Shown: piece after piece, positions 1 through 64,000 of the stretch
How positions within the stretch are numbered: the first letter of the stretch is position 1
Layout: the number at the start of each line of letters is the position of its first letter
Origin: Pedobacter segetis
GTDB taxonomy: Bacteria; Bacteroidota; Bacteroidia; Sphingobacteriales; Sphingobacteriaceae
Direction: 5' to 3'
DNA: 64,000 nt
NCBI RefSeq assembly: GCF_016623585.1
Contig: NZ_JAEHFY010000003.1
Span: 1-64,000 of the forward strand
Notes under the pieces: generated by a model
Told to the model about the DNA's origin: nothing
What the model saw: the letters and a program-made list of their open reading frames with translations, nothing else
The model's database searches: none
Position numbers and translations under genes: made by a program

Positions 1-1
1 A

Positions 2-280
2 AACACGGGAGCGACAGGTTCAGCAGGAGCAACTGGAGCAACAGGTTTACAAGGCGCAACGGGAAACACGGGGGCAACCGGTGCTGTTGGAGCAACAGGA
101 GCAAAAGGCGATACAGGTTTACAAGGTGCAACAGGAAACACGGGAGCGACAGGTTCAGCAGGAGCAACTGGAGCAACAGGTTTACAAGGCGCAACGGGAA
201 ACACGGGGGCAAACGGTGCTGTTGGAGCAACTGGTGCAAAAGGCGATACAGGTTCAACAGGTTCAACAGGAACCAATGGT
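2..280 (+). repeat. Collagen-type Gly-X-Y coding repeat
   Basis: Nine-base-period coding DNA with larger duplicated blocks: the segment beginning with the codons for [12 protein letters not shown] appears near position 2 and again near position 137. High internal identity suggests recent expansion, and it could vary in copy number. Confidence 0.85.
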
Positions 281-2008
281 TTAGGATATGGTGGTACTTC
301 AACTTCATCTAACGCCATTGGTACGGGTAATAAAACCTTTACTACTCAGGCTGGTTTGGCTTATGTTGCTGGGCAAAGGGTTAGGGCTATCAATACTACT
401 TCTAAATATATGGGTGGGATTATTTCTTCATATTCAGGAACTTCTTTAGTGATTAATGTAGATGAGACTATTGGTTCTGGGACTTACACTTCTTGGAGTT
501 TTGGAATTGCGGGAGAAAATGGAACTACAGCTGGCCTCACTGCGGGTAGCCTAATATCAATAAGTGGATCTACTATTGGGGTTGATATTTATGGAAGTAT
601 TGGCGGCGGAGGCGGAGACATTCAAGGTTCGCTTAATCAGTTGCAGATAAAATCAGGTGCTGTTCAAGGCTATCAGGTCCAAGATGGGGCAATCCAAAAC
701 GCAAAGATAGCTGATGGTACAATCTCTGGTGCTAAACTTCAGGGCGGAATTATTGATGCAACCAAATTAGCGTCAGCATCTGTTACCGATAATGCTATCG
801 GTTATGCAACCATCAATCCAAATAAATTAGCACAAGCAGGTGCTACCACTAATCAAGTATTAACTTGGAACGGTGGGGGTTGGGTACCAGCAAATGCTGG
901 TGGGGCATCTGATGCCACTACTTCTGCAAAAGGGGTTGTTCAGCTTGCGGGCGATTTATCTGGTACGGCAGCTGCACCAACAATCGCTAATAATGCGATA
1001 ACATCTGCAAAAATCTTAGATGGAACGATAGCTACGGCAGACTTAGCAGATAATTCTATTACTACGGCTAAAATAGCCGCTAATGCGGTAACGACCGCAG
1101 ATATAGCAGATGGAAGTATTACTGCTGCCAAAATAAACGCTATGTCGGCAACTAACGGACAGGTGTTGAAATACAATGGTAGTGCTTGGGCACCGGCAAC
1201 AGAAGCGGCAGCCAGTAATTGGTTACTAACAGGAAATACAAATGCCACAGCGGCTAGTTTCTTAGGTACTACCAATGATGTTGCTTTTAAAATAGGCTCT
1301 AATAATACCCAGATGTTGCAGTTTGGTAGAAGGCAAACATTGGGACTTACCCAAACTTATACCGATTATACAAATAACAATCAACCATTGGTGTATATCA
1401 ATGGCGATGGCACAACCTCTGCGATACAATTTGCTGCAAGTGCCGCTAATTTTTATAAACCTATGTTCTTTACAACCACAGACGGAAACTTTAGATTAAA
1501 AGGTAGCTCTGCAGGTACTGATTATTTTGAGATCGGGAGTGGCGGTACAGGTAACAACGGAAGATTGGAATTTATTGTAGGAGATGATGGTGATGAACCC
1601 ATTGTTTTTTATAAAAACAATTATACTTCAGGTAACGTGGAAATGCTAAGGATGCAAGGAACCGGTTTAAACAACAACGTGAGGATTGGTGTTAATACCA
1701 ACGGCGCATCAGCTAATTCAACCTTTCAGGTACAAGGATCGGTGGCTAATTCAATAGTAAGAACCTCTACTGATATTACATTAAACGAGAGTAATTATAC
1801 CGTAATTGCGGTAAGTGCAATCAATATTACCTTACCCGCTGCAAATAGTTGTGTGGGTAGGACCTATGTTATCAAAAACTTAGACAATACAAATACTTGT
1901 GGTATTAGTACTTATATAAGATCAAATTCAAATAGTGCTACCGTAGTAAATACAAAGGCCGTTATCATGATTCAATCAGATGGAACAGATTGGCAACAGA
2001 TTAACTAG
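2..2008 (+). CDS. Collagen-like repeat surface protein, C-terminal part (5' end outside window)
   Basis: The frame is open from the first bases of the window, so this is a partial gene of at least 668 codons. Roughly the first 90 codons are Gly-X-Y triplets rich in GAT, GNT and GAK, as in bacterial collagen-like proteins. The rest is Ala/Thr/Asn-rich, with repeated phrases such as [10 protein letters not shown] and ANAVTTADI that resemble repeats of tail-fibre or adhesin shafts. The chain ends with a small Asn/Ser/Thr-rich domain (GTDWQQIN at the C-terminus). An exported, extracellular role is inferred from composition. No T9SS tail is recognised. A terminator-like hairpin follows the stop. 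Function is otherwise unknown. Confidence 0.8.
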
Positions 2009-2030
2009 GCTATTTAAACGATAACCTTAT

Positions 2031-2064
2031 AATCCCCTTCCTTTTAAGGTTGGGGATTTTTTTT
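2031..2064 (+). terminator. Rho-independent terminator after the collagen-like gene
   Basis: The stem ATCCCC / GGGGAT is followed by eight T residues and lies about 25 bases after the stop codon. Confidence 0.75.
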
Positions 2065-2495
2065 AATCAAAGAATCGATTTTTTGATTATTTTCTACAAT
2101 ATGGGGAAAAACAAACCTTATATTTTTGATTAATTTTAAAATTATCGTAACCAATTAAGATTATACCCGTATAAGGCGTTTTTTAAATCAAGATAGTCCT
2201 CAAATTTTTTCATTATCTAAATTTTATAGGATATAATGCTATTTATTTACCCAAATAGGGTAAAATATTACTCAATTAAAGAGCGTATTCCTCATAGTTG
2301 AATTTTTTGTAGGTGGTTTTTAAAACTCAATTAATTTTTATCCAATTTTTATGAGATTATAAAAATCGATGTCTGAGTATCATTTAAGCTTGATTTTATA
2401 CCTTACAGTATTTTCATGATAATCAATAAATAAGATATTATGGGGAATTTGTAACCCAATTTTTTTAGCGGCGTAAAACTTGTCTTAAGGTTAGC
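2065..2495. other. AT-rich intergenic region
   Basis: About 430 bases without a credible ORF on either strand. It presumably holds the promoter of the next gene, but I could not place a clear TTG/TAnnTTTG pair. Nothing else was recognised. Confidence 0.5.
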
Positions 2496-3035
2496 ATGAA
2501 GACAATAATTTTACTTTCATTTTTACTGGCAGGTTTAGGGTACAGCTCTTACGGCCAAAGCGTAGAAAGATTGGCGATAACATCTGGAGCTGGTTTTGCA
2601 ACATCTACAACTGGAGAAACATTACAATATACGATAGGACAATCTTATTTTACGCAAACATTAACAGACGGGAACTCAACATATTTAACGCAAGGGTTTC
2701 AACAACCAACTAATTTCAACTATGCTTCTTTGGATGCACCCTCATTTAGGGATATTTATTCTAACAAAATTGAAGCTTTCCCTAATCCCGCCATTAATTA
2801 TGTAGATATACTTTTGGGTTTAATAGATGATGATGGAGCAAAGGTATCCTTAATGGATATTTGGGGGCAGCCCATAAAGAAACAAGATTATGCCGTAACC
2901 AAAGGCAAGCAACAATTGCACTTTGTTTTCGGGAATGTACCAGCTGCACTTTATACCCTAAGGGTAGAAGCAAATAAAAAGGTGTACTCTAAAAAAATAT
3001 TGGTTGCGGGTTTATCTTCAAAAGTATCGTTCTAA
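2496..3035 (+). CDS. Small secreted protein with type IX secretion (Por) C-terminal sorting domain
   Basis: 179 aa. Residues 1-20 form a signal peptide (Lys, hydrophobic stretch, cleavage near SYG-Q). The middle carries the common Bacteroidota phrase YTIGQSYF...LTQGFQQP. Residues ~85-175 match a type A T9SS sorting domain: a PNPAINYVDI entry motif, a beta-rich Ig-like fold and a basic end (KKVYSKKILV). Such proteins cross the outer membrane through the T9SS and the tail is removed. There is little cargo besides the tail, so the protein may be a minimal surface protein. Not in an operon with the collagen-like gene, because a terminator intervenes. Confidence 0.8.
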   Translation: MKTIILLSFLLAGLGYSSYGQSVERLAITSGAGFATSTTGETLQYTIGQSYFTQTLTDGNSTYLTQGFQQPTNFNYASLDAPSFRDIYSNKIEAFPNPAINYVDILLGLIDDDGAKVSLMDIWGQPIKKQDYAVTKGKQQLHFVFGNVPAALYTLRVEANKKVYSKKILVAGLSSKVSF

Positions 3036-3074
3036 AATATATAATAACGCTCTTCATCAATTAACATTCTCAAT

Positions 3075-3108
3075 AACCGTTTCTAGCATTAGGAGCGGTT
3101 TTTTTTTG
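3075..3108 (+). terminator. Rho-independent terminator after the T9SS gene
   Basis: AACCG / CGGTT arms enclose a ~16-base loop with partial extra pairing, followed by a run of nine T. Confidence 0.65.
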
Positions 3109-3248
3109 ATTTTGATAATTAGTTTTTAAAGTTTACCTATTAGGCAATAATCTAGGAACTTGGGCTCGATTATTAATTATTTTTATGGTACTCAATTACT
3201 GTTTTCTTTTACTATAATAGAGCGGTTAAAGATTGAAGAGGCATCCCC

Positions 3249-3273
3249 GCCTGCAATTCGGGCAGGCTTTTTT
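3249..3273 (+). terminator. Isolated terminator-like hairpin
   Basis: A perfect GCCTGC / GCAGGC stem with a 7-base loop and a T-run. It follows no gene on the plus strand, so it may be part of an interspersed repeat rather than an active terminator. Confidence 0.4.
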
Positions 3274-3479
3274 GTCATTTCAGGAGGGGTATATATTTAT
3301 TTCATATCGATCAATATAAATGGCTTAAAACTTAAATCTATCCCCCAACAATTGGGCATCACCCAGAGTATATGTTATAGTGCACTTCTCCTTTTCTTTA
3401 TTGATCATAAATTTATTGCTTATTTACTTTTACAAGTCTAAAGGAACGAAGTCGAAGGGGGGTGCGTTGGGCTTTATGC

Positions 3480-3780
3480 TTCGACTCCGCTCAGCATGAC
3501 AATCGACTCCGCTCAGCATGACATTCGACTCCGCTCAGCATGACAATCGTCTCCGCTCAGCATGACATTCGACTCCGCTCAGCATGACAATCGTCTCCGC
3601 TCAACATGATATTCGACTCCGCTCAGCATGACAATCGACTCCGCTCAGCATGACAATCGACTCCGCTCAGCATGACAATCGTCTCCGCTCAACATGACAA
3701 TCGACTCCGCTCAGCATGATAATGGACTCCGCTCAGTATGACAATGGATTCCGCTCAGCCTCACAATCGACTTCGCTCTG
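3480..3780. repeat. 22-bp tandem repeat, about 13-14 copies
   Basis: The unit reads approximately TTCGACTCCGCTCAGCATGA plus 2 bases and recurs every 22 bases. Central copies differ at 1-2 positions (CGTCTCC, CAACATGA) and the last copies decay (CAGTATGAC, CAGCCTCAC, CTTCGCTCTGGG). The 22-base period keeps no reading frame, so it is non-coding. A partial inverse match (GAAGTCGAAG) lies just upstream near 3447-3458. Similar short repeats are known from other Bacteroidota genomes (recollection, not searched). Confidence 0.9.
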
Positions 3781-3893
3781 GGATAAAGCCTCTTGTATTG
3801 TTGATAAATCATGGGTTTTAACCTCGTTTCATGGTGGTTTGTATAAAATATATTAACCCTCAGAATTACAGATTAAGAAGAGTTGCAAAAAAC

Positions 3894-6800
3894 TCAATTC
3901 AACACATAATCCAGCTCTAGCTCGTCCAAGTTATTTAAAAGCTCTTTAGAAATGTTAATCTGTCGGCTTTTACTAGGTAGATCAATACGGATTTTCTCTT
4001 TTTTATCCAATACGATGAAGTTGAGTTTTTTGGATCCGCTATAATTAGCAAACATCATATCCAAATCGTGGATCAAAACATCATTAATATGATCAATTTC
4101 TAGGCAAATATCGATTTTATTGGCTTGCTTTTCTAAGACATCGCGTAAATCTGAAAAATCGGTATAGGTTAGGCGAGTTCTTCTCGCCCCGTCTGGCAAA
4201 TTGTAATAGCTTACATTTCCTTTTAGGTAGATATAGTTGTTTAATACTAAGTGATGCTTAAACTTCATATAATCATCTTTATAGATTTGAAAATCATACA
4301 TATCATCATAACCTTCTAATTTAAACTGTGCCCAACCTCTACCTTCTTTGTTAAGTCTGTGGTTTACGTAAGAAATAATGCCGCCTACTTTAAAAGAAAA
4401 GTCGGCACCTTTATCTATTTCGTTAAAAATAGTGAGGTTGCCTTTGCTGCAATATTTATCCAGTACCAATCTATACTCATCAAGCGGATGGCCAGAGATA
4501 TAAATGCCCACTACTTCTTTTTCTTTGGCCAATTTGAGCATATTTCCCCATTCTTCACAATCTGTTAAGGTTGGTTCTGGCATTTCTACGGCAGCACTAC
4601 CGCCAAATAAACTCCCTTGAGATGAATTTTCGTTTTCTTTATGTTTTGCGCCATATTTTATCGCTTGTTCTAAAACTGTGGTATTGTTTTCTTCATAAAA
4701 ATATTGCGCCCTGTGGGTATTCTTGAAACAATCAAACCCACCTGCCAATACTAAATTTTCTAAGGCTTTTTTATTGGCGGCCCTTAGATCTATTTTCTTG
4801 GTAAAATCAAAAATATTCTTGTATTTTTCTTTTTCCCTATTGATGATGATGGTTTCTACCGCACCTGCCCCAACGCCTTTTATTGCCCCCATCCCAAAGC
4901 GGATGGCGTATTCATCGTTAACGGTAAATTTATGATAAGATTCGTTTACATCAGGGCCCAACACCTGCAGGCCCATTCTTTTGCATTCTTCCATAAAAAA
5001 AGTAACCTGCTTAATATCGCTCATGTTGTTAGAAAGCACAGCAGCCATGTATTCTGCCGGGTAATGCGCTTTTAAATACGCGGTTTGATAGGCGATCCAA
5101 GCGTAACAAGTAGAATGGGATTTGTTAAAGGCATAACTTGCAAAGGCTTCCCAATCTTTCCAAACCTTTTCTAAAACTTTAGCATCATGGCCTTTGGCAG
5201 CAGCTTGTGAGATGAATTTTGGTTTCATCTTATCCAAAACATCTTTTTGCTTTTTACCCATCGCTTTACGCAAAACATCTGCCTCGCCTTTGGTAAAATC
5301 TGCCAATTTTTGGGATAAAAGCATCACCTGCTCTTGGTAAACCGTAATGCCGTAGGTTTCTTTCAGATATTCTTCACTATCGGCAATATCATAGGTTATT
5401 ACCTCTTCGCCATTTTTTCTACGGATAAAACTTGGTATATATTCCATCGGCCCAGGGCGATAAAGCGCATTCATGGCAATCAAATCGCCAAAAACGGTAG
5501 GCTTTAAATCTTTCATGTGCTTTTGCATCCCTGGCGATTCATACTGGAAAATACCTACGGTTTCTCCCCTTTGGAAAAGCTCATACGTTTTTTCATCATC
5601 TATCGGGAAATGATCGGGATCTAGATCTATATCTAATCTTTTTTTGACCAGCTTAACGGTATCTTTTATCAGCGTAAGCGTTTTAAGGCCCAAAAAATCC
5701 ATTTTTAAAAGCCCGGCGCTTTCTACCACCGAGTTATCGAATTGGGTAACGTAAAGGTCAGAATCTTTTGCTGTGGCAACCGGGACAAAATTGGTTATAT
5801 CACATGGTGTGATGATCACACCGCAAGCATGGATGCCCGTATTGCGCACAGAACCTTCTAAAACTTGTGCCTGTCGCAAAGTTTCTGCACTCAGATCGTC
5901 TCCGCCTGCAATATTTTTAAGTTGGTTTACCATCTCCATATCTTCAGAACGGAGCGCAATTTTAAGAGCGGCATCGTCTAAGTTGAAGATTTTAGCCAAT
6001 TTCATATTTGGGATCAACTTGGCCAGTTTATCGGCTTCAAAAAGCGGTAGATCTAAAACCCTTGCCGTATCACGAACGGAAGATTTTGCCGCCATGGTAC
6101 CGTAGGTTATAATTTGGGCAACTTGGCTAGAACCATATTTTTTGATTACATAATCCATTACCCTTCCACGGCCTTCATCGTCAAAATCGATGTCTATATC
6201 TGGCATTGATACCCGATCGGGGTTTAAGAAACGCTCAAAAAGCAGATCATAAGCAATGGGGTCTATATTGGTAATCCCTAAACAATAGGCAACCGCAGAA
6301 CCCGCCGCAGAACCACGCCCTGGGCCTACGGAAACATCTAATCGCCTTGCTTCGGCAATAAAATCTTGTACGATCAAAAAATATCCCGGGTAACCGGTTT
6401 TTTCTATGGTTGCCAGCTCAAAATCTAAACGCTCCTTAATTTCTGGCGTAAGTTCTCCGTAGCGTTTTTCTGCACCAACATAAGTTAAATGTGCTAGGTA
6501 TTTATTTTCGCCACGTTTACCACCATCGGCTTCATCTTCGGCAACCAAAAACTCTTCAGGTATATCAAATTTTGGTAATAGAACATCTCTGTAAAGCGTA
6601 TAGCTTTCTACTTTATCTACAACTTCTTGTATGTTTACGATGGCTTCTGGCAAATCGGCGAAAAGCTTTTTCATGTCTTCACCAGATTTAAAATAATATT
6701 CTTGGTTTGGCATCCCGTAGCGGAAACCCCTTCCTCTGCCAATAGGAGTGGCTAATTTTTCCCCTTCTTTAACACAAAGCAAAATATCATGGGCGTGTGC

Positions 6801-8261
6801 ATCTGCCTTATCGATATAGTAAGTATTGTTTGTGGCCAAGATCTTAACGGCATTTTTCTTGGCAAGATCAACCAAGGTTTGGTTTACGCGGTTTTCATCT
6901 TCTTGATCATGGCGCATCAGCTCTATATAAAAATCATCGCCAAAGGTTTCTTTCCACCATAATAGGGCTTCTTCTGCTTGGTTCTCGCCAAGGTTTAAAA
7001 CCTTGCTTGGTATTTCGCCATACAGGTTGCCAGAAAGCACAATTAAATCTTCTTTGTATTGCTCAATGATGTTCCTATCTATACGGGGGACATAATAAAA
7101 GCCTTCGGTATAGGCAATGGATGACATTTTTGCCAAATTGTGATAACCATTTTTATTTTTCGCCAAAAACACAATTTGGTAACCGTTATCTTTCCTTTTT
7201 TTATCCGTATGGTCATCGCACACAAAAAACTCACAGCCTACAATAGGTTTTATGATGGTTTCTGTGGTTTGTTCTCCTTTTGCTAAAAGTTCTTCATTTT
7301 TGGCTTTCGCCGATTTGTTGTGGTTAGCAACCGCACCCATAAAATGGAAAGCGCCCATCATGTTGGCATGATCGGTAATGGCAACAGCTGGCATCTTATT
7401 TTTTGCCGCAGCCTTTACCAAACTAGCTACAGAAATGGTAGATTGTAAAACCGAAAATTGGGTGTGGTTATGCAGATGTACAAAATCTATATCAACCAAA
7501 TCGGCTAAATTGGCATCCTTATCTGCGGTGTTAAAATCGGCTTTAAGCTTTTTGCTTTCTGCCTTTAGCCTTAGAGATTCTTCTTTTAAATTGATGTGCT
7601 TGATACCAACGGGCTGAATTTCTTCAGGATTTAAAGTTCTAAAAGCGTGGAAGTAATCAGTATCAACCTGTAATTGTTCAATGGTAAAAACCTCTCTTTT
7701 TATCAAGGCAAAAAAGCAACGGGCTGTGGCTTCTACATCGGCAGTGGCATTATGGGCTTCTGCAAATGGTTTATTAAAAAGATATTGGTGTAATTCTGTA
7801 AGGTTTGGGAGCTTAAATTTTCCTCCACGCCCGCCTGGTAATTGTAATAAACTTGCGGTAACTTCTGTACAGGTATCTAAAACTGGGAGCTTGGTAAGTA
7901 AATTATCAAAGCCTAAGCGATGAAATTCTGCGCCCATAATGTTGATATCAAAACCTAAATTTTGGCCAACAATAAATTTTGTTTGGCTTAAAGCCAAGTT
8001 GAATTTCTCTAAAACTTCTGATAATAAAATCCCTTGTGCTTGTGCTAATTCGGTAGAAATCCCATGGATTTTTTCTGCATCATAAGGTATATTGAAACCA
8101 TCGGGTTTAACTAAATAATCTTCATGCGAAATTAGCCTTCCCATCTCATCATGCAATTGCCACGCAATTTGGATACACCTCGGCCAATTATCGGTATCGG
8201 TAAAGGGCGCATCCCAACGTTTCGGCAATCCGGTGGTTTCGGTATCAAAAATTAAGTACAT
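3894..8261 (-). CDS. dnaE: DNA polymerase III subunit alpha with N-terminal DnaQ-like proofreading exonuclease
   Basis: 1455 aa replicative polymerase. Residues 1-190 are a DEDDh exonuclease (D6 and E8 in FDTET, later the HNATADVEAT motif), normally a separate epsilon subunit. After a charged linker (~225-255) comes the PHP domain (FVHLHNHTQFS), then the C-family polymerase core with palm motif PDIDIDFDD, fingers, (HhH)2 and an OB-fold near the C-terminus. The normal alpha subunit is about 1,150-1,200 aa, and the extra length is the exonuclease. The ATG at 8261 starts directly at the exonuclease fold. It is transcribed alone: the tandem repeat lies downstream and dead toxin-antitoxin genes lie upstream. 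Confidence 0.96.
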   Translation of the reverse strand: MYLIFDTETTGLPKRWDAPFTDTDNWPRCIQIAWQLHDEMGRLISHEDYLVKPDGFNIPYDAEKIHGISTELAQAQGILLSEVLEKFNLALSQTKFIVGQNLGFDINIMGAEFHRLGFDNLLTKLPVLDTCTEVTASLLQLPGGRGGKFKLPNLTELHQYLFNKPFAEAHNATADVEATARCFFALIKREVFTIEQLQVDTDYFHAFRTLNPEEIQPVGIKHINLKEESLRLKAESKKLKADFNTADKDANLADLVDIDFVHLHNHTQFSVLQSTISVASLVKAAAKNKMPAVAITDHANMMGAFHFMGAVANHNKSAKAKNEELLAKGEQTTETIIKPIVGCEFFVCDDHTDKKRKDNGYQIVFLAKNKNGYHNLAKMSSIAYTEGFYYVPRIDRNIIEQYKEDLIVLSGNLYGEIPSKVLNLGENQAEEALLWWKETFGDDFYIELMRHDQEDENRVNQTLVDLAKKNAVKILATNNTYYIDKADAHAHDILLCVKEGEKLATPIGRGRGFRYGMPNQEYYFKSGEDMKKLFADLPEAIVNIQEVVDKVESYTLYRDVLLPKFDIPEEFLVAEDEADGGKRGENKYLAHLTYVGAEKRYGELTPEIKERLDFELATIEKTGYPGYFLIVQDFIAEARRLDVSVGPGRGSAAGSAVAYCLGITNIDPIAYDLLFERFLNPDRVSMPDIDIDFDDEGRGRVMDYVIKKYGSSQVAQIITYGTMAAKSSVRDTARVLDLPLFEADKLAKLIPNMKLAKIFNLDDAALKIALRSEDMEMVNQLKNIAGGDDLSAETLRQAQVLEGSVRNTGIHACGVIITPCDITNFVPVATAKDSDLYVTQFDNSVVESAGLLKMDFLGLKTLTLIKDTVKLVKKRLDIDLDPDHFPIDDEKTYELFQRGETVGIFQYESPGMQKHMKDLKPTVFGDLIAMNALYRPGPMEYIPSFIRRKNGEEVITYDIADSEEYLKETYGITVYQEQVMLLSQKLADFTKGEADVLRKAMGKKQKDVLDKMKPKFISQAAAKGHDAKVLEKVWKDWEAFASYAFNKSHSTCYAWIAYQTAYLKAHYPAEYMAAVLSNNMSDIKQVTFFMEECKRMGLQVLGPDVNESYHKFTVNDEYAIRFGMGAIKGVGAGAVETIIINREKEKYKNIFDFTKKIDLRAANKKALENLVLAGGFDCFKNTHRAQYFYEENNTTVLEQAIKYGAKHKENENSSQGSLFGGSAAVEMPEPTLTDCEEWGNMLKLAKEKEVVGIYISGHPLDEYRLVLDKYCSKGNLTIFNEIDKGADFSFKVGGIISYVNHRLNKEGRGWAQFKLEGYDDMYDFQIYKDDYMKFKHHLVLNNYIYLKGNVSYYNLPDGARRTRLTYTDFSDLRDVLEKQANKIDICLEIDHINDVLIHDLDMMFANYSGSKKLNFIVLDKKEKIRIDLPSKSRQINISKELLNNLDELELDYVLN

Positions 8262-8411
8262 AGCAAAAGCTTATCTTTTTATGAATGAGAATATTAGAAA
8301 GTGTTCTAGAATTTTGAACGCTATCTTCAAATTTAGCAAAAAATCAGTGTGATTTTATGGTGTTGAAAAGTATTGGGATGAAAGGAAAATAAGGTTTATA
8401 ACACTTATAAA

Positions 8412-8618
8412 ATGAAAGTTATTCTAGACATTAAAGACATTAAGGCACAATTTGTTATGTAATTATTAGAAAGTTTTTCTTTTGTTAAAGCCAAACAAAT
8501 TTCTGTTTATAAAGCTGAAGTTTTAGAAAATTTGAAAGAAGCTGTTGAAGAACTTAATTTAATTAAAATAGGTAAAGCCGAGGGTAGAAATGCTGAAGAC
8601 CTTTTAAATGAATTATAA
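8412..8618 (+). pseudogene. Antitoxin gene inactivated by a single nonsense codon
   Basis: The frame opens with MKVILDIKDIKAQFVM, meets TAA at 8460-8462, and continues in the same frame for 51 more codons (LLESFSFVKAKQIS ... AEDLLNEL) to a natural stop. The whole would be a ~68-aa antitoxin of a type common in Bacteroidota. TAA probably replaced GAA, a one-base change, because the family usually reads VMELL here (recollection). A toxin start overlaps its 3' end. Confidence 0.75.
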
Positions 8619-8682
8619 AATTATCTCGTTGGCAAGTTTTGAGAAAGAATTTAAACAAATTCTGTCAATTATTCAATCTTAA
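8608..8682 (+). pseudogene. Truncated RelE-like toxin remnant
   Basis: The ATG overlaps the end of the antitoxin frame, as in functional pairs. It encodes MNYKIISLASFEKEFKQI and stops after 24 residues, whereas RelE-like toxins are about 90-110 aa. No continuation was seen in the next ~300 bases. With the broken antitoxin it forms a dead toxin-antitoxin locus. Confidence 0.65.
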
Positions 8683-9019
8683 ATTGTTTCTATTCATTCC
8701 TAATCTCTAGTTGATGTTTTTAGTCCATCAACTTTAAAATCTACCTTTCCGAAATACTTGTTTAAATCAATAGGTGGTTTTTTATTTTTTGCAGCTAACC
8801 TGACATCTAAATTTCCCGGGATGTGCTTTTATTAAACACTAAATAAAATAATTCTATGCAATCCTTTGCGATGCTTAAAAGCTGTCTTTAAACAAGCTTA
8901 AAAGCCATAATCTAAATCAAACAATGCTTTGTTTAGACTTTCCTTTTTTCAATTTTATTTAAAACGATTTATATTAGCTTGATAATCATTAAACATCCAT
9001 AAAGTTTAATTAACCTTTT
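8683..9019. other. Intergenic region upstream of the uronate operon
   Basis: About 340 AT-rich bases with no credible ORF. It must contain the promoter of the DUF4861-kduD-kduI operon, but no motif could be assigned with confidence. Confidence 0.4.
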
Positions 9020-10174
9020 ATGAAACTGAAAAACTTTTTAAAACTTTTAACGCTTTGTTTGCTTTGTGCAACCTTCGTATTTTCGTCATGCGGCTCACAA
9101 AAAACGAATGTTGGGACCGTTACGGTTAGCGTAGCCAACAATACCAACATCGATAAAAAGGCACAAACTATTGAGATTGCTTGGGCATCTCTAAAAAGAT
9201 TGGGAACCATTAACCCTAGCGAGTTAGTGGTAACAGATTTGGCTGCCAATAAAGAAATCCCTTCGCAAGTGATTTACAACGGGCAAACAGATCCACGATC
9301 TATTATTTTCCAAACCGATGCGGCTGCAAATTCTAGTCGAAAATTCTCTATAAAAAAAGGTAAGCCAACCGATTACCCAAAACAAGCATTTGGCAGGCAG
9401 GCAACAGAGCGTTTTGATGATTTTGCTTGGGAAAACAACCTGGTGGCGTTTAGGATGTATGGCGAAGCTTTGGAAGGGAATTCGGGGATGGCAAAAGGGA
9501 TAGATTTTTGGGCAAAAAGGACTAATAAACTGATCATTAACGAATGGTATAAATTGGATAACTATCACCATGATAATGGAGATGGGGTTGACGCATATCA
9601 CGTTGGGATGACTTTAGGTGCCGGTGATGCCGAGCCAATAGTTGACAACGAAATTATTTACCCCATCAATTATACTAGCTATAAAATTTTAGATCAAGGG
9701 CCCATAAGGATCAGTTTTGAACTAACCTATAAGCCATTTTTGGTTGATGGTAAAATGGTTAAAGAAACAAAAACCATTTCTTTAGATGCAGGATCGCAAT
9801 TAAATAAAGTGACCAATCATTACGATAAGCATGATTTAACCATTGCAGCAGGGGTAACAACACATAGCGGCGACGGCAAACCAAAATTAGACTTAGATAA
9901 TAATTACGTAGCTTACTGGGATTTAGGGGATGCAAAAGTTAATGGTTATATTGGGGTAGGGGTTATTGTACCCGCCAAAAGCATCCAAAACATAAAAACC
10001 ACAGATCAACATCTATTGATCATCAGCAAGCTTGATAAAAACAATAATTTAGAATATTATCAAGGAGGCGGATGGAGCAAAAGCGGTAATTTTAAGGATG
10101 AAAGTGCTTGGTTTAGCTATTTAAAAAACTTTAGCCAAAGATTAAAACAGCCTTTAAAAGTAAGCGTAAATTAA
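9020..10174 (+). CDS. DUF4861 family lipoprotein, uronate/pectin-associated
   Basis: 384 aa. Residues 1-24 are a lipoprotein signal ending in SSC-G (Cys24 as lipid anchor). The rest matches my recollection of DUF4861: an N-terminal beta region (VTVSVANNTNIDKKAQTIEI), a central RFDDFAWENN...AFRMYGEAL block, and His-rich YHHDNGDGVDAYHVG. This family usually neighbours pectin or uronate catabolism genes, and here kduD and kduI follow at 34 and 60 bases, probably as one operon. The biochemical activity is not established; a periplasmic role on unsaturated uronides is inferred from context. Confidence 0.75.
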   Translation: MKLKNFLKLLTLCLLCATFVFSSCGSQKTNVGTVTVSVANNTNIDKKAQTIEIAWASLKRLGTINPSELVVTDLAANKEIPSQVIYNGQTDPRSIIFQTDAAANSSRKFSIKKGKPTDYPKQAFGRQATERFDDFAWENNLVAFRMYGEALEGNSGMAKGIDFWAKRTNKLIINEWYKLDNYHHDNGDGVDAYHVGMTLGAGDAEPIVDNEIIYPINYTSYKILDQGPIRISFELTYKPFLVDGKMVKETKTISLDAGSQLNKVTNHYDKHDLTIAAGVTTHSGDGKPKLDLDNNYVAYWDLGDAKVNGYIGVGVIVPAKSIQNIKTTDQHLLIISKLDKNNNLEYYQGGGWSKSGNFKDESAWFSYLKNFSQRLKQPLKVSVN

Positions 10175-10208
10175 TTGAGGATTAGAAATAAGAGATAAAT
10201 AATTGATA

Positions 10209-10970
10209 ATGAATTTATTTGATTTAAACGGTAAAATAGCCTTGGTTACAGGTTGTAACAAAGGGATAGGAAAAGGGATGGCCTTAGCTTTAGCTGCCGC
10301 CGGGGCAAATATTATCGGTGTATCTGCAAATATGCCAATGAGTGATGGCGAAACAGAAAAAGAGATTAGAAAATTGGGCAAAACCTTTAAGCCTTACCGT
10401 TGTGATTTTGGAAATAGAGAATCTTTAGAGGCATTTATTGTAAAAGTAATGGATGAAAATCCTCAAATAGATATTTTGGTAAATAATGCAGGTACGATCA
10501 TGAGGGCACCTGCGGCGGAACATCCAAACGAATATTGGGATAGTGTTTTGGCCATTAATTTAGATGCCCCTTTTATTTTAACAAGGGAAATTGGTGCTAG
10601 AATGGTAAAACAAGGTTTTGGTAAAATAATTTTCACGGCTTCTTTATTAACTTTCCAAGGAGGGATTACCGTACCGGGATATGCGGCAAGTAAAGGCGCA
10701 ATTGGTAGCTTAGTAAAAGCTTTTGCGAACGAGTGGGCAAGTAAAGGTGTAAACGTGAACGCGGTTGCGCCGGGTTATATCGCTACGGATAATACAGAGG
10801 CTTTGCGTAATGATGAGGATAGGAGCAAATCTATTTTATCAAGGATACCGGCCGGAAGGTGGGGAAAACCCGAAGATTTTGGTGGGGTAACGGTTTTCTT
10901 AGCATCAAAAGCATCAGATTATGTACACGGAACCATCATTACCGTTGATGGTGGATGGATGGGACGATAA
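10209..10970 (+). CDS. kduD: 2-dehydro-3-deoxy-D-gluconate 5-dehydrogenase (SDR family)
   Basis: 253 aa classical short-chain dehydrogenase. The cofactor motif TGCNKGIGKG is at ~14-23, NNAGT in the middle, catalytic Tyr-Lys in YAASKGA, and the C-terminus ITVDGGWMGR is typical of KduD. It reduces 2,5-diketo-3-deoxygluconate to 2-keto-3-deoxygluconate (KDG) with NAD(P)H. The ATG at 10209 is preferred to the in-frame TTG at 10203 because the protein then begins MNLFDLNGKIALVTG, the usual length. Directly followed by the isomerase that makes its substrate. Confidence 0.9.
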   Translation: MNLFDLNGKIALVTGCNKGIGKGMALALAAAGANIIGVSANMPMSDGETEKEIRKLGKTFKPYRCDFGNRESLEAFIVKVMDENPQIDILVNNAGTIMRAPAAEHPNEYWDSVLAINLDAPFILTREIGARMVKQGFGKIIFTASLLTFQGGITVPGYAASKGAIGSLVKAFANEWASKGVNVNAVAPGYIATDNTEALRNDEDRSKSILSRIPAGRWGKPEDFGGVTVFLASKASDYVHGTIITVDGGWMGR

Positions 10971-11030
10971 ATAAAGCCTAAAGCTAAATGCCAAAAGCTA
11001 ATTAAAAATTCAAAATAGAGAATAAAAGAC

Positions 11031-11861
11031 ATGAAACAGAGATATCACAACAGCCAGAAAGAAGTAAAAGGGATGAATACCGAAGAGTTGCGTGAGCAGT
11101 TTTTGGTAGATCAATTAATGGTTAAGGGAGAAATAAAATTTACTTATAGCCATTACGATCGTGTAATTGTTGGTGGCGCAGTTCCAACTTCGGGAAAATT
11201 GAATTTAGAAAACTTCCCAATGTTAAGGGCCAATTATTTCTTAGAAAGAAGGGAAATGGGTATTATCAACGTAGGCGGTAACGGTAAAATTGAAGTTGAT
11301 GGTAAAACTTATGATGTAAACAAAAAAGATTGTCTTTACATTGGTAGAGGGAGTAAAAATATTTATTTTTCTTCTGCTTCCGCCGATAAACCTGCATTGT
11401 TCTACATATTATCCACTCCGGCACATAAAGAATATGATACCACTTTAATGAAAGAATCTGATGCTACTCCGGTAACATTGGGAGCAGCAGAAACATCAAA
11501 CCATAGAACTATTTATAAATATATTTTTGCCGATGGTATCCAAAGTTGCCAACTGGTAATGGGTTTAACCATTTTGAATACGGGAAGCGTTTGGAATACC
11601 ATGCCAGCCCACGTTCATGATCGTAGGATGGAAGCTTATTTCTATTTTGATCTGGCCGAAGACCAAACTATTTTCCATTTTATGGGAGAACCACAAGAAA
11701 CCCGTCATATCACCATTCATAACAATGAAGCGGTAATTAGCCCACCTTGGTCTATACATTCTGGTTGCGGTACAAGCAACTATTCTTTTATTTGGGGAAT
11801 GGGTGGCGAAAACCAGGATTACGGAGATATGGATCCTGTAAAAATTATTGATTTGAAGTAG
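11031..11861 (+). CDS. kduI: 5-dehydro-4-deoxy-D-glucuronate isomerase
   Basis: 276 aa, almost the E. coli KduI length. Zinc ligands are visible as H194 and H196 in PAHVHDRRMEAYFYF, E201, and H243 in WSIHSG, offset by two from the E. coli residues. The motif LERREMGIINVGG is also characteristic. It converts 4-deoxy-5-keto-uronate (DKI) to 2,5-diketo-3-deoxygluconate, the KduD substrate. The ATG at 11031 gives the usual N-terminus ending in TEELREQFLV. Last gene of the DUF4861-kduD-kduI operon. No lyase or transporter is in the window, so the rest of the pathway lies elsewhere. Confidence 0.95.
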   Translation: MKQRYHNSQKEVKGMNTEELREQFLVDQLMVKGEIKFTYSHYDRVIVGGAVPTSGKLNLENFPMLRANYFLERREMGIINVGGNGKIEVDGKTYDVNKKDCLYIGRGSKNIYFSSASADKPALFYILSTPAHKEYDTTLMKESDATPVTLGAAETSNHRTIYKYIFADGIQSCQLVMGLTILNTGSVWNTMPAHVHDRRMEAYFYFDLAEDQTIFHFMGEPQETRHITIHNNEAVISPPWSIHSGCGTSNYSFIWGMGGENQDYGDMDPVKIIDLK

Positions 11862-11954
11862 GGATTTAATAATTTTAAAGGAGTGTTTAGGTTTTTTTTA
11901 TTTTTTTAAAACCAATTTAAAAATTAAGTTATTAGCTTAATCATTTAAAATTTG

Positions 11955-11962
11955 TATTTTTG
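11955..11962 (+). promoter_or_regulatory. Bacteroidota -7 element before the toxin-antitoxin pair
   Basis: TATTTTTG fits TAnnTTTG and lies 15 bases before the antitoxin ATG. The -33 element is not clear. Confidence 0.45.
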
Positions 11963-11977
11963 ATATAGCAGGGGATT

Positions 11978-12211
11978 ATGGATAATACTTTAATAGACAC
12001 TAAAAACGAATTAATTCAGTGGCTATCTTCCGTTGAAGATGAGAAAGTTATTGATCAAATTTTAGAAATTCAAAAAGAAAATTCTAAAGATTGGTATCCT
12101 AGGTTATCTTCTGAAGAAAGAGAATCTATAAATAAAGGAATTGCCGATGCCGATAAGGGAAATTTAGTTGAGCGTTCCCTTGCTAAAAAACTATATGAAA
12201 AGTGGTTATAG
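11978..12211 (+). CDS. Antitoxin of a RelE/ParE-type toxin-antitoxin pair
   Basis: 77 aa, acidic and mainly helical, with the recurring Bacteroidota antitoxin pattern: SVEDEKVIDQILEIQKE, then WYPRLSSEERESINKGIADADKG and a basic tail. It probably binds and neutralises the toxin that starts inside its 3' end, and represses the shared promoter. No ribbon-helix-helix or HTH was recognised, so the DNA-binding role is only inferred. Unlike the pair at 8.4 kb, it is intact. Confidence 0.75.
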   Translation: MDNTLIDTKNELIQWLSSVEDEKVIDQILEIQKENSKDWYPRLSSEERESINKGIADADKGNLVERSLAKKLYEKWL

Positions 12212-12494
12212 TATTAAGTGGACTAGCCATGCGTTAAAAGAACTTGAACAAACAATAAGCTACCTGCAAGAAAACTTTTCAGATAAAGAAATTAATAAGT
12301 TAGCATTAAAGATTGAAAAAACTTTAAATTTAATAGAGCAAAACCCTTTCATATTTCCCAAAACCGACTTTTTAAATACTTATAAAGTTATTGTCTTAAA
12401 ATATAATACATTGTATTTTCGTGTATTAAACCACGATATCCAAATCTTATCTTTTTTTTCCAATCGGCAAAGCATAGAAAAAACAAAACTTTAA
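12195..12494 (+). CDS. RelE/ParE family toxin
   Basis: 99 aa from the ATG at 12195, which overlaps the antitoxin stop (translational coupling); an upstream TTG is less likely. RelE/ParE features are the N-terminal WTSHALKELEQTISYLQENF helix pair, the NPFIFPKT turn and the strands VIVLKYNTLYFRVLNHDIQILSFF, which include an arginine in the ParE position. It would act on ribosome-bound mRNA or on gyrase; the sequence does not decide. Both genes are intact, so the system is likely functional. Confidence 0.8.
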   Translation: MKSGYSIKWTSHALKELEQTISYLQENFSDKEINKLALKIEKTLNLIEQNPFIFPKTDFLNTYKVIVLKYNTLYFRVLNHDIQILSFFSNRQSIEKTKL

Positions 12495-12563
12495 TATACC
12501 TGCTATTCAAAGAATTTGTTAAACACCCTAATGAGTATTGATTTATTAGGTTTTTAAAATTAG

Positions 12564-13244
12564 TTATCTTTTTGCCAATTCCATTTTAAAAGTTTCTTTG
12601 TAAAGTTTAAAATAACTTAGAGTATGGATGATAAAAACAACGGCGATAAGAATAAATAATGGGGTATAGATTGTATCAATATCAAAAGAATAATCAAATA
12701 AAATATGCCCTAATGCAATTGGTAATACCACTAAAATATAAAAAAATCTATAAGCAAAATCTCTGTAACGGAAAATTCTTTTATCTCTTAAAGAGGGTTT
12801 AACCAAATCATATAGTTTCAATCTCCAAAACATTAACCAACTTATAATACTAGGTACAGCAATCAGTAAAAGAAGCAAAAAAAACAAAGATATTCTGGAG
12901 AGAAAAGAAACCGCAGAAATGCCAAATAATAAACTTAAAGTAATTGTGGTTAAGATTAACGGAAACTTTAAATAATTTAGAAATAATCGCCTATATCTTC
13001 TATTAATTTGTTTACTGACCTCTTTTTCCCTTTGCTTTTCCAAATAGGGTAAGTTTTCATAGCCTCCAAAATCTTCATCCCAAATTTGATTTAACTTTTG
13101 ATAAAAAGTAATGTTTTCATCTTGCTCGTTTTCTAAAGCAGAAATTACGTGATCTATAACCTCATAATAGGTCTCATTGTATTTAACATTTTGATATACC
13201 AATTTATTAACCCAAGCTTTTTCATTTTGGTTTAGTTTCATCAA
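12564..13244 (-). CDS. PadR-linked multipass membrane protein with N-terminal HAAS-like domain
   Basis: 226 aa. Residues 1-85 are soluble and charged (YYEVIDHVISALENEQDE, then Trp/Asp-rich), resembling HAAS-type domains often encoded next to PadR regulators. Residues ~88-220 contain about four membrane helices. The start overlaps the stop of the padR-like gene by four bases (ATGA), so the two are translationally coupled. The likely role is a membrane partner of the PadR module; the substrate is unknown. Confidence 0.6.
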   Translation of the reverse strand: MMKLNQNEKAWVNKLVYQNVKYNETYYEVIDHVISALENEQDENITFYQKLNQIWDEDFGGYENLPYLEKQREKEVSKQINRRYRRLFLNYLKFPLILTTITLSLLFGISAVSFLSRISLFFLLLLLIAVPSIISWLMFWRLKLYDLVKPSLRDKRIFRYRDFAYRFFYILVVLPIALGHILFDYSFDIDTIYTPLFILIAVVFIIHTLSYFKLYKETFKMELAKR

Positions 13245-13576
13245 TCAGCAATTTTAAGGTTTAACAATAGTTGTAGGTTGGCAATAAAATCTTTCGCATC
13301 GCTCAGTTTTAATGCAGTTTCTTTTTTGCCTTCTTTTGTTAACGAATAATATTTTCTTACCCTGTTTTCAAAAACTTCTGTATAAGTTTCTAAAAAACCA
13401 TCTGCTTCTAATTTATGCAAGGCCGGATAAAGAGCACCCTCTTTAAGAATGATTTGACCATTGGTTATTTCTTTAACTTTTTGCGAAATCTCGTATCCAT
13501 ACATTTTTTCTTGGTGTGCCAACAACTTTAAAATAATAGTTTGTATAGAGCCTTTTAACATAGAATTTGAATTCAT
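13241..13576 (-). CDS. PadR family transcriptional regulator
   Basis: 111 aa from the ATG at 13576 (MNSNSMLKGSIQTIILKLL); a longer reading begins inside the operator and is unlikely. The PadR winged helix is evident: YGYEISQKVKE recognition region, GALYPALHKLEADGFL and wing RVRKYYSLTKEGKK. The short C-terminal helix for dimerisation is typical of the small subfamily. It probably represses its own operon by binding the long inverted repeat just upstream. Confidence 0.9.
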   Translation of the reverse strand: MNSNSMLKGSIQTIILKLLAHQEKMYGYEISQKVKEITNGQIILKEGALYPALHKLEADGFLETYTEVFENRVRKYYSLTKEGKKETALKLSDAKDFIANLQLLLNLKIAD

Positions 13577-13592
13577 GAAACAAATATAATTA

Positions 13593-13629
13593 AAATTTAT
13601 ATACATAGTTTTATTATGTATATAAATTT
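13593..13629. promoter_or_regulatory. 15-bp perfect inverted repeat, probable PadR operator
   Basis: Left arm AAATTTATATACATA (13593-13607), 7-base spacer, right arm TATGTATATAAATTT (13615-13629). It lies 17 bases upstream of the padR-like start. A minus-strand TATATTTG (-7 type) sits between it and the ATG, so binding here would block transcription. Confidence 0.7.
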
Positions 13630-13661
13630 ATTAAAACGAACCAATAAAATTAAAGATATTG

Positions 13662-16109
13662 TTAATTTAAACCTGCTGGTAAGCTATTGTTGGGGTCGTC
13701 TTTTTTAAAATCTAGTTTACCAAACCTGTAAGCAAAAGTTAACCCAAAAGAACGGAAAGGGATTTGACGGTAGGATGTTTTGATAGAATTACTTGCGTTA
13801 ATTGTAGTTTCTTGACGGATATACTTATTAAATGGATTGGTAGCCGTAAACCCTATGCTGCCTTTCTTTTTAAGAATTTGTTCTCTTAATGCCAGATTAT
13901 AAAATAAAAAAGAAGGTCTTTTGCCTTGTATGCTGTTTTCTGGAGCGTTATAACTGCCAAACATTTCGCCGCTAAAATTAGGGTTAAACTCATAACTGGC
14001 GTTCAAATTTATCCTCGCCCTAAAACCATTAATATTTGGTCCTCCGGTATATTTATCAATAACATTTTGATTGGCTATGTACATATTTGGGCGTACGGTT
14101 AGTTTGCTGCCAAACGGTATAGAGCCAGATATGCTTATGCCTTCCCTTATTTCTTGCCCAATATTTAAACGGGTACTTAATGTCAGGTTTTTGTAGGTAG
14201 AATCGCCAACAACATAAGAAGGATAGAATGTAGAATAAGATTTTATATCCTGATCATTATGTCTAAAAAATAAGGATATGTTTAAGTTGCCCCCTTTTTT
14301 GTAGTTTTTATTAAAGCCAAATTCAAAATTATTACCAATTTCTGGTTTTAGGCTAGGGTTTCCGGTGCTCGCATTTCTAGGGTCTGATAGATCTAAGAAC
14401 GGGTTTAGATCTTCATAATCTGGTCTTTCTATCCTGTAGCTATAACTCAATTTTAAACTATTCTTATTGGCAAAATTATGCGCAATCACTATAGATGGGG
14501 CAAAAGTATTGTAAGGGTCTATATTTATTTTGCCCACCTGAGAATAGTATGCATCAGAAAAAGTGCGCTCATACCTCAAACCAGATTTTACATCTAAATA
14601 ACCTAAAAGCTTATAGGTACCAGAAACATAAGCCGCATAAATATTGCGTTTATAATCTAAACTATTGGTTTGTGATAAATTTGGAGCAAATTCTTGGGAG
14701 TTGTTATCTAAAGAATATACAAGCGCATTGCTATTGATGTGGTTGATGATGGTTTTTGCACCGGTTTCTAATACAAAATTATCGTTTAAAGGGTAGGTAT
14801 AATCCAGATTAATTTCCACTTCATTATTTGCACCTTGGTTGTTGCTCTTTAAGCCAGAAAATGGGTTTAAATTTAGTAACGATTGATTTTGATTAAACGA
14901 GGAAGAGCTGTTGCCCAAACTGGCATTGGTTTCTATATTAAGTTCTTCATCGGCCTTTTTAAATGTTTTTTTATACGCAAGGGAAAGATCCACAGAGCGT
15001 TCATTAAAATGATTATTGGCATTTAACAAGGATGCTTCGCTATTTAAAAGCTGATTGCCTTTAAAAGTTTTTATATTTTGATTGTTAAAGTTTTGATTAT
15101 CATAATTATAAGAATTATAACTAGCAGAAGCACTGATATTGTTTTTTTTGTTGATATCCCAATCCAAACCCAAACCAGTTCTAATGCCACCCCTATTGAT
15201 TTTACTGTTTCCGTCTTGGATTAGGTTATTGGTAGTGTCTGCAAAAAACGAATTTCTGTTTAATCCGTTTAAACTAGTAGTATTAGGCTGGTTGTTTCCG
15301 TTAAAATATGTGTTGATACCAAAACTGCCCCTTTTAGCCCCTAAATTAAGCGAGCCATTGTTTCTACGTGTTCCCGCCGATAGATTAATACTTCCGTTAA
15401 TACCGTAAGCGTTGTTTTTCTTTAAGATGATGTTGATGATCCCCGCAGTACCGGCAGCATCGTACTTAGCTCCTGGGCTGCTAATTACCTCCACGCTTTT
15501 TATTTGATTTGCGGGTATAGATTGTAGCGCATCGGCAACGCTACTGCCAAAAATAGACGAAGGTTTGCCATTGATCAGAAACTTTACCCCAGAACTCCCT
15601 AAAAGTTGCACATTCCCATCAATATCAACCGAAACTTGTGGCACTTTTTTTAAAACATCGGTAGCTACACCGCCCTGCGAGGTAAGGTCGTTCTCGGCAT
15701 TGTAAACAATTTTATCAATCTTATTTTGTATAATCGGTGCGTTTGCTGTTACGGTAACGCTTTTTAACAATTTGCTAGATGATATCAAAATAACCTTGCC
15801 CAAGATAACCTGGTTATCTTGTTCGGTAAGTTTAAGGTTATCAATCGTTTTACGCTTATAGCCTATAAAATCTATGGTAACTTTGTACTCTCCTAAATTA
15901 ATATTGCCGATGGTAAACTCTCCTTTTTCATTGGTTACCACGCCATCAATTGGCTTGTTGCTCCCCGTTTTGTAAAGCCCGATAGAAGCATAATCGATAG
16001 GGGTATGGGAAGCAGAATCTATAACAGCACCACTGATTTTACCAATTTTTTGAGCTTTTAAAGATATACTGAAAAATAAGGCAAAGGCTAAGAAAGTATA
16101 TTTCATCAT
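13662..16109 (-). CDS. TonB-dependent receptor / outer-membrane beta-barrel protein
   Basis: 815 aa. Signal peptide 1-19, a CarboxypepD_reg-like domain (~22-105; GAVIDSASHTPIDYASIGLY), then a plug-like domain (~110-235; GGVATDVLKKVPQVSVDIDG, EVISSPGAKYDAAGTAGIINI) and a C-terminal barrel rich in alternating aromatics and Asn, ending near SFGLTFAYRFGKLDF. This is the OMP_b-brl_3 type rather than a SusC. No SusD follows. The substrate is unknown. It reads in the same direction as the PadR pair, but the operator lies between, so it is probably a separate unit. Confidence 0.85.
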   Translation of the reverse strand: MMKYTFLAFALFFSISLKAQKIGKISGAVIDSASHTPIDYASIGLYKTGSNKPIDGVVTNEKGEFTIGNINLGEYKVTIDFIGYKRKTIDNLKLTEQDNQVILGKVILISSSKLLKSVTVTANAPIIQNKIDKIVYNAENDLTSQGGVATDVLKKVPQVSVDIDGNVQLLGSSGVKFLINGKPSSIFGSSVADALQSIPANQIKSVEVISSPGAKYDAAGTAGIINIILKKNNAYGINGSINLSAGTRRNNGSLNLGAKRGSFGINTYFNGNNQPNTTSLNGLNRNSFFADTTNNLIQDGNSKINRGGIRTGLGLDWDINKKNNISASASYNSYNYDNQNFNNQNIKTFKGNQLLNSEASLLNANNHFNERSVDLSLAYKKTFKKADEELNIETNASLGNSSSSFNQNQSLLNLNPFSGLKSNNQGANNEVEINLDYTYPLNDNFVLETGAKTIINHINSNALVYSLDNNSQEFAPNLSQTNSLDYKRNIYAAYVSGTYKLLGYLDVKSGLRYERTFSDAYYSQVGKINIDPYNTFAPSIVIAHNFANKNSLKLSYSYRIERPDYEDLNPFLDLSDPRNASTGNPSLKPEIGNNFEFGFNKNYKKGGNLNISLFFRHNDQDIKSYSTFYPSYVVGDSTYKNLTLSTRLNIGQEIREGISISGSIPFGSKLTVRPNMYIANQNVIDKYTGGPNINGFRARINLNASYEFNPNFSGEMFGSYNAPENSIQGKRPSFLFYNLALREQILKKKGSIGFTATNPFNKYIRQETTINASNSIKTSYRQIPFRSFGLTFAYRFGKLDFKKDDPNNSLPAGLN

Positions 16110-16180
16110 AAACAGGGGGAACTAAATTTTTCACAGAATTAAGAAGAAAATCTGAAGTAAATTAGTAGTTATTAAATTTG

Positions 16181-16843
16181 TTACGATCGCTTAACCTTAT
16201 TTAAACTATCGCGTTTAATAACCCTCAAATAAATTAAAATCAATATCCATAAATAAGCCGTCCCCAGTAAAAACCCGCCCAAAACATCGCTAAACCAATG
16301 TGCACCTAAGTAAATCCTAGAAATAGGGATGGTTAAAATCAGAAACATACAAAAGCAAATGATTATTGAACGAAGCGTATGATTTAACCATTTATGGTGG
16401 TACAATATAAAGGCTATGAACCCAAAGAATGCAATATAAAAAGATACATGGCCGCTTGGGAAGCTTTGATGCTGAACTTCTATAATTACCCTAACTAAAT
16501 CTTTGCCAGGCCGTGGTCTGTTTACCAAAACCTTTATCAAATAAGTAATTAAAGCAACCAAAAGTGTAGCTAAACAAAAATAAGCCGTTTTTCTTTTTTT
16601 TGCGATGTAAAGAATGGCAGCACTTAAAACAACAGATATTACAGACTGATAAGTTAAACCAAACCAACTAATAGCTTTCATGATGAAGTCTAAAACAGAG
16701 TTGTGATATTCTTGTACTTCCTCAGAAAACTCATGATCTATCCAAGATGATGGAAAAACCCAGACCAAAATGGTAAGGATCAAAAATCCAGAAATGATGA
16801 TCAAAAGAATTCGCCTTGCATTTTTATTCCCAAGTTTTAACAT
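16181..16843 (-). CDS. PAP2-family membrane phosphatase
   Basis: 220 aa with about six membrane helices. All three PAP2 signatures are present: K104...R109P in KVLVNRPRP, S130-G-H132 in SFPSGH, and SRIYLGAHWFSD (R176, H182, D186). It would dephosphorylate a lipid phosphate such as undecaprenyl pyrophosphate, or phosphatidate, on the periplasmic face. Divergent from the YncE-like gene across a 142-base region with TTCTG repeats. A decayed copy of its 5' part lies at 23.3 kb. Confidence 0.9.
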   Translation of the reverse strand: MLKLGNKNARRILLIIISGFLILTILVWVFPSSWIDHEFSEEVQEYHNSVLDFIMKAISWFGLTYQSVISVVLSAAILYIAKKRKTAYFCLATLLVALITYLIKVLVNRPRPGKDLVRVIIEVQHQSFPSGHVSFYIAFFGFIAFILYHHKWLNHTLRSIIICFCMFLILTIPISRIYLGAHWFSDVLGGFLLGTAYLWILILIYLRVIKRDSLNKVKRS

Positions 16844-16893
16844 CTTTTTTGCTTTAAGCCCAAACTTTGGCCTAATATAAAAGAAATGTTAAA

Positions 16894-16956
16894 TTCTGAA
16901 GATATTTAGGTTAAGCTTTGCAGTTGATCAGGTTTCTTCAGAATCTCTACAGAATT
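16894..16956. promoter_or_regulatory. PhoB-box-like TTCTG direct repeats between divergent genes
   Basis: CAGAAT at 16939 and again at 16950 (11-base period; on the other strand ATTCTG-N5-ATTCTG). A second site, TTCTGAA at 16894, faces the PAP2 gene. The same 11-base-period motif occurs before the TonB receptor at 23.85 kb. Confidence 0.45.
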
Positions 16957-16985
16957 GAACTTTAAATAGCGTAAAATCTTAAAAT

Positions 16986-18014
16986 ATGTTAAAGAAAAAT
17001 ATCTTGGCCTCATTAAGCATCTTATTGATGGCCACTTCCCTAAGCAGCTACGCACAAAATGTTTCTAACTATCATGTTATAAAAAGTTTCCCCATAAATG
17101 GCGATGGCGGCTGGGATTATTTAACTGTTGATGCACCCAATAAAACGGTTTATGTATCCCATGGGAATGAGGTAAATATCCTCAATATAGAAACGGGCAA
17201 AGAAATCTATACCATAAAGAATACCATCGGCGTTCACGGGATTGTGTTGGTAAAAAGTTTAAATAAAGGGTATATAAGTAATGGGAAGGATAATAGCTGC
17301 ACCGTTTTTGACATTAAAACCAATGAGACTTTAAAAAAGATAGAAACTGGCGCAAACCCAGATGCTATTTTTTATGATGATTATTCTAAAAAGATATTCA
17401 CTTGTAACGGTAAAAGTGAAGATGCTACTGTGATTGATCCAATTACCGATAAGGTTGTAGCCACTATCCCACTGGGAGGAAAGCCAGAAACAGCTGTTTC
17501 TAATGATAAAGGATTGGTTTTTGTAAATATAGAAACTACTAATGAAGTGGTTGTTTTTGATGCAAAGACCTATCAAATAAAGCATAGGTACAAATTAGAA
17601 GGTGGCGAAGAACCATCTGGTTTAGCGATAGATTTAAGCACAAACCGACTTTTTGTAGGTTGTGGTGGCAACCAACAAATGATCGTAATGGATGCCTTAA
17701 CAGGGAAAAATTTAGCGAAATTCCAGATTGGGGATTGCGATGGTGTAGCGTTTGATCCAATGTATAAAAACGCTTATTCTTCTAACAGAGAAGGTACTAT
17801 TACCGTAGTTAAAGAGGAAAATGCCAATAAGTTTGAGTTAGTAAAAAATATAGAAACAGAGTTTGGCGCAAGAACAATTGCTTTAAACCCAATAACACAT
17901 CATTTATTTGTTTCTACCGCTAAAACCGAAGCAGTAAAACCAACAGACCAAAACCCAAGGCCACGCCCAAGAATTTTACCCGGTACTTTCCATGTTTTAG
18001 AGATTGGGGAATAG
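16986..18014 (+). CDS. YncE-like secreted beta-propeller protein
   Basis: 342 aa. Signal peptide to SSYAQ (residue ~24), then seven-bladed propeller repeats with YVTN-type phrases: TVYVSHGNEVNILNIETGKEI, KIFTCNGKSEDATVIDPIT, VAFDPMYKNAYSSNREGTITVV. A proline-rich tail precedes the last strand. Members are periplasmic and of unclear function; some respond to iron or phosphate stress. It shares the divergent control region with the PAP2 gene. Confidence 0.8.
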   Translation: MLKKNILASLSILLMATSLSSYAQNVSNYHVIKSFPINGDGGWDYLTVDAPNKTVYVSHGNEVNILNIETGKEIYTIKNTIGVHGIVLVKSLNKGYISNGKDNSCTVFDIKTNETLKKIETGANPDAIFYDDYSKKIFTCNGKSEDATVIDPITDKVVATIPLGGKPETAVSNDKGLVFVNIETTNEVVVFDAKTYQIKHRYKLEGGEEPSGLAIDLSTNRLFVGCGGNQQMIVMDALTGKNLAKFQIGDCDGVAFDPMYKNAYSSNREGTITVVKEENANKFELVKNIETEFGARTIALNPITHHLFVSTAKTEAVKPTDQNPRPRPRILPGTFHVLEIGE

Positions 18015-18754
18015 CAGAAGGGAATCTGGAAAACAAGACAGAAATAACAAGTCACAATATGTGAGAGCCAGCAGGACATAAGTAACAAGATTAAAGAAAC
18101 GAGGAGCAGGATGCAGGAGGGAAGAAGCAAGATAGAAGGGGTAATGGAGACAGTTATTTATTGCTTCATCACCAGTTAAACCACCCATATAGCCAAAATA
18201 AACTGATAACATGGAAACTGGGCATCCTAGCTTATCGGGCGCAAAATATTTAAAGGTGGCCTTGTTATAGATCCGTTTTACGGATACCTTGCGTTTTTGC
18301 ATTTCTGCTTTGATAGTTTTTACAGGTAAAATTGTAAGTTTATAAGCTAGCTAACTGAAAGCATTAATTTTAACGAATTACAAACAAATTTTACCAAAAT
18401 TGTTAAACCGATATTTTATAGGCTTACAGATAACAAGATATTTTAAGTAGTTTGAAGAACACAAAAAATTTATATCTTCGAAGTAAGATTTATGCTGAAA
18501 AGCTTGGTCATTGCAAACTCACCTGAAACCATAAAGACCGAAAAGTGAGAAACTAAATTGTGGACATCAACAAATTTAAACAATTGACTTTATACCCTTC
18601 AGATAAGACGAATGGGCTTATAGCTTGTGCGTCAGTCCATTATGAAAATTTTCATTTTGCTAAAAAAGCAGGTCTTATAATTTAATGGTACAACTTACTT
18701 TTAGGTAGAAATAACCCCATATATTAACTTATTATGAACATTTAACCAGTAATT
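18015..18754. other. 740-base intergenic region with low-complexity and gene-relic-like sequence
   Basis: 18015-18140 is purine-rich low complexity (AACAAG/AGGAG words). 18150-18302 on the minus strand reads a coherent peptide (KRIYNKATFKYFAPDKLGC, then GYMGGLTGDEAINN) that runs into the low-complexity part, so it may be a relic. 18518-18549 holds a CTCAC/GTGAG hairpin of unknown role. The promoter of the Wzz-like gene must lie in the last 200 bases. Confidence 0.4.
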
Positions 18755-19657
18755 TTGGAAGATATAGATAATAATGAAAGTAAGATAGAGATTGATTTAC
18801 ATGCTTTTTTAAAGATTATTAAAGCGGAGAAAAAAATCATATTAATAGCAATTTTTCTTTCAGTGATAATTGGTTCATTTTATGCTATTTATTATAATTC
18901 TGAACCAAAGTTTGTGGCAGTTGGTAAAATTATGCCTGAAGTTGCAAGTAAGCCAACAAATGGTTTGGGTGGGTTATATGAAATACTAAAAAAATATAAT
19001 TCTAATTCTGACGTGTACAATACAGACATAACCAGACCAGAATTATACGGAGAAATAATTAACACTAAAGCTTTTTTTGATTACCTAATATCTAAGAAGG
19101 TAGAAACAGCCAATACAAAAGAAATACTTTTTAAAACTTATTGCAATACCAGGCTAATGCCAGAGAGTGTATTTCATCAAAACGAAAAAGAATTTGATAA
19201 GGTAGGGGCATATAGCTATCAAGAGATCATTCAAAAAAGGATTGAAATTAGTACTTCAAAAAATAAAGTTGTATCAGTTTCTGTAGAAATGCCCGATCAA
19301 ATAGTTGCTGCCAAAATTGCCAATTATACGATAGATTATTTAATAGATTTCATTATTAAATATCGAACAAAAAAAGCCCGACAAGAACTTTTATTTGTTG
19401 AGAATTTGATTAATAACACTCCAAAAGAAGGTTTATCAAAAGAAGTGAAAAGCGATTTATTAGCATCGTTGGTACAAATGAAGATTAAAATACAAGAAGA
19501 TACCCCTGTTATCCAAGTATTAGAATATGCATCAATTCCAGTATTCAAAAGCAATCAATCCAATATTATCATCATCTTACCTTTTATGTTTTTAGGTTTA
19601 ATAATTGGGATATTTGCTGCATTATTCAAAAACAAAACATATAAAATATTTTTGTGA
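18755..19657 (+). CDS. Wzz/GNVR-type polysaccharide chain-length determinant
   Basis: 300 aa with two membrane helices: ~28-50 (IILIAIFLSVIIGSFYAIYY) and ~270-290 (IIIILPFMFLGLIIGIFAAL), flanking a periplasmic domain. This is the Wzz architecture. The start is inferred to be TTG at 18755 (MEDIDNNESKIEIDLHAFL); the in-frame region before the first helix has no ATG. It lacks the fused tyrosine kinase of longer homologues. It converges on the glycosyltransferase/UbiA operon with a 15-base gap and may control chain length of a glycan those enzymes contribute to. Confidence 0.75.
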   Translation: MEDIDNNESKIEIDLHAFLKIIKAEKKIILIAIFLSVIIGSFYAIYYNSEPKFVAVGKIMPEVASKPTNGLGGLYEILKKYNSNSDVYNTDITRPELYGEIINTKAFFDYLISKKVETANTKEILFKTYCNTRLMPESVFHQNEKEFDKVGAYSYQEIIQKRIEISTSKNKVVSVSVEMPDQIVAAKIANYTIDYLIDFIIKYRTKKARQELLFVENLINNTPKEGLSKEVKSDLLASLVQMKIKIQEDTPVIQVLEYASIPVFKSNQSNIIIILPFMFLGLIIGIFAALFKNKTYKIFL

Positions 19658-19672
19658 TAGCCACATCAACGC

Positions 19673-20647
19673 CTATTTAGATTTTGCTAGAAAATTCCAG
19701 GTTTTTACTATAAATAAGGTATGGAACATTAAAAGATGAAAAACAATAAAAACACAGTTTATAGTATTTTGCAAACAAAGTAGGGCTAAGGTGCAGAAGG
19801 TAAAGAGCGTATAAGCATCATACATGAAGATTCGATAATTACTTGTAGAATTACAACGGAAATACACAAATTTTAGGCTAAATAATTTCTTTTTAATTGT
19901 GAATATGAATACTCCATAAATTAAAATTGGAATAAAAAACGTAATCCAATTAATAGAAAAGGCAAAAATAATAAAAGAGAAAATTTCAAGAATTAAAAGA
20001 GAAGATTCAATCTTATTTTTTAATGCTGGATCACTACCTACAACATAAGTATTTAAACTTACCACCTTGTCTTTCTCTTCATCAAGATATTGGTGCATTA
20101 TTAATGCTCTTATACCCATAGAGAAAAAAAGCCAAAGTGCACCCGAAAAAACAAAAATATAATTGTTGCTAAAATTAGCATTAAAAAGAAAGGCAAAAAT
20201 AAAGAGAGAGGGGAAAAGTTGAGAGTCTAAACCATCCGCAAGTAAATCTAAAAATGGTTTTTCTTTTAGTCTTATGGCATTAGAAGAGTATAAGTAAAAG
20301 CAGATGAAACTTAAACCATACAAAATAATTGTTAAATTATGGTTTAATAAAAAATAGGAATAAATTAAGCCAAAAACAATACTTAAAGCTAGTGTCAATT
20401 TTCTGGTGGTTGGCCTCAATTTTGCCATTCCGTTGGGTTTCCCAACTTTAATGTCGAATTCTATATCATAATAATTATTAACTAAACTTGCCCAAATAGC
20501 TATAATTATAATTCCAAGAAGTAAAATAAATAATGTTTTTACCTTTATTTGAAAACCAATATTAGGGTTTTTATAGAAAAAAGAATAAATTAAGCATAAA
20601 AACGGAGCTAATTTATTTTGCCATGTTGATAAACGGATAAACTCCAT
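19673..20647 (-). CDS. UbiA-family membrane prenyltransferase
   Basis: 324 aa with about nine hydrophobic helices. Both Mg-prenyl-diphosphate motifs are present: N57-x3-D61-x3-D65 in NNYYDIEFD and a second D-x3-D in YLDEEKDK. The phrase KVGKPNGMAKLRPTTRK follows the first motif. UbiA enzymes join a polyprenyl group to an aromatic, sugar or other acceptor in the membrane; the acceptor here is unknown. It is the last gene of a four-gene operon, 2 bases after the Pyr4/PaxB-like gene, an arrangement reminiscent of meroterpenoid pathways. Confidence 0.8.
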   Translation of the reverse strand: MEFIRLSTWQNKLAPFLCLIYSFFYKNPNIGFQIKVKTLFILLLGIIIIAIWASLVNNYYDIEFDIKVGKPNGMAKLRPTTRKLTLALSIVFGLIYSYFLLNHNLTIILYGLSFICFYLYSSNAIRLKEKPFLDLLADGLDSQLFPSLFIFAFLFNANFSNNYIFVFSGALWLFFSMGIRALIMHQYLDEEKDKVVSLNTYVVGSDPALKNKIESSLLILEIFSFIIFAFSINWITFFIPILIYGVFIFTIKKKLFSLKFVYFRCNSTSNYRIFMYDAYTLFTFCTLALLCLQNTINCVFIVFHLLMFHTLFIVKTWNFLAKSK

Positions 20648-20649
20648 GA

Positions 20650-21336
20650 TTAAAGCACTGACCAGGGATTTTTACCTTCCTTTTTCATTTGGTTAAATAT
20701 CAATATAGCATAATATACTTGAATAATTATACATGTTGCCATTAGCATCATCATAAACGAATTGCCCCACTGATGATGATAAGGATTGAATAAAATCTCT
20801 ATAACATAGCAAATTATACTTATAGTGAATGAAAATGCGATTAGAAAAGATTGCCCGCGAGAGTTTTTTCTCTGAAAAAGCATGGCAACCATACAAGCAG
20901 GCACAAATAGATACACTATAAATCCAACTAGCACCTCTGCGAAAATAAAATCTTTAGTAATTATATTTTGCAATTGAGAAAAAAATTGTTCGCCATATAA
21001 ATTAAGCATAAATCCTATCAAAAATACGGATAAGCTTAGTATTAGCCAATGTGGTTTTCTAATAGCATAAAACAAATGGAAGAAATTATAACTATACTTA
21101 AAATAAGTAAAAGCAATACCTAAATCTAAAAGAAACCATGTGAAATTTAAGTAGAGAGAAATGCCATTTGAAGGATAAATAAATACATGGATAAACTCCC
21201 AAGTAAAATTTAAGGCCATTGCAATAAGAGGCATTCCATGTGCTTTGTCTTTTATCCCTTTCAAAATAATTAAAAAGTAAGCAGTTGCCCAAAAGAATCC
21301 CCCTATTGGTACCATAAATGCAATTAAATAATTCAT
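20650..21336 (-). CDS. Seven-helix membrane protein resembling Pyr4/PaxB terpene cyclases
   Basis: 228 aa with seven predicted membrane helices and almost no loops. The second helix carries GMPLIAMALNFTWEFIHVFI, with N43, W46, E47 and then IYPS. As I recall, fungal PaxB/AtmB/Pyr4 cyclases share the NxxWE and IYPS pattern, including a catalytic Glu. The C-terminal acidic residue of those enzymes is not obvious here (IIIQVYYAI). The start overlaps the upstream glycosyltransferase by four bases and the UbiA gene follows at once. The cyclase assignment is tentative and the protein may be an uncharacterised relative. Confidence 0.5.
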   Translation of the reverse strand: MNYLIAFMVPIGGFFWATAYFLIILKGIKDKAHGMPLIAMALNFTWEFIHVFIYPSNGISLYLNFTWFLLDLGIAFTYFKYSYNFFHLFYAIRKPHWLILSLSVFLIGFMLNLYGEQFFSQLQNIITKDFIFAEVLVGFIVYLFVPACMVAMLFQRKNSRGQSFLIAFSFTISIICYVIEILFNPYHHQWGNSFMMMLMATCIIIQVYYAILIFNQMKKEGKNPWSVL

Positions 21337-22247
21337 GTGATCCTATTTTTTAAAACCGAGAATATCATATTAATAAGTAAAATTGGTTTGCTTAAAATTG
21401 TATTAAAATTTTGGAGAAATTGCTTTTTATCATCTCCATTTTTTATCAAAACATACAATAACTTGAGCGTGTCTTTTAATAAATTTTGCTCAATTACTTT
21501 GTATTCTTTTTTTGTTAAAACCGCTTTCAAATGATTTAATAAAATTACAGTGTCTTTCGTTCTTCGTTGGTTTTGTATGGTAGTTTTTAATTTGTTCTTT
21601 ACCTCATCATCCTCTCTTTTTTCCCACAAAATTTCATTTACATAAGCTACTCTACAATCTTTATTTTTCACAATACACGCTATTTGTAAATGCCAGTCTT
21701 CATATTCCATTGATTCATTGTTCCACCCGATCCCTAAAATAGTTCTTTTCATAACAACACCCGATGTTGGCGCAGGACAGTTATATAGTATTAATTTTCT
21801 AATTTTTTCATACTCGAAAACATGATATTTGCTTTGTGTATATTTCTGAAATTTGAACCCATGAATGGCACATCTAACAAAAACTATATCTAAATTCTTA
21901 AACAATAAATAATTAACAATTTTTTCTAAGTAATCTTTATACCAAACATCATCCGAGTCTAAGGTGGCGACAATAGTCCCTTTAGCAATACCTAGGCCTA
22001 TGTTTCTACTATGAGATTTACCAGTATTTGGTTTAAAAATCGGTTTAATTTTATCCAAATAAGATTTTAAAAGTAATTTTGTACCATCTTCAGAGCCATC
22101 ATCAATAACGATAATTTCTTTGTGTGGATAAGTCTGATTTAGAGCGCTATCTATAGCATTTTTTAGAACATTGGCCCTGTTTAAAGTTGTAATAATTACA
22201 GAGACCAATGGTTTTTTTGATACGCTGTTTATATCAGATATGTACAT
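21333..22247 (-). CDS. GT2-family glycosyltransferase (second of pair)
   Basis: 304 aa. GT-A fold: VSVIITTLNRANVLKNAIDS at the N-terminus, EIIVIDDGSEDGT, and the metal-binding DSDD in VATLDSDDVW. Residues ~160-215 hold the acceptor region with EDWHLQIACI. No membrane helix, so it is cytoplasmic. It lies 2 bases after its paralogue and overlaps the next gene by ATGA, giving strong translational coupling. It probably adds a sugar to a lipid-linked or terpenoid acceptor; donor and acceptor are unknown. Confidence 0.85.
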   Translation of the reverse strand: MYISDINSVSKKPLVSVIITTLNRANVLKNAIDSALNQTYPHKEIIVIDDGSEDGTKLLLKSYLDKIKPIFKPNTGKSHSRNIGLGIAKGTIVATLDSDDVWYKDYLEKIVNYLLFKNLDIVFVRCAIHGFKFQKYTQSKYHVFEYEKIRKLILYNCPAPTSGVVMKRTILGIGWNNESMEYEDWHLQIACIVKNKDCRVAYVNEILWEKREDDEVKNKLKTTIQNQRRTKDTVILLNHLKAVLTKKEYKVIEQNLLKDTLKLLYVLIKNGDDKKQFLQNFNTILSKPILLINMIFSVLKNRIT

Positions 22248-22249
22248 TG

Positions 22250-23200
22250 TTAAAGTATTCTTCTGCGTATAACTTTTGTAACCCCTTCTTTTAGAGCAAC
22301 AAATAATAAACTAGGGTTAGCAAAAATCTCTTTACACAATTTTTTTAATTCTTTGCTGTTATTCTTTTCAAAAAATAAATAATAGGCCACCAGCATTTTA
22401 TTTTGAAGAATTTTTAGGTTTAAAGTTTTTCGTTCAAAATCATTCATGTATGATTCAAATGTATGGAGAAGCAATTGCAAATCCTGAATGTGTAATTTCC
22501 TAAATTCTGCACCTTTTCTGTTATCACAGATATTACTATTATCTACATTTTTTCTCCAAAGTACTTGATTGGTAAAGCCTACCCGGCAATCTGCATTTTT
22601 GAACATCATTTCGAATAGCAAAAACATATCATCCCCAATATTCACTTTGGGATTCCATCCAAAAGGAATACATTTTTTTTGAATGATTGAACTTGAACTT
22701 GGAGACGGACTTTCTTTAAAGAGAACAGTTCTAAATTCTTGATAATCAAATAAATAAAATTCATTATTTGATATTTTTTTATTTTTTGAAAGATAAGAAA
22801 GTTCATTTTTCAGGTTCTTTTTAGAAAAACAATGGATGAAATTTGAAAAAAACATATCTAAATTATGATCAAGCATATAATCAACGCTTTTTTCTAAAAA
22901 ATCTTCATTTAAAGTATCATCCGAATCTAGCGGGGCAATAATTTCTCCTTTAGCATATTGCAGGCCCAAATTCCTTGTATCTCCTTGGCCAGAATGTGAT
23001 TTTTGTATGTAAAACAGTTTGTTTCCAAAAGTTGAAACAACTTTTTTTGTGTTATCTGTAGAACCATCATCAACAACGATAATCTCAATGTTTTTATAAG
23101 TTTGATTTAGTACAGACTCAATTGTTTTATGTAAAACATAACCACGATTAAAAGTTGGTATAATCACCGAAACTAAAGGCTGTTTATTATCAATTAACAA
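22250..23200 (-). CDS. GT2-family glycosyltransferase (first of pair)
   Basis: 316 aa, paralogous to the next gene: VSVIIPTFNRGYVLHKTIES, EIIVVDDGSTDNT and IIAPLDSDDTL. First gene of the four-gene operon; the start at 23200 gives MLIDNKQPLVSVIIPTF. The two share the same layout and an ESPSPSSS / NCPAPTSG block, suggesting a duplication. The acceptor is unknown. Confidence 0.85.
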   Translation of the reverse strand: MLIDNKQPLVSVIIPTFNRGYVLHKTIESVLNQTYKNIEIIVVDDGSTDNTKKVVSTFGNKLFYIQKSHSGQGDTRNLGLQYAKGEIIAPLDSDDTLNEDFLEKSVDYMLDHNLDMFFSNFIHCFSKKNLKNELSYLSKNKKISNNEFYLFDYQEFRTVLFKESPSPSSSSIIQKKCIPFGWNPKVNIGDDMFLLFEMMFKNADCRVGFTNQVLWRKNVDNSNICDNRKGAEFRKLHIQDLQLLLHTFESYMNDFERKTLNLKILQNKMLVAYYLFFEKNNSKELKKLCKEIFANPSLLFVALKEGVTKVIRRRIL

Positions 23201-23306
23201 GATGTGTAATTAAGAAATTCATAGGCGGCAAAGTTATTTTAATACTTCAACAATGCAACATTAAAGGTTAAATAGTGTTTGTGATTGTTGGTAGCCTAAT
23301 ACATAA

Positions 23307-23584
23307 ATCAACTAATGGCTTTGATGATGCAGTTTAAAACAGAATTATGATGTTATTGTACTTCCTCGGAAAACTCATGGTATATCCAAGATGACGGAAA
23401 AACCAAAACCAAAATGATTAGGAACAAAAATCCAGAGATGATGATCAAAAGAATTCGGCTTGCATTTTTATTCGCAAATTGTAATATCTCTTATGTTTCA
23501 AGCCTCCATCTTTCTATTCATATAAAATAAACGTTAAATTCTGCAGATGTTCTGGTTAAGCTTAGCGATTGATTATTTTGAGGT
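23307..23584 (-). pseudogene. Decayed partial copy of the PAP2 phosphatase gene
   Basis: Aligns by eye with 16660-16940: the same order of words covers codons 1 to ~60 of the PAP2 gene plus its upstream region (AAATTCTGnAGAT, GGTTAAGCTT). Frame-breaking differences and loss of the catalytic two thirds show it is not functional. The upstream TTCTG box is better preserved here (TTCTG at 23539 and 23550). Confidence 0.8.
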
Positions 23585-23731
23585 TCAGTTCCACAACGCT
23601 TTCACGTAGAAAGAGAAAGAAATTTCTATAATACCTCGTACCCATCATTCATAATCCTTTTTGAATAAAATATTAGGCAAAACACCCACTTTAATTCTAT
23701 TAATGATGCGGTTTAAGTTAAACTAATATTA

Positions 23732-23765
23732 AGTGAATGTTCACTATTTCTGAATAAATTCTGAA
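23732..23765. promoter_or_regulatory. Palindrome plus PhoB-box-like direct repeat
   Basis: AGTGAATGTTCACT (23732-23745) is a palindrome. TTCTGAA at 23748-23754 and 23759-23765 is a perfect direct repeat with 11-base period. It lies about 90 bases before the TonB-receptor start. Confidence 0.45.
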
Positions 23766-23851
23766 GGTCAACCTATCATTAACACATTATTAATCGTCAG
23801 TTAATCTGAAGTTAAACATGCCAAAATACCTTAGCAGAAAATTAATAATAA

Positions 23852-26653
23852 ATGAAAATACGTTTAATTACCTTTCTATTTCTGTTCATTACCTCTGCGG
23901 CATTTTCTCAAAACACTTTAACTGGTAAGCTTTTAGATGCAAAAAATGGCGAACAATTAGTAGGTGCTACAATTAAGCTTTACAACCCCGTAACAAATGC
24001 GATTACACAATTAGACGGTTCTTTTAAATTTAAAGATTTGTCTTCTGGTAATTATCACATTCAATGTGCCTATTTAGGTTACCTAAAATTAGATACAGTT
24101 CTTAACATCGGCTCTTCTTTAAGTGTTGTTTTTTACTTGCAAAGATCATCAACAAATTTACATGAAGTAACCATAGTTGGGGTAAAAGATGGCTCTTCGC
24201 AGCAGTACGCCCGCCGGGCAGAGCAAAAATCTGATAACGTAAGTAATATAGTGTCAGCAAAAAGCATTCAGCTTTCCCCAGATCTAACCGTGGCCAACGT
24301 ACTGCAAAGGGTTTCTGGAGTTTCTATTGAACGTTCAAACACTGGCGATGGTGAAAATGCCATTATCAGAGGGATGGATAAACGATATAACGTTACGCTG
24401 ATCAATGGGGTAAAAATACCGAGCCCAGATAACAGGAATAGGTTTGTTCCATTAGATATATTTCCTGCCGATCTTTTAGACCGTCTAGAAGTAATTAAAT
24501 CTTTAACCCCCAATATGGAGGCTGATGCCAGTGGCGGGGTAATGAATATTGTGATGAAAGATGCACCTGATCATTTAATTGTCAATGCAAACGCGGCAGC
24601 GGGATATAGCCAAATTTTCTTAAACCAAGATGCCATGCTTTTCGGTAAGGGTGCGATCAACCTTCAATCTCCGGCAGAAATCAATGGAGAGCAATATTTG
24701 GCAAAGATCAGTGATTTCACAAAGTCAAACTATCGGTATAGTGCAAAGAATTTTCCGGTAAATAGTGTGGGAGGTTTTTCAATTGGTAATAGGTTTTTAC
24801 ATGATAAACTAGGTGCTATTGCAGCGTTTAGTTATCAAAACAACTTTAGGGGGTCTAGTTCTGTGTTTTTTGAACCTAGCACCCAACCAAATCCCTCAAC
24901 AGACAAAAATACAGATAGTAGCCCTGTATTTACCGATGGATTTTTTAGGACTTACACCAGCCAACAAAATAGAGTTGGTGCGCATTTAAAATTAGATTAT
25001 CACCTAAGCCCAAAAACCACTTTTAGCCTTTTTTCTACCTTTTTACAGCTCAATAAAACAGAATACCGCCATTCTATAGATTCTGTTTTGGCTATCCAGA
25101 GAGTAGGCCCTGGACAGGGTTTAGTAGAGATAGCGGATAGATCCCGCTACGAAAAGCAGAATATATCAAGCTTTACCCTGCAAGGGAAGCATTTGGTAAG
25201 CCAACGCTTTTCTGCCGATTGGTCTGCGGTGTATTCTAAAGCCACAAGAAAACTTCCAGACTTTGGTCAGCTTAAAAGCACTCATCAAGTGGGTATAGAT
25301 GCAAATGGGAACACTTACGAAACACCTTTTCTTTTGTTAAGCTTTGGCCGAGATTGGCAACATAACACTGATAAAGATTTAGCAGGTTATTTAAACCTCC
25401 ATTATTATCCTACTTTATTTAAACAAAAAGTTGCTTTTGATTTTGGGGGGCTTTACAGACATAAAAATAGGGACAACTACGATAACAAATATACACTAAG
25501 CCCAAAATCGAACCCAGATGGAAGCCCACAGGTATTTAATGGAATAGATCAGGCGCAATTTATTTTTAATCCCGCAAATGCGGCATTAGGATCGGCTTCT
25601 TCTAACCCCGGTGTTTATACTTTTGACGAAATCATTGCAGCGGGCTATGGAGAGCTAAAATTTTTAATCTTAAAAAAGCTAGAGTTCTTGGGCGGAGTTA
25701 GATTTGAAAGTACAGCCCAAAATTATGAGACCTCTGCACCTATTTCTTTTGTAGGAAAATCAGGCTCTATCAGTTATTTAGATGTATTGCCTAGCGCCCA
25801 TTTCAAATATATTTTAAACAGAAAACAAGCGGTTAGGCTTTCTTACTATAAATCTATCAGCAGGCCTGCTTATGCAGATATTATCCCTTTCCCAGATGCC
25901 AGCACCAGTGAATTTTATACTTTAAACGGAAACATCAACTTAAAACATACGCAAATAGATAATTTAGATTTTAGGTACGAGGTTTTCCCGGGCGGCTTAG
26001 ATGCTTTTATGGTGGGTGCATTCTATAAGTTTTTGCAAAACCCGATAGAATATGCGCTGAAACAAACTACCACATCGGGGCAAGAATTAAGGCCAGATAA
26101 TTTTGGGAACGCTACTAATTATGGTGTCGAGGTAGTTTTTACAAAGTATTTTGGCACTTGGGGCGTGTCCGGAAATTATACCTACACTCATTCAAACATA
26201 TCATCAAATAAAGGGCTTTATTATCGAGATACAAACGGTAACCTTACCACCATTTATGTAGAACAAAACAGACCATTACAAGGCCAATCGGCACATATTG
26301 GTAATTTTTCTTTGCTTTATAAAAATGTGAAGCAAGGGATAGATGCGCAATTGGCCGCTGTTTATACGGGCGAACGCATTGCGCAGCTCTCTCTTTACAG
26401 AAATTTAGACTACTGGCAAAAAGCTTCCACCGTACTGGATTTTTCTGCCGAGAAGAAAATCAGTAAGCACCTAAAAATATACGCCAAGGCCAACAATTTA
26501 TTAAATACGCCTTACGAGGTTATCATAAAACAGCCCAATCGTTTTACCACCGGTAAATTGGCCCTGCCTGCACAAAACAACAACAGTTATATCCTCACGC
26601 AAAGAGATTTATATCAGCCTTCTTATTTGTTGGGATTGAGGTATAAGCTTTAA
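23852..26653 (+). CDS. TonB-dependent receptor
   Basis: 933 aa. Signal peptide to AAFSQ (residue ~20), CarboxypepD_reg-like domain (~22-105; GKLLDAKNGEQLVGATIKLY), plug (~125-235; RVSGVSIERSNTGDGENAIIRGM, FVPLDIFPADLLDRLEVIKS) and a 22-strand barrel ending in QPSYLLGLRYKL. The RGMDKRYNVTLINGVKIPSP plug motif resembles receptors for chelates and peptides rather than SusC. The likely operon continues with two lipoproteins, which may be surface or periplasmic partners. The PhoB-like box upstream suggests, but does not prove, a phosphorus-related substrate. Confidence 0.9.
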   Translation: MKIRLITFLFLFITSAAFSQNTLTGKLLDAKNGEQLVGATIKLYNPVTNAITQLDGSFKFKDLSSGNYHIQCAYLGYLKLDTVLNIGSSLSVVFYLQRSSTNLHEVTIVGVKDGSSQQYARRAEQKSDNVSNIVSAKSIQLSPDLTVANVLQRVSGVSIERSNTGDGENAIIRGMDKRYNVTLINGVKIPSPDNRNRFVPLDIFPADLLDRLEVIKSLTPNMEADASGGVMNIVMKDAPDHLIVNANAAAGYSQIFLNQDAMLFGKGAINLQSPAEINGEQYLAKISDFTKSNYRYSAKNFPVNSVGGFSIGNRFLHDKLGAIAAFSYQNNFRGSSSVFFEPSTQPNPSTDKNTDSSPVFTDGFFRTYTSQQNRVGAHLKLDYHLSPKTTFSLFSTFLQLNKTEYRHSIDSVLAIQRVGPGQGLVEIADRSRYEKQNISSFTLQGKHLVSQRFSADWSAVYSKATRKLPDFGQLKSTHQVGIDANGNTYETPFLLLSFGRDWQHNTDKDLAGYLNLHYYPTLFKQKVAFDFGGLYRHKNRDNYDNKYTLSPKSNPDGSPQVFNGIDQAQFIFNPANAALGSASSNPGVYTFDEIIAAGYGELKFLILKKLEFLGGVRFESTAQNYETSAPISFVGKSGSISYLDVLPSAHFKYILNRKQAVRLSYYKSISRPAYADIIPFPDASTSEFYTLNGNINLKHTQIDNLDFRYEVFPGGLDAFMVGAFYKFLQNPIEYALKQTTTSGQELRPDNFGNATNYGVEVVFTKYFGTWGVSGNYTYTHSNISSNKGLYYRDTNGNLTTIYVEQNRPLQGQSAHIGNFSLLYKNVKQGIDAQLAAVYTGERIAQLSLYRNLDYWQKASTVLDFSAEKKISKHLKIYAKANNLLNTPYEVIIKQPNRFTTGKLALPAQNNNSYILTQRDLYQPSYLLGLRYKL

Positions 26654-26680
26654 ATTTCAAACTATATTAAATTAAAAATC

Positions 26681-28051
26681 ATGAAAATCAAACAATTATC
26701 ATTTATCATTTTAGCGGGAAGTATGGCCATTATGGCTTCCTGTTCTAAAAAGGAGAACACCCAAATATCTACCCCGCCGTTGCAAGTTGGGCAGGCCGTG
26801 AGCGATACCGCTCCACTAACTGGTTCTATAAAAGGGACAATGCTTAGTGGCAAAACATACACCATTAGTGGAGATGTAACAGTTAATGAAGGCGATACCC
26901 TTTTGGTACAAAAAGGTGTTAAAGTTTATATGACCAATAATGCAGATGTGATCGTTAAAGGTACGCTACTTTCTTTGGGTACTAAAGAACAACCTAATTA
27001 CTTTACGGTAAAAGATGCTGTAAAAACCAACGACCCAAATGTAAACCCAGATGATGATGACGCTTATAAAGGCCTTTGGACGGGCATAAACTGTGATGTG
27101 ACCTGTAAATTATTAGTATTAAAGTGGACACATATCGAATTTGGGGGAGGAGTATATACCACACCTCCGGTTACCGGAACCAAGGCAAACGATAATTCTT
27201 TTGTAGTACTTTTTCAAAACGTTGACGGTGTTTTTGTAATGGAAGACTCTTGGGTTTATGGCGGCATTGATGATCCTATCAGGCTAAAAGGAGGCAAGTT
27301 TAATTTGATGCGGAACACTTTTGAAAAATGTGGTAAAACAGGTGGCGATGTGATGAACGCAAAAAGCGGTAGCGTTGGAAATATGGCCTATAATCTGATT
27401 ATTGGTTCTGCCACTACGGGTACCAAAGCTTCTAATAAAGGTGGTGCCCCTGTGCAATGTAATGTTAATATGTACAACAACACTTATATAAACGGCGGTT
27501 ATAGAAGGTTAGAAAGTGGCAGAGGTGGATCTGTGAATTACGAAGAAGGATCTAGGGGGAATGCCTTTAATAATTTGATCGTAGATTGTAGATTTGGTTT
27601 TAGAGTGGTTAATGACCCATTAGCCGACACTTTGAACCTAAAATATGGCAATACCTATAATTACAACAGTACTTTAGAGACAGCAAATGAGATTTATCCT
27701 ACTGGATATATTACCAAACCAAAGCCTTCGGATATTCCTATACCAAGTTCTTTCTTGCCAGCAAGTTATGCTTTAGGCGATATTTATGATGGCAGCAGCG
27801 TGGTGGCCAAAAACGACCCTAAATTTATGAATTATCCATTGCCACAGTCTAATTTTAAAAAGATAAGTACTGTGGGCACTTATGATTTTCATTTGTCAGC
27901 TAGTTCGCCATGTGTAGGAAAAGGCACTACTACCGCTTTTTCCCCTTTAAATGTAGTCCCTGTTGATCCTAATTATGGTTCTTCAGAAATTACCCCTCCG
28001 GGTAAAGATATAGGTGCTTTCCAAACAGACGGTACCGGAAACCAACATTAA
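26681..28051 (+). CDS. Right-handed beta-helix lipoprotein
   Basis: 456 aa. Lipoprotein signal ending MASC-S (Cys20). A parallel beta-helix pattern is visible: GDVTVNEGDTLLVQKGVKVY, ADVIVKGTLLSLG, then repeating short strands with VFVMEDSWVYGG and NLMRNTFEKCGK. It starts 27 bases after the TonB receptor and probably encodes its cell-surface or periplasmic partner. A strong terminator follows. No catalytic residues were identified; such folds occur in polysaccharide-binding and lyase proteins. Confidence 0.7.
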   Translation: MKIKQLSFIILAGSMAIMASCSKKENTQISTPPLQVGQAVSDTAPLTGSIKGTMLSGKTYTISGDVTVNEGDTLLVQKGVKVYMTNNADVIVKGTLLSLGTKEQPNYFTVKDAVKTNDPNVNPDDDDAYKGLWTGINCDVTCKLLVLKWTHIEFGGGVYTTPPVTGTKANDNSFVVLFQNVDGVFVMEDSWVYGGIDDPIRLKGGKFNLMRNTFEKCGKTGGDVMNAKSGSVGNMAYNLIIGSATTGTKASNKGGAPVQCNVNMYNNTYINGGYRRLESGRGGSVNYEEGSRGNAFNNLIVDCRFGFRVVNDPLADTLNLKYGNTYNYNSTLETANEIYPTGYITKPKPSDIPIPSSFLPASYALGDIYDGSSVVAKNDPKFMNYPLPQSNFKKISTVGTYDFHLSASSPCVGKGTTTAFSPLNVVPVDPNYGSSEITPPGKDIGAFQTDGTGNQH

Positions 28052-28072
28052 TAGTTTGTTTTTTTTAATGTG

Positions 28073-28108
28073 AGTATGATGGGCAATTCTGTTCATCATA
28101 CTTTTTTT
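28073..28108 (+). terminator. Rho-independent terminator
   Basis: Perfect 9-bp stem AGTATGATG / CATCATACT followed by seven T. Confidence 0.9.
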
Positions 28109-28171
28109 AAAAGGGAAAAAACTTAATATCAAGCTGTTATTCTAAATTTAATACGCTTTTTAAATTAAAAA

Positions 28172-29158
28172 TTGATGAAAAAGTTGCTCTATCTATTGGT
28201 TTTGGCAATTCCTTTTTTAAGCTATTGCAAGAAAAATACGGCATTGCCCATCAAAGATAACCCACCTATTGGAAATACTGATAGCATTATTCCCATAAAA
28301 AAGGCGACCTATAATGGTACTGATATTAAAGTTGATACCACCATCTATACCAAACAGCCAATTACCCATTATTTAGAAAATACCAGTTTAGTTGAGCAAA
28401 GCGGCATTGCAGCTAGTGCCGCACAAGACAGCATATTCTACATTCATCAAGATAGTGGAAACGCGGCAATAATTTACATTATCAACACTAACGGGAAATC
28501 TATTGGAAAAATAATGCTCAATGGCATACACAACAGAGATTGGGAAGATATAGCCGTTGGGCCAGGGCCCATTACGGGCAAAAGCTATATTTATTTGGCA
28601 GATATTGGCGATAACGATGCCAAATATCCAGCAATTGTGGTTTATAGGTTCCAAGAACCTGATTTATTGTCGCAAAAAACAGATCAAGAATATCTTATTA
28701 GCGAATTTGATCAAATTAGGTTAAAGTACAACGATGGGCCAAAAAATGCAGAGTCATTAATGGTAGATCCAGTTACAAAAGATATTTACATAGCAACAAA
28801 AGAAAGCAACAACGCAAAAATATATAGGGTTGGCTATCCACAAAATATACAAGAAACCACTACTATAAGATCTTCGGTACAACTTCCTTTTGATAAACTT
28901 ACCGCTGGCGATATCTCATCAGATGGGAGCGGGATATTACTGAGGAACAAATCTACCGTTTGGTATTGGCGCAGAACATCTAAACAAGATATAATTACTA
29001 CTTTACTAACTGCCCCCATCTCAATCCCCATTCAAATGGAATATCAGGGAGAAGGTATTTGCTTTGCACCCAAATTAGAAGGGATTTATACCAATACAGA
29101 GGTAAATAAGAGCAATTCTGCCTCGCCTTATTTCAATTTTTACAGCAGAAAAAAATAG
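28172..29158 (+). CDS. Propeller-like lipoprotein of unknown function
   Basis: 328 aa. Probable lipoprotein signal (LSYC-K, Cys19). The body has propeller-like blades with DWEDIAVGPGP, YIYLADIGDND, AESLMVDP, DIYIATKES and LTAGDISSDGS. DWEDIA and AESL recur in calcium-binding propellers of the phytase-like/SdiA-regulated type, so a phosphoester role is conceivable but unproven. A terminator separates it from the beta-helix gene, so it has its own promoter. Confidence 0.6.
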   Translation: MMKKLLYLLVLAIPFLSYCKKNTALPIKDNPPIGNTDSIIPIKKATYNGTDIKVDTTIYTKQPITHYLENTSLVEQSGIAASAAQDSIFYIHQDSGNAAIIYIINTNGKSIGKIMLNGIHNRDWEDIAVGPGPITGKSYIYLADIGDNDAKYPAIVVYRFQEPDLLSQKTDQEYLISEFDQIRLKYNDGPKNAESLMVDPVTKDIYIATKESNNAKIYRVGYPQNIQETTTIRSSVQLPFDKLTAGDISSDGSGILLRNKSTVWYWRRTSKQDIITTLLTAPISIPIQMEYQGEGICFAPKLEGIYTNTEVNKSNSASPYFNFYSRKK

Positions 29159-29180
29159 ATGCGATTTTTGCTCAGTTTGA

Positions 29181-29213
29181 AAAAAAGGGGCGACTTTAAC
29201 CACCCCTTTTTTT
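29181..29213. terminator. Bidirectional terminator between convergent genes
   Basis: AAAAAAGGGG / CCCCTTTTTT with a 12-base loop, serving both the lipoprotein gene and gnd. Confidence 0.85.
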
Positions 29214-29230
29214 AAGATTGATTTATCATA

Positions 29231-30685
29231 TTAAACTTCATAGGTTGTAGAAGAAGTATCACCGCCTCTACCTGTCCAATTGGTATGGAAAAACTCGCCC
29301 CTTGGTTTATCTACCCTTTCATAAGTATGTGCGCCAAAATAATCGCGTTGGGCTTGTAGTAAATTTGCTGGCAAACGCTCACAACGGTAACCGTCATAAT
29401 AATTTAAACCGGCACTTAAACACGGAACCGGAATTCCGTTCATTACAGCAGTAGAAATTACTTTTCTCCAGCCAGATTGATGGGCCTTCATTTTATCCGC
29501 AAAGAAAGGGTCTAATAAAAGATTTGCCAATTCAGCGTTTTTATCAAAAGCATCCTTAATGTTTCCTAAGAAACGAGAGCGGATAATGCAGCCACCTCTC
29601 CACATCAAAGCAATGCTGCCATAATTTAAAGTCCATTTGTATTCATCGGCGGCAGCCCTCATCATTTGATAACCTTGGGCATAAGAAATTACTTTTGCAG
29701 CATACAAAGCAGCTCCTAAATCTTTAAGAAAAGCCTTTTTATCTCCAGAAAAATTAGGTGTTGGCCCAGTTAAAACTTTAGAAGCAGCTACACGCTCATC
29801 TTTTAAGGCAGATAAACATCTAGAAAAAACAGATTCTGTGATCAATGTTAAAGGGATCCCCAATTCTAAAGCCACGGTACCTGTCCATTTCCCGGTGCCC
29901 TTTTGCATGGCCGTATCTAAGATCTTATCTACCAAATGCGTTCCATCTTCCTCTTTATAAGCTAAAATATCTCTGGTGATTTCAATTAAATAACTGTCTA
30001 GTTCCCCTTCGTTCCATTCGGCAAAAACATCATACATTTCGCTTGTACTCATGCCTAAAACGTCTTTCATAATTTGGTAAACCTCATTGATCAGCTGCAT
30101 ATCGCCATACTCAATGCCATTATGTACCATCTTCACAAAATGTCCGGCACCACCATCGCCTACCCAATCGCAACAAGGTGTGCCGCCATCAACTTTGGCT
30201 GCAATTCCTTGGAAAATTGGTTTAACGGCATCCCAAGCCTTTGGCGAACCACCTGGCATAATAGATGGGCCTTTTAAGGCACCTTCTTCACCCCCAGAAA
30301 CGCCGGTACCGATATATAATAGGCCTTTGCTTTCTACATATTTTACTTTTCTTTCCGTATCGGGGAAATGGGAATTCCCACCATCGATAATAATGTCGCC
30401 TTTATCCAATAATGGGATTAAAACATCTATAAAATCATCAACAGGTTTACCCGCCTTTACCATCAACATCACTTTACGTGGTGCTTTTAACGAGGCGATG
30501 AAATTTTCGATTGTATCGGCTCCATAAATATTTAACCCTTTTGCCCTGCCTTCTACAAATTTTTCAACCTTATCAACAGTGCGGTTAAAGGCACTTACGT
30601 GAAAGCCCTTGCTTTCCATATTTAAAATCAGGTTTTCGCCCATAACGGCAATCCCTATCACGCCAATATCAGATACTTGCTTCAT
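29231..30685 (-). CDS. gnd: 6-phosphogluconate dehydrogenase, decarboxylating
   Basis: 484 aa from the ATG at 30685. N-terminal Rossmann motif GVIGIAVMGENL (GxAxMG), FNRTVDKVEKF, GGNSHFPDTERK, catalytic region GGEEGALKGPSIMPGG, HNGIEYGDMQLI and KGTGKWT are all standard. It catalyses oxidative decarboxylation of 6-phosphogluconate to ribulose 5-phosphate with NAD(P)+ in the pentose phosphate pathway. A longer reading to 30754 overlaps the promoter and adds 23 low-complexity residues, so the shorter start is preferred. Confidence 0.95.
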   Translation of the reverse strand: MKQVSDIGVIGIAVMGENLILNMESKGFHVSAFNRTVDKVEKFVEGRAKGLNIYGADTIENFIASLKAPRKVMLMVKAGKPVDDFIDVLIPLLDKGDIIIDGGNSHFPDTERKVKYVESKGLLYIGTGVSGGEEGALKGPSIMPGGSPKAWDAVKPIFQGIAAKVDGGTPCCDWVGDGGAGHFVKMVHNGIEYGDMQLINEVYQIMKDVLGMSTSEMYDVFAEWNEGELDSYLIEITRDILAYKEEDGTHLVDKILDTAMQKGTGKWTGTVALELGIPLTLITESVFSRCLSALKDERVAASKVLTGPTPNFSGDKKAFLKDLGAALYAAKVISYAQGYQMMRAAADEYKWTLNYGSIALMWRGGCIIRSRFLGNIKDAFDKNAELANLLLDPFFADKMKAHQSGWRKVISTAVMNGIPVPCLSAGLNYYDGYRCERLPANLLQAQRDYFGAHTYERVDKPRGEFFHTNWTGRGGDTSSTTYEV

Positions 30686-30724
30686 TTTGTTGTTTATTTT
30701 TATAAGAGTGGTTTTTTTGATAGC

Positions 30725-30754
30725 CAAATTTAGTTTTTTATTGATAGATAGCAA
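30725..30754 (-). promoter_or_regulatory. gnd promoter
   Basis: On the minus strand TTG (30754-30752) is 19 bases from TAAATTTG (30732-30725), matching the Bacteroidota -33/-7 consensus. Confidence 0.6.
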
Positions 30755-31134
30755 TTTTAAGCTTTGTTTTTTGAGGGATCAAAGCCAAATAATCAAAGTC
30801 TCCATGTTTTTATTGATGATACCTTGGCTTTTTAAAGAAATATTTAACCCATTATAAAATCAACATTCTTTTTTAAAGAGCCTTCAAACAAAAGGGTTTC
30901 TTTGCTATTTAGGTAATTTCTGGCCCTTGCCGAAGAGTAAACCCAAAGCTAAGACCACCGGCTCCTGTTGTGTTAAAATGGCCAAAGAAAATCAATTTTT
31001 ATGTAAAGACTAAAAAGCTAGCGTTCTTGCCCATTGTTTTTAAGACCAAAATATTTTCCGACTTAAGATATACAAATGGCTGATCAAATAATTTTTTGTA
31101 TGCCCAACTATATTTAGTATAGTGTATTGCGGTT
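30755..31134. other. Intergenic region with a possible outer-membrane protein relic
   Basis: No intact gene. Around 30900-30990 the minus strand reads GAGGLSFGFTLRQGPEIT followed by a stop, like the last strand of a barrel, with no gene before it. Otherwise AT-rich. Confidence 0.35.
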
Positions 31135-31482
31135 TTATTCGGTATAGAACGCAAACATTTTATTAACCTTTTCTTGTTCGTTAAAGAACATTACTTCAAT
31201 TGCTTTTTTATTCATTACTGATTTATAATACAATGCAACCGAGTTGATACCTGTGGTTATCTCGTAAAGTTCGAAATGTAGATCGGGTATTTTTTCTAGA
31301 GCCTTCTGCCAATAGAGTTTAACGTTTTCTTTTCCTTTCAAAGAGCCGCCCTCAATACCGCCAGCCAATTTTATCATAGGGGTTGTGATCTCAACATCAT
31401 CGGTATAATGGTTTAAGATTTCTGAAAGGTTGTGCGAATTCCATGAGGCGATCCATTCTTCTGCAAATTTTTGTGCATTCAT
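31135..31482 (-). CDS. SnoaL-like / NTF2-superfamily protein
   Basis: 115 aa single-domain protein of the cone-shaped alpha+beta barrel type: FAEEWIASWNSHNLSEILNH, YTDDVEITTPM, LKGKENVKLYWQKALEKIPD, LHFELYEITTG. These proteins bind small ligands or act as isomerases and hydrolases; the substrate cannot be told. Monocistronic, divergent from rpsF. Confidence 0.7.
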   Translation of the reverse strand: MNAQKFAEEWIASWNSHNLSEILNHYTDDVEITTPMIKLAGGIEGGSLKGKENVKLYWQKALEKIPDLHFELYEITTGINSVALYYKSVMNKKAIEVMFFNEQEKVNKMFAFYTE

Positions 31483-31641
31483 AGTTTGTTATTTATGCTG
31501 ATAATATCCTATTAATTTAAACTTCTCTGAGCCATAAAATTATTGATAAGTTATTTGATATCGAAAATTTATCCCGAGACAATTAACCAAGAACCATCCT
31601 AAAAACATCTTCAAGCCCTTGCATTTCAATTTAATAATCTA

Positions 31642-31670
31642 TACTTTTGCAGTCCCGCAAAAAAGCGGGG
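31642..31670 (+). promoter_or_regulatory. rpsF promoter -7 element and leader hairpin
   Basis: TACTTTTG (31642-31649) fits TAnnTTTG, with a TTG about 20 bases upstream. The transcript would begin just before a TCCCGC / GCGGGGA hairpin (31653-31671) in the rpsF leader, a place where S6:S18 autoregulatory sites are known in many bacteria. Confidence 0.5.
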
Positions 31671-31694
31671 ATTTAAAAAACAATATTGTAAGAA

Positions 31695-32057
31695 ATGAAT
31701 CAATACGAAACCACTATCATTCTTACCCCGTTGTTATCAGAAGAAGTTGCTAAAGAGGTAATTGCAAAATTCTCTCAGTTGCTAACTGATAACGGAGCCG
31801 AAATTGTTATGGAAGACAATTGGGGTTTGAAAAAACTGGCGTATCCTATCCAAAAGAAATCTACGGGATACTATCACTTAACTGAATATAAATGCTCAGG
31901 AGAGGTTATCGGCAAATTAGAGATCGCATTAAAACGAGACGAACGTGTAATGAGATTTTTGACAATTAGTTTAAACAAGCATGCTGTTGCGTACAACGAG
32001 AAAAAACGTGGCGGAGCTTTTAACAAGAAAAAAGACACAGCGGAGGCAGCAAACTAA
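31695..32057 (+). CDS. rpsF: 30S ribosomal protein S6
   Basis: 120 aa. Classic S6 ferredoxin-like fold: [37 protein letters not shown] and [12 protein letters not shown]. The C-terminus is Lys/Ala-rich. It binds S18 and 16S rRNA in the small-subunit platform. First gene of rpsF-rpsR-rplI; its stop overlaps the rpsR ATG by one base. Confidence 0.98.
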
Positions 32058-32320
32058 TGGCACAAGACAAAATCCAATATGTTACCGCTCCCAAGGTGGA
32101 GGATAACAGAAAAAAATACTGCCGTTTTAAAAAGAACGGGATCAAGTATATTGATTACAAAGACGGCAACTTTTTATTGAAGTTTATTAACGATCAGGGT
32201 AAAATTTTACCAAGAAGGTTAACGGGTACTTCTTTAAAATACCAACGTAAAGTAGCTCAAGCAGTAAAAAGAGCTCGTCATATTGGCGTATTGCCGTTTG
32301 TAACTGATGGTTTAAAATAA
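32057..32320 (+). CDS. rpsR: 30S ribosomal protein S18
   Basis: 87 aa. Hallmark [18 protein letters not shown] and [20 protein letters not shown], ending [10 protein letters not shown]. It dimerises with S6 on the platform. Coupled to rpsF by an ATGG/TAATGG overlap; rplI follows after 13 bases. Confidence 0.98.
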
Positions 32321-32333
32321 GGAGGCAAGCACA

Positions 32334-32777
32334 ATGGAAGTAATATTAAAACAAGATGTTAAAAAAGTAGGCGAAAAGGACGATATCGTTAACGTTAAGC
32401 CTGGTTTTGGCCGTAATTATTTGATCCCTCAAGGCTATGCTATTCTGGCTACAGATTCGGCAAAGAAAGTTTTGGCCGAGAACATTAAACAAGCTCAGTT
32501 TAAGCAAGATAAAATCAAAAAAGATGCAGATGCCATGGCGGCTAAATTAGAAGGTGTTAAGCTTTCTATTGGTGCAAAAGCTGGCGAAAGCGGAAAGATA
32601 TTTGGTGCCGTTAATACCATCCAAATTGCTGATGCTTTAAAGAAAGAAGGTTTTGAGGTTGATAGAAGAAGAATTACTTTTGAAACCGACGTAAAATTTG
32701 TTGGAGATTATATCGCTAACCTAAACTTACATAAAGAAGTTAAAGTACAAGTTCCTTTTACTGTTGTAGCAGAATAA
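32334..32777 (+). CDS. rplI: 50S ribosomal protein L9
   Basis: 147 aa with the two-domain dumbbell of L9: MEVILKQDVKKVGEKDDIVN and GRNYLIPQGYA at the N-terminus, a long connecting helix and the C-terminal FGAVNTIQIADALKKEG domain. It binds the base of the L1 stalk. Rare for this genome, a GGAGG stretch lies 11 bases before the ATG. A terminator follows. Confidence 0.98.
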   Translation: MEVILKQDVKKVGEKDDIVNVKPGFGRNYLIPQGYAILATDSAKKVLAENIKQAQFKQDKIKKDADAMAAKLEGVKLSIGAKAGESGKIFGAVNTIQIADALKKEGFEVDRRRITFETDVKFVGDYIANLNLHKEVKVQVPFTVVAE

Positions 32778-32796
32778 GTTTCTTTTTACAAAAAAC

Positions 32797-32836
32797 AAAT
32801 GCTTCTTGAATTTTTTTCAAGGAGCATTTTTTATTT
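32797..32836 (+). terminator. Terminator of the rpsF-rpsR-rplI operon
   Basis: AAATGCT...TTGAA / TTCAA...AGCATTT stem with a T-rich loop and TTTTTTATTTT after it. Confidence 0.85.
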
Positions 32837-32843
32837 TAGCACC

Positions 32844-33578
32844 ATGGCATCAAGATCCAAAAGAAAAGCATCCTCATCATTTACGCTAAAGAGAATAAGC
32901 CGATGGATGGCCAGGTTGCTGCTTTGGTTTATAGTTATTAGCGTTGCCTGGGTATTGATCTATAGGTTTATTAACCCACCTATTACCTATTTAATGGTAG
33001 AGCGGGGCTTTGAGAGAAAAGCAGATGGCAAAGCTTGGAAAATCGATAAAAAATGGCGTGATTTTGATAAACTATCGCTCAATTTAAAAAAAGCGGCTAT
33101 TGCCGGCGAGGATGCCAGTTTTATGTCTCATCATGGTTTTGATTTTGCTGCCATTGAAAAAGCATATACCAAAAACAAAAACGGTAAAAAACTGCGGGGC
33201 GGAAGCACCATAAGCCAGCAAACCGCAAAAAACGTTTTTCTTTGGCCTGGCAGATCTTATATACGCAAAGGCTTTGAAGCCTATTTTACTTTTCTGATAG
33301 AGACTTTTTGGAGTAAAAAACGGATTTTAGAGGTTTACCTCAATGTTATTGAAATGGGCGATGGCATTTACGGGGCCGAGGCCGCCTGCAACAATTACTA
33401 TCATAAATCGGCTGAAAGTTTAAGTAAGGCCGAGGCTGCACTATTGATCGCTGTTTTACCAAACCCCATAAAGTGGTCGCCTGTAAAACCAACTGATTAT
33501 GTTGCCCACAAGCAATACCTGATTTTAAAGAATATACAAAATTTAGAAAGGTTGGGGGTTTTAAAAGACGGATTCTAA
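32844..33578 (+). CDS. mtgA: Monofunctional biosynthetic peptidoglycan transglycosylase
   Basis: 244 aa from the ATG at 32844 (MASRSKRKAS); a longer reading would start inside the rplI terminator. One membrane helix (~23-45), then the GT51 domain with catalytic EDASFMSHHGFD, GGSTISQQTAKNVFLW, KKRILEVYLNVIEMG and GAEAACNNYY. It polymerises lipid II into glycan strands and lacks a transpeptidase domain. Its 3' end overlaps the convergent downstream gene by 18 bases. Confidence 0.95.
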   Translation: MASRSKRKASSSFTLKRISRWMARLLLWFIVISVAWVLIYRFINPPITYLMVERGFERKADGKAWKIDKKWRDFDKLSLNLKKAAIAGEDASFMSHHGFDFAAIEKAYTKNKNGKKLRGGSTISQQTAKNVFLWPGRSYIRKGFEAYFTFLIETFWSKKRILEVYLNVIEMGDGIYGAEAACNNYYHKSAESLSKAEAALLIAVLPNPIKWSPVKPTDYVAHKQYLILKNIQNLERLGVLKDGF

Positions 33579-34043
33579 TCTAAAAATCTTTGAATGCCAG
33601 CTATCTTTAAAAGGTATTTCCCAATTTGTTTTTAATTGATGATAGTTAGAAACTAAGTTGTTGAAAACCAAAGTCTCCCTATTTATATTCCCCAATTTTA
33701 TCTGCTGTTCAAATTCTTCCCTCGGTGCAGATTTAATTTCGTCCTTTACCTTCCAGGCAATGTTAAACCTATCAAATAAATCAATACCGAATTTGCGTTC
33801 TATTTCTTGCATCAAATGTACAGATTTATCGATAGAACAACCGCTTGCCAAAGCTTGCTCCTCATCTACGATCAAAATAATGAAACGATTATATTTTATC
33901 TCGAAACCTGCTTTTAGAGCTTGGTTATGGGCAACCCAATTTTGTGTAAAATTTTTTAAAAAACCGGCCAGAACGACCATCTCACCATCGTTAAAAACCC
34001 TGTTAGATTGGTAAACCCAAACTCTTGCTGTATCATTGATCAT
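33561..34043 (-). CDS. Conserved hypothetical protein of Bacteroidota
   Basis: 160 aa from MINDTARVWVYQSNRVF (ATG at 34043). Contains NWVAHNQALKAGFEIKYNRF and DKSVHLMQEIERKFGIDLFDR, a pattern I recall from Bacteroidota proteins sometimes mislabelled as ABC transporter ATPases. No Walker motifs are present, so that label is not supported. Soluble, probably cytoplasmic; function unknown. Confidence 0.65.
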   Translation of the reverse strand: MINDTARVWVYQSNRVFNDGEMVVLAGFLKNFTQNWVAHNQALKAGFEIKYNRFIILIVDEEQALASGCSIDKSVHLMQEIERKFGIDLFDRFNIAWKVKDEIKSAPREEFEQQIKLGNINRETLVFNNLVSNYHQLKTNWEIPFKDSWHSKIFRLESVF

Positions 34044-34240
34044 ATACAAATTTATATAAATAAGATCAGCTTTTTGATGGGTTTTTGTAAACATTACATC
34101 AAGGTACTAGACCTAACCGGATTGCAAACAGGCATCAAATTCTAAATTTAACATTCTCTATCGTGATTTATAAAATCAACAAAGTGAATAAGTTGATAAC
34201 TATTTCTCTAAAACAAGTTTTAACCAAATAATTTTAAATA

Positions 34241-34708
34241 ATGAATTTGATTTGTTGCTTTTTGCTGATAGCGAGGTTGCTAGTTTCTTTTTTGTATCAT
34301 GATATTGATAAGGAAAAGCTCGATAGCTGTAAAAAAAGTTTGATCCAAGAATTCCAATTGCACCAAGCCGAAACGGTTTTAGGGGCTAAGAAAACCGATT
34401 TGGAAATAACCGATAAAGGTTTTATCAGATATAAAAGAACAGGTTTTGACGGTAAAATTGATTACTATAGCTTCAAGGCCGAAAACTTGGAAAGAGTTGA
34501 CTATTTAGGAACTGAGGATGCTGGCTGGATGGTTCTAAAGTGTAAGGCAGAAACCATCATCTTTCAAACATATAATGATAAAAACGGTAACGAAGATGAA
34601 ATGGTTGATCAAATAAAAATCCCGTTAAAGCGTACCGATGTAAAAAGTTTAAATGTTATCGATTTAAACCTTCAGCAGATAAAGGATATATTTTCCTCTA
34701 AAAATTAA
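34241..34708 (+). CDS. Hypothetical exported protein
   Basis: 155 aa. A short hydrophobic N-terminus (residues 1-18) is followed by a basic/acidic beta-rich domain (TDLEITDKGFIRYKRTGFDG, YYSFKAENLERVDYLG). No family was recognised. Convergent with rpoN across a shared terminator. Confidence 0.55.
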   Translation: MNLICCFLLIARLLVSFLYHDIDKEKLDSCKKSLIQEFQLHQAETVLGAKKTDLEITDKGFIRYKRTGFDGKIDYYSFKAENLERVDYLGTEDAGWMVLKCKAETIIFQTYNDKNGNEDEMVDQIKIPLKRTDVKSLNVIDLNLQQIKDIFSSKN

Positions 34709-34719
34709 CATAAAAAAAA

Positions 34720-34750
34720 CGATGCTGATATAATTCAAGCATCGCTTTTT
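34720..34750. terminator. Bidirectional terminator between the hypothetical gene and rpoN
   Basis: CGATGCT / AGCATCG stem with A-run before and T-run after. Confidence 0.8.
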
Positions 34751-34771
34751 ATAATTTCATCAAAAAAAACC

Positions 34772-36241
34772 TTATAGCTCTTTCCGCAGCCTTGCAACCG
34801 GGATCCCCAGTTGCTCCCTATATTTGGCTACTGTTCTCCTGGCAATATTGTAACCTTTATCTTTTAATATTTCGGTCAGTTTCTCATCTGCCAAGGGTTT
34901 TAATTTATCTTCTTTGCCAATACATTCTTCCAAGATCTTTTTTACCTCTTTGTTAGAAACCTCTTCGCCGTTTTCTGTTTGTATAGCCTCAGAAAAAAAA
35001 GATTTTAACAAAAAAGTGCCAAATTCGGTTTGTACATACTTAGAGTTGGCCACCCTAGAAACCGTTGAAATATCCATTCCTATACGGTCTGCAATATCTT
35101 TCAGGATCATTGGTTTTAATTGCCTCTCATCGCCATCTGATAAGAAGAACTCATATTGGTAATTCATAATGGCGTTCATTGTTTTTAACAAAGTTTGTTG
35201 CCTTTGTTTAATCGCATCAATAAACCATTTAGCAGAATCTAGTTTTTGTTTTACAAAATGTACCGCTTCTTTTAGTTTCTTGTCTTTCTCAGAGGTTTTC
35301 TCATAATGCTGAAACATCTCTTGGTAAGATTTGCTTACCCTTAATTCTGGGGCATTTTTAGAATTTAAGGTTAGCGTTAAAACATTTTCGTTTTTAGCGA
35401 TATGGAAATCGGGGATTACCTGCATCTGCTTCACGTTAGAAGCGCCAGAATCGCCAGGTTTTGGGTTTAATTTTAAAATTTCTGCAACTATTTCTTTTAA
35501 CTCTTCTGAACTTACGTTTAAAGATTTTTCTAGCTTATCGTAGTGTTTTTTTGTAAACTCATCCAAATAATCTTCTACAACTTCTATCGCCTTGATGACG
35601 ATCGGGTTTGCTTGGTCTCTTTTTCTCAGTTGGATTAGCAAACATTCTTGCAGGTCTCTGGCCCCGATGCCGGCGGGATCAAAAGTTTGGATAACTTTTA
35701 ACAGGTCTTCTACCTCTTGTTCTTCTGCCATCACATTTTGTGAGAAAGCCAAGTCATCAATCAAAGAAGGTATGGGGCGGCGCAAATAACCATCATCATC
35801 TAAACTGCCAATAATTTGTTGGGCAATTAGATAATCGTTATCATCTAAATGCACCAGATCTAATTGAGCTTGCAGATTTTCAAAAAATGTGTTGCTTACC
35901 GCAATTGGCAACTCTTTTTTTTCCTCGTCATCTTCATTGCTATCATATTTGCTACCGTAATCGTTTATGTTATCATCCTGCAAATAATCATCAACGTTAA
36001 ACTCGTCATAGTTCTCTTCTTTTTCTTTTTCAGAATAATCATCTGGGTCCTTATCCGGATAATCTTCAACCGGATCGTTCATATCTGCTAAACTGATGTC
36101 TTCTAAAGCTGGGTTTTCTTCTAGCTCTTCTTTTATACGGGTATCTAGAGACACCGTAGGCACTTGCAGTAATTTTATGAATTGTATTTGTTGAGGAGAA
36201 AGCTTTTGTAGAAGTTTTTGTTGAAGGTTTTGTCTCAGCAT
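34772..36241 (-). CDS. rpoN: RNA polymerase sigma-54 factor
   Basis: 489 aa from the ATG at 36241 (MLRQNLQQKLLQKLSPQQIQ); 20 upstream residues in the same frame are non-conserved. Region I is Gln-rich (activator binding), region II very acidic (~60-130), the core-binding and HTH region centre on IADRIGMDISTVSRVANSKY, and the RpoN box reads ARRTVAKYREQLGIP at the C-terminus. It directs transcription from -24/-12 promoters with enhancer-binding ATPases. A TAACTTTG (-7 type) lies 18-25 bases upstream of the start. Confidence 0.96.
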   Translation of the reverse strand: MLRQNLQQKLLQKLSPQQIQFIKLLQVPTVSLDTRIKEELEENPALEDISLADMNDPVEDYPDKDPDDYSEKEKEENYDEFNVDDYLQDDNINDYGSKYDSNEDDEEKKELPIAVSNTFFENLQAQLDLVHLDDNDYLIAQQIIGSLDDDGYLRRPIPSLIDDLAFSQNVMAEEQEVEDLLKVIQTFDPAGIGARDLQECLLIQLRKRDQANPIVIKAIEVVEDYLDEFTKKHYDKLEKSLNVSSEELKEIVAEILKLNPKPGDSGASNVKQMQVIPDFHIAKNENVLTLTLNSKNAPELRVSKSYQEMFQHYEKTSEKDKKLKEAVHFVKQKLDSAKWFIDAIKQRQQTLLKTMNAIMNYQYEFFLSDGDERQLKPMILKDIADRIGMDISTVSRVANSKYVQTEFGTFLLKSFFSEAIQTENGEEVSNKEVKKILEECIGKEDKLKPLADEKLTEILKDKGYNIARRTVAKYREQLGIPVARLRKEL

Positions 36242-36387
36242 GATTTTTGAATGTGTACCAAAGTTAAAAAAATCTTGTGATTCCTGCTCAACAATTATCA
36301 AACCAAAATTTATTGAAAAAATTAAGGCTGTGAGTGTAAAATAATTTATAATTTTATCTTTAATTATTAACTAAAAATAGAAACTCT

Positions 36388-36768
36388 ATGGGATTTGTTA
36401 AAGATTTTAAAGATTTTGCAGTAAAAGGCAATGTGGTTGATTTGGCCGTTGCCGTTGTTATTGGAGCCGCATTTGGTAAAATTATAACCTCGCTTGTGGC
36501 AGATATCATAACGCCTTTGTTATTGCAGCCGGCATTAGATGCGGCAAACTTAAAAAACATTGAAGATTTAACCGCCTTTGGTACGGTAAAATACGGCAGT
36601 TTTTTATCTGCCGTGATCAGCTTCATAATAATAGCTTTTGTGTTGTTTTTGATCATTAAGGGTATAACCGCCATGAAAAAGAAAGAGGTTGCTACCCCTG
36701 CGGCACCAGAGGCAATTTCTAAACAAGAGGTATTGCTAACAGAAATAAGGGATCTTTTAAAAAGATAG
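36388..36768 (+). CDS. mscL: Large-conductance mechanosensitive channel
   Basis: 126 aa with two membrane helices. First helix KGNVVDLAVAVVIGAAFGKI, then ADIITPLLL, and second helix VISFIIIAFVLFLIIKGI followed by a KKKE cluster and C-terminal helix. It forms a homopentamer that opens under hypo-osmotic stress. Single gene, divergent from rpoN. Confidence 0.97.
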   Translation: MGFVKDFKDFAVKGNVVDLAVAVVIGAAFGKIITSLVADIITPLLLQPALDAANLKNIEDLTAFGTVKYGSFLSAVISFIIIAFVLFLIIKGITAMKKKEVATPAAPEAISKQEVLLTEIRDLLKR

Positions 36769-36815
36769 GCTCTAAAATTGTTGATTGCAAGCGTTATTAT
36801 TTTTTTGAAATAACG

Positions 36816-36846
36816 TTGTGATTTTAAAAAAACAAGCCTATATTTG
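36816..36846 (+). promoter_or_regulatory. rpmH promoter
   Basis: TTG (36816-36818), 20 bases, TATATTTG (36839-36846): a near-perfect Bacteroidota promoter about 40 bases before rpmH. Confidence 0.7.
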
Positions 36847-36884
36847 CACTCTTGTTTTAAAAGAGAGATTTACAATATAACATC

Positions 36885-37043
36885 ATGAAAAGAACATTCC
36901 AGCCTTCTCAAAGAAAAAGAAGAAATAAACACGGGTTTAGAGAAAGAATGTCTACTGCAAACGGCAGAAGGGTTTTAGCTTCTAGAAGAGCAAAGGGCAG
37001 AAAAAGATTAACAGTTTCTGACGAACGCCGTCATAAAGCATAG
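36885..37043 (+). CDS. rpmH: 50S ribosomal protein L34
   Basis: 52 aa, highly basic: [18 protein letters not shown] and [20 protein letters not shown] are the L34 signature. The C-terminal extension SDERRHKA is a usual variation. Followed by rnpA and yidD in the conserved order. Neither dnaA nor oriC is seen here. Confidence 0.98.
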
Positions 37044-37110
37044 TTTTATATGCTGTTAATTACCATCTTTTGGTAAGTAATTTCCGGCGTTTAAATTAAA
37101 ACCTCGGTTA

Positions 37111-37524
37111 ATGGCATCTAAAATAAACAGTTTTAAAAAAGAAGAACGATTATGTAATAAAAAGTTGCTAAGTGCGCTTTTTGCTAATGGTTCTTCTTTT
37201 TTATTTTATCCTTTCCGTGTAACTTGGCTGTATTCCCCATCGGCTTTAAGCCAGCAAGCTGCCCAAATAGTTATTGGCGTACCAAAAAAAAGATTTAAGC
37301 ATAGCGTTGATAGAAATCTCTTGAAAAGGAGAATGAAAGAAGCGTATCGGTTAAACAAAAGCATAAAACTTTACCCTTTTTTGATGGATGCTAACAGGTC
37401 TATTATCTTGAGCTTGACTTATGTTGGCAAAGAAACATCAGATTATGCCTTTATCTTTAAAAAAATGGCGGCCATGATTGAAATTTTAATAGAAAATATA
37501 AATACCCATGAAAATCATCAATAA
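37111..37524 (+). CDS. rnpA: Ribonuclease P protein component
   Basis: 137 aa. [20 protein letters not shown] at the N-terminus and the RNR-type motif [21 protein letters not shown] identify RnpA. It assists the RNase P RNA in 5' processing of tRNA. It overlaps yidD by 17 bases, so both are co-translated, downstream of rpmH. Confidence 0.96.
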
Positions 37525-37738
37525 AATAGTTGGGTTTATATTTTTGGTGATCATAAAAACCTATCAATATTTTATTTCTCCATTATTAGGTTCTTCTTGC
37601 AGATTTACGCCAACTTGCTCTCAATACGGGGTAGAAGCCATTAAAAAACACGGCGCATTTAAAGGAGGGTGGTTAACTTTAAAACGAATAGGACGATGTC
37701 ATCCATGGGGTAAACATGGTAGTGATCCTGTTCCGTAA
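37508..37738 (+). CDS. yidD: Membrane protein insertion efficiency factor
   Basis: 76 aa. N-terminal amphipathic/hydrophobic helix, then the family signature [20 protein letters not shown] and [27 protein letters not shown]. It helps YidC-dependent insertion. Normally followed by yidC; here tsaB follows after ~100 bases. Confidence 0.96.
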
Positions 37739-37841
37739 TTGGATGTATGCTAAAAGCTTAACCTATAATGCAGAAAGCGGCGCAAACATCAGAGCAAACA
37801 GCAATAAAATTGTAATCAACTTTTTAGAGTTTTTATAATAT

Positions 37842-38531
37842 ATGCCTTTAATACTTCAAATAGAAACTGCTACGCAAACTTGCTCGGTTGCACTTGCGCA
37901 AGATGGCAAGGTTTTACAATCTATTCAAAAAACCGAAAAGAATATACACGCCAGTTATCTCACTTTATTTATTGAAGAGCTTTTGAAGAAAAGCGAGAGG
38001 AATTATCAAGATTTGAGCGCTGTGGCGGTAAGCATGGGCCCTGGATCTTATACAGGCTTGCGCATTGGTGTTTCTACGGCAAAAGGCTTGTGCTATGCCT
38101 TGGATATTCCGTTAATTGCAGTAAATACTTTAGAGGCAATGGCAGCAGGCTTTAAACAGAAATGTTTTTCTGTAAATGGCAACAGTTTATTTTGCCCCAT
38201 GATAGATGCCAGAAGAATGGAGGTTTACCATGCCGTTTTTGATGATCGCTTAAAACCGATAGCAGAAACTGCTGCCAAGATAATTGATGAAGAAAGTTTT
38301 AATGATCTTTTAAGAGACCATAAAGTTTATTTTTTTGGCGATGGCGCAGCTAAATGCGAGGAGTTGTTGGGTAAAAACCCTAATGCTAGGGTAATGGACG
38401 ATTATTTATGCAATGCCGATGATTTGACCTTTTTAGCTCTAAAAAAGTTTAACGATCATGATTTTGAAGATGTTGCATATTTTGAACCTTTTTACCTAAA
38501 AGATTTTGTAGCAGGAAAAAAGAAAGTTTAA
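37842..38531 (+). CDS. tsaB: tRNA threonylcarbamoyladenosine biosynthesis protein
   Basis: 229 aa ASKHA-fold protein with LQIETATQTCSVAL, SMGPGSYTGLRIGVSTAKGL and CPMIDARRMEVYHAVF. It partners TsaD and TsaE in making t6A37 of tRNA; TsaB itself is non-catalytic. Its stop overlaps the convergent gene by four bases. Confidence 0.93.
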   Translation: MPLILQIETATQTCSVALAQDGKVLQSIQKTEKNIHASYLTLFIEELLKKSERNYQDLSAVAVSMGPGSYTGLRIGVSTAKGLCYALDIPLIAVNTLEAMAAGFKQKCFSVNGNSLFCPMIDARRMEVYHAVFDDRLKPIAETAAKIIDEESFNDLLRDHKVYFFGDGAAKCEELLGKNPNARVMDDYLCNADDLTFLALKKFNDHDFEDVAYFEPFYLKDFVAGKKKV

Positions 38532-39991
38532 CGCCTTCTGTTTCTCTTATCATTTTTTCTTGCCCGTTTTTCAATGGCTTTATTTTCTTTTTGCGCCTTT
38601 CTTAATTCCTTTTTCCCCATTTTATAAACAAAGCCAGTTTCTTTATCGTTTAAACCGGGAATGTAATCTGCATTGCCCATATCTTGCATTTTTTTCCCGA
38701 ATTTCACGTTTAAACCAATATAAAATGCCGCTCTAGGGCTACCGTTTCCGATATTTTCATTTTGTGTAATAAAACCTTTGGTAAAATAATAGGTTGGGAA
38801 AACCTGCTCCGATCCCACATAGAATTCTGCATTTGGGGATTTGATCATCAGCTGCGAACCTAAATTCCATTTAGAGATAAAATCGTAAACCGGGTTGATA
38901 CTGATATTAAAGGCGTTTTTCCTTAAATTGTTGATGATGGCAATTTGGCCCTCATTATTGAAAAAACTCTTATTTAGTACAAAAGTTGCTCTATAAAAGT
39001 CAAAATCTTTAGAAACGGTAAAGGTTGTTCTGCTATCGATAACGCTGTTAAAACCTTTCTTACGTTCGGTTGCGTTTATGATCTTTCCAAAATTAGAGAA
39101 AAATGTACTATTGGTGCCGGGTTTATCCGCATCGTTTACGGTAATATCATCGGCAAAATCATAAATAGAGCTTTTTTTACTCCAATGTATAAAACCTAGA
39201 TCCTTAATGTTTAAACTTAAGTAAAGCCCTTTTTTTGAAGTATAAGACGCTCCGGCGCTAATTGCTGCACCCAAGTTTTTAAAATTTGGGAAAAGTTTAG
39301 AGTAAGTGAATTTATCGTTCCCAAAACTGGATCTATACTGCCCTTGTAAATTAGCCGTATAACTGGTATCGCTATCTATGCTTAGCTTAGAAGAGTTGAT
39401 GCTTATTTTAGAATAGGTAGCACCGTTTAGTATAGAAAACTTAGCCCCAAAACCCCAACGTTCATCATAGTTTTCCCTATAATTGATAGCTAATTGGTAA
39501 TAAGACTGATTTGTGCCTTTGTTGTTTAAGATGTTTGTATAAGAATTTTCATTGAAATTCCTGAAATCATCTAGCAAAACAAATGTTCCGTTACTTATGC
39601 GTACGTTACCTTCATCCTTAAATTTTAATGAAAAACCTAGTTCTCTATTATAATTTGTGGTTTTAAATATTTTGAACATAAAAAGGTACAAATCTGTACC
39701 GTAAACTAAATTATTAGTGTTGGTGTAATTGCCAAAATTAGATGCGCCAAGTCTTTGGGTAAAAAGATATTTCTTAAAAGCGGTTTGTGCCTCGCCATTA
39801 AAATTGCCAAAAACAGAAAATGATGGTAAAAGATTTAACGCATATTTTCTGCTAAGATCCTTGTCAAAACTTTGTTCAACGGGGTTTTCGAAAGAATCAT
39901 ACTGTGTGCCGCTATGGCTTAATGAGAAACTTTGTGCAAACGTTTTAAAGGTAAAGAGCATGATGAAAATTAAACAGGAGCTTTTTTTCAT
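38528..39991 (-). CDS. DUF5723-like outer-membrane beta-barrel protein
   Basis: 487 aa. Signal peptide ending FKTFAQ (~19). The barrel has alternating aromatic strands, including DERWGFGAKFSILNGATYSK, GLYLSLNIKDLGFIHWSKK and PRAAFYIGLNVKFGKK. It ends in an unusual strongly basic tail, KMGKKELRKAQKENKAIEKR followed by more Arg/Lys, which must lie in the periplasm. This resembles DUF5723 proteins of Bacteroidota (recollection). Function unknown. Confidence 0.6.
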   Translation of the reverse strand: MKKSSCLIFIMLFTFKTFAQSFSLSHSGTQYDSFENPVEQSFDKDLSRKYALNLLPSFSVFGNFNGEAQTAFKKYLFTQRLGASNFGNYTNTNNLVYGTDLYLFMFKIFKTTNYNRELGFSLKFKDEGNVRISNGTFVLLDDFRNFNENSYTNILNNKGTNQSYYQLAINYRENYDERWGFGAKFSILNGATYSKISINSSKLSIDSDTSYTANLQGQYRSSFGNDKFTYSKLFPNFKNLGAAISAGASYTSKKGLYLSLNIKDLGFIHWSKKSSIYDFADDITVNDADKPGTNSTFFSNFGKIINATERKKGFNSVIDSRTTFTVSKDFDFYRATFVLNKSFFNNEGQIAIINNLRKNAFNISINPVYDFISKWNLGSQLMIKSPNAEFYVGSEQVFPTYYFTKGFITQNENIGNGSPRAAFYIGLNVKFGKKMQDMGNADYIPGLNDKETGFVYKMGKKELRKAQKENKAIEKRARKNDKRNRRR

Positions 39992-40048
39992 TCTTTAAAA
40001 TTAATGGGATTAATGTAAAACGTTAAATTTCATGATAAATTCTTAACC

Positions 40049-41659
40049 TTAGGGTTTAGAGTTTAACAAGCTATCTATGCTTGGCAAAAGCTTCTTTGCC
40101 TCGGGCATTTTGTTCATGTACATAGTGGTAAAGTATTTATCTCTATCGGCACTAAACTGAATGGCAAAACCGTAAATATCTTTCCAATTGAAATTATCGC
40201 TTTTGAAATCTTTATAAGCGGTACCGCTTAGAAAAGATTTTATCATTGCTTTGGAGTTGCTGTTGTGCACAAAGAAAAAGATGTTACCTTGGTTAGATAA
40301 ATATTGCTGAAAGTCTAAATGCTTATCGGTTCTGCTTAAAAAGTTTTGCTTTTTGTAGTTATCCAGGTACCTTTTTAAAGCGGTGGTGTTATTTGCAAAA
40401 ACCAGGTGATTTTCTATCACTGCAAAATAAGGCCTTCTAAAACTCTCAAATGGTTGCCCAAAATAAGCTTCTAAAATATTAGAGTCATCAAACCGGCGTA
40501 TGTTTTCTGTGGTTTCTGAACTGATGGTTGACAACAAAAAATACAACCTGTTGGTGTTGCCAGATTTTACGATGCCAATTTTATCGCCTGAGGCCAACTG
40601 AAAAACGCCAAACTCTTTCCCAATTACCGGTATCAATTCTTTATCGAGGTTAATGGCGTGTTTTTTTGAGACGTTATCTAACTGATTTTTAAGCTTGCCC
40701 CATTTATCCGCACTTATTAAAAGTTGCTTTAGATCGTTATTAAATCCTTTATAATTTGAGGTATAGTAAAACACATAATTAGAGACATCATAAGGGATAA
40801 TGTTAATTAAAGTGTTTACGCCCGGTTGTTGATCAAGAAAAAGGTTGAAATAGTTTTTACTGTTGGTTTGCGGATTTGTGATACCGCTGAACATTAGCGC
40901 ATTACTTTGGTAATTGATATTTAAAGAAGCGGTTGCTTTTATGTTTTTTAGATTATAGGTTTCTTCTGGGTTTTTTCTGTTAGAGAAATTATTGAAAAAC
41001 CCCGGCAGTTTATCAAAATTTAGGTACAAATTTGCAATAGAGTTTTTGTTTCTAACGCTGCTTTTATCTATTTTAAACTGATTTGCTTGTTGTTTATTAG
41101 CTATTAAGCTGATGCTCTTGTTTAACAACAAAGAATCGAAACTGCCTACAAAAATAGATTTATGAACAAAAAACCTAAAGTCTGATTTATTATTGAAAGC
41201 AATTTTATAAACTTTTTCTTCTTGTTGTACGCTGCTACTTAATTTATACTTTGATCTTAAATGATTTAAAACATCGGCATCAGCATCCATATCTTTTGCC
41301 AAATTTGCCAAGATCAAAATGTGGGCGGCATTATTTTCTGTTTGGTCTAATGCAAAATAAAGATTGCTCCCATCAAAAGCTGGCGTAATTTTTTTATCAT
41401 CAACAAAAATTTTTTTGATGGCGTTTATATGGCTTAGCATATCATCCCCTAAAATATCATGTAAAAGATTAAAATCTTTAAATATGTCATAAAACGTTGT
41501 TTCGTTTTTATATTCAAAAACTATCGATGCGTCATTAGGTACAAGGGTAAATATCTTTTCTTTAGAATATTCTGATGAGGATAGGTTCTTAAAATAAAGC
41601 CAAGTAACGGCTATAATTGCTAAAAAAAGTACGCTGATAATGATTATAATTTTCTTCAT
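40049..41659 (-). CDS. Membrane-anchored hypothetical protein (DUF3352-like)
   Basis: 536 aa. One N-terminal membrane helix (~4-25), then a large periplasmic domain: FTLVPNDASIVFEYKNETTF, LDQTENNAAHILILANLAKD, later FFVHKSIFVGSFDSLLL and AVIENHLVFANNTTALKRYL. The VPNDA...F and the repeated 'fffvh/ifvgs' strands resemble DUF3352. Conserved in the phylum but uncharacterised. Confidence 0.5.
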   Translation of the reverse strand: MKKIIIIISVLFLAIIAVTWLYFKNLSSSEYSKEKIFTLVPNDASIVFEYKNETTFYDIFKDFNLLHDILGDDMLSHINAIKKIFVDDKKITPAFDGSNLYFALDQTENNAAHILILANLAKDMDADADVLNHLRSKYKLSSSVQQEEKVYKIAFNNKSDFRFFVHKSIFVGSFDSLLLNKSISLIANKQQANQFKIDKSSVRNKNSIANLYLNFDKLPGFFNNFSNRKNPEETYNLKNIKATASLNINYQSNALMFSGITNPQTNSKNYFNLFLDQQPGVNTLINIIPYDVSNYVFYYTSNYKGFNNDLKQLLISADKWGKLKNQLDNVSKKHAINLDKELIPVIGKEFGVFQLASGDKIGIVKSGNTNRLYFLLSTISSETTENIRRFDDSNILEAYFGQPFESFRRPYFAVIENHLVFANNTTALKRYLDNYKKQNFLSRTDKHLDFQQYLSNQGNIFFFVHNSNSKAMIKSFLSGTAYKDFKSDNFNWKDIYGFAIQFSADRDKYFTTMYMNKMPEAKKLLPSIDSLLNSKP

Positions 41660-41755
41660 TTCACAAAATCCTGATGTACAAAAATAGATTTTTGCATTGA
41701 AGGCTCGAAATTGGATTCATCTTTCTTAAATTAGCGCAACCATCAATTAAAAAAA

Positions 41756-42139
41756 ATGAACAAAAGGATTATTATTACGGCAGCTTTATTTGGTGCATTG
41801 GCAGTTATTTTAGGTGCATTTGGCGCACATAGTTTAAAAAAAATAATCAGCGAAAGCCAATTAGAAATTTGGCATACAGCCGTACAATATCAGTTTTACC
41901 ATACGTTTGCCCTGCTATTTTTATCAACTTTTGGTAGGTTTAAAAACAATATCATCAATTTTTCTGCCTGGTGTTTTGTAGCTGGAATTATCTTTTTTTG
42001 TGGATCTTTATACCTTCTTTCATTAAACGCGGCATTAAACCTAAACGTAAATTTCTTGGGGCCAATTACTCCAATTGGCGGTTTGTTTTTCATTTTAGGA
42101 TGGCTAAGTTTACTTTTAGCTGCTATTAAAGATAAATAA
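41756..42139 (+). CDS. DUF423 family membrane protein
   Basis: 127 aa with four membrane helices. FGALAVILGAFGAHSLKKII, HTAVQYQFYHTFALLFLS and GPITPIGGLFFILGWL are typical for the YgdD/DUF423 family. Its last base abuts the priA start, so it is co-transcribed with priA. Function unknown. Confidence 0.9.
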   Translation: MNKRIIITAALFGALAVILGAFGAHSLKKIISESQLEIWHTAVQYQFYHTFALLFLSTFGRFKNNIINFSAWCFVAGIIFFCGSLYLLSLNAALNLNVNFLGPITPIGGLFFILGWLSLLLAAIKDK

Positions 42140-44617
42140 ATGATAGATTTTGATGGCGATGATAAAAGACAAACATTTTTTGTGGAAGTTATTTTGCCAT
42201 TGGCAATCCCGCAAACTTATACTTACAGAGTACCGGCGGATCTAAACGACGGCCTAAAAATCGGTAAGCGGGCAGTGGTACAATTTGGTAAAAGTAAACT
42301 TTACACGGCTATTATATACGCTATTTCTAAACAGGCTCCCTTAAAGTACGAGGCCAAATATCTGTTGGATATTTTAGACGATGAACCCATTGTAACTGAA
42401 ACACAATTAAAATTTTGGCAATGGATCGCCGATTATTATTTGTGCACTATTGGCGAGGTAATGGCCGCCGCCTTGCCAACTGCCTTAAAATTGGCTAGTG
42501 AAACAAGGATAGTTTTAAATATCGCGTATGAGTTTGATAAAGGCCAGCTTACAGATAAAGAGTTTTTGATTTTAGATGCTTTAGAGATTAGAAACGAGCT
42601 ATCCATCACAGAAATAACCAAGATCTTAAATCAAAAAGCTGTTTTTCCGATATTAAAAGGTTTACTCGAAAAAAAGATAATCTATATCTTAGAAGATATT
42701 GCAGAAAAGTTTGTCCCAAAAAAGGTTGCCACTATTCGGTTAAACCCTTTTTATGATGATAAAGAAAACCTAAAACAATTATTTGAAGTTTTAGAAAAAG
42801 CACCTAAACAAGTTGATGCCTTACTTAGCTTTTTAAAATTAAAAAAGGAGAAAGGCGAGGTTAAAAAGAATGCCTTGATAGAAGATTCTGGCGTTAGTGC
42901 CGCTGTAATCAAAACATTGGTTGATAAAGAGATCTTTATGCAGGCCAATAAAGTGATCAGTAGGTTTTCTTCTAATGAGGGTATTATTGCCTCTGATTTT
43001 ATTTTAGACCAACCTCAAGAAATTGCACTATCAGAAATTAGGGCAGGTTTTGTAGATAAACCTGTGATGCTGCTACACGGTGTTACCTCATCTGGTAAAA
43101 CGCAAATATACATACGTTTAATAGAAGAATATTTAGCTTTAGATAAACAGGTTTTATACCTACTGCCAGAAATTGCGTTAACGGGCCAAATGATAGATCG
43201 TTTAAAGGTTTATTTTGGAGATAAGATCATAGTTTACCACAGTAAATTTAATGATAACGAAAGGGCAGAGGTTTGGCAAAAAGTTTTAAAAAAGGAAGTT
43301 AATATTGTATTGGGAGCTAGATCTGCCGTGTTTTTACCTTTTGTGGATCTAGGCTTTATCATAGTTGATGAAGAACATGAGGCCAGCTTTAAACAATTTG
43401 AGCCTTCGCCCCGCTATAATGCAAGGGACCTTGCCATAGTTTTAGGCAATCTGATGCAGTCTAAGGTTCTTTTGGGATCTGCAACGCCATCATTAGAAAC
43501 CTATTTTAATGCACTTGCGGGTAAATACGGCCTGGTAAAACTATCAGGCAGGTTTGGGGGGGTAAAACTGCCAGAAATTGAAGTGGTAAATATAACGGAA
43601 GAGCGCAGTAGAAAATTGATCAAAGAAAATTTTACCAGTGTTTTACTAGAAAGATTGAAACAAACTTTAGAAAATAAAGAACAGGCCATTCTTTTTCAGA
43701 ATAGGAGGGGTTACGTACCTGTTTTGATCTGCCAAACCTGTGGCAATACCCCAAAATGTATCAATTGCGATGTTAGTTTAACTTATCATAAAGCCTCTAA
43801 TAAATTACATTGCCATTATTGTGGTTATAAAGAAGATAACATAACAGAATGCCCTGCTTGCGCCTCGAGGCATATTTCTTACAAAGGTTTGGGTACAGAG
43901 AAAATAGAAGACGATTTAAGGGTAATTCTTCCGGATGTAAAGGTTGCTAGGATGGATTATGACACCACCCGTAATAAAAATGCGCACCAAATTATCCTGA
44001 ATGATTTTGAGGAAAAAAAAATAGATGTTTTGGTGGGCACACAAATGGTGGCCAAGGGCTTAGATTTTGATAATATTACCTTAATCGGGATCATCAATGC
44101 CGATAGCATTATCCAGTTTCCAGATTTTAGGGCTTATGAGCGAAGCTTTCAACTGCTTTCGCAAGTTGCAGGGCGGGCAGGTAGAAGAACAAAACAGGGA
44201 AAGGTAATTATCCAAACTTATGATATTAAACACCGTGTTATACAACAGGTGGTTAATAATGATTATGAAGGGATGTACCGCGAAGAATTGATAGAAAGGC
44301 GGCAGTTTAAATATCCACCTTTTTATAAAATGATCCAAATTAATATCAAGCACAAAGATCTAGGGAGGCTTTTAACTATTTCTGATGATTTTGCCAAAAA
44401 TCTTAAATCTCATCTGGGAGAGATGGTTTTGGGGCCTCACTCGCCTTTGGTAGGAAGGGTAAGGAATTATTATATTCAAACCATAACGGTTAAAATAGAC
44501 CATAAACATCAATCCATTACAAAAATAAAAAACCTGCTTAAACAGCAGGTCAGAGATTTTTTAGCCCATAAAAACAATAAAGCAGCTTATGTGATCATGG
44601 ATGTTGATCCTTATTAA
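42140..44617 (+). CDS. priA: Primosomal replication-restart helicase
   Basis: 825 aa. N-terminal 3'-DNA-binding domain (VILPLAIPQTYTYRVP), Walker A HGVTSSGKTQIYI, Walker B IIVDEEHEASFKQ, two zinc clusters CQTCGNTPKCINC and CHYCGYKEDNITECPAC, and helicase motifs GTQMVAKGLDF and QVAGRAGRR. It reloads the replisome at stalled forks. ATG directly follows the DUF423 stop; the end overlaps a convergent gene by four bases. Confidence 0.97.
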   Translation: MIDFDGDDKRQTFFVEVILPLAIPQTYTYRVPADLNDGLKIGKRAVVQFGKSKLYTAIIYAISKQAPLKYEAKYLLDILDDEPIVTETQLKFWQWIADYYLCTIGEVMAAALPTALKLASETRIVLNIAYEFDKGQLTDKEFLILDALEIRNELSITEITKILNQKAVFPILKGLLEKKIIYILEDIAEKFVPKKVATIRLNPFYDDKENLKQLFEVLEKAPKQVDALLSFLKLKKEKGEVKKNALIEDSGVSAAVIKTLVDKEIFMQANKVISRFSSNEGIIASDFILDQPQEIALSEIRAGFVDKPVMLLHGVTSSGKTQIYIRLIEEYLALDKQVLYLLPEIALTGQMIDRLKVYFGDKIIVYHSKFNDNERAEVWQKVLKKEVNIVLGARSAVFLPFVDLGFIIVDEEHEASFKQFEPSPRYNARDLAIVLGNLMQSKVLLGSATPSLETYFNALAGKYGLVKLSGRFGGVKLPEIEVVNITEERSRKLIKENFTSVLLERLKQTLENKEQAILFQNRRGYVPVLICQTCGNTPKCINCDVSLTYHKASNKLHCHYCGYKEDNITECPACASRHISYKGLGTEKIEDDLRVILPDVKVARMDYDTTRNKNAHQIILNDFEEKKIDVLVGTQMVAKGLDFDNITLIGIINADSIIQFPDFRAYERSFQLLSQVAGRAGRRTKQGKVIIQTYDIKHRVIQQVVNNDYEGMYREELIERRQFKYPPFYKMIQINIKHKDLGRLLTISDDFAKNLKSHLGEMVLGPHSPLVGRVRNYYIQTITVKIDHKHQSITKIKNLLKQQVRDFLAHKNNKAAYVIMDVDPY

Positions 44618-45291
44618 AATTTCCCGAAGTTGAATTGCAAACTCAATAAGCCCAAAGGCTTGTTGTTGAATTGCCAACGGTTAAAATTGTTTACAGAGGT
44701 TGGCGCATTAGTCTTGCTAGATTTCACTTCCTTATCATGTGTGTAAAGAAAATCTATCCCCGCTTCCGCACTGATGGTAACAGCAGAAATCACGTTATAT
44801 TTTAGCCCTAAAAAAGGATAAACCAAGCCACCGTTCTTATCTATATTGGCTTTGTATAGAAAAGAATCGTTATTTGCATCGTGAGATTCCCCTTCAAAAT
44901 TTACCCTTTTAAACCCAAGGTCGATACCATAAAACGGCTGTAATTTACTGTATATCAAACTTCTCTCAAAGCCGATTTTTAGATCAAAAGATTTATAGTT
45001 TCCGGTAATTACCTCGCAGTTTTCACATTCGTTCTTAAAAGAGTAACCGTCTTTTTTTAAATTAGAAATCTGGAAACGATAGCTGATTTGGTTATCATTT
45101 ACCTTGGCAATAATCCCATTAAAGCCAGAATTATATAATGTACTGCCATTTCTAACCTCATTCAATAGTTTTGGATACTCTTCTACCGTTAAAAGCTTAA
45201 TGCCTATCGAATAGTTAAAGTCGCTCTGAGACTGCGAAAAGACAGCCATCGAGGATGTTAAAAGGATAATAAACGTAAAATATTTTTTCAT
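44614..45291 (-). CDS. Outer-membrane beta-barrel-like protein
   Basis: 225 aa. Signal peptide ending SMAVFSQ (~20). Beta-strand-rich with SDFNYSIGIKLLTVEEYPKL, FDLKIGFERSLIYSKLQPFY, GIDLGFKRVNF and C-terminal PLGLLSLQFNFGKF, ending in Phe as expected for outer-membrane insertion. Only family-level similarity to small 8-stranded barrels is claimed. Confidence 0.6.
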   Translation of the reverse strand: MKKYFTFIILLTSSMAVFSQSQSDFNYSIGIKLLTVEEYPKLLNEVRNGSTLYNSGFNGIIAKVNDNQISYRFQISNLKKDGYSFKNECENCEVITGNYKSFDLKIGFERSLIYSKLQPFYGIDLGFKRVNFEGESHDANNDSFLYKANIDKNGGLVYPFLGLKYNVISAVTISAEAGIDFLYTHDKEVKSSKTNAPTSVNNFNRWQFNNKPLGLLSLQFNFGKF

Positions 45292-45315
45292 TTTAAAGTT
45301 TGCCTAAAATAAACT

Positions 45316-46683
45316 TTATTTTCCTCTTCCCTCAAAAATAATTATAAATGTATAAAACATGATTTTAAAATCTAAGGCCAAAGACCTGTTTTCGATATAG
45401 ATAATATCAAAAGTGAGGCGTTTGATCATTTGATCAATGTTTTCTGCATAACCATATTTTACCTGCCCCCAAGAGGTTATCCCGGGCAATACTTTTTGTA
45501 GATAAGTATAATGTGGTGCTATTTTCTTTATTTTTTCTATGTAAAAGGCCCTTTCTGGCCTTGGGCCAACAATAGACATATCTCCTTTTAAAACATTAAA
45601 AAACTGAGGCAATTCGTCTAATCTCAACTTTCTTAAAAACCGGCCAAGTTTAGTGACCCTATCATCATTGCTATTAGATAACTGTGGACCATTTTTTTCC
45701 GCATCTATAAACATTGTCCTGAACTTATAGATACTAAAAGGAATGCCTTTTTTGCCGATTCTTTCTTGTGAGTACAAGATGTCTCCTTCTGAGGTTAATT
45801 TTATCAATACGGCTATGATAGCAAATATAGGGCTTAAGATTATTAAGGTTAAGAGGCTAAAAGCGTAATCAAAGATCTTTTTGATGGTTCTTTGCCAAAA
45901 GGGCATGTAATCGTGGTTTAAGCTTATCAAAGGTATGGCAAATAGATAATCTACCTTTACAAATCCAGAAACCACATCGTACATATCGGGAATGATATTG
46001 ATGTAAACATCTGTATGCTCTAAATCATCCAAAATAGATTTCAACTGGTGGTGTTGGGAGGTTTCTATGGCGATAATAACCTCTTCTACTTGGTAGGTCT
46101 CAATTATTTTTTGGATTTGAGCTAGGCCACCTAAATTTAGCCCATCTTTTATCTTGCCCAATTCTTTTTTGTTCTCTAAACAAACAAAGCCCAAAATTTG
46201 AAAACCCAAGGATTTTCTTTGTTCATTTATTTCTTGATAGAGTTGCAACGCTTTTGTATGGTTACCAATAATGATGGTTTTAAAACCTAAAACCTTATTT
46301 TGCAGTAACCTTTTTAGTATAGTTAATGTAATCAATCTTATAGCGTAGATAATCACAAAATGATAAAAGGCTATTTTTAGAGCGTTTATTATCAAATTGT
46401 TATTTATTTCTTTACCAAAATAAATGTTCACAAATATTAGGTAGATGACGGCTATAAAAACAGATTGGTTTAAAACAGTTTTAAACTCTTTAAACCTCGA
46501 TTTTCTTAAAGGTTTATGGTAAACGCCCAAAAAACCATAGAAAAGCAGAAAACAGATACAGAATAAGATCAACGTAGAGAAAGAAAGATCAAATAATATC
46601 TGTGCAGATGTAAGCGAATAACAAAAAAATATTACCCCAAGCAAGTTACAGGAAATAAATAAAAGAGTAATTTTTTTTGACAT
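45316..46683 (-). CDS. Polyprenyl-phosphate glycosyl-1-phosphate transferase (WcaJ-like)
   Basis: 455 aa. Four to five N-terminal membrane helices, a CoA-binding-like domain (~140-240), one further helix, and the bacterial sugar transferase domain: GDILYSQERIGKKGIPFSIY, KFRTMFIDAEKNGP, LRKLRLDELPQFFNVLKGDM and SIVGPRPERAFY. It starts exopolysaccharide synthesis by moving a hexose-1-phosphate onto undecaprenyl phosphate. No glycan cluster is adjacent. Confidence 0.92.
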   Translation of the reverse strand: MSKKITLLFISCNLLGVIFFCYSLTSAQILFDLSFSTLILFCICFLLFYGFLGVYHKPLRKSRFKEFKTVLNQSVFIAVIYLIFVNIYFGKEINNNLIINALKIAFYHFVIIYAIRLITLTILKRLLQNKVLGFKTIIIGNHTKALQLYQEINEQRKSLGFQILGFVCLENKKELGKIKDGLNLGGLAQIQKIIETYQVEEVIIAIETSQHHQLKSILDDLEHTDVYINIIPDMYDVVSGFVKVDYLFAIPLISLNHDYMPFWQRTIKKIFDYAFSLLTLIILSPIFAIIAVLIKLTSEGDILYSQERIGKKGIPFSIYKFRTMFIDAEKNGPQLSNSNDDRVTKLGRFLRKLRLDELPQFFNVLKGDMSIVGPRPERAFYIEKIKKIAPHYTYLQKVLPGITSWGQVKYGYAENIDQMIKRLTFDIIYIENRSLALDFKIMFYTFIIIFEGRGK

Positions 46684-46767
46684 AAATAAAAGGTACTGTT
46701 TATCAGGGCTTAGCTTATTTAATTTTTGTAAAGCTAAGAAATAAGCTAATAATTAGATCTTAGATTA

Positions 46768-46775
46768 TATTTTTG
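46768..46775 (+). promoter_or_regulatory. pcm promoter -7 element, implying a leaderless mRNA
   Basis: TATTTTTG ends five bases before the pcm ATG, so transcription would begin at or next to the start codon. Confidence 0.45.
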
Positions 46776-46779
46776 GGCA

Positions 46780-47436
46780 ATGGCATTTAAGTTTGTTGAT
46801 AATTACAGGGAGCAGGGAGCAAGAAAAAAACTTGTGGAAGAACTGCGAAAAAAGGGAATTGAAAGTAAAGAGGTTTTGGCAGCAATTGGGCGTGTTAAAA
46901 GGCATTATTTTTTTGATGAAACCTTTTGGGCACAAGCTTATTTGGATAAGGCTTTCCCGATCGGAGAAGGCCAAACCATATCAAACCCTTATACCGTTGC
47001 TTACCAAAGCGAACTGTTGCATATCAAAAAAGGCGATAAAGTTTTAGAGATCGGTACAGGCTGCGGTTACCAAACTTGTATTTTGCTAGAGCTTGGCGCT
47101 AAAGTTTTCACAATAGAAAGACAGCAAAAACTATATGAAAGAACCAGTAAGGTTTTGCCCCACATTGGCTATAAGGCCAATTTCTTTTTGGGCGATGGGT
47201 CTAAAGGCATAAAAGAACATGCCCCTTTCGATAAGATCATCGTTACGGCGGGTGCGCCTTTGGTTCCGCAAATATTATTGAGGCAATTAAAAATAGGGGG
47301 CGTTTTAGTGATTCCCGTAGGAGATGAAAAAGAACAAAAAATGGTAACCGTTATAAGAGTGAGCGAAAATGATTTTGATAAAATTGTATTAGACACTTTT
47401 AGGTTTGTGCCATTATTGGGCGATCAGGCTTGGTAA
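46780..47436 (+). CDS. pcm: Protein-L-isoaspartate O-methyltransferase
   Basis: 218 aa. RVKRHYFFDETFWAQAYLDK, FPIGEGQTISNPYTVAYQSE, SAM motif I VLEIGTGCGYQTCILLELG and FDKIIVTAGAPLVPQILL are the PCMT set. It repairs isoaspartyl residues in aged proteins using SAM. Convergent with the FtsB/DivIC-like gene with only five bases between. Confidence 0.95.
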   Translation: MAFKFVDNYREQGARKKLVEELRKKGIESKEVLAAIGRVKRHYFFDETFWAQAYLDKAFPIGEGQTISNPYTVAYQSELLHIKKGDKVLEIGTGCGYQTCILLELGAKVFTIERQQKLYERTSKVLPHIGYKANFFLGDGSKGIKEHAPFDKIIVTAGAPLVPQILLRQLKIGGVLVIPVGDEKEQKMVTVIRVSENDFDKIVLDTFRFVPLLGDQAW

Positions 47437-47441
47437 GCGAT

Positions 47442-47750
47442 TTAGTTTTTGTTTATATTTTCGGTGCTATCTACCACAACAAAAACATCTTCATTATCCC
47501 TTTTCATCAGATATTTTTCTCTGGCAAATTTTTCTAGGCTATTAACGTTTGTGGTTAATTCTTTCAGCTCTTTATCTGCCTTGGCAATTTCTGCGGTATA
47601 AAAATCCTTTTCTTCTTCTAGTTTCTCAACTTTAGTGCGGTAATCATATTGTGAAGCTACATCGTTTCTATCAAAAAAAAACATCCAAACCAAAAAAGCC
47701 ATCCCTGCTAAGAAATACTTGTTTTTTATAAGGTTAAAGAGTCTTTTCAT
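47442..47750 (-). CDS. FtsB/DivIC-family septum formation initiator
   Basis: 102 aa. One membrane helix (~10-27, YFLAGMAFLVWMFFFDRND) then a coiled coil (KVEKLEEEKDFYTAEIAKAD) and the conserved LEKFAREKYLMKRDNEDVFV. Bitopic division protein that would pair with an FtsL-like partner. Confidence 0.85.
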   Translation of the reverse strand: MKRLFNLIKNKYFLAGMAFLVWMFFFDRNDVASQYDYRTKVEKLEEEKDFYTAEIAKADKELKELTTNVNSLEKFAREKYLMKRDNEDVFVVVDSTENINKN

Positions 47751-47840
47751 TTCGTATTAAAAATAGGGATAAAAAAAAATCATCGACCATATTTTTGTTC
47801 ACTTCTAAACATTTAGAAATTGTAAAGAACACAAAGATGA

Positions 47841-48101
47841 TTATAGGATATGCGGCTCCCCATTTTTTTTGTATAGTTCTGCTGCAAACAAAGAGATGGC
47901 GAAAACTGCGATAACCACAATGATCAACACCCAAAACCAAACGGTGTGCAATAATTCTGGCCCAGATAAATCACTAACTGGCGATCTACTGATATAAACA
48001 TCTGGTTGTTTTTCTGAAGCAAAGCTTAAGGATTGCATTAAAATTAAGGCAAACGCAGTTAAACTAAATTTAAAGATCATTGGTTTTACAGACTTTTTCA
48101 T
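47841..48101 (-). CDS. Small membrane protein, hypothetical
   Basis: 86 aa. A signal-like first hydrophobic segment (~11-28), a short periplasmic stretch and a second helix FWVLIIVVIAVFAISLFAAE near the C-terminus. No family was recognised. It reads in the same direction as the FtsB-like gene, 90 bases upstream. Confidence 0.5.
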   Translation of the reverse strand: MKKSVKPMIFKFSLTAFALILMQSLSFASEKQPDVYISRSPVSDLSGPELLHTVWFWVLIIVVIAVFAISLFAAELYKKNGEPHIL

Positions 48102-48290
48102 TTATTCTTAATATTAGAAATCTTTTGATGTTTCAAAAACTTTCCCAAAAATAATAAGACAAAGCCGTAATCTAATATTTTTAGTGAAATAAATTTGAAA
48201 ATTGCGTTTTTATGGATTTAAAACCCAAATTTTTTTAGTTTGTGATTTTTTGCTTGTTTATTGATAAGTTTGGGTAAAATCATTTTAAAC

Positions 48291-48884
48291 ATGATAGGGG
48301 ATAAAACAAAGAGGCTTCTGTGGTCAAACGGAATAACCATCATAATGTTTGTACTCATTATGCCCATACTAATAAAACCAGGGGCTAAGGCAATATTAAT
48401 CAAGGGTTTAATGGAAGTAGGTCTATTCCAACCTTCTGTATCTGAAGGGGCTAAAACATACCCGGTAATCAATAACAACAGCGTAGCTTTTAAAAGTGAG
48501 GATGGAGAAACCATTTCTTTAGAAGATCTAAAAGGAAAAGTAATATTCATCAATTTTTGGGCTACTTGGTGTATGCCTTGTATTGCAGAAATGGCAGCTA
48601 TAAATAAAATGAACCAGCATTTTAAAAACGATGTAAATTTTGTGGTTTTAATGGTTGATGCCGACTCGGATTTTAAGAAATCTATAAAGTTTATGAGCAG
48701 AAAGAAGTATGATTTAAAGGTATTTATACCTGCAACCGAAATCCCGGGGGTAATGTTCCAACATTCTTTACCCACAACTTTGCTCATCAACAAAAAAGGA
48801 CAAATTGTTTTTAAGCATGAAGGTGCGGCGGCTTTTAACAATAGAAAGTTTTTGGAATTTGTTGAAAAACAGCTCAAAGAATAA
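48291..48884 (+). CDS. TlpA-like membrane-anchored thioredoxin
   Basis: 197 aa from the ATG at 48291. One N-terminal membrane anchor (~12-35), then an AhpC/TSA-type thioredoxin fold with redox CMPC in FWATWCMPCIAEMAA, VVLMVDADSDF and cis-Pro LPTTLLINKKG. It probably reduces or oxidises disulfides on exported proteins. An in-frame reading from 48261 is possible but begins with a TTG. Confidence 0.85.
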   Translation: MIGDKTKRLLWSNGITIIMFVLIMPILIKPGAKAILIKGLMEVGLFQPSVSEGAKTYPVINNNSVAFKSEDGETISLEDLKGKVIFINFWATWCMPCIAEMAAINKMNQHFKNDVNFVVLMVDADSDFKKSIKFMSRKKYDLKVFIPATEIPGVMFQHSLPTTLLINKKGQIVFKHEGAAAFNNRKFLEFVEKQLKE

Positions 48885-48924
48885 GCAGGGCATCGTATTT
48901 GATGGTTTAGCGAAAAATTAACAA

Positions 48925-49383
48925 ATGAAGAATTTACTCATCATCTTATTGATAGCAATTACCGTTACCTCTTGTAAAGTAAAAAGTAAATTGCCCCAAA
49001 GCAGAACTGATTTTACTGGCGCAAAGGCAGATCTGGCAGGTTATAATGCCATTTATCAATTAGATACCAACGATCCTAAAATCATCGATAAAGCGTTTAG
49101 AAACATCAAAAATGCCTTGGCAGACCCACGTTTAAACGGAAAGTTGCATATAGAATTGGTTGCGTTTTCTGCCGGTACAGATGTGATGGTAAAAGGTAGC
49201 ACCTATCAAAGCCAGCTTAAAGATTTATTGGATAAAGGTGTTATATTGGCGCAATGCCGCAATTCTTTGATAGAAAAAGGTTTAAAAGAAAACAGCATTT
49301 TCGATTTTGTTTCGATAGTGCCAAGTGGCAATGGAGAGCTTATTATTAGAGGTTCTCAAGGTTGGGTAATAATTAAGCCTTAA
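48925..49383 (+). CDS. DsrE-like lipoprotein
   Basis: 152 aa. Lipoprotein signal ending VTSC-K (Cys17). The C-terminal ~110 residues resemble DsrE-type proteins: IIDKAFRNIKNALADPRLNG, KLHIELVAFSAGTDVM, LLDKGVILAQCRNSLIEKGL. The Cys in AQCRN is in the DsrE sulfur-carrier position. Probably periplasmic. First of a three-gene run with the next two genes. Confidence 0.65.
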   Translation: MKNLLIILLIAITVTSCKVKSKLPQSRTDFTGAKADLAGYNAIYQLDTNDPKIIDKAFRNIKNALADPRLNGKLHIELVAFSAGTDVMVKGSTYQSQLKDLLDKGVILAQCRNSLIEKGLKENSIFDFVSIVPSGNGELIIRGSQGWVIIKP

Positions 49384-49389
49384 TAAAGC

Positions 49390-49566
49390 ATGGAAAATAC
49401 ATTTAAAAAGTTTGCTCCAAATCTGTCGGATCTAAGGCCCGAAGTGCAAGAAAAGGCTACCGAGATTGCGCATCAACTGGTGTTAGAAAAAGGTTTATCT
49501 AAACCAGAAGCCATTAAAGAGGGTATTAAGCAAGCAGAACTTTGGTTCTTAAACTCAGAAGGATAA
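49390..49566 (+). CDS. Small conserved hypothetical protein
   Basis: 58 aa: MENTFKKFAPNLSDLRPEVQ, then a helix HQLVLEKGLSKPEAIKEGIK and QAELWFLNSEG. It starts 6 bases after the DsrE-like gene and its stop lies 2 bases before the P-type ATPase ATG, so it is co-transcribed. Function unknown; it may be a short cytosolic partner. Confidence 0.7.
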   Translation: MENTFKKFAPNLSDLRPEVQEKATEIAHQLVLEKGLSKPEAIKEGIKQAELWFLNSEG

Positions 49567-49568
49567 AA

Positions 49569-51515
49569 ATGTCAGAAACCCACCAGCATTGTTGTGATAC
49601 AGAAAACCAAGAGCAGCCAAAACACAGCCATAATGACGGGCATAACCATGGCAGCGAATCCCAAAGTTGGGTAAGCCATTGGCCGCTATTAACCGCGTTT
49701 GCCATTTTATTGGTAATGCAAGTCTTGTATTTTGGTTTCAACATTAGTTTTACGCCTTACATTGATCCAATAATTTACGGGATAGCTTTGCTGTTGGCAG
49801 GTTATGATGTGTTTGCTTTGGCATGGCGAAAACTGAAAAGATTAGATCTTTTTAATGAGTTCTTTTTGATGAGCGTTGCCACAATTGGGGCTTTTGCCAT
49901 TGGTTCTTATAGCGAAGGTGTGGCGGTAATGGTGTTCTACGCTATAGGAGAGTGGTTTCAGGATGTTGCGGTGAGCAACGCCAAAAGAAGCATCAAAGCA
50001 TTATTGGATATTAGGCCAGATACGGTTTCTGTTTTGCGCAACGGAAAAATAGAAACCGTTAAACCGTCTGAAGTACAAATTGGCGATACCATCCAAATAA
50101 AACCCGGAGAAAAAGTTGCCTTAGATGGTGAATTGATTTCGGACAAAGCAACTTTTAATACGGCTGCATTAACCGGCGAAAGCAAACCAGATAGCAAAGA
50201 AAAAGGAGCTGCGGTTTATGCGGGAATGATCAACTTGAACACTTTAGCAGAAGTTAAAGTTAATGCCGAATTTAAGGATAGCAAGTTGAGCAAGATCTTG
50301 GAAATGGTGCAAGACGCTACCGCCCGTAAATCTCAAACCCAACTGTTTATATCTCGCTTTGCGAAAGTTTATACACCCATAGTTTTTGCTTTGGCGGTGC
50401 TGTTGGTTGCTTTGCCGTTCTTTTTTGTGAGCCATTATATCTTTAGCGATTGGCTTTACCGTGGATTGGTTTTTTTGGTTATCAGTTGCCCATGTGCCTT
50501 GGTAGTATCTATCCCGCTAGGTTATTTTGGCGGCATCGGTTTAGCTTCTAAACATGGGATCTTATTTAAAGGAGGCAATTTTTTAGATGTGATGACCCAA
50601 GTTGATACCATTGTAATGGATAAAACGGGTACGCTAACAAAAGGGGTTTTTGAGGTTCAAAAGGTGGTCGCCGTAAATATCGAAGAGCAAGAATTAGTTA
50701 AGATTACCTCAGCCATAGAAAGTAAATCTACGCATCCCATTGCTTTGGCCATAGCAAAATACGCAGGTGATGTTTTAAGCGGAATTGAAATAAGTTCTGT
50801 AGAAGAAATAGCGGGATATGGTTTAAAAGGCACCATCAATTCAAAAAATGTGTTGGCAGGGAACGTGAAATTGCTAGAAAAATTCAGTATCCCGTTTGAT
50901 AAACAAATTAAGAATATCGACGAAAGTATAGTTACCATTGCCATTGATGGTATTTATGCGGGTTATATTATCATTGCAGATGAAATAAAAGAAGATGCAA
51001 AGCAAGCCATTGCAGATTTGCATAAAATGGGCATCAAAACAGTAATGCTAAGCGGCGATAAAGCTGGGGTGGTAAAAAAAGTCGCCCAGTTATTAAATAT
51101 AGATCATGCCTACGGCGATTTATTGCCAGAAGATAAAGTGGCAAGAGTACAAGAATTAAAAGATGCAGGCAAGAGAATTGCCTTTACAGGCGATGGCGTA
51201 AATGATGCCCCTGTTATTGCCTTGGCAGATGCCGGGATTGCCATGGGCGGTTTGGGTAGCGATGCCACCATAGAAACCGCAGATGTGGTTATCCAAAACG
51301 ACCAGCCTTCAAAGATCATCTCGGCCATAAAAATTGGCAAGCTTACCAAAAATATCGTTTGGCAAAATATTGCGCTGGCCATGGGCGTAAAAGTTTTGGT
51401 ATTGGCATTGGGGGCCGGCGGCATTGCTACTTTATGGGAAGCCGTTATTGCAGATGTTGGCGTTGCCTTACTAGCGATTTTAAATGCGGTAAGGATACAA
51501 AGGATGAAAGTTTAG
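49569..51515 (+). CDS. zntA: Zn/Cd/Pb-type P1B ATPase
   Basis: 648 aa from the ATG at 49569. The N-terminus is His/Cys-rich (HQHCCDTEN, HSHNDGHNHG) in place of a GMTCxxC domain. Transmembrane CPC in ISCPCALVVS, phosphorylation DKTGTLT, HP in KSTHPIALA and GDGVNDAPV are present. The C-terminal Lys (MGVKVLVLAL) and Asp (VIADVGVALLAILNAVR) pattern matches the P1B-2 (ZntA/CadA) zinc/cadmium/lead subgroup. It exports the metal with ATP. The last gene before the CRISPR remnant. Confidence 0.9.
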   Translation: MSETHQHCCDTENQEQPKHSHNDGHNHGSESQSWVSHWPLLTAFAILLVMQVLYFGFNISFTPYIDPIIYGIALLLAGYDVFALAWRKLKRLDLFNEFFLMSVATIGAFAIGSYSEGVAVMVFYAIGEWFQDVAVSNAKRSIKALLDIRPDTVSVLRNGKIETVKPSEVQIGDTIQIKPGEKVALDGELISDKATFNTAALTGESKPDSKEKGAAVYAGMINLNTLAEVKVNAEFKDSKLSKILEMVQDATARKSQTQLFISRFAKVYTPIVFALAVLLVALPFFFVSHYIFSDWLYRGLVFLVISCPCALVVSIPLGYFGGIGLASKHGILFKGGNFLDVMTQVDTIVMDKTGTLTKGVFEVQKVVAVNIEEQELVKITSAIESKSTHPIALAIAKYAGDVLSGIEISSVEEIAGYGLKGTINSKNVLAGNVKLLEKFSIPFDKQIKNIDESIVTIAIDGIYAGYIIIADEIKEDAKQAIADLHKMGIKTVMLSGDKAGVVKKVAQLLNIDHAYGDLLPEDKVARVQELKDAGKRIAFTGDGVNDAPVIALADAGIAMGGLGSDATIETADVVIQNDQPSKIISAIKIGKLTKNIVWQNIALAMGVKVLVLALGAGGIATLWEAVIADVGVALLAILNAVRIQRMKV

Positions 51516-51551
51516 GAGCTTGAATTTATTAGAAAAGGGTGTTGTAAGCAA

Positions 51552-51672
51552 TCTTACATTTGCTTTCATCCTTTGAACTACTGATATTTACAACAACATA
51601 TAAATTACACCATTCGCTGCATTCTAGTTGTGATTTGCTTTCATTCTTTGAACTACTGATATTTACAACAAC
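51552..51672. CRISPR. CRISPR remnant: two repeats, one spacer
   Basis: A 46-bp repeat with a decayed 5' end (51552-51597; the last 40 bases match except one), a 29-base spacer (51598-51626) and a perfect repeat (51627-51672). It matches the main array repeat, so it is a detached end. The decayed repeat is the outermost, as at trailer ends. Confidence 0.9.
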
Positions 51673-52057
51673 AAAATTCCATAGCTTAAAACGTGTACCT
51701 CCGCAAATGTGGGAAATGGCTAGCTATGTAAACATTGGTAAAACCGTAGAGCAGTTTGAGCAGGGAAGTAACCGTAACCGCATCCCAAACTACGAAAACA
51801 TCCTAAAAGCATGGAAACGGGTTTGCGCCAATAAATCAGAGTATTATAGCGAAACCGTAGGAACATACGTTAAAACAACGGAAAAAACGGTAATTAAAGC
51901 GTACATCTACAAAGAACTATACATAATGTACGGTGTAACCGCTAAAACTTTCAAAAAATGGCTGAAAACAGCTAATATTGATATTCCGAGCTATTGCCGT
52001 ACGCTTACCCCTATTAAGGTGCGTGAGATTTTTGAAAAATTAGAACTGCCAGCTTAA
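51673..52057 (+). CDS. Phage-like protein, DUF4248-like C-terminus, N-terminus lost in a CRISPR repeat
   Basis: About 128 codons after the repeat; the same frame extends through repeat translation upstream, so the true start is lost or is the internal ATG at 51707. The C-terminal half, IKAYIYKELYIMYGVTAKTF, WLKTANIDIP and LTPIKVREIFEKLELP, resembles DUF4248 of Bacteroidota mobile elements (recollection). The N-terminal half (MWEMASYVNIGKTVEQFEQG) is unknown. Flush with the repeat end, which marks a recombination or acquisition junction. Confidence 0.55.
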
Positions 52058-52106
52058 CCGTTTTTAATACCCAATTATTGTTTATATTTGTGTAAACATT
52101 AAAAGC

Positions 52107-52304
52107 ATGACTACTTTAACTATACAGATACCAGATAAAAAAGCAGGTTTAGCTAAACAGATTTTAAAAGAACTGGGAGCGGTTGTAATTAGCGGAAAAG
52201 AAAGTCCTTATAATGCAAAGTTTGTTGCTAAAATCAAAAAAAGTGATGAAGATATTAAACAGGGCCGCACTAAAAAAATTCCTATAAATGATTTATGGAA
52301 ATAG
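52107..52304 (+). CDS. Antitoxin of a YoeB-type pair
   Basis: 65 aa: MTTLTIQIPDKKAGLAKQIL, then a Gly/Lys-rich middle and KIKKSDEDIKQGRTKKIPIN near the C-terminus. The basic and acidic pattern and adjacency to a YoeB-like toxin identify it as an antitoxin. Its end overlaps the toxin start by 10 bases. Confidence 0.75.
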   Translation: MTTLTIQIPDKKAGLAKQILKELGAVVISGKESPYNAKFVAKIKKSDEDIKQGRTKKIPINDLWK

Positions 52305-52552
52305 AATATACCGCCCAAGCGCAAAACGATTTAAAGTTTTGGAAAAAATCTGGTAATAAAACCGTACAAAATAAAATAACCAAGCTACTCCAAGATATTG
52401 AGCAAACCCCTTTTACAGGGTTAGGCAAACCCGAAGCCTTAAAACATAACCTATCTGGTAAATGGAGCCGTCGTATAAATGCCGAACACCGCATAGTTTA
52501 TACCGTTACAGAAAAAACAATCTACATCAACTCTTTAAAAGGGCATTATTAA
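52295..52552 (+). CDS. YoeB/Txe family mRNA interferase toxin
   Basis: 85 aa. The family pattern is clear: YTAQAQNDLKFWKKSGN, KLLQDIEQTPFTGLGKPEAL, KHNLSGKWSRRINAEHRIVY and the end INSLKGHY. The catalytic set (E in PEAL, R in RRI, H/Y at the end) is complete, so it is probably active. It would cut mRNA at the ribosomal A site when free. The pair sits inside the split CRISPR array. Confidence 0.85.
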   Translation: MEIEYTAQAQNDLKFWKKSGNKTVQNKITKLLQDIEQTPFTGLGKPEALKHNLSGKWSRRINAEHRIVYTVTEKTIYINSLKGHY

Positions 52553-52606
52553 CTGTTTTCAATTAATTATTTTCATTTCTCATTTTTTATTCTCGCGTTT
52601 AGAGCG

Positions 52607-52717
52607 CAAACACAGTTGGAGCGATTCCAATTAACAAAAACATTCATAATATCCTAGGCAGGCGGTTGTAAGTACCGTATAACTTCCGTAATCCGGCTGT
52701 GTTTGAAGTGACCTAGG
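52607..52717 (+). other. Structured intergenic segment with nested inverted repeats
   Basis: CAAACACAG (52607-52615) pairs with CTGTGTTTG (52697-52705). CCTAGG occurs at 52653 and 52712, and AAGT/ACTT arms lie inside. Perhaps a regulatory RNA, an operator cluster or an attachment site of the source element. Confidence 0.35.
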
Positions 52718-52739
52718 TATTTTATAAATTCTCAAAGTT

Positions 52740-52940
52740 ATGCAAACACAGAAAAAAACAGTAACAGAGTTACTTAACCTATCAGCAGGTAAAACTACCG
52801 ATCACATTATTTTAGCTTTAATGGATAGCCAAATGATGGATGACACGCCCGTAGAAAAAATGATTACCGCCGCACAATCTTATTTTCATTTGGTTGCCAA
52901 CCTTAAAGGGATGGACGTACAAGTTGTAAACGCATTGTAA
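52740..52940 (+). CDS. Small phage-like hypothetical protein
   Basis: 66 aa, helical: MQTQKKTVTELLNLSAGKTT, MDDTPVEKMITAAQSYFHLV. No family recognised. Its stop is followed at once by the next ATG, typical of packed phage genes. Confidence 0.5.
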   Translation: MQTQKKTVTELLNLSAGKTTDHIILALMDSQMMDDTPVEKMITAAQSYFHLVANLKGMDVQVVNAL

Positions 52941-53048
52941 ATGATGGAAACCATATTTGCGTATTACAGCGAGCTGGCCACAAAATACGATAACGGAAAA
53001 CAGGCCGTAAAAAAGAACTCATCTTTAAATAACAGGCATGGAAGATAG
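52941..53048 (+). CDS. Very small phage-like ORF
   Basis: 35 aa (MMETIFAYYSELATKYDNG ...). Its ATG abuts the previous stop and its end overlaps the next ORF by 11 bases. Probably translated by coupling, function unknown. Confidence 0.4.
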   Translation: MMETIFAYYSELATKYDNGKQAVKKNSSLNNRHGR

Positions 53049-53145
53049 TTCTGATAAAATTATGAGGCGAATAAACGTTTTATTTCCCTTAGAGTTTAGA
53101 TGGTTAGCTACCGTTGTGATTTGCTTTCATTCTTTGAACTACTGA
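53038..53145 (+). pseudogene. Gene cut by the first repeat of the main CRISPR array
   Basis: The reading frame opens with MEDSSDKIMRRINVLFPLE and the 25th codon ends exactly at 53112. The next codons are read from the CRISPR repeat (VVICFHSLNY) to a stop. It is the 5' stub of a gene of the inserted block. Confidence 0.6.
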
Positions 53146-56100
53146 TATTTACAACAACTGATTAAGCATAAATCTTGCTCACTACTTGTTGTGATTTGCT
53201 TTCATTCTTTGAACTACTGATATTTACAACAACAAAGCTGGTTGACGGCTTAAACCCAAACGAGTTGTGATTTGCTTTCATTCTTTGAACTACTGATATT
53301 TACAACAACGAGTACATGAAGTCAATGTTGCCCAAACAAGTTGTGATTTGCTTTCATTCTTTGAACTACTGATATTTACAACAACGCGGAACAGCTGGGT
53401 ATTTTGCTTAACGGGTTGTGATTTGCTTTCATTCTTTGAACTACTGATATTTACAACAACGATGCTATCTTATTGTATGTCAGATACTCAGTTGTGATTT
53501 GCTTTCATTCTTTGAACTACTGATATTTACAACAACGAATATCTATTGACAGCCCCTGCTTTAGTTGTTGTGATTTGCTTTCATTCTTTGAACTACTGAT
53601 ATTTACAACAACTTTTGAAGCATCTACCAAAAACACCACCTAGTTGTGATTTGCTTTCATTCTTTGAACTACTGATATTTACAACAACCATATTCATCGC
53701 TCAATGTGTTTTTAATAGTTGTGATTTGCTTTCATTCTTTGAACTACTGATATTTACAACAAACATCATGTTGCTTTTGCATCTCGTCTAATAGTTGTGA
53801 TTTGCTTTCATTCTTTGAACTACTGATATTTACAACAACAAAACCTATAAAGAGTTATTTCACTCCCTTGTTGTGATTTGCTTTCATTCTTTGAACTACT
53901 GATATTTACAACAACTAAGCTACGTTGCTGTTTAATAATGTTAACGTTGTGATTTGCTTTCATTCTTTGAACTACTGATATTTACAACAACTAACGTAAC
54001 CAATGGTAGAACTTATCGATCGTTGTGATTTGCTTTCATTCTTTGAACTACTGATATTTACAACAACAAGTAATTAGCAAACTACAAACTATTAATAGTT
54101 GTGATTTGCTTTCATTCTTTGAACTACTGATATTTACAACAACGTCTTCATCCAATTGTTGAATAGGTCGCTTGTTGTGATTTGCTTTCATTCTTTGAAC
54201 TACTGATATTTACAACAACTAGCGCATTAATGAGTATTGACGAAATAAAGTTGTGATTTGCTTTCATTCTTTGAACTACTGATATTTACAACAACCTTGT
54301 TGGGTAAATAAATGTTATATGAATGTTGTGATTTGCTTTCATTCTTTGAACTACTGATATTTACAACAACGCTGTTAATTTTGTTATCACCGCTCCGCTT
54401 GTTGTGATTTGCTTTCATTCTTTGAACTACTGATATTTACAACAACAACAATTGAGCGTTTATCTCCGGTAACAAGGTTGTGATTTGCTTTCATTCTTTG
54501 AACTACTGATATTTACAACAACCAGATTTAAAGTTTTTCCACTTACTCATAGTTGTGATTTGCTTTCATTCTTTGAACTACTGATATTTACAACAACTTT
54601 GTAATTCAATAAAATAACCATCATTCGGTTGTGATTTGCTTTCATTCTTTGAACTACTGATATTTACAACAACCGTATAGAACCACACCATTTTGATGAT
54701 TAGTTGTGATTTGCTTTCATTCTTTGAACTACTGATATTTACAACAACATAGTTTAGGTAATCCCGATGCTACAGGTAGTTGTGATTTGCTTTCATTCTT
54801 TGAACTACTGATATTTACAACAACCGTGTGCTCACTAATATATTATCGTAATGAGTTGTGATTTGCTTTCATTCTTTGAACTACTGATATTTACAACAAC
54901 AAATGACGGTTAATCTGAACATAAACAGAAGTTGTGATTTGCTTTCATTCTTTGAACTACTGATATTTACAACAACAGAAAAGTTTGCAAGCTTTTTAAA
55001 CAAAGGTTGTGATTTGCTTTCATTCTTTGAACTACTGATATTTACAACAACGCTGTATTGCTTCAGTCTTAATATTTTTTAGTTGTGATTTGCTTTCATT
55101 CTTTGAACTACTGATATTTACAACAACAAATCTTCGGTGCATAGAATGATTTTAGAAGTTGTGATTTGCTTTCATTCTTTGAACTACTGATATTTACAAC
55201 AACTTTAGCTTCTTTAATCAAAAAGAAGTAAGGTTGTGATTTGCTTTCATTCTTTGAACTACTGATATTTACAACAACATCATGTTTAGAGCAGATGTGT
55301 TTTGAGGAGTTGTGATTTGCTTTCATTCTTTGAACTACTGATATTTACAACAACAAATACCGAGATCAAAAGGTTAAATTCTAGTTGTGATTTGCTTTCA
55401 TTCTTTGAACTACTGATATTTACAACAACAATGTGCGTACCGCCATCCGTTAATGATAGTTGTGATTTGCTTTCATTCTTTGAACTACTGATATTTACAA
55501 CAACATAGCTAGGCAATTTACCGCAAGAATAGGGGTTGTGATTTGCTTTCATTCTTTGAACTACTGATATTTACAACAACTATCCCCTTTTGCGGCAGCG
55601 GCAGCAATTTGTTGTGATTTGCTTTCATTCTTTGAACTACTGATATTTACAACAACAATAGTTAACCAAAAAAATACCGATGATAAGTTGTGATTTGCTT
55701 TCATTCTTTGAACTACTGATATTTACAACAACAACTCTTAACCTGCTTTATTGCTTGATCAAGTTGTGATTTGCTTTCATTCTTTGAACTACTGATATTT
55801 ACAACAACTTGGTTGAGTGAACCTAAAGCCGGTGTGATGTTGTGATTTGCTTTCATTCTTTGAACTACTGATATTTACAACAACATTTATTGGTTTCATC
55901 AGTAGGTACAGGAAGTTGTGATTTGCTTTCATTCTTTGAACTACTGATATTTACAACAACTTGCGTTTATCATATACTTTTACTTTTCAAGTTGTGATTT
56001 GCTTTCATTCTTTGAACTACTGATATTTACAACAACGTTCCGCTAGCAAGTCTTAACAGGGTTTGGGTTGTGATTTGCTTTCATTCTTTGAACTACTGAT

Positions 56101-58388
56101 ATTTACAACAACATTATTTCTTGTTAAATTTATTGCCCTGTGTTGTGATTTGCTTTCATTCTTTGAACTACTGATATTTACAACAACACGCTTTCCCACC
56201 ACCTGTTAAATCATAGGGTTGTGATTTGCTTTCATTCTTTGAACTACTGATATTTACAACAACATAATAGAAGTAAAGAAGAACTATTAGGTGTTGTGAT
56301 TTGCTTTCATTCTTTGAACTACTGATATTTACAACAACACAAACCATTCTCCGCCATTGCTTCGCCTAGTTGTGATTTGCTTTCATTCTTTGAACTACTG
56401 ATATTTACAACAACCAATAAAAGCTTTAGGATCCAGAATCACCGGTTGTGATTTGCTTTCATTCTTTGAACTACTGATATTTACAACAACAATTCCATGT
56501 TCTTATCCAAAGCTTTGAGTGTTGTGATTTGCTTTCATTCTTTGAACTACTGATATTTACAACAACAATCTTTGCCTAATAATGCTAATGCGCTCAGTTG
56601 TGATTTGCTTTCATTCTTTGAACTACTGATATTTACAACAACATAGCAGTTAAACTATAAAACAAACTAAAAGTTGTGATTTGCTTTCATTCTTTGAACT
56701 ACTGATATTTACAACAACCTTTTTGAAAAATGAATTAACTTGGCATAGTTGTGATTTGCTTTCATTCTTTGAACTACTGATATTTACAACAACCATTTTG
56801 AAGTTTCGCCGCCATCATGCACAGTTGTGATTTGCTTTCATTCTTTGAACTACTGATATTTACAACAACTATATAATTTGCTCCAATCCCCTTTGAGCAG
56901 TTGTGATTTGCTTTCATTCTTTGAACTACTGATATTTACAACAACTCAAATGGTTTGTATTCCTTAGTTCCAGATGTTGTGATTTGCTTTCATTCTTTGA
57001 ACTACTGATATTTACAACAACTAGAACCAATTTTAAATGGGTTTTCTGATTGTTGTGATTTGCTTTCATTCTTTGAACTACTGATATTTACAACAACTGA
57101 TATAAATACTTCCCCTGTAATACCTGCGGTTGTGATTTGCTTTCATTCTTTGAACTACTGATATTTACAACAACAAGAAGCTTTGGCGGATATTAAATTC
57201 TTGGTTGTGATTTGCTTTCATTCTTTGAACTACTGATATTTACAACAACTTTTCATGTTAAACTGCTTTTTTAACTAATGTTGTGATTTGCTTTCATTCT
57301 TTGAACTACTGATATTTACAACAACTTTTGTTGTTGCCATTGATTTATATATTTAGTTGTGATTTGCTTTCATTCTTTGAACTACTGATATTTACAACAA
57401 CAATCCCACGTTGCAATTTTACAGGGTAATGTTGTGATTTGCTTTCATTCTTTGAACTACTGATATTTACAACAACCAAGAACACCCCAACAAATGTAAT
57501 GAGTTAGTTGTGATTTGCTTTCATTCTTTGAACTACTGATATTTACAACAACATATTTTTTGTAAGATTCCACCTTGCTTAAGTTGTGATTTGCTTTCAT
57601 TCTTTGAACTACTGATATTTACAACAACTATGTCTTGCTCTTGCATAACTTACTGATTGTTGTGATTTGCTTTCATTCTTTGAACTACTGATATTTACAA
57701 CAACAATTGATGGTTTAGAGCATACTTTACAAATGTTGTGATTTGCTTTCATTCTTTGAACTACTGATATTTACAACAACAAGCAATGATAAAAAGAGAG
57801 AGCTAGCGCTGTTGTGATTTGCTTTCATTCTTTGAACTACTGATATTTACAACAACGCAATATGACGATGACCCTAGCGCATTAATGTTGTGATTTGCTT
57901 TCATTCTTTGAACTACTGATATTTACAACAACAGAGAATTTATAAAAAACTTAATTAAATAAGTTGTGATTTGCTTTCATTCTTTGAACTACTGATATTT
58001 ACAACAACAATAGGTTTGAAAGCCCAAGATAGCGGAGCGTTGTGATTTGCTTTCATTCTTTGAACTACTGATATTTACAACAACCATTTCTTTATATAGG
58101 TGTTCTGTGTAATAGTTGTGATTTGCTTTCATTCTTTGAACTACTGATATTTACAACAACGATTAAATGTTCTATAAATACGATGATGATGTTGTGATTT
58201 GCTTTCATTCTTTGAACTACTGATATTTACAACAACGTGAATAGCTATCGGCTTTTTGTTTCGGCTGTTGTGATTTGCTTTCATTCTTTGAACTACTGAT
58301 ATTTACAACAACATGAGGCAAAGCCACGCACCGCAATTATGGGTTGTGATTTGCTTTCATTCTTTGAACTACTGATATTTACAACAAC
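53113..58388. CRISPR. Main type II-C CRISPR array: 70 repeats, 69 spacers
   Basis: The repeat is 46 bp, beginning GTTGTGATTTGCTTTCATTC and ending TGATATTTACAACAAC; spacers are 29-31 bp (mostly 30). I counted 70 repeats by eye, all seemingly identical except repeat 9 (ending at 53763, last base A instead of C). 46-47-bp repeats are typical of II-C systems of Bacteroidota. Spacers 15 (54220-54249) and 63 (57857-57886) overlap by 12 nt. Frames across the repeats give ORF-like shadows that are not genes. Confidence 0.98.
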
Positions 58389-58397
58389 ATACCTCGG

Positions 58398-58426
58398 TTC
58401 AAAATTTTGAATATCAGTAGTTTAAA
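58398..58426 (+). ncRNA. Candidate anti-repeat / degenerate inverted repeat next to the array
   Basis: TTCAAAATTTTGAA (58398-58411) is a perfect palindrome. The 22 nt at 58405-58426 are complementary to about nucleotides 19-40 of the repeat with 19 of 22 Watson-Crick matches; two of the other three could be G-U pairs in RNA. The 5' part of the repeat, which canonical anti-repeats pair with, is only weakly matched, so the tracrRNA reading is tentative. Confidence 0.3.
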
Positions 58427-58441
58427 TTGAAAATTAGAATT

Positions 58442-58473
58442 AAAAAAATCGAAGGGTTTATTGCTCTTCGATT
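58442..58473 (-). terminator. Terminator of the cas operon
   Basis: On the minus strand AATCGAAG / CTTCGATT with an 11-base loop is followed by seven T. Outer arms ATTAGAATT (58433-58441) and AATTCTAAT (58476-58484) can extend the stem. Confidence 0.8.
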
Positions 58474-58500
58474 AAAATTCTAATCAATTTTCTAATCCTA

Positions 58501-58830
58501 TCAAAAAAGTTCTAGCTGTTGGGGGGTGCTTGGCAATGTCTTTTCTGTTTTCCCGTGGAAAAGCTCCATCATTCCAAATTGTTTGTCAGTAATGGTCATG
58601 ATGCCAATGTGCCCTTTTGCCGGTAAAATGTTTTTTACCCTTTTAATATGAACATCTGCATTTTCCCGGCTACTACAATGCCTTAAATAGATAGAAAATT
58701 GAAACATGGAGAAGCCATCCTGCAATATGCTCTTCCTAAATTTAGAGGCAATTTGCCTTTCTTTTTTAGTTTCTGTTGGGAGGTCGAAAAATACTAGTAT
58801 CCACAAAATACGGTATTGGTTTAAACGCAT
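58501..58830 (-). CDS. cas2: CRISPR-associated endonuclease Cas2
   Basis: 109 aa. N-terminal strand with the conserved Asp16 ([14 protein letters not shown]), [20 protein letters not shown] and a ferredoxin-like second half. It forms the spacer-integration complex with Cas1. It begins three bases after the cas1 stop, so the two are co-translated. Last gene of the operon; the terminator and array follow. Confidence 0.96.
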
Positions 58831-58833
58831 AAT

Positions 58834-59862
58834 TTAAAATGGCAGATTTTCTTCATCCGCATCATCTGTTTTGTAAATTCCCTGTTCTTCGGCGGCTATG
58901 CTTAATTTATTCTGCTGTTCATTGTAATTCTTTATTTTCTTAGCGTCAAAGTCTTTTATAAGTGGATAATTGATTTTCCGGATGGTGCCTTGGTAACACT
59001 TCGCTAACGATGCGGTGGTGTACTGTAAACCAACCATCAAAGGACTCGTTCCTTTTTCAAAACAAACATCAATACTGGCAATTCCTAATAATTGTGCTTT
59101 AATGTTTTGGCCCAACTCTAAGAAATTTTCTCCATTATCAATAATTCTCAAAACAATTTGATCTACAAAAGGTCGGTAAGGCTCCATTATATCATCTGCC
59201 AAACAGTAGGCATTATATTTATTGCGATGGTGGATGCCCAAGGTTGGCAGCAAGCCAGATGAGACTAAAGCCCTTGCCACAATTGCCCTTAAAATTGCAT
59301 AACCATAGTTTAATAGATTATTAGGTGGGTCGCCTTCTCTGCCCCTAAAAAAATCTATTTTCTTCGGAAAAACATTTTTCCAATAATAAGCCGCCGCCCT
59401 ACCTTCATAATTGTCTGGATCCCCACTTTTCACGGATCTTGCCCAATGCAGCATATTATCGCAAGCTATACCCCGCTCAAACAAAACCGCTGCCTGATTT
59501 AGGATTTTATATTGTACCGTCTGTTGCCATAATTGTTTCTTTAAAGGCTGGGAAGCATCGATTTGATGCCGAAACCTTTCACTTTGTGTATGATGGCCAT
59601 CCATTGGCAACAATAAACCAACTGGCAGATGGCTTTTATCGCAAGTGATCAGTGCAACGTTATTGCTTAGCAGAGCCGCCATACAACCGTGGGTAATGGT
59701 AATTTGCTGATGGTCTAACACAATTACTCCAATATCCTCAATGGCTATCTTTTTCAAACCATCTTCGCCTAAAGATTTCAGATGGGGAAGGTCTATCTGT
59801 AATTGTTGGTTTTTTAAGTTGAGGTAGGCCGGATTGCTGATGTATAACGTACGCTTGATCAT
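58834..59862 (-). CDS. cas1: CRISPR-associated integrase Cas1 (type II)
   Basis: 342 aa. N-terminal beta domain (MIKRTLYISNPAYLNLKNQQ, IVLDHQQITITHGCMAALLS) and the helical catalytic domain with E153 in NYEGRAAAYYW, H211/H212 in LGIHHRNKYNAYCLADDIME and the following acidic cluster. The C-terminal tail (DDADEENLPF) makes it longer than the usual ~300 aa. It integrates spacers with Cas2. 54 bases after the HIRAN gene. Confidence 0.97.
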   Translation of the reverse strand: MIKRTLYISNPAYLNLKNQQLQIDLPHLKSLGEDGLKKIAIEDIGVIVLDHQQITITHGCMAALLSNNVALITCDKSHLPVGLLLPMDGHHTQSERFRHQIDASQPLKKQLWQQTVQYKILNQAAVLFERGIACDNMLHWARSVKSGDPDNYEGRAAAYYWKNVFPKKIDFFRGREGDPPNNLLNYGYAILRAIVARALVSSGLLPTLGIHHRNKYNAYCLADDIMEPYRPFVDQIVLRIIDNGENFLELGQNIKAQLLGIASIDVCFEKGTSPLMVGLQYTTASLAKCYQGTIRKINYPLIKDFDAKKIKNYNEQQNKLSIAAEEQGIYKTDDADEENLPF

Positions 59863-59916
59863 AGATGGTTTTTTTATGGGGATTAAACAAGTTCTAAGAT
59901 TTACACATTTTTTTCA

Positions 59917-60774
59917 TCAGTTTTTAAAGATAACCTCTATAAATCTATTACCTTTTTTATCTATAATGCTCACAAAATCAGAAATATGATCAGGTATTTT
60001 TGCTAAACGTTCTACATCCAAGGCAATTACCCCATCTTCATTAAAATACTCTTCTAATTCTAGGATGCTGTTTTCAATGGGTTTTATCAATTTATCATCG
60101 ATCCATTTAGCGGGCAGGTTTTGTTTTTTGGTGATAAATGCGCCGTTCTCTATTGCGTTATCCAATATTTCGGGTGTAAGATGATGGTGCAGCAAATCAT
60201 AAACGCCGTTATTGCTGCTGTTTTCAACCATGTCTCGGTAAAAATCATCCGCAGTAAAAAAATCACTGTCATCTTCATAATAAACACGGCTGATGTGGTT
60301 ATCATCACTGTATTTTATCGAAAAGTATTCTGGAGTTACCAATTGGGTAAGGTATGCGGCATTGGTTTTGATCGGCGTTTTGCTCTCTTTCAATAAAGAT
60401 ATGGCAATGTGCACATTTTCCCAAGTTTCGGCTTTTTTCTCGATATGTGTGATCTCTGCTTGTAGTTCTACTGCACCAGAATCTAATAACCTACTCAATA
60501 TTTCGTTAGATTCCATCGGTACAAAACCGATTTTTTCTTCGTTAAAATGCAGTGCTATGGCAAACTCATCATATTGGTTTTCTGGCTCTCTTACCAATTC
60601 TAACATATCGCCAACCTTCATCGCCTTCAATAGCTTTTCTCCTTTATAAAATCTAAAACCCCTCACAAAGCATTGCAAAATATAAATCTTCTGATAATTT
60701 TTTACCAGATGCAAAGGCAAAACAGAGACCCCAAATGCCCCGATGATGTTTTTGATGAAGAGGGAACGGTTCAT
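59917..60774 (-). CDS. HIRAN-domain protein inserted between cas9 and cas1
   Basis: 285 aa. The HIRAN domain is at ~33-102: FVRGFRFYKG (36-45), VREPENQYDEFAIALH (61-76), IGFVP (82-86) and N90...LLDSG. HIRAN modules bind the 3' end of single-stranded DNA or damaged DNA. Residues 1-25 (MNRSLFIKNIIGAFGVSVLP) look like a signal or membrane-targeting segment, which is odd for a DNA-binding role. Residues 105-285 are a mostly acidic region (YYEDDSDFFTADDFYRD, LELEEYFNEDGVIALDVERL) with no recognised enzyme. No nuclease or helicase motif. It overlaps the small interrupted ORF by ATGA. Not a standard II-C gene; a CRISPR role is inferred from position. Confidence 0.75.
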   Translation of the reverse strand: MNRSLFIKNIIGAFGVSVLPLHLVKNYQKIYILQCFVRGFRFYKGEKLLKAMKVGDMLELVREPENQYDEFAIALHFNEEKIGFVPMESNEILSRLLDSGAVELQAEITHIEKKAETWENVHIAISLLKESKTPIKTNAAYLTQLVTPEYFSIKYSDDNHISRVYYEDDSDFFTADDFYRDMVENSSNNGVYDLLHHHLTPEILDNAIENGAFITKKQNLPAKWIDDKLIKPIENSILELEEYFNEDGVIALDVERLAKIPDHISDFVSIIDKKGNRFIEVIFKN

Positions 60775-60923
60775 GTTATGTTTTTTTTTGGATTTGTATT
60801 TTCAAGATATTCCACATCTACTTTGTCTTCTTTAACATAAAAAGCCACCATCAATATTTTAAGCTTCTGATGACTCTGTTGGAGATAGCCAAACTAAAAA
60901 TGTTCGATTTCTTGGTTCTCCAT
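60771..60923 (-). pseudogene. Small ORF with an in-frame TAG between cas9 and the HIRAN gene
   Basis: Reading from the ATG at 60923: MENQEIEHF, TAG at 60896-60894, then FGYLQQSHQKLKILMVAFYV and KEDKVDVEYLENTNPKKNIT, ending at a TGA that overlaps the HIRAN ATG. The continuity suggests a ~50-aa gene broken by one stop, or a shorter ORF beginning at the internal ATG (MVAFYVKEDKVDVEYL). The TGA/ATG overlap suggests coupling to the HIRAN gene. Confidence 0.45.
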
Positions 60924-60960
60924 TTTATGAAAGATTGAATTTTTACTTTCATAAGTACTT

Positions 60961-63900
60961 TTAATATTCTCCAATTTTTACTATTTGACCAATATGGTTA
61001 ATTCTTACTTTTATTATGTTTTTAAGCAAATTTGTACTTTGATAGTGAAAGTAAGAATGTCCTGACAGTATTTTATTGGTATCCACATTAGTTTCCAAGT
61101 GATGCCTAAACATATAGTTTTTGGTGGCGATTTTTTGAACCCTAAATAAATTTGGACTAATTCGATTATTATTATCTGGGTTCAATAAATCATATTCATT
61201 AGGATCGAAATTTTCTGATGTAAAGACAAAATATTCATTCTGTTTCATGCTAAATAAAAATTGCCATCCTAAATCTTGATTAAAGCTTTTGTCAATAATC
61301 GGCAATTTCTGATTTACCCTTTCCACCGCCTCATAAAAAGAAACTACTTTTTCCTGTAAATCTCCATTTTTATCTTTATAAATTGCCACATGATGATTGT
61401 TGCCCGTACTCACATAGTCTGAGGGTACTGTTTTACCATCATCGTCTAAAACCAGGTTTCCTAAATGGTCAATTTTGTGGTGTAGAGCTTCTGCATTTTT
61501 TACACCACTAATTTTAGTTTTTTTAATGCTGATTCCTTTTGCTTCATTTAACCAAATTGGATTTTTATCCAGATTAGAAAAAGCTTCTTTAGGATTACTG
61601 TTAAAAGCTTCTAACCGATGGATCAAAATTCTTTTTATTCCTTCATCAACAACTTTTTCTATACTCTTTAAATCTTTAAAATTCTCTGGCGTAATATCTT
61701 TCCTGATACTAAAATCATCTTCAAGCCAAGTTAATTTAACTTTTTCTGGTAATTCAACAGTCTTTTCAGCATCAAGGTATATTGGGTTTTTGGTAGGACT
61801 ATTTTTTCCGGTAAAGGCCTTTTTGGGGTCACCATCATACTCTCTTAATCTTTTTAATAGAGCTTCCTTTTCTTTAGGATTACCAACCATATTTATGGTC
61901 TGTTCGTCAAATTTGGCTGATATTTTTTCTTCTTTGCTTTTGTAAATTTTGTATTTTGAATAAACTGTTTCTTTATGGAGCTGCCCCCTTGGTGTCAATT
62001 CAGTTTTACTCTGTTCGCCTTTTGCCGATTTTGTTTTGTTCTTATTTTTAGTAACGACTTTGTTTTTAGCCTTTTGAGAAATCAGAACATTTTCCAAATG
62101 TTTTTTAGCTTCTTCTCTAAAATTATTTAAAGGGCATTTGAATTTTCTTTGTTTATTACCTTCATCATCTTTAATAATAACGGTTTCTTTTTCTTCTATT
62201 CCTTTAATATCATTTGAGATTTTATTTTCCTGATACCTTGCATTCAAATTATTCAAAAATTGAATGTGGCTATGCTTGGTAAAGGCAATGGTTAAAGCAT
62301 CCATGGCATGATGCCTGTGGTCATTTCTTTTGGTCCAGTCGATTATTCTTTCTTTAAAACTGCCATCTTTCTTTTCAACCATTTCCGTAAGACCTAAAGA
62401 TTTGTATTTACTGAAATTTAATTCCTGCATCACATTTATCAAGTCCCAATCTTCACGCAATCTGTCGGTAATACTGCCAGTTGTAGGCGTTACGGTTTTA
62501 CAAATTTCTTGAAGCATATATCTCGCTTTCTTTGCGATATATTGGCTATCCCTTAAATCTCTATCAATAAAACCTTCTCCTATTTCTGAGCCTTTAAGTT
62601 TTAGCTTTTTAAGCTTGGCCTTACTTATTCCTTCTTCATTATTTTTATAATTTTCTTGATGAAGCATTTCTATTCTTGCAGTAAATTCCAGTAATTTTTC
62701 TTCGCCATATTTATCAAGGATATAATCAGCGGCAGTTTTATTTCCTTTATCTAAATTCACTAAACGTGGGACTAAAACTTTATTTGAAAAACTATCATCA
62801 AATAATCTTGACTGGGGTATAATATGGTCAACATCATACAATTTCGAGAAAATCTGATTTTTCTGAACGTACTCGTTAGTATATAAATCCTTGTAGCCGT
62901 TAAATTTCAACTCTTCGTAAAGTTTGTATCGGATAATATCATTACGAGTAGGGTTTGGAACGTTGAATTCAGTAACTAAAATTTCTCTTATTTTATCGTG
63001 TTTTAATTTTGCACTATTGATATTTGAGGTCATTTCCTCACGCTCCTTTGCATTTTTCTTTAACTCTCTCGCTAATTCTATCCTAATTTCATCGGGTTTC
63101 CCTAATGATGGTTCCGCAATAATTGCATTTACCACATTTACCATCTGATTAAGGATTTTTTCCACAACCGGATTTCTTAAACTGTTTTTTGGTAACAGTT
63201 CTAGTTTGTCTTTAAGAATTTTATTTTCAATTTCCTCTTTTGTTAAAGATGATGCCGAATGTCTATATTTTGCGGCTAAACAGGCTTTATCGTAGTGGAG
63301 TTCTTTAATAAACGGATATATATTTCTGATTGCCTTAGCACTTAAATTGCCGTAATCTGCCTGAAAAGTAACATTAGCCAATACTTTGGCAAACTCATTT
63401 TTGAAGCCAAATTTATATTCTAGTAATTTATAGAGTAGTTCATTGCCCGAAAAAGAATCGTCTTCAACATAAGAATACAAGAGGTGCCACAGTTGATAAG
63501 ATTCTTGTTTTTCAAAGCCCTTTCCATCTAATTCAGCATTGAAGTACAAAATTTTAGTGCTGATATTTTGAGATTGAAAAAAAGATGAAATGGTGTCTTT
63601 TATTTCTTTAGAAGACATATTTAACCATTCTATTTCATCATGCCCTTCTAACTCCATCATTTTAAAATAAGCTTTATAAAGAGCTTGATTTGTTCTGTTA
63701 CCTTCTAGTGTACTAAAGTTAAGTTCATAATCCCTTGGTTTGTATCCTAAAATCTCAAGACAGCTATCCTTAGACAGATTGCCTTTAATGTTTAGTTCAT
63801 TAAATAGCAATTGCTTAGAATCGCTATCAAAAAGTCGAATTTCTCCAGATAATTTATTTTTTATTTTTAAGTTGTTAAGGTTTTGCCAAATTTTAAACTC

Positions 63901-64000
63901 CTGAAAAAGGGGAGAGGATTTAGGTGCAACTTTTAACCCTATCTTTTTTTGTTTTCTTAGTCCTTCTGATTCTACTTCAATAATTTTGTTTTCAAATTCG
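60961..64000 (-). CDS. cas9: CRISPR-associated endonuclease Cas9, C-terminal part (5' end outside window)
   Basis: The frame is open to the window edge and gives about 1,012 residues. Visible are PKSSPLFQEFKIWQNLNN (helical lobe), the RuvC-II motif IRIELARELKK, the HNH domain with catalytic His in DVDHIIPQS (codon 62824-62826) and N in NKVLVPRLVNLDKGN, and RuvC-III HHAMDALTIAFTKHSH. RuvC-I lies beyond the window. A full length near 1,400 aa is inferred, as in large Bacteroidota II-C Cas9s. It is guided by crRNA:tracrRNA to cut DNA. A HIRAN gene, not cas1, follows it. Confidence 0.97.
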   Translation of the reverse strand, partial: EFENKIIEVESEGLRKQKKIGLKVAPKSSPLFQEFKIWQNLNNLKIKNKLSGEIRLFDSDSKQLLFNELNIKGNLSKDSCLEILGYKPRDYELNFSTLEGNRTNQALYKAYFKMMELEGHDEIEWLNMSSKEIKDTISSFFQSQNISTKILYFNAELDGKGFEKQESYQLWHLLYSYVEDDSFSGNELLYKLLEYKFGFKNEFAKVLANVTFQADYGNLSAKAIRNIYPFIKELHYDKACLAAKYRHSASSLTKEEIENKILKDKLELLPKNSLRNPVVEKILNQMVNVVNAIIAEPSLGKPDEIRIELARELKKNAKEREEMTSNINSAKLKHDKIREILVTEFNVPNPTRNDIIRYKLYEELKFNGYKDLYTNEYVQKNQIFSKLYDVDHIIPQSRLFDDSFSNKVLVPRLVNLDKGNKTAADYILDKYGEEKLLEFTARIEMLHQENYKNNEEGISKAKLKKLKLKGSEIGEGFIDRDLRDSQYIAKKARYMLQEICKTVTPTTGSITDRLREDWDLINVMQELNFSKYKSLGLTEMVEKKDGSFKERIIDWTKRNDHRHHAMDALTIAFTKHSHIQFLNNLNARYQENKISNDIKGIEEKETVIIKDDEGNKQRKFKCPLNNFREEAKKHLENVLISQKAKNKVVTKNKNKTKSAKGEQSKTELTPRGQLHKETVYSKYKIYKSKEEKISAKFDEQTINMVGNPKEKEALLKRLREYDGDPKKAFTGKNSPTKNPIYLDAEKTVELPEKVKLTWLEDDFSIRKDITPENFKDLKSIEKVVDEGIKRILIHRLEAFNSNPKEAFSNLDKNPIWLNEAKGISIKKTKISGVKNAEALHHKIDHLGNLVLDDDGKTVPSDYVSTGNNHHVAIYKDKNGDLQEKVVSFYEAVERVNQKLPIIDKSFNQDLGWQFLFSMKQNEYFVFTSENFDPNEYDLLNPDNNNRISPNLFRVQKIATKNYMFRHHLETNVDTNKILSGHSYFHYQSTNLLKNIIKVRINHIGQIVKIGEY

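Follow-up and report, generated by a model that had tools for sequence, protein, structure and literature searches.

A gene module of Bacteroidota combines a UbiA-family prenyltransferase and a Pyr4-TMTC-family protein with glycosyltransferases and a Wzz-type protein

Introduction

Cyclases of the Pyr4 type have been described for natural products of fungal and mostly actinobacterial origin. The bacterial enzyme DmtA1 has been reported to start its reaction by protonation of a C-C double bond, terminal-alkene protonation has been proposed for ZigF, and epoxidation is said to be unnecessary for MfmH and MacJ (PMC6173783, PMC13307353, PMC10882540). DmtA1 requires no epoxide; its E60 is essential and its D214A variant is nearly inactive, whereas D214N retained more activity. 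A UbiA gene adjoining a TMTC gene is a known biosynthetic pairing (PMC13307353). Such a pair is found in the zig system, and the fungal meroterpenoid clusters (pyripyropene, anditomin, and others) likewise hold UbiA beside a Pyr4-family protein.

Here, we describe a module with this pairing in the window (the whole analyzed stretch of 64,000 nucleotides from a Pedobacter segetis contig). Its TMTC is of the small seven-helix type, like DmtA1 (drimentines), XiaE/XiaH (xiamycin), TylF (tolypodiol), and ZigF (zigralone). Unlike the bacterial Pyr4-like cyclase systems, the module lacks a P450, a methyltransferase, a cyclodipeptide synthase, and a polyprenyl synthase, and has Wzz-type and GT2 proteins instead. 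Compared to the fungal clusters, it has no PKS and no FAD monooxygenase, but contains glycosyltransferases and the Wzz-type protein. The first-pass annotation had pointed to this pair as the core of fungal meroterpenoid pathways; a likeness of the locus to a fungal meroterpenoid cluster was not supported, with neither PKS nor epoxidase in the module. The combination of UbiA and TMTC is of a known kind, placed here in an envelope-glycan setting rather than in a classical meroterpenoid cluster.

UbiA proteins in Bacteroidota operons are also described for the ebo cluster and Ubi-297 (EboC; PMC9235831). In contrast to ebo, the window UbiA did not match the EboC family of NCBIfam (NF035940), and no other ebo gene was recognized in the module. 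Nor was any of eboA-F found around the window UbiA, where the neighboring genes encode GT2 and Wzz proteins, TonB receptors, PAP2, and a beta-propeller.

Organization of the locus

ORF calls placed a tight four-gene operon on the minus strand at positions 19673-23200, with spacings of +2, -4, and +2 bases in coordinate order (Table 1). The first-pass annotation had described this operon, and its coordinates and gaps of -4 to +2 bases were borne out. However, those limits left out the convergent Wzz-like gene, which is the fifth member of the module and is new relative to that annotation.

Table 1. Features of the module and of the flanking direct repeat
Feature	Coordinates	Strand	Remarks
GT_B, GT2, 316 aa, first gene of the operon	22250..23200	-	TTG start, PF00535
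GT_A, second GT2, 304 aa	21333..22247	-	PF00535
Pyr4-TMTC-family seven-helix protein, 228 aa	20650..21336	-	PF25129
UbiA-family prenyltransferase, 324 aa	19673..20647	-	PF01040
Wzz-type chain-length-determinant-like protein, 300 aa	18755..19657	+	TTG start, PF02706; convergent with the operon
Direct repeat, left copy	16661..16928	.	self-BLAST; overlap with PAP2 gene 16181-16843 (-) in its 5' part
Direct repeat, right copy	23305..23573	.	self-BLAST; lies upstream of GT_B; no intact PAP2 gene here

Five genes scanned on the two flanks of the module (13662-18014 and 23852-28051) were assigned by Pfam to TonB receptors, PAP2, and a beta-propeller, and one had no match. No epoxidase was detected by Pfam among these five or among the module genes, and the same genes include none for making a polyketide or another acceptor. 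The absence of an epoxidase, already recorded in the first-pass annotation, therefore stands within this range, but it is no obstacle to cyclization, because DmtA1, ZigF, MfmH, and MacJ are reported or proposed to start without an epoxide. The two copies of the 269-bp direct repeat are 83% identical and may be a trace of the route by which the module entered. The PAP2 gene was considered as a lipid-phosphate partner, and this idea was dropped because BLAST found no PAP2 homolog beside the module in other loci. Among ten neighboring proteins scanned, Pfam backed the names integrase and PAP2, which had been given by eye.

Both glycosyltransferases are GT2 enzymes, as had been proposed, with hmmscan scores against PF00535 of 120.4 bits (GT_A) and 125.4 bits (GT_B). 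They are 34% identical to each other. GT_B has a DSD motif at residue 92 and no hydrophobic stretch above the threshold used.

The UbiA-family prenyltransferase

The window UbiA matched PF01040 with 40.7 bits in hmmscan (cut-off 34.2), which confirms its family by profile search. Residues N57-D61-D65 and D189-D193, which we take to be the two Asp-rich motifs of UbiA prenyltransferases, were invariant in 15/15 aligned proteins. A sequence search of the PDB with the single protein gave no match, and a profile search returned only two chlorophyll synthases. The predicted structure (pLDDT 87.3) has the UbiA fold and matched 4tq4 with Z 18.0 (rmsd 3.1, 238 aligned residues), above its matches to unrelated prenyl synthases (Z about 14 and less). 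In the UbiA tree, which included L100 and L101 and omitted L099, the window and Arundinibacter proteins were grouped with support 100/99. This is the sole grouping relied on here, since much of the backbone was unresolved; four further UbiAs encoded in the genome formed long branches.

The Pyr4-TMTC-family protein

The 228-residue protein matched PF25129 with 74.8 bits (E 1.1e-20; curated cut-off 27), close to the scores of its relatives in Arundinibacter (73.4 bits) and L062 (70.9 bits). Its Pyr4-family assignment and its position next to UbiA thus agree with the first-pass annotation, as do the two motifs named there: NxxWE, present as NFTWE at residues 43-47, and IYPS. NxxWE occurs in 6/8 module TMTCs and is replaced by NLGVE in the remaining two, and IYPS is confined to the window and Arundinibacter among these eight. 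The Glu of TM2 (window E47, matching DmtA1 E60), on which the first-pass annotation had staked the assignment, was found in all eight aligned module copies and in 24/26 aligned proteins. The latter count was made without L047 (the reverse complement of L065), L049 (whose TMTC was lost by the ORF caller), and L099-L101. E47 is the putative proton donor.

Matching to DmtA1 was done by motif and spacing rather than by direct alignment to bacterial Pyr4-like cyclases, and on this basis W29, Y33, N56, W59, E60, and Y217 are all kept in the window protein. The second acid, in TM7 (DmtA1 D214), is replaced by Gln in the window (Q206) and Arundinibacter proteins. At the same position, the six Flavobacterium module TMTCs in the alignment have E (four) or D (two), and D occurs in 18/18 aligned TMTCs from outside the module. 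Because of this Gln, we assign the window TMTC to PF25129 with a variant at the second site, and not to the canonical two-acid cyclases.

The AlphaFold2 model of the protein has seven predicted helices and is of fair quality (best pLDDT 77.3; five models from 77.3 to 47.1, built on eight sequences). A sequence search of the PDB gave no match, and with a model of this quality the comparison with the Pyr4 fold proposed in the first-pass annotation is an indirect one. The best structural matches belong to the PQ-loop group (KDEL receptor with Z 12.6, cystinosin, SWEET), although Z below about 13 may arise by chance for helical bundles.

Recurrence of the module

The survey of other Bacteroidota that the first-pass annotation had suggested was run, and the GT-UbiA-TMTC string was found in 11 genomes: the window, Arundinibacter, and nine Flavobacterium. 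The grouping is therefore more than chance. GT_B was kept in 11/11 copies, with 54-60% identity of the window protein to its Arundinibacter and Flavobacterium counterparts. GT_A was found at the same place in two of the 11 genomes (window and Arundinibacter, 60% identity). The Wzz-type gene occurs in all 11, adjacent in ten and unlinked in Arundinibacter, so that GT_B, UbiA, TMTC, and Wzz are co-inherited. The window Wzz protein is 59% identical to the unlinked Arundinibacter protein and 44-50% identical to the product of the convergent gene in the nine Flavobacterium genomes. Its match to PF02706 (27.1 bits) only just exceeds the cut-off of 25.5, and other copies reached 34.5 bits (L047) and 28.6 bits (L061). 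Hydrophobic stretches lie near both ends of the protein (about 21-48 and 266-293). The tie between Wzz and the module shows association and not function.

The TMTC gene was present in 1/18 genomes of the window's genus, the nearest kin of the module belong to another order, and its GC content is 27-30%, compared with 35%. From this composition, distribution, and tree, the module looks horizontally acquired. The synteny test within the genus was uninformative, with matches to the flanking gene 16986-18014 in 6/18 genomes and mostly distant ones. The module loci may already be among the 264 bacterial sequences of PMC13307353.

Related loci

Parapedobacter, Pollutibacter, and a Chitinophagales MAG (L066-L069, L074) have UbiAs of the same clade paired with GT2s, within exopolysaccharide-type clusters. 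These clusters include an undecaprenyl-phosphate sugar transferase, GT4, an ABC transporter, an outer-membrane protein, and Wzy_C. Their UbiAs are 25-29% identical to the window protein over the alignment and share the GK.N/T.M-region and HQ..D...D motifs, and their GT2s are 36-40% identical to GT_B. Unlike the window, they have no TMTC adjoining UbiA, and the Parapedobacter clusters carry large glycan machinery that the module lacks. A TMTC as a normal part of the Parapedobacter clusters was considered and dropped because P. indicus alone has one, at a distance of 6.9 kb from UbiA, and the search of the other four loci gave none.

In two cyanobacteria (L073, L075), a UbiA domain of the same clade is fused to a class-II-cyclase-like domain. 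These fusions resemble the window in combining this kind of UbiA with a cyclase, but the cyclase is squalene-cyclase-like, and PhyH and TPR parts lie in the same protein.

TMTC-family relatives adjoin signaling genes (histidine kinases, nucleotide cyclases, or SpoIIE proteins) in 5/20 neighborhoods, and the Pyr4-TMTC fold may therefore also have other roles. Pfam covered part of the flanks of these other TMTC loci.

A second, unrelated-looking string of UbiA, TMTC, FAD monooxygenase, and GT2 genes was seen in another genome of the same phylum (G405).

Proposed function and alternatives

In the best of the readings considered, which we hold to be about as likely as not, the module is a horizontally spread unit for prenylation, epoxide-free cyclization, and glycosylation that is tied to surface-glycan machinery. 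We infer each reaction, the order of the steps, and the surface destination of the product as follows. UbiA would use a prenyl diphosphate to attach a prenyl chain to an acceptor already in the cell, since the module contains no acceptor-making gene. E47 of the TMTC-family protein would then protonate an alkene of the chain and cyclize it without an epoxide, one GT2 (two in the window) would add sugar, and the Wzz-type protein would tie the product to envelope-glycan assembly or display.

This reading is favored by GT_B-UbiA-TMTC and Wzz in 11/11 genomes, the motifs and predicted fold of UbiA, the conserved TMTC residues, the UbiA-GT2 pairs in exopolysaccharide-type clusters, and the G405 UbiA-TMTC string. 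It is also favored by the cyanobacterial fusion, an independent pairing of UbiA with a cyclase-like domain. Against it are the Gln at the second acid in the window and Arundinibacter, the signaling genes beside TMTC relatives, and the lack of an aromatic- or polyketide-making gene. Moreover, UbiA is found paired with GT2 where no TMTC is present, and the cyclase may thus supplement a core reaction of another kind.

As the module spread together with a surface-polysaccharide gene, it may make a ringed, sugar-bearing cell-surface molecule. The four- or five-gene set holds a polysaccharide-assembly protein and recurs across Bacteroidota orders, which suggests that Pyr4-type cyclization chemistry serves the bacterial surface as well. 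A more far-reaching version, which we put forward only tentatively, is a new envelope glycoconjugate: UbiA and the Pyr4-fold cyclase would make a cyclized terpenoid in the membrane without an epoxide, GT2 would glycosylate it, and a dedicated Wzz-type protein would serve its display or polymerization. The module would have spread horizontally among Bacteroidota, and the cyanobacterial fusion of UbiA with a class II cyclase would be a parallel solution. If Pyr4-type chemistry does serve the surface, the module is a minimal system in which to look for a new class of terpenoid glycoconjugates, and it provides a natural Asp/Glu/Gln series for probing the role of the second acid in these cyclases.

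The co-inheritance of Wzz, the cluster genes listed above that accompany the UbiA clade, and the missing acceptor-making gene would also fit a carrier or anchor: the GT2s and Wzz would assemble a surface glycan on an isoprenoid lipid made or modified by UbiA and TMTC, with no meroterpenoid formed. We regard this as unlikely, as the module itself has neither polymerase nor flippase, a reason for cyclizing a carrier is not known, and the fusion of the UbiA clade to a class-II-cyclase-like domain points toward cyclic terpenoid chemistry.

Less probable still is that the TMTC has the Pyr4 fold but works as a membrane transporter, flippase, or sensor, and that UbiA and the GT2s yield a glycosylated prenyl compound that stays linear. 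The Gln at the second-acid position (Q206), the PQ-loop matches of the model, and the signaling neighbors of family members agree with such a role. However, the model was built on eight sequences, its five versions differ widely, and its Z values are in the range that may arise by chance for helical bundles. Both the retention of E47 with five further residues that matter in DmtA1 and the UbiA-TMTC adjacency (PMC13307353) argue for a cyclase.

That UbiA is instead a DPPR-synthase-type polyprenyl-phosphate phosphoribosyltransferase yielding a lipid-linked sugar donor is very improbable: it adjoins glycosyltransferases and its model matched the membrane PRTase 8j8j of UbiA fold (Z 14.7), but archaeal UbiA prenyltransferases such as 4tq4 matched better, neither Asp motif varies among the 15 aligned proteins, and cyanobacteria have the clade in fusion with a class-II-cyclase-like domain. 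The NCBIfam phosphoribosyltransferase model PRK12324 was not among the matches of the window protein up to E 10, where HMMER filters can lose weak matches.

Outside chromosomal loci, the TMTC alignment A2 gave 59 pattern matches and 0 confirmed relatives on viral contigs. No UbiA annotation lay near the TMTC in one Nostoc plasmid record looked at, and the Streptomyces record carries no annotation at the corresponding place. Distant TMTCs were found in six plasmid records, four from Streptomyces and two from Nostoc.

A conserved GT2-UbiA-TMTC module

The first-pass annotation had placed four tightly spaced ORFs at 19673–23200, and this operon, on the − strand, was confirmed, with spacings of +2, −4, and +2 bases. 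Its assignment of the 228-residue, seven-helix protein (TMTC) to the Pyr4-type family was also correct, with a Pyr4-TMTC Pfam match (PF25129) of 74.8 bits against a cut-off of 27. The UbiA ORF matched Pfam UbiA with 40.7 bits (cut-off 34.2), and the two GT2 ORFs gave 120.4 and 125.4 bits. These two, GT_A and GT_B, are by sequence related copies, with 34% protein identity and 66% DNA identity over 344 bp.

Features in the window and in loci fetched from other genomes (L-numbers)
Feature	Position	Strand	Remark
Wzz-type gene, convergent with operon	18755–19657	+	Pfam 27.1 bits, cut-off 25.5
Direct repeat, 269 bp, 83% identical	16661–16928 and 23305–23573		overlaps 5′ part of PAP2 gene
TMTC + histidine kinase	L046:9592–11653		
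TMTC + histidine kinase	L055:7745–12335		
TMTC + SpoIIE phosphatase	L056:8340–11678		
TMTC + guanylate cyclase	L057:9820–11740		
TMTC + kinase-AAA-GAF-guanylate cyclase	L058:8346–15224		
PMT-like gene, UbiA, TMTC, FAD_binding_3 monooxygenase, GT2, single string	L048:7936–13199		genome G405, Bacteroidota
Cyanobacterial UbiA fusion, 1556 aa	L073:9842–14512		extra methyltransferase domain
Cyanobacterial UbiA fusion, 1510 aa	L075:8924–13456		

A UbiA alignment scan of 84,980 species (one genome each), not exhaustive because exact short patterns were required, yielded 17 loci. GT_B, UbiA, and TMTC formed a single string in all 11 module genomes, the window counted. Arundinibacter roseus (order Cytophagales) carries the window's four genes in identical order, with identities of 60% (GT_B), 60% (GT_A), 69% (TMTC), and 57% (UbiA). 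Six named Flavobacterium and three further Flavobacterium genomes (L099–L101) carry a GT_B-UbiA-TMTC string with a convergent Wzz gene; GT_A is additional in the window and Arundinibacter, where the TMTC/UbiA order is reversed relative to Flavobacterium. The Wzz gene adjoins the module in 10 of the 11 genomes. In the exception, Arundinibacter, a 59% identical Wzz gene is unlinked to the module, on what its equal length (442,405) suggests is the same contig, and its retention there is good evidence for a function common to the module. This unlinked gene adjoins a phage-type integrase gene (PF00589; L104:8790–10848). Gene content of the flanks varied among most loci; L062/L099 (91–96% DNA identity) and L061/L064 (90%) have flanks in common and are not independent loci.

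The TMTC family is rare. It was found in 1/18 genomes of the window's genus and, in overlapping samples, in 6/301 genomes of the family, 9/400 of the order (8 above cut-off), and 24/395 of the phylum. The family is probably Sphingobacteriaceae, since G108, which falls in it, has sequence in common with Parapedobacter indicus. A profile built from module TMTCs matched 5/299 genomes of a genus taken to be Flavobacterium, since contig L047 of its member G469 is identical, in reverse complement, to L065 of the named Flavobacterium sp. LC2016-23. Four of these had GT, UbiA, TMTC, and Wzz all together; the fifth match was a contig-end fragment with no UbiA within its 1,695 bases. PMC13307353 gives 1107 bacterial candidates, 264 of them retained for nearby terpenoid genes, with Actinomycetota making up 69% of those retained; loci of the module may be among the 264. 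Our search of the literature on Pyr4/UbiA in bacteria and on glycosylated terpenoids found no account of the module among the papers listed.

Proposed function and UbiA-GT2 pairs in other loci

In the best-supported account, which we consider about as probable as all others combined, UbiA would prenylate, the TMTC protein would carry out a proton-started cyclization, GT2 would glycosylate, and the Wzz-type protein would tie the product to envelope-glycan assembly. The gene sets and residues are observed; we infer every reaction. Cyclization without an epoxide is reported for DmtA1, the bacterial Pyr4-like drimentine cyclase (PMC6173783), proposed for ZigF (PMC13307353), and stated for MfmH and MacJ (PMC10882540).

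Against this account, UbiA-GT2 pairs also occur without TMTC.

Parapedobacter clusters pair a same-clade UbiA with GT2, together with an undecaprenyl-phosphate-type sugar transferase, GT4, an ABC transporter, an outer-membrane protein, and Wzy_C. They also encode a large protein that matches Wzz and AAA_31 below threshold. The same-clade pair lies beside GT4 in Pollutibacter and a Chitinophagales MAG, the latter locus also holding an ABC transporter (Pfam). A carrier-lipid or anchor route is the leading alternative, at perhaps half the probability of the prenylation-cyclization-glycosylation account.

Residues, predicted structure, and other settings of TMTC

In DmtA1, according to PMC6173783, E60A and E60Q abolished activity, D214A left very little and D214N more, W29A, W59A, Y33A, and Y33F were inactive, and N56A and Y217A had poor activity; D94 and E133 are reportedly unique to DmtA proteins. 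By motif and spacing, the window TMTC resembles DmtA1 in having W16, Y20, N43, W46, E47, and Y209, but differs in having Q206 at the D214 position. Position 47 was Glu in 24/26 aligned proteins, and position 206 was Asp in 20, Glu in 4, and Gln in 2. Judging from this alignment, the essential acid is kept within the module and the second is variable. Ala occupies position 47 (the TM2 Glu) in L053:9920–10615 and L054:9717–10439, whose TMTC-family proteins may therefore lack activity or serve a different function.

The absence of the second acid in the window TMTC counts against the proposed account, as do TMTC-family genes beside signaling genes elsewhere in the phylum. A non-catalytic TMTC is nonetheless improbable, given the retained E47. 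A TMTC gene lay directly beside a signaling gene in 5/20 fetched neighborhoods (see table), and all five proteins keep the TM2 Glu. A Pyr4-fold signaling unit, if true, would be a finding distinct from the module. The TMTC genes of L056 and L058 are preceded by an MPAB/rubber-oxygenase-type gene.

The TMTC AlphaFold2 model was fair (eight sequences; best pLDDT 77.3, five models spanning 77.3–47.1). Its top matches were the PQ-loop group (KDEL receptor, cystinosin, SWEET), with Z up to 12.6 and 6–12% identity in the top 12 rows; the best Foldseek E was 0.0095, none being below 0.001. Because Z to about 13 may reflect just a common arrangement of helical bundles, this resemblance, with scores compatible with chance, is treated as a lead. 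The literature search, including passages of PMC3281891, found no link between Pyr4 cyclases and the PQ-loop fold.

The single string in G405 represents an epoxidase-bearing pathway whose product is possibly glycosylated; its UbiA had no BLAST match to the window UbiA. Another TMTC gene of Sphingobacteriaceae, in L040:8156–10459, comes after genes for an FMN oxidoreductase and an OsmC-like protein (Pfam, on L040 only); L041 and L044 have similar gene sizes.

Fold and relatives of UbiA

N57, D61, D65, D189, and D193 of UbiA were invariant in 15/15 aligned proteins. The model (pLDDT 87.3) best matched A. fulgidus UbiA (Z 18.0, rmsd 3.1, 238 aligned), followed by A. pernix UbiA and DGGGP synthases. 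All NCBIfam matches of the window and Arundinibacter UbiA were far under cut-off, and therefore no named specificity is applicable; a phosphoribosyltransferase-like UbiA is considered very unlikely. The window genome has four other UbiA-family stretches; scanned as domain pieces, they gave heme O synthase and UbiA-like polyprenyltransferase above cut-offs, with the other two left unassigned.

In two cyanobacteria, a same-clade UbiA domain is fused to a squalene-cyclase-similar region with PhyH and TPR parts. Matches of the cyclase-like region to Pfam SQHop_cyclase_C and to TIGR01787 (E 3.7e-9) stayed under cut-off. In the PDB, the region matched drimenol synthase (E 6.5e-6), and DxDD-like motifs were read in it.

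Origin of the module in the window

The window UbiA grouped with Arundinibacter UbiA in the tree (support 100/99). GC content is 27.3–30.0% in the module genes and 34.9% across the window, whose 1-kb segments have a mean of 0.349 (sd 0.038); equally low values occur in two further stretches, near 12–13 kb. The direct repeat flanks the module and one beta-propeller gene on both sides, and integration via recombination at the PAP2 gene would explain it.
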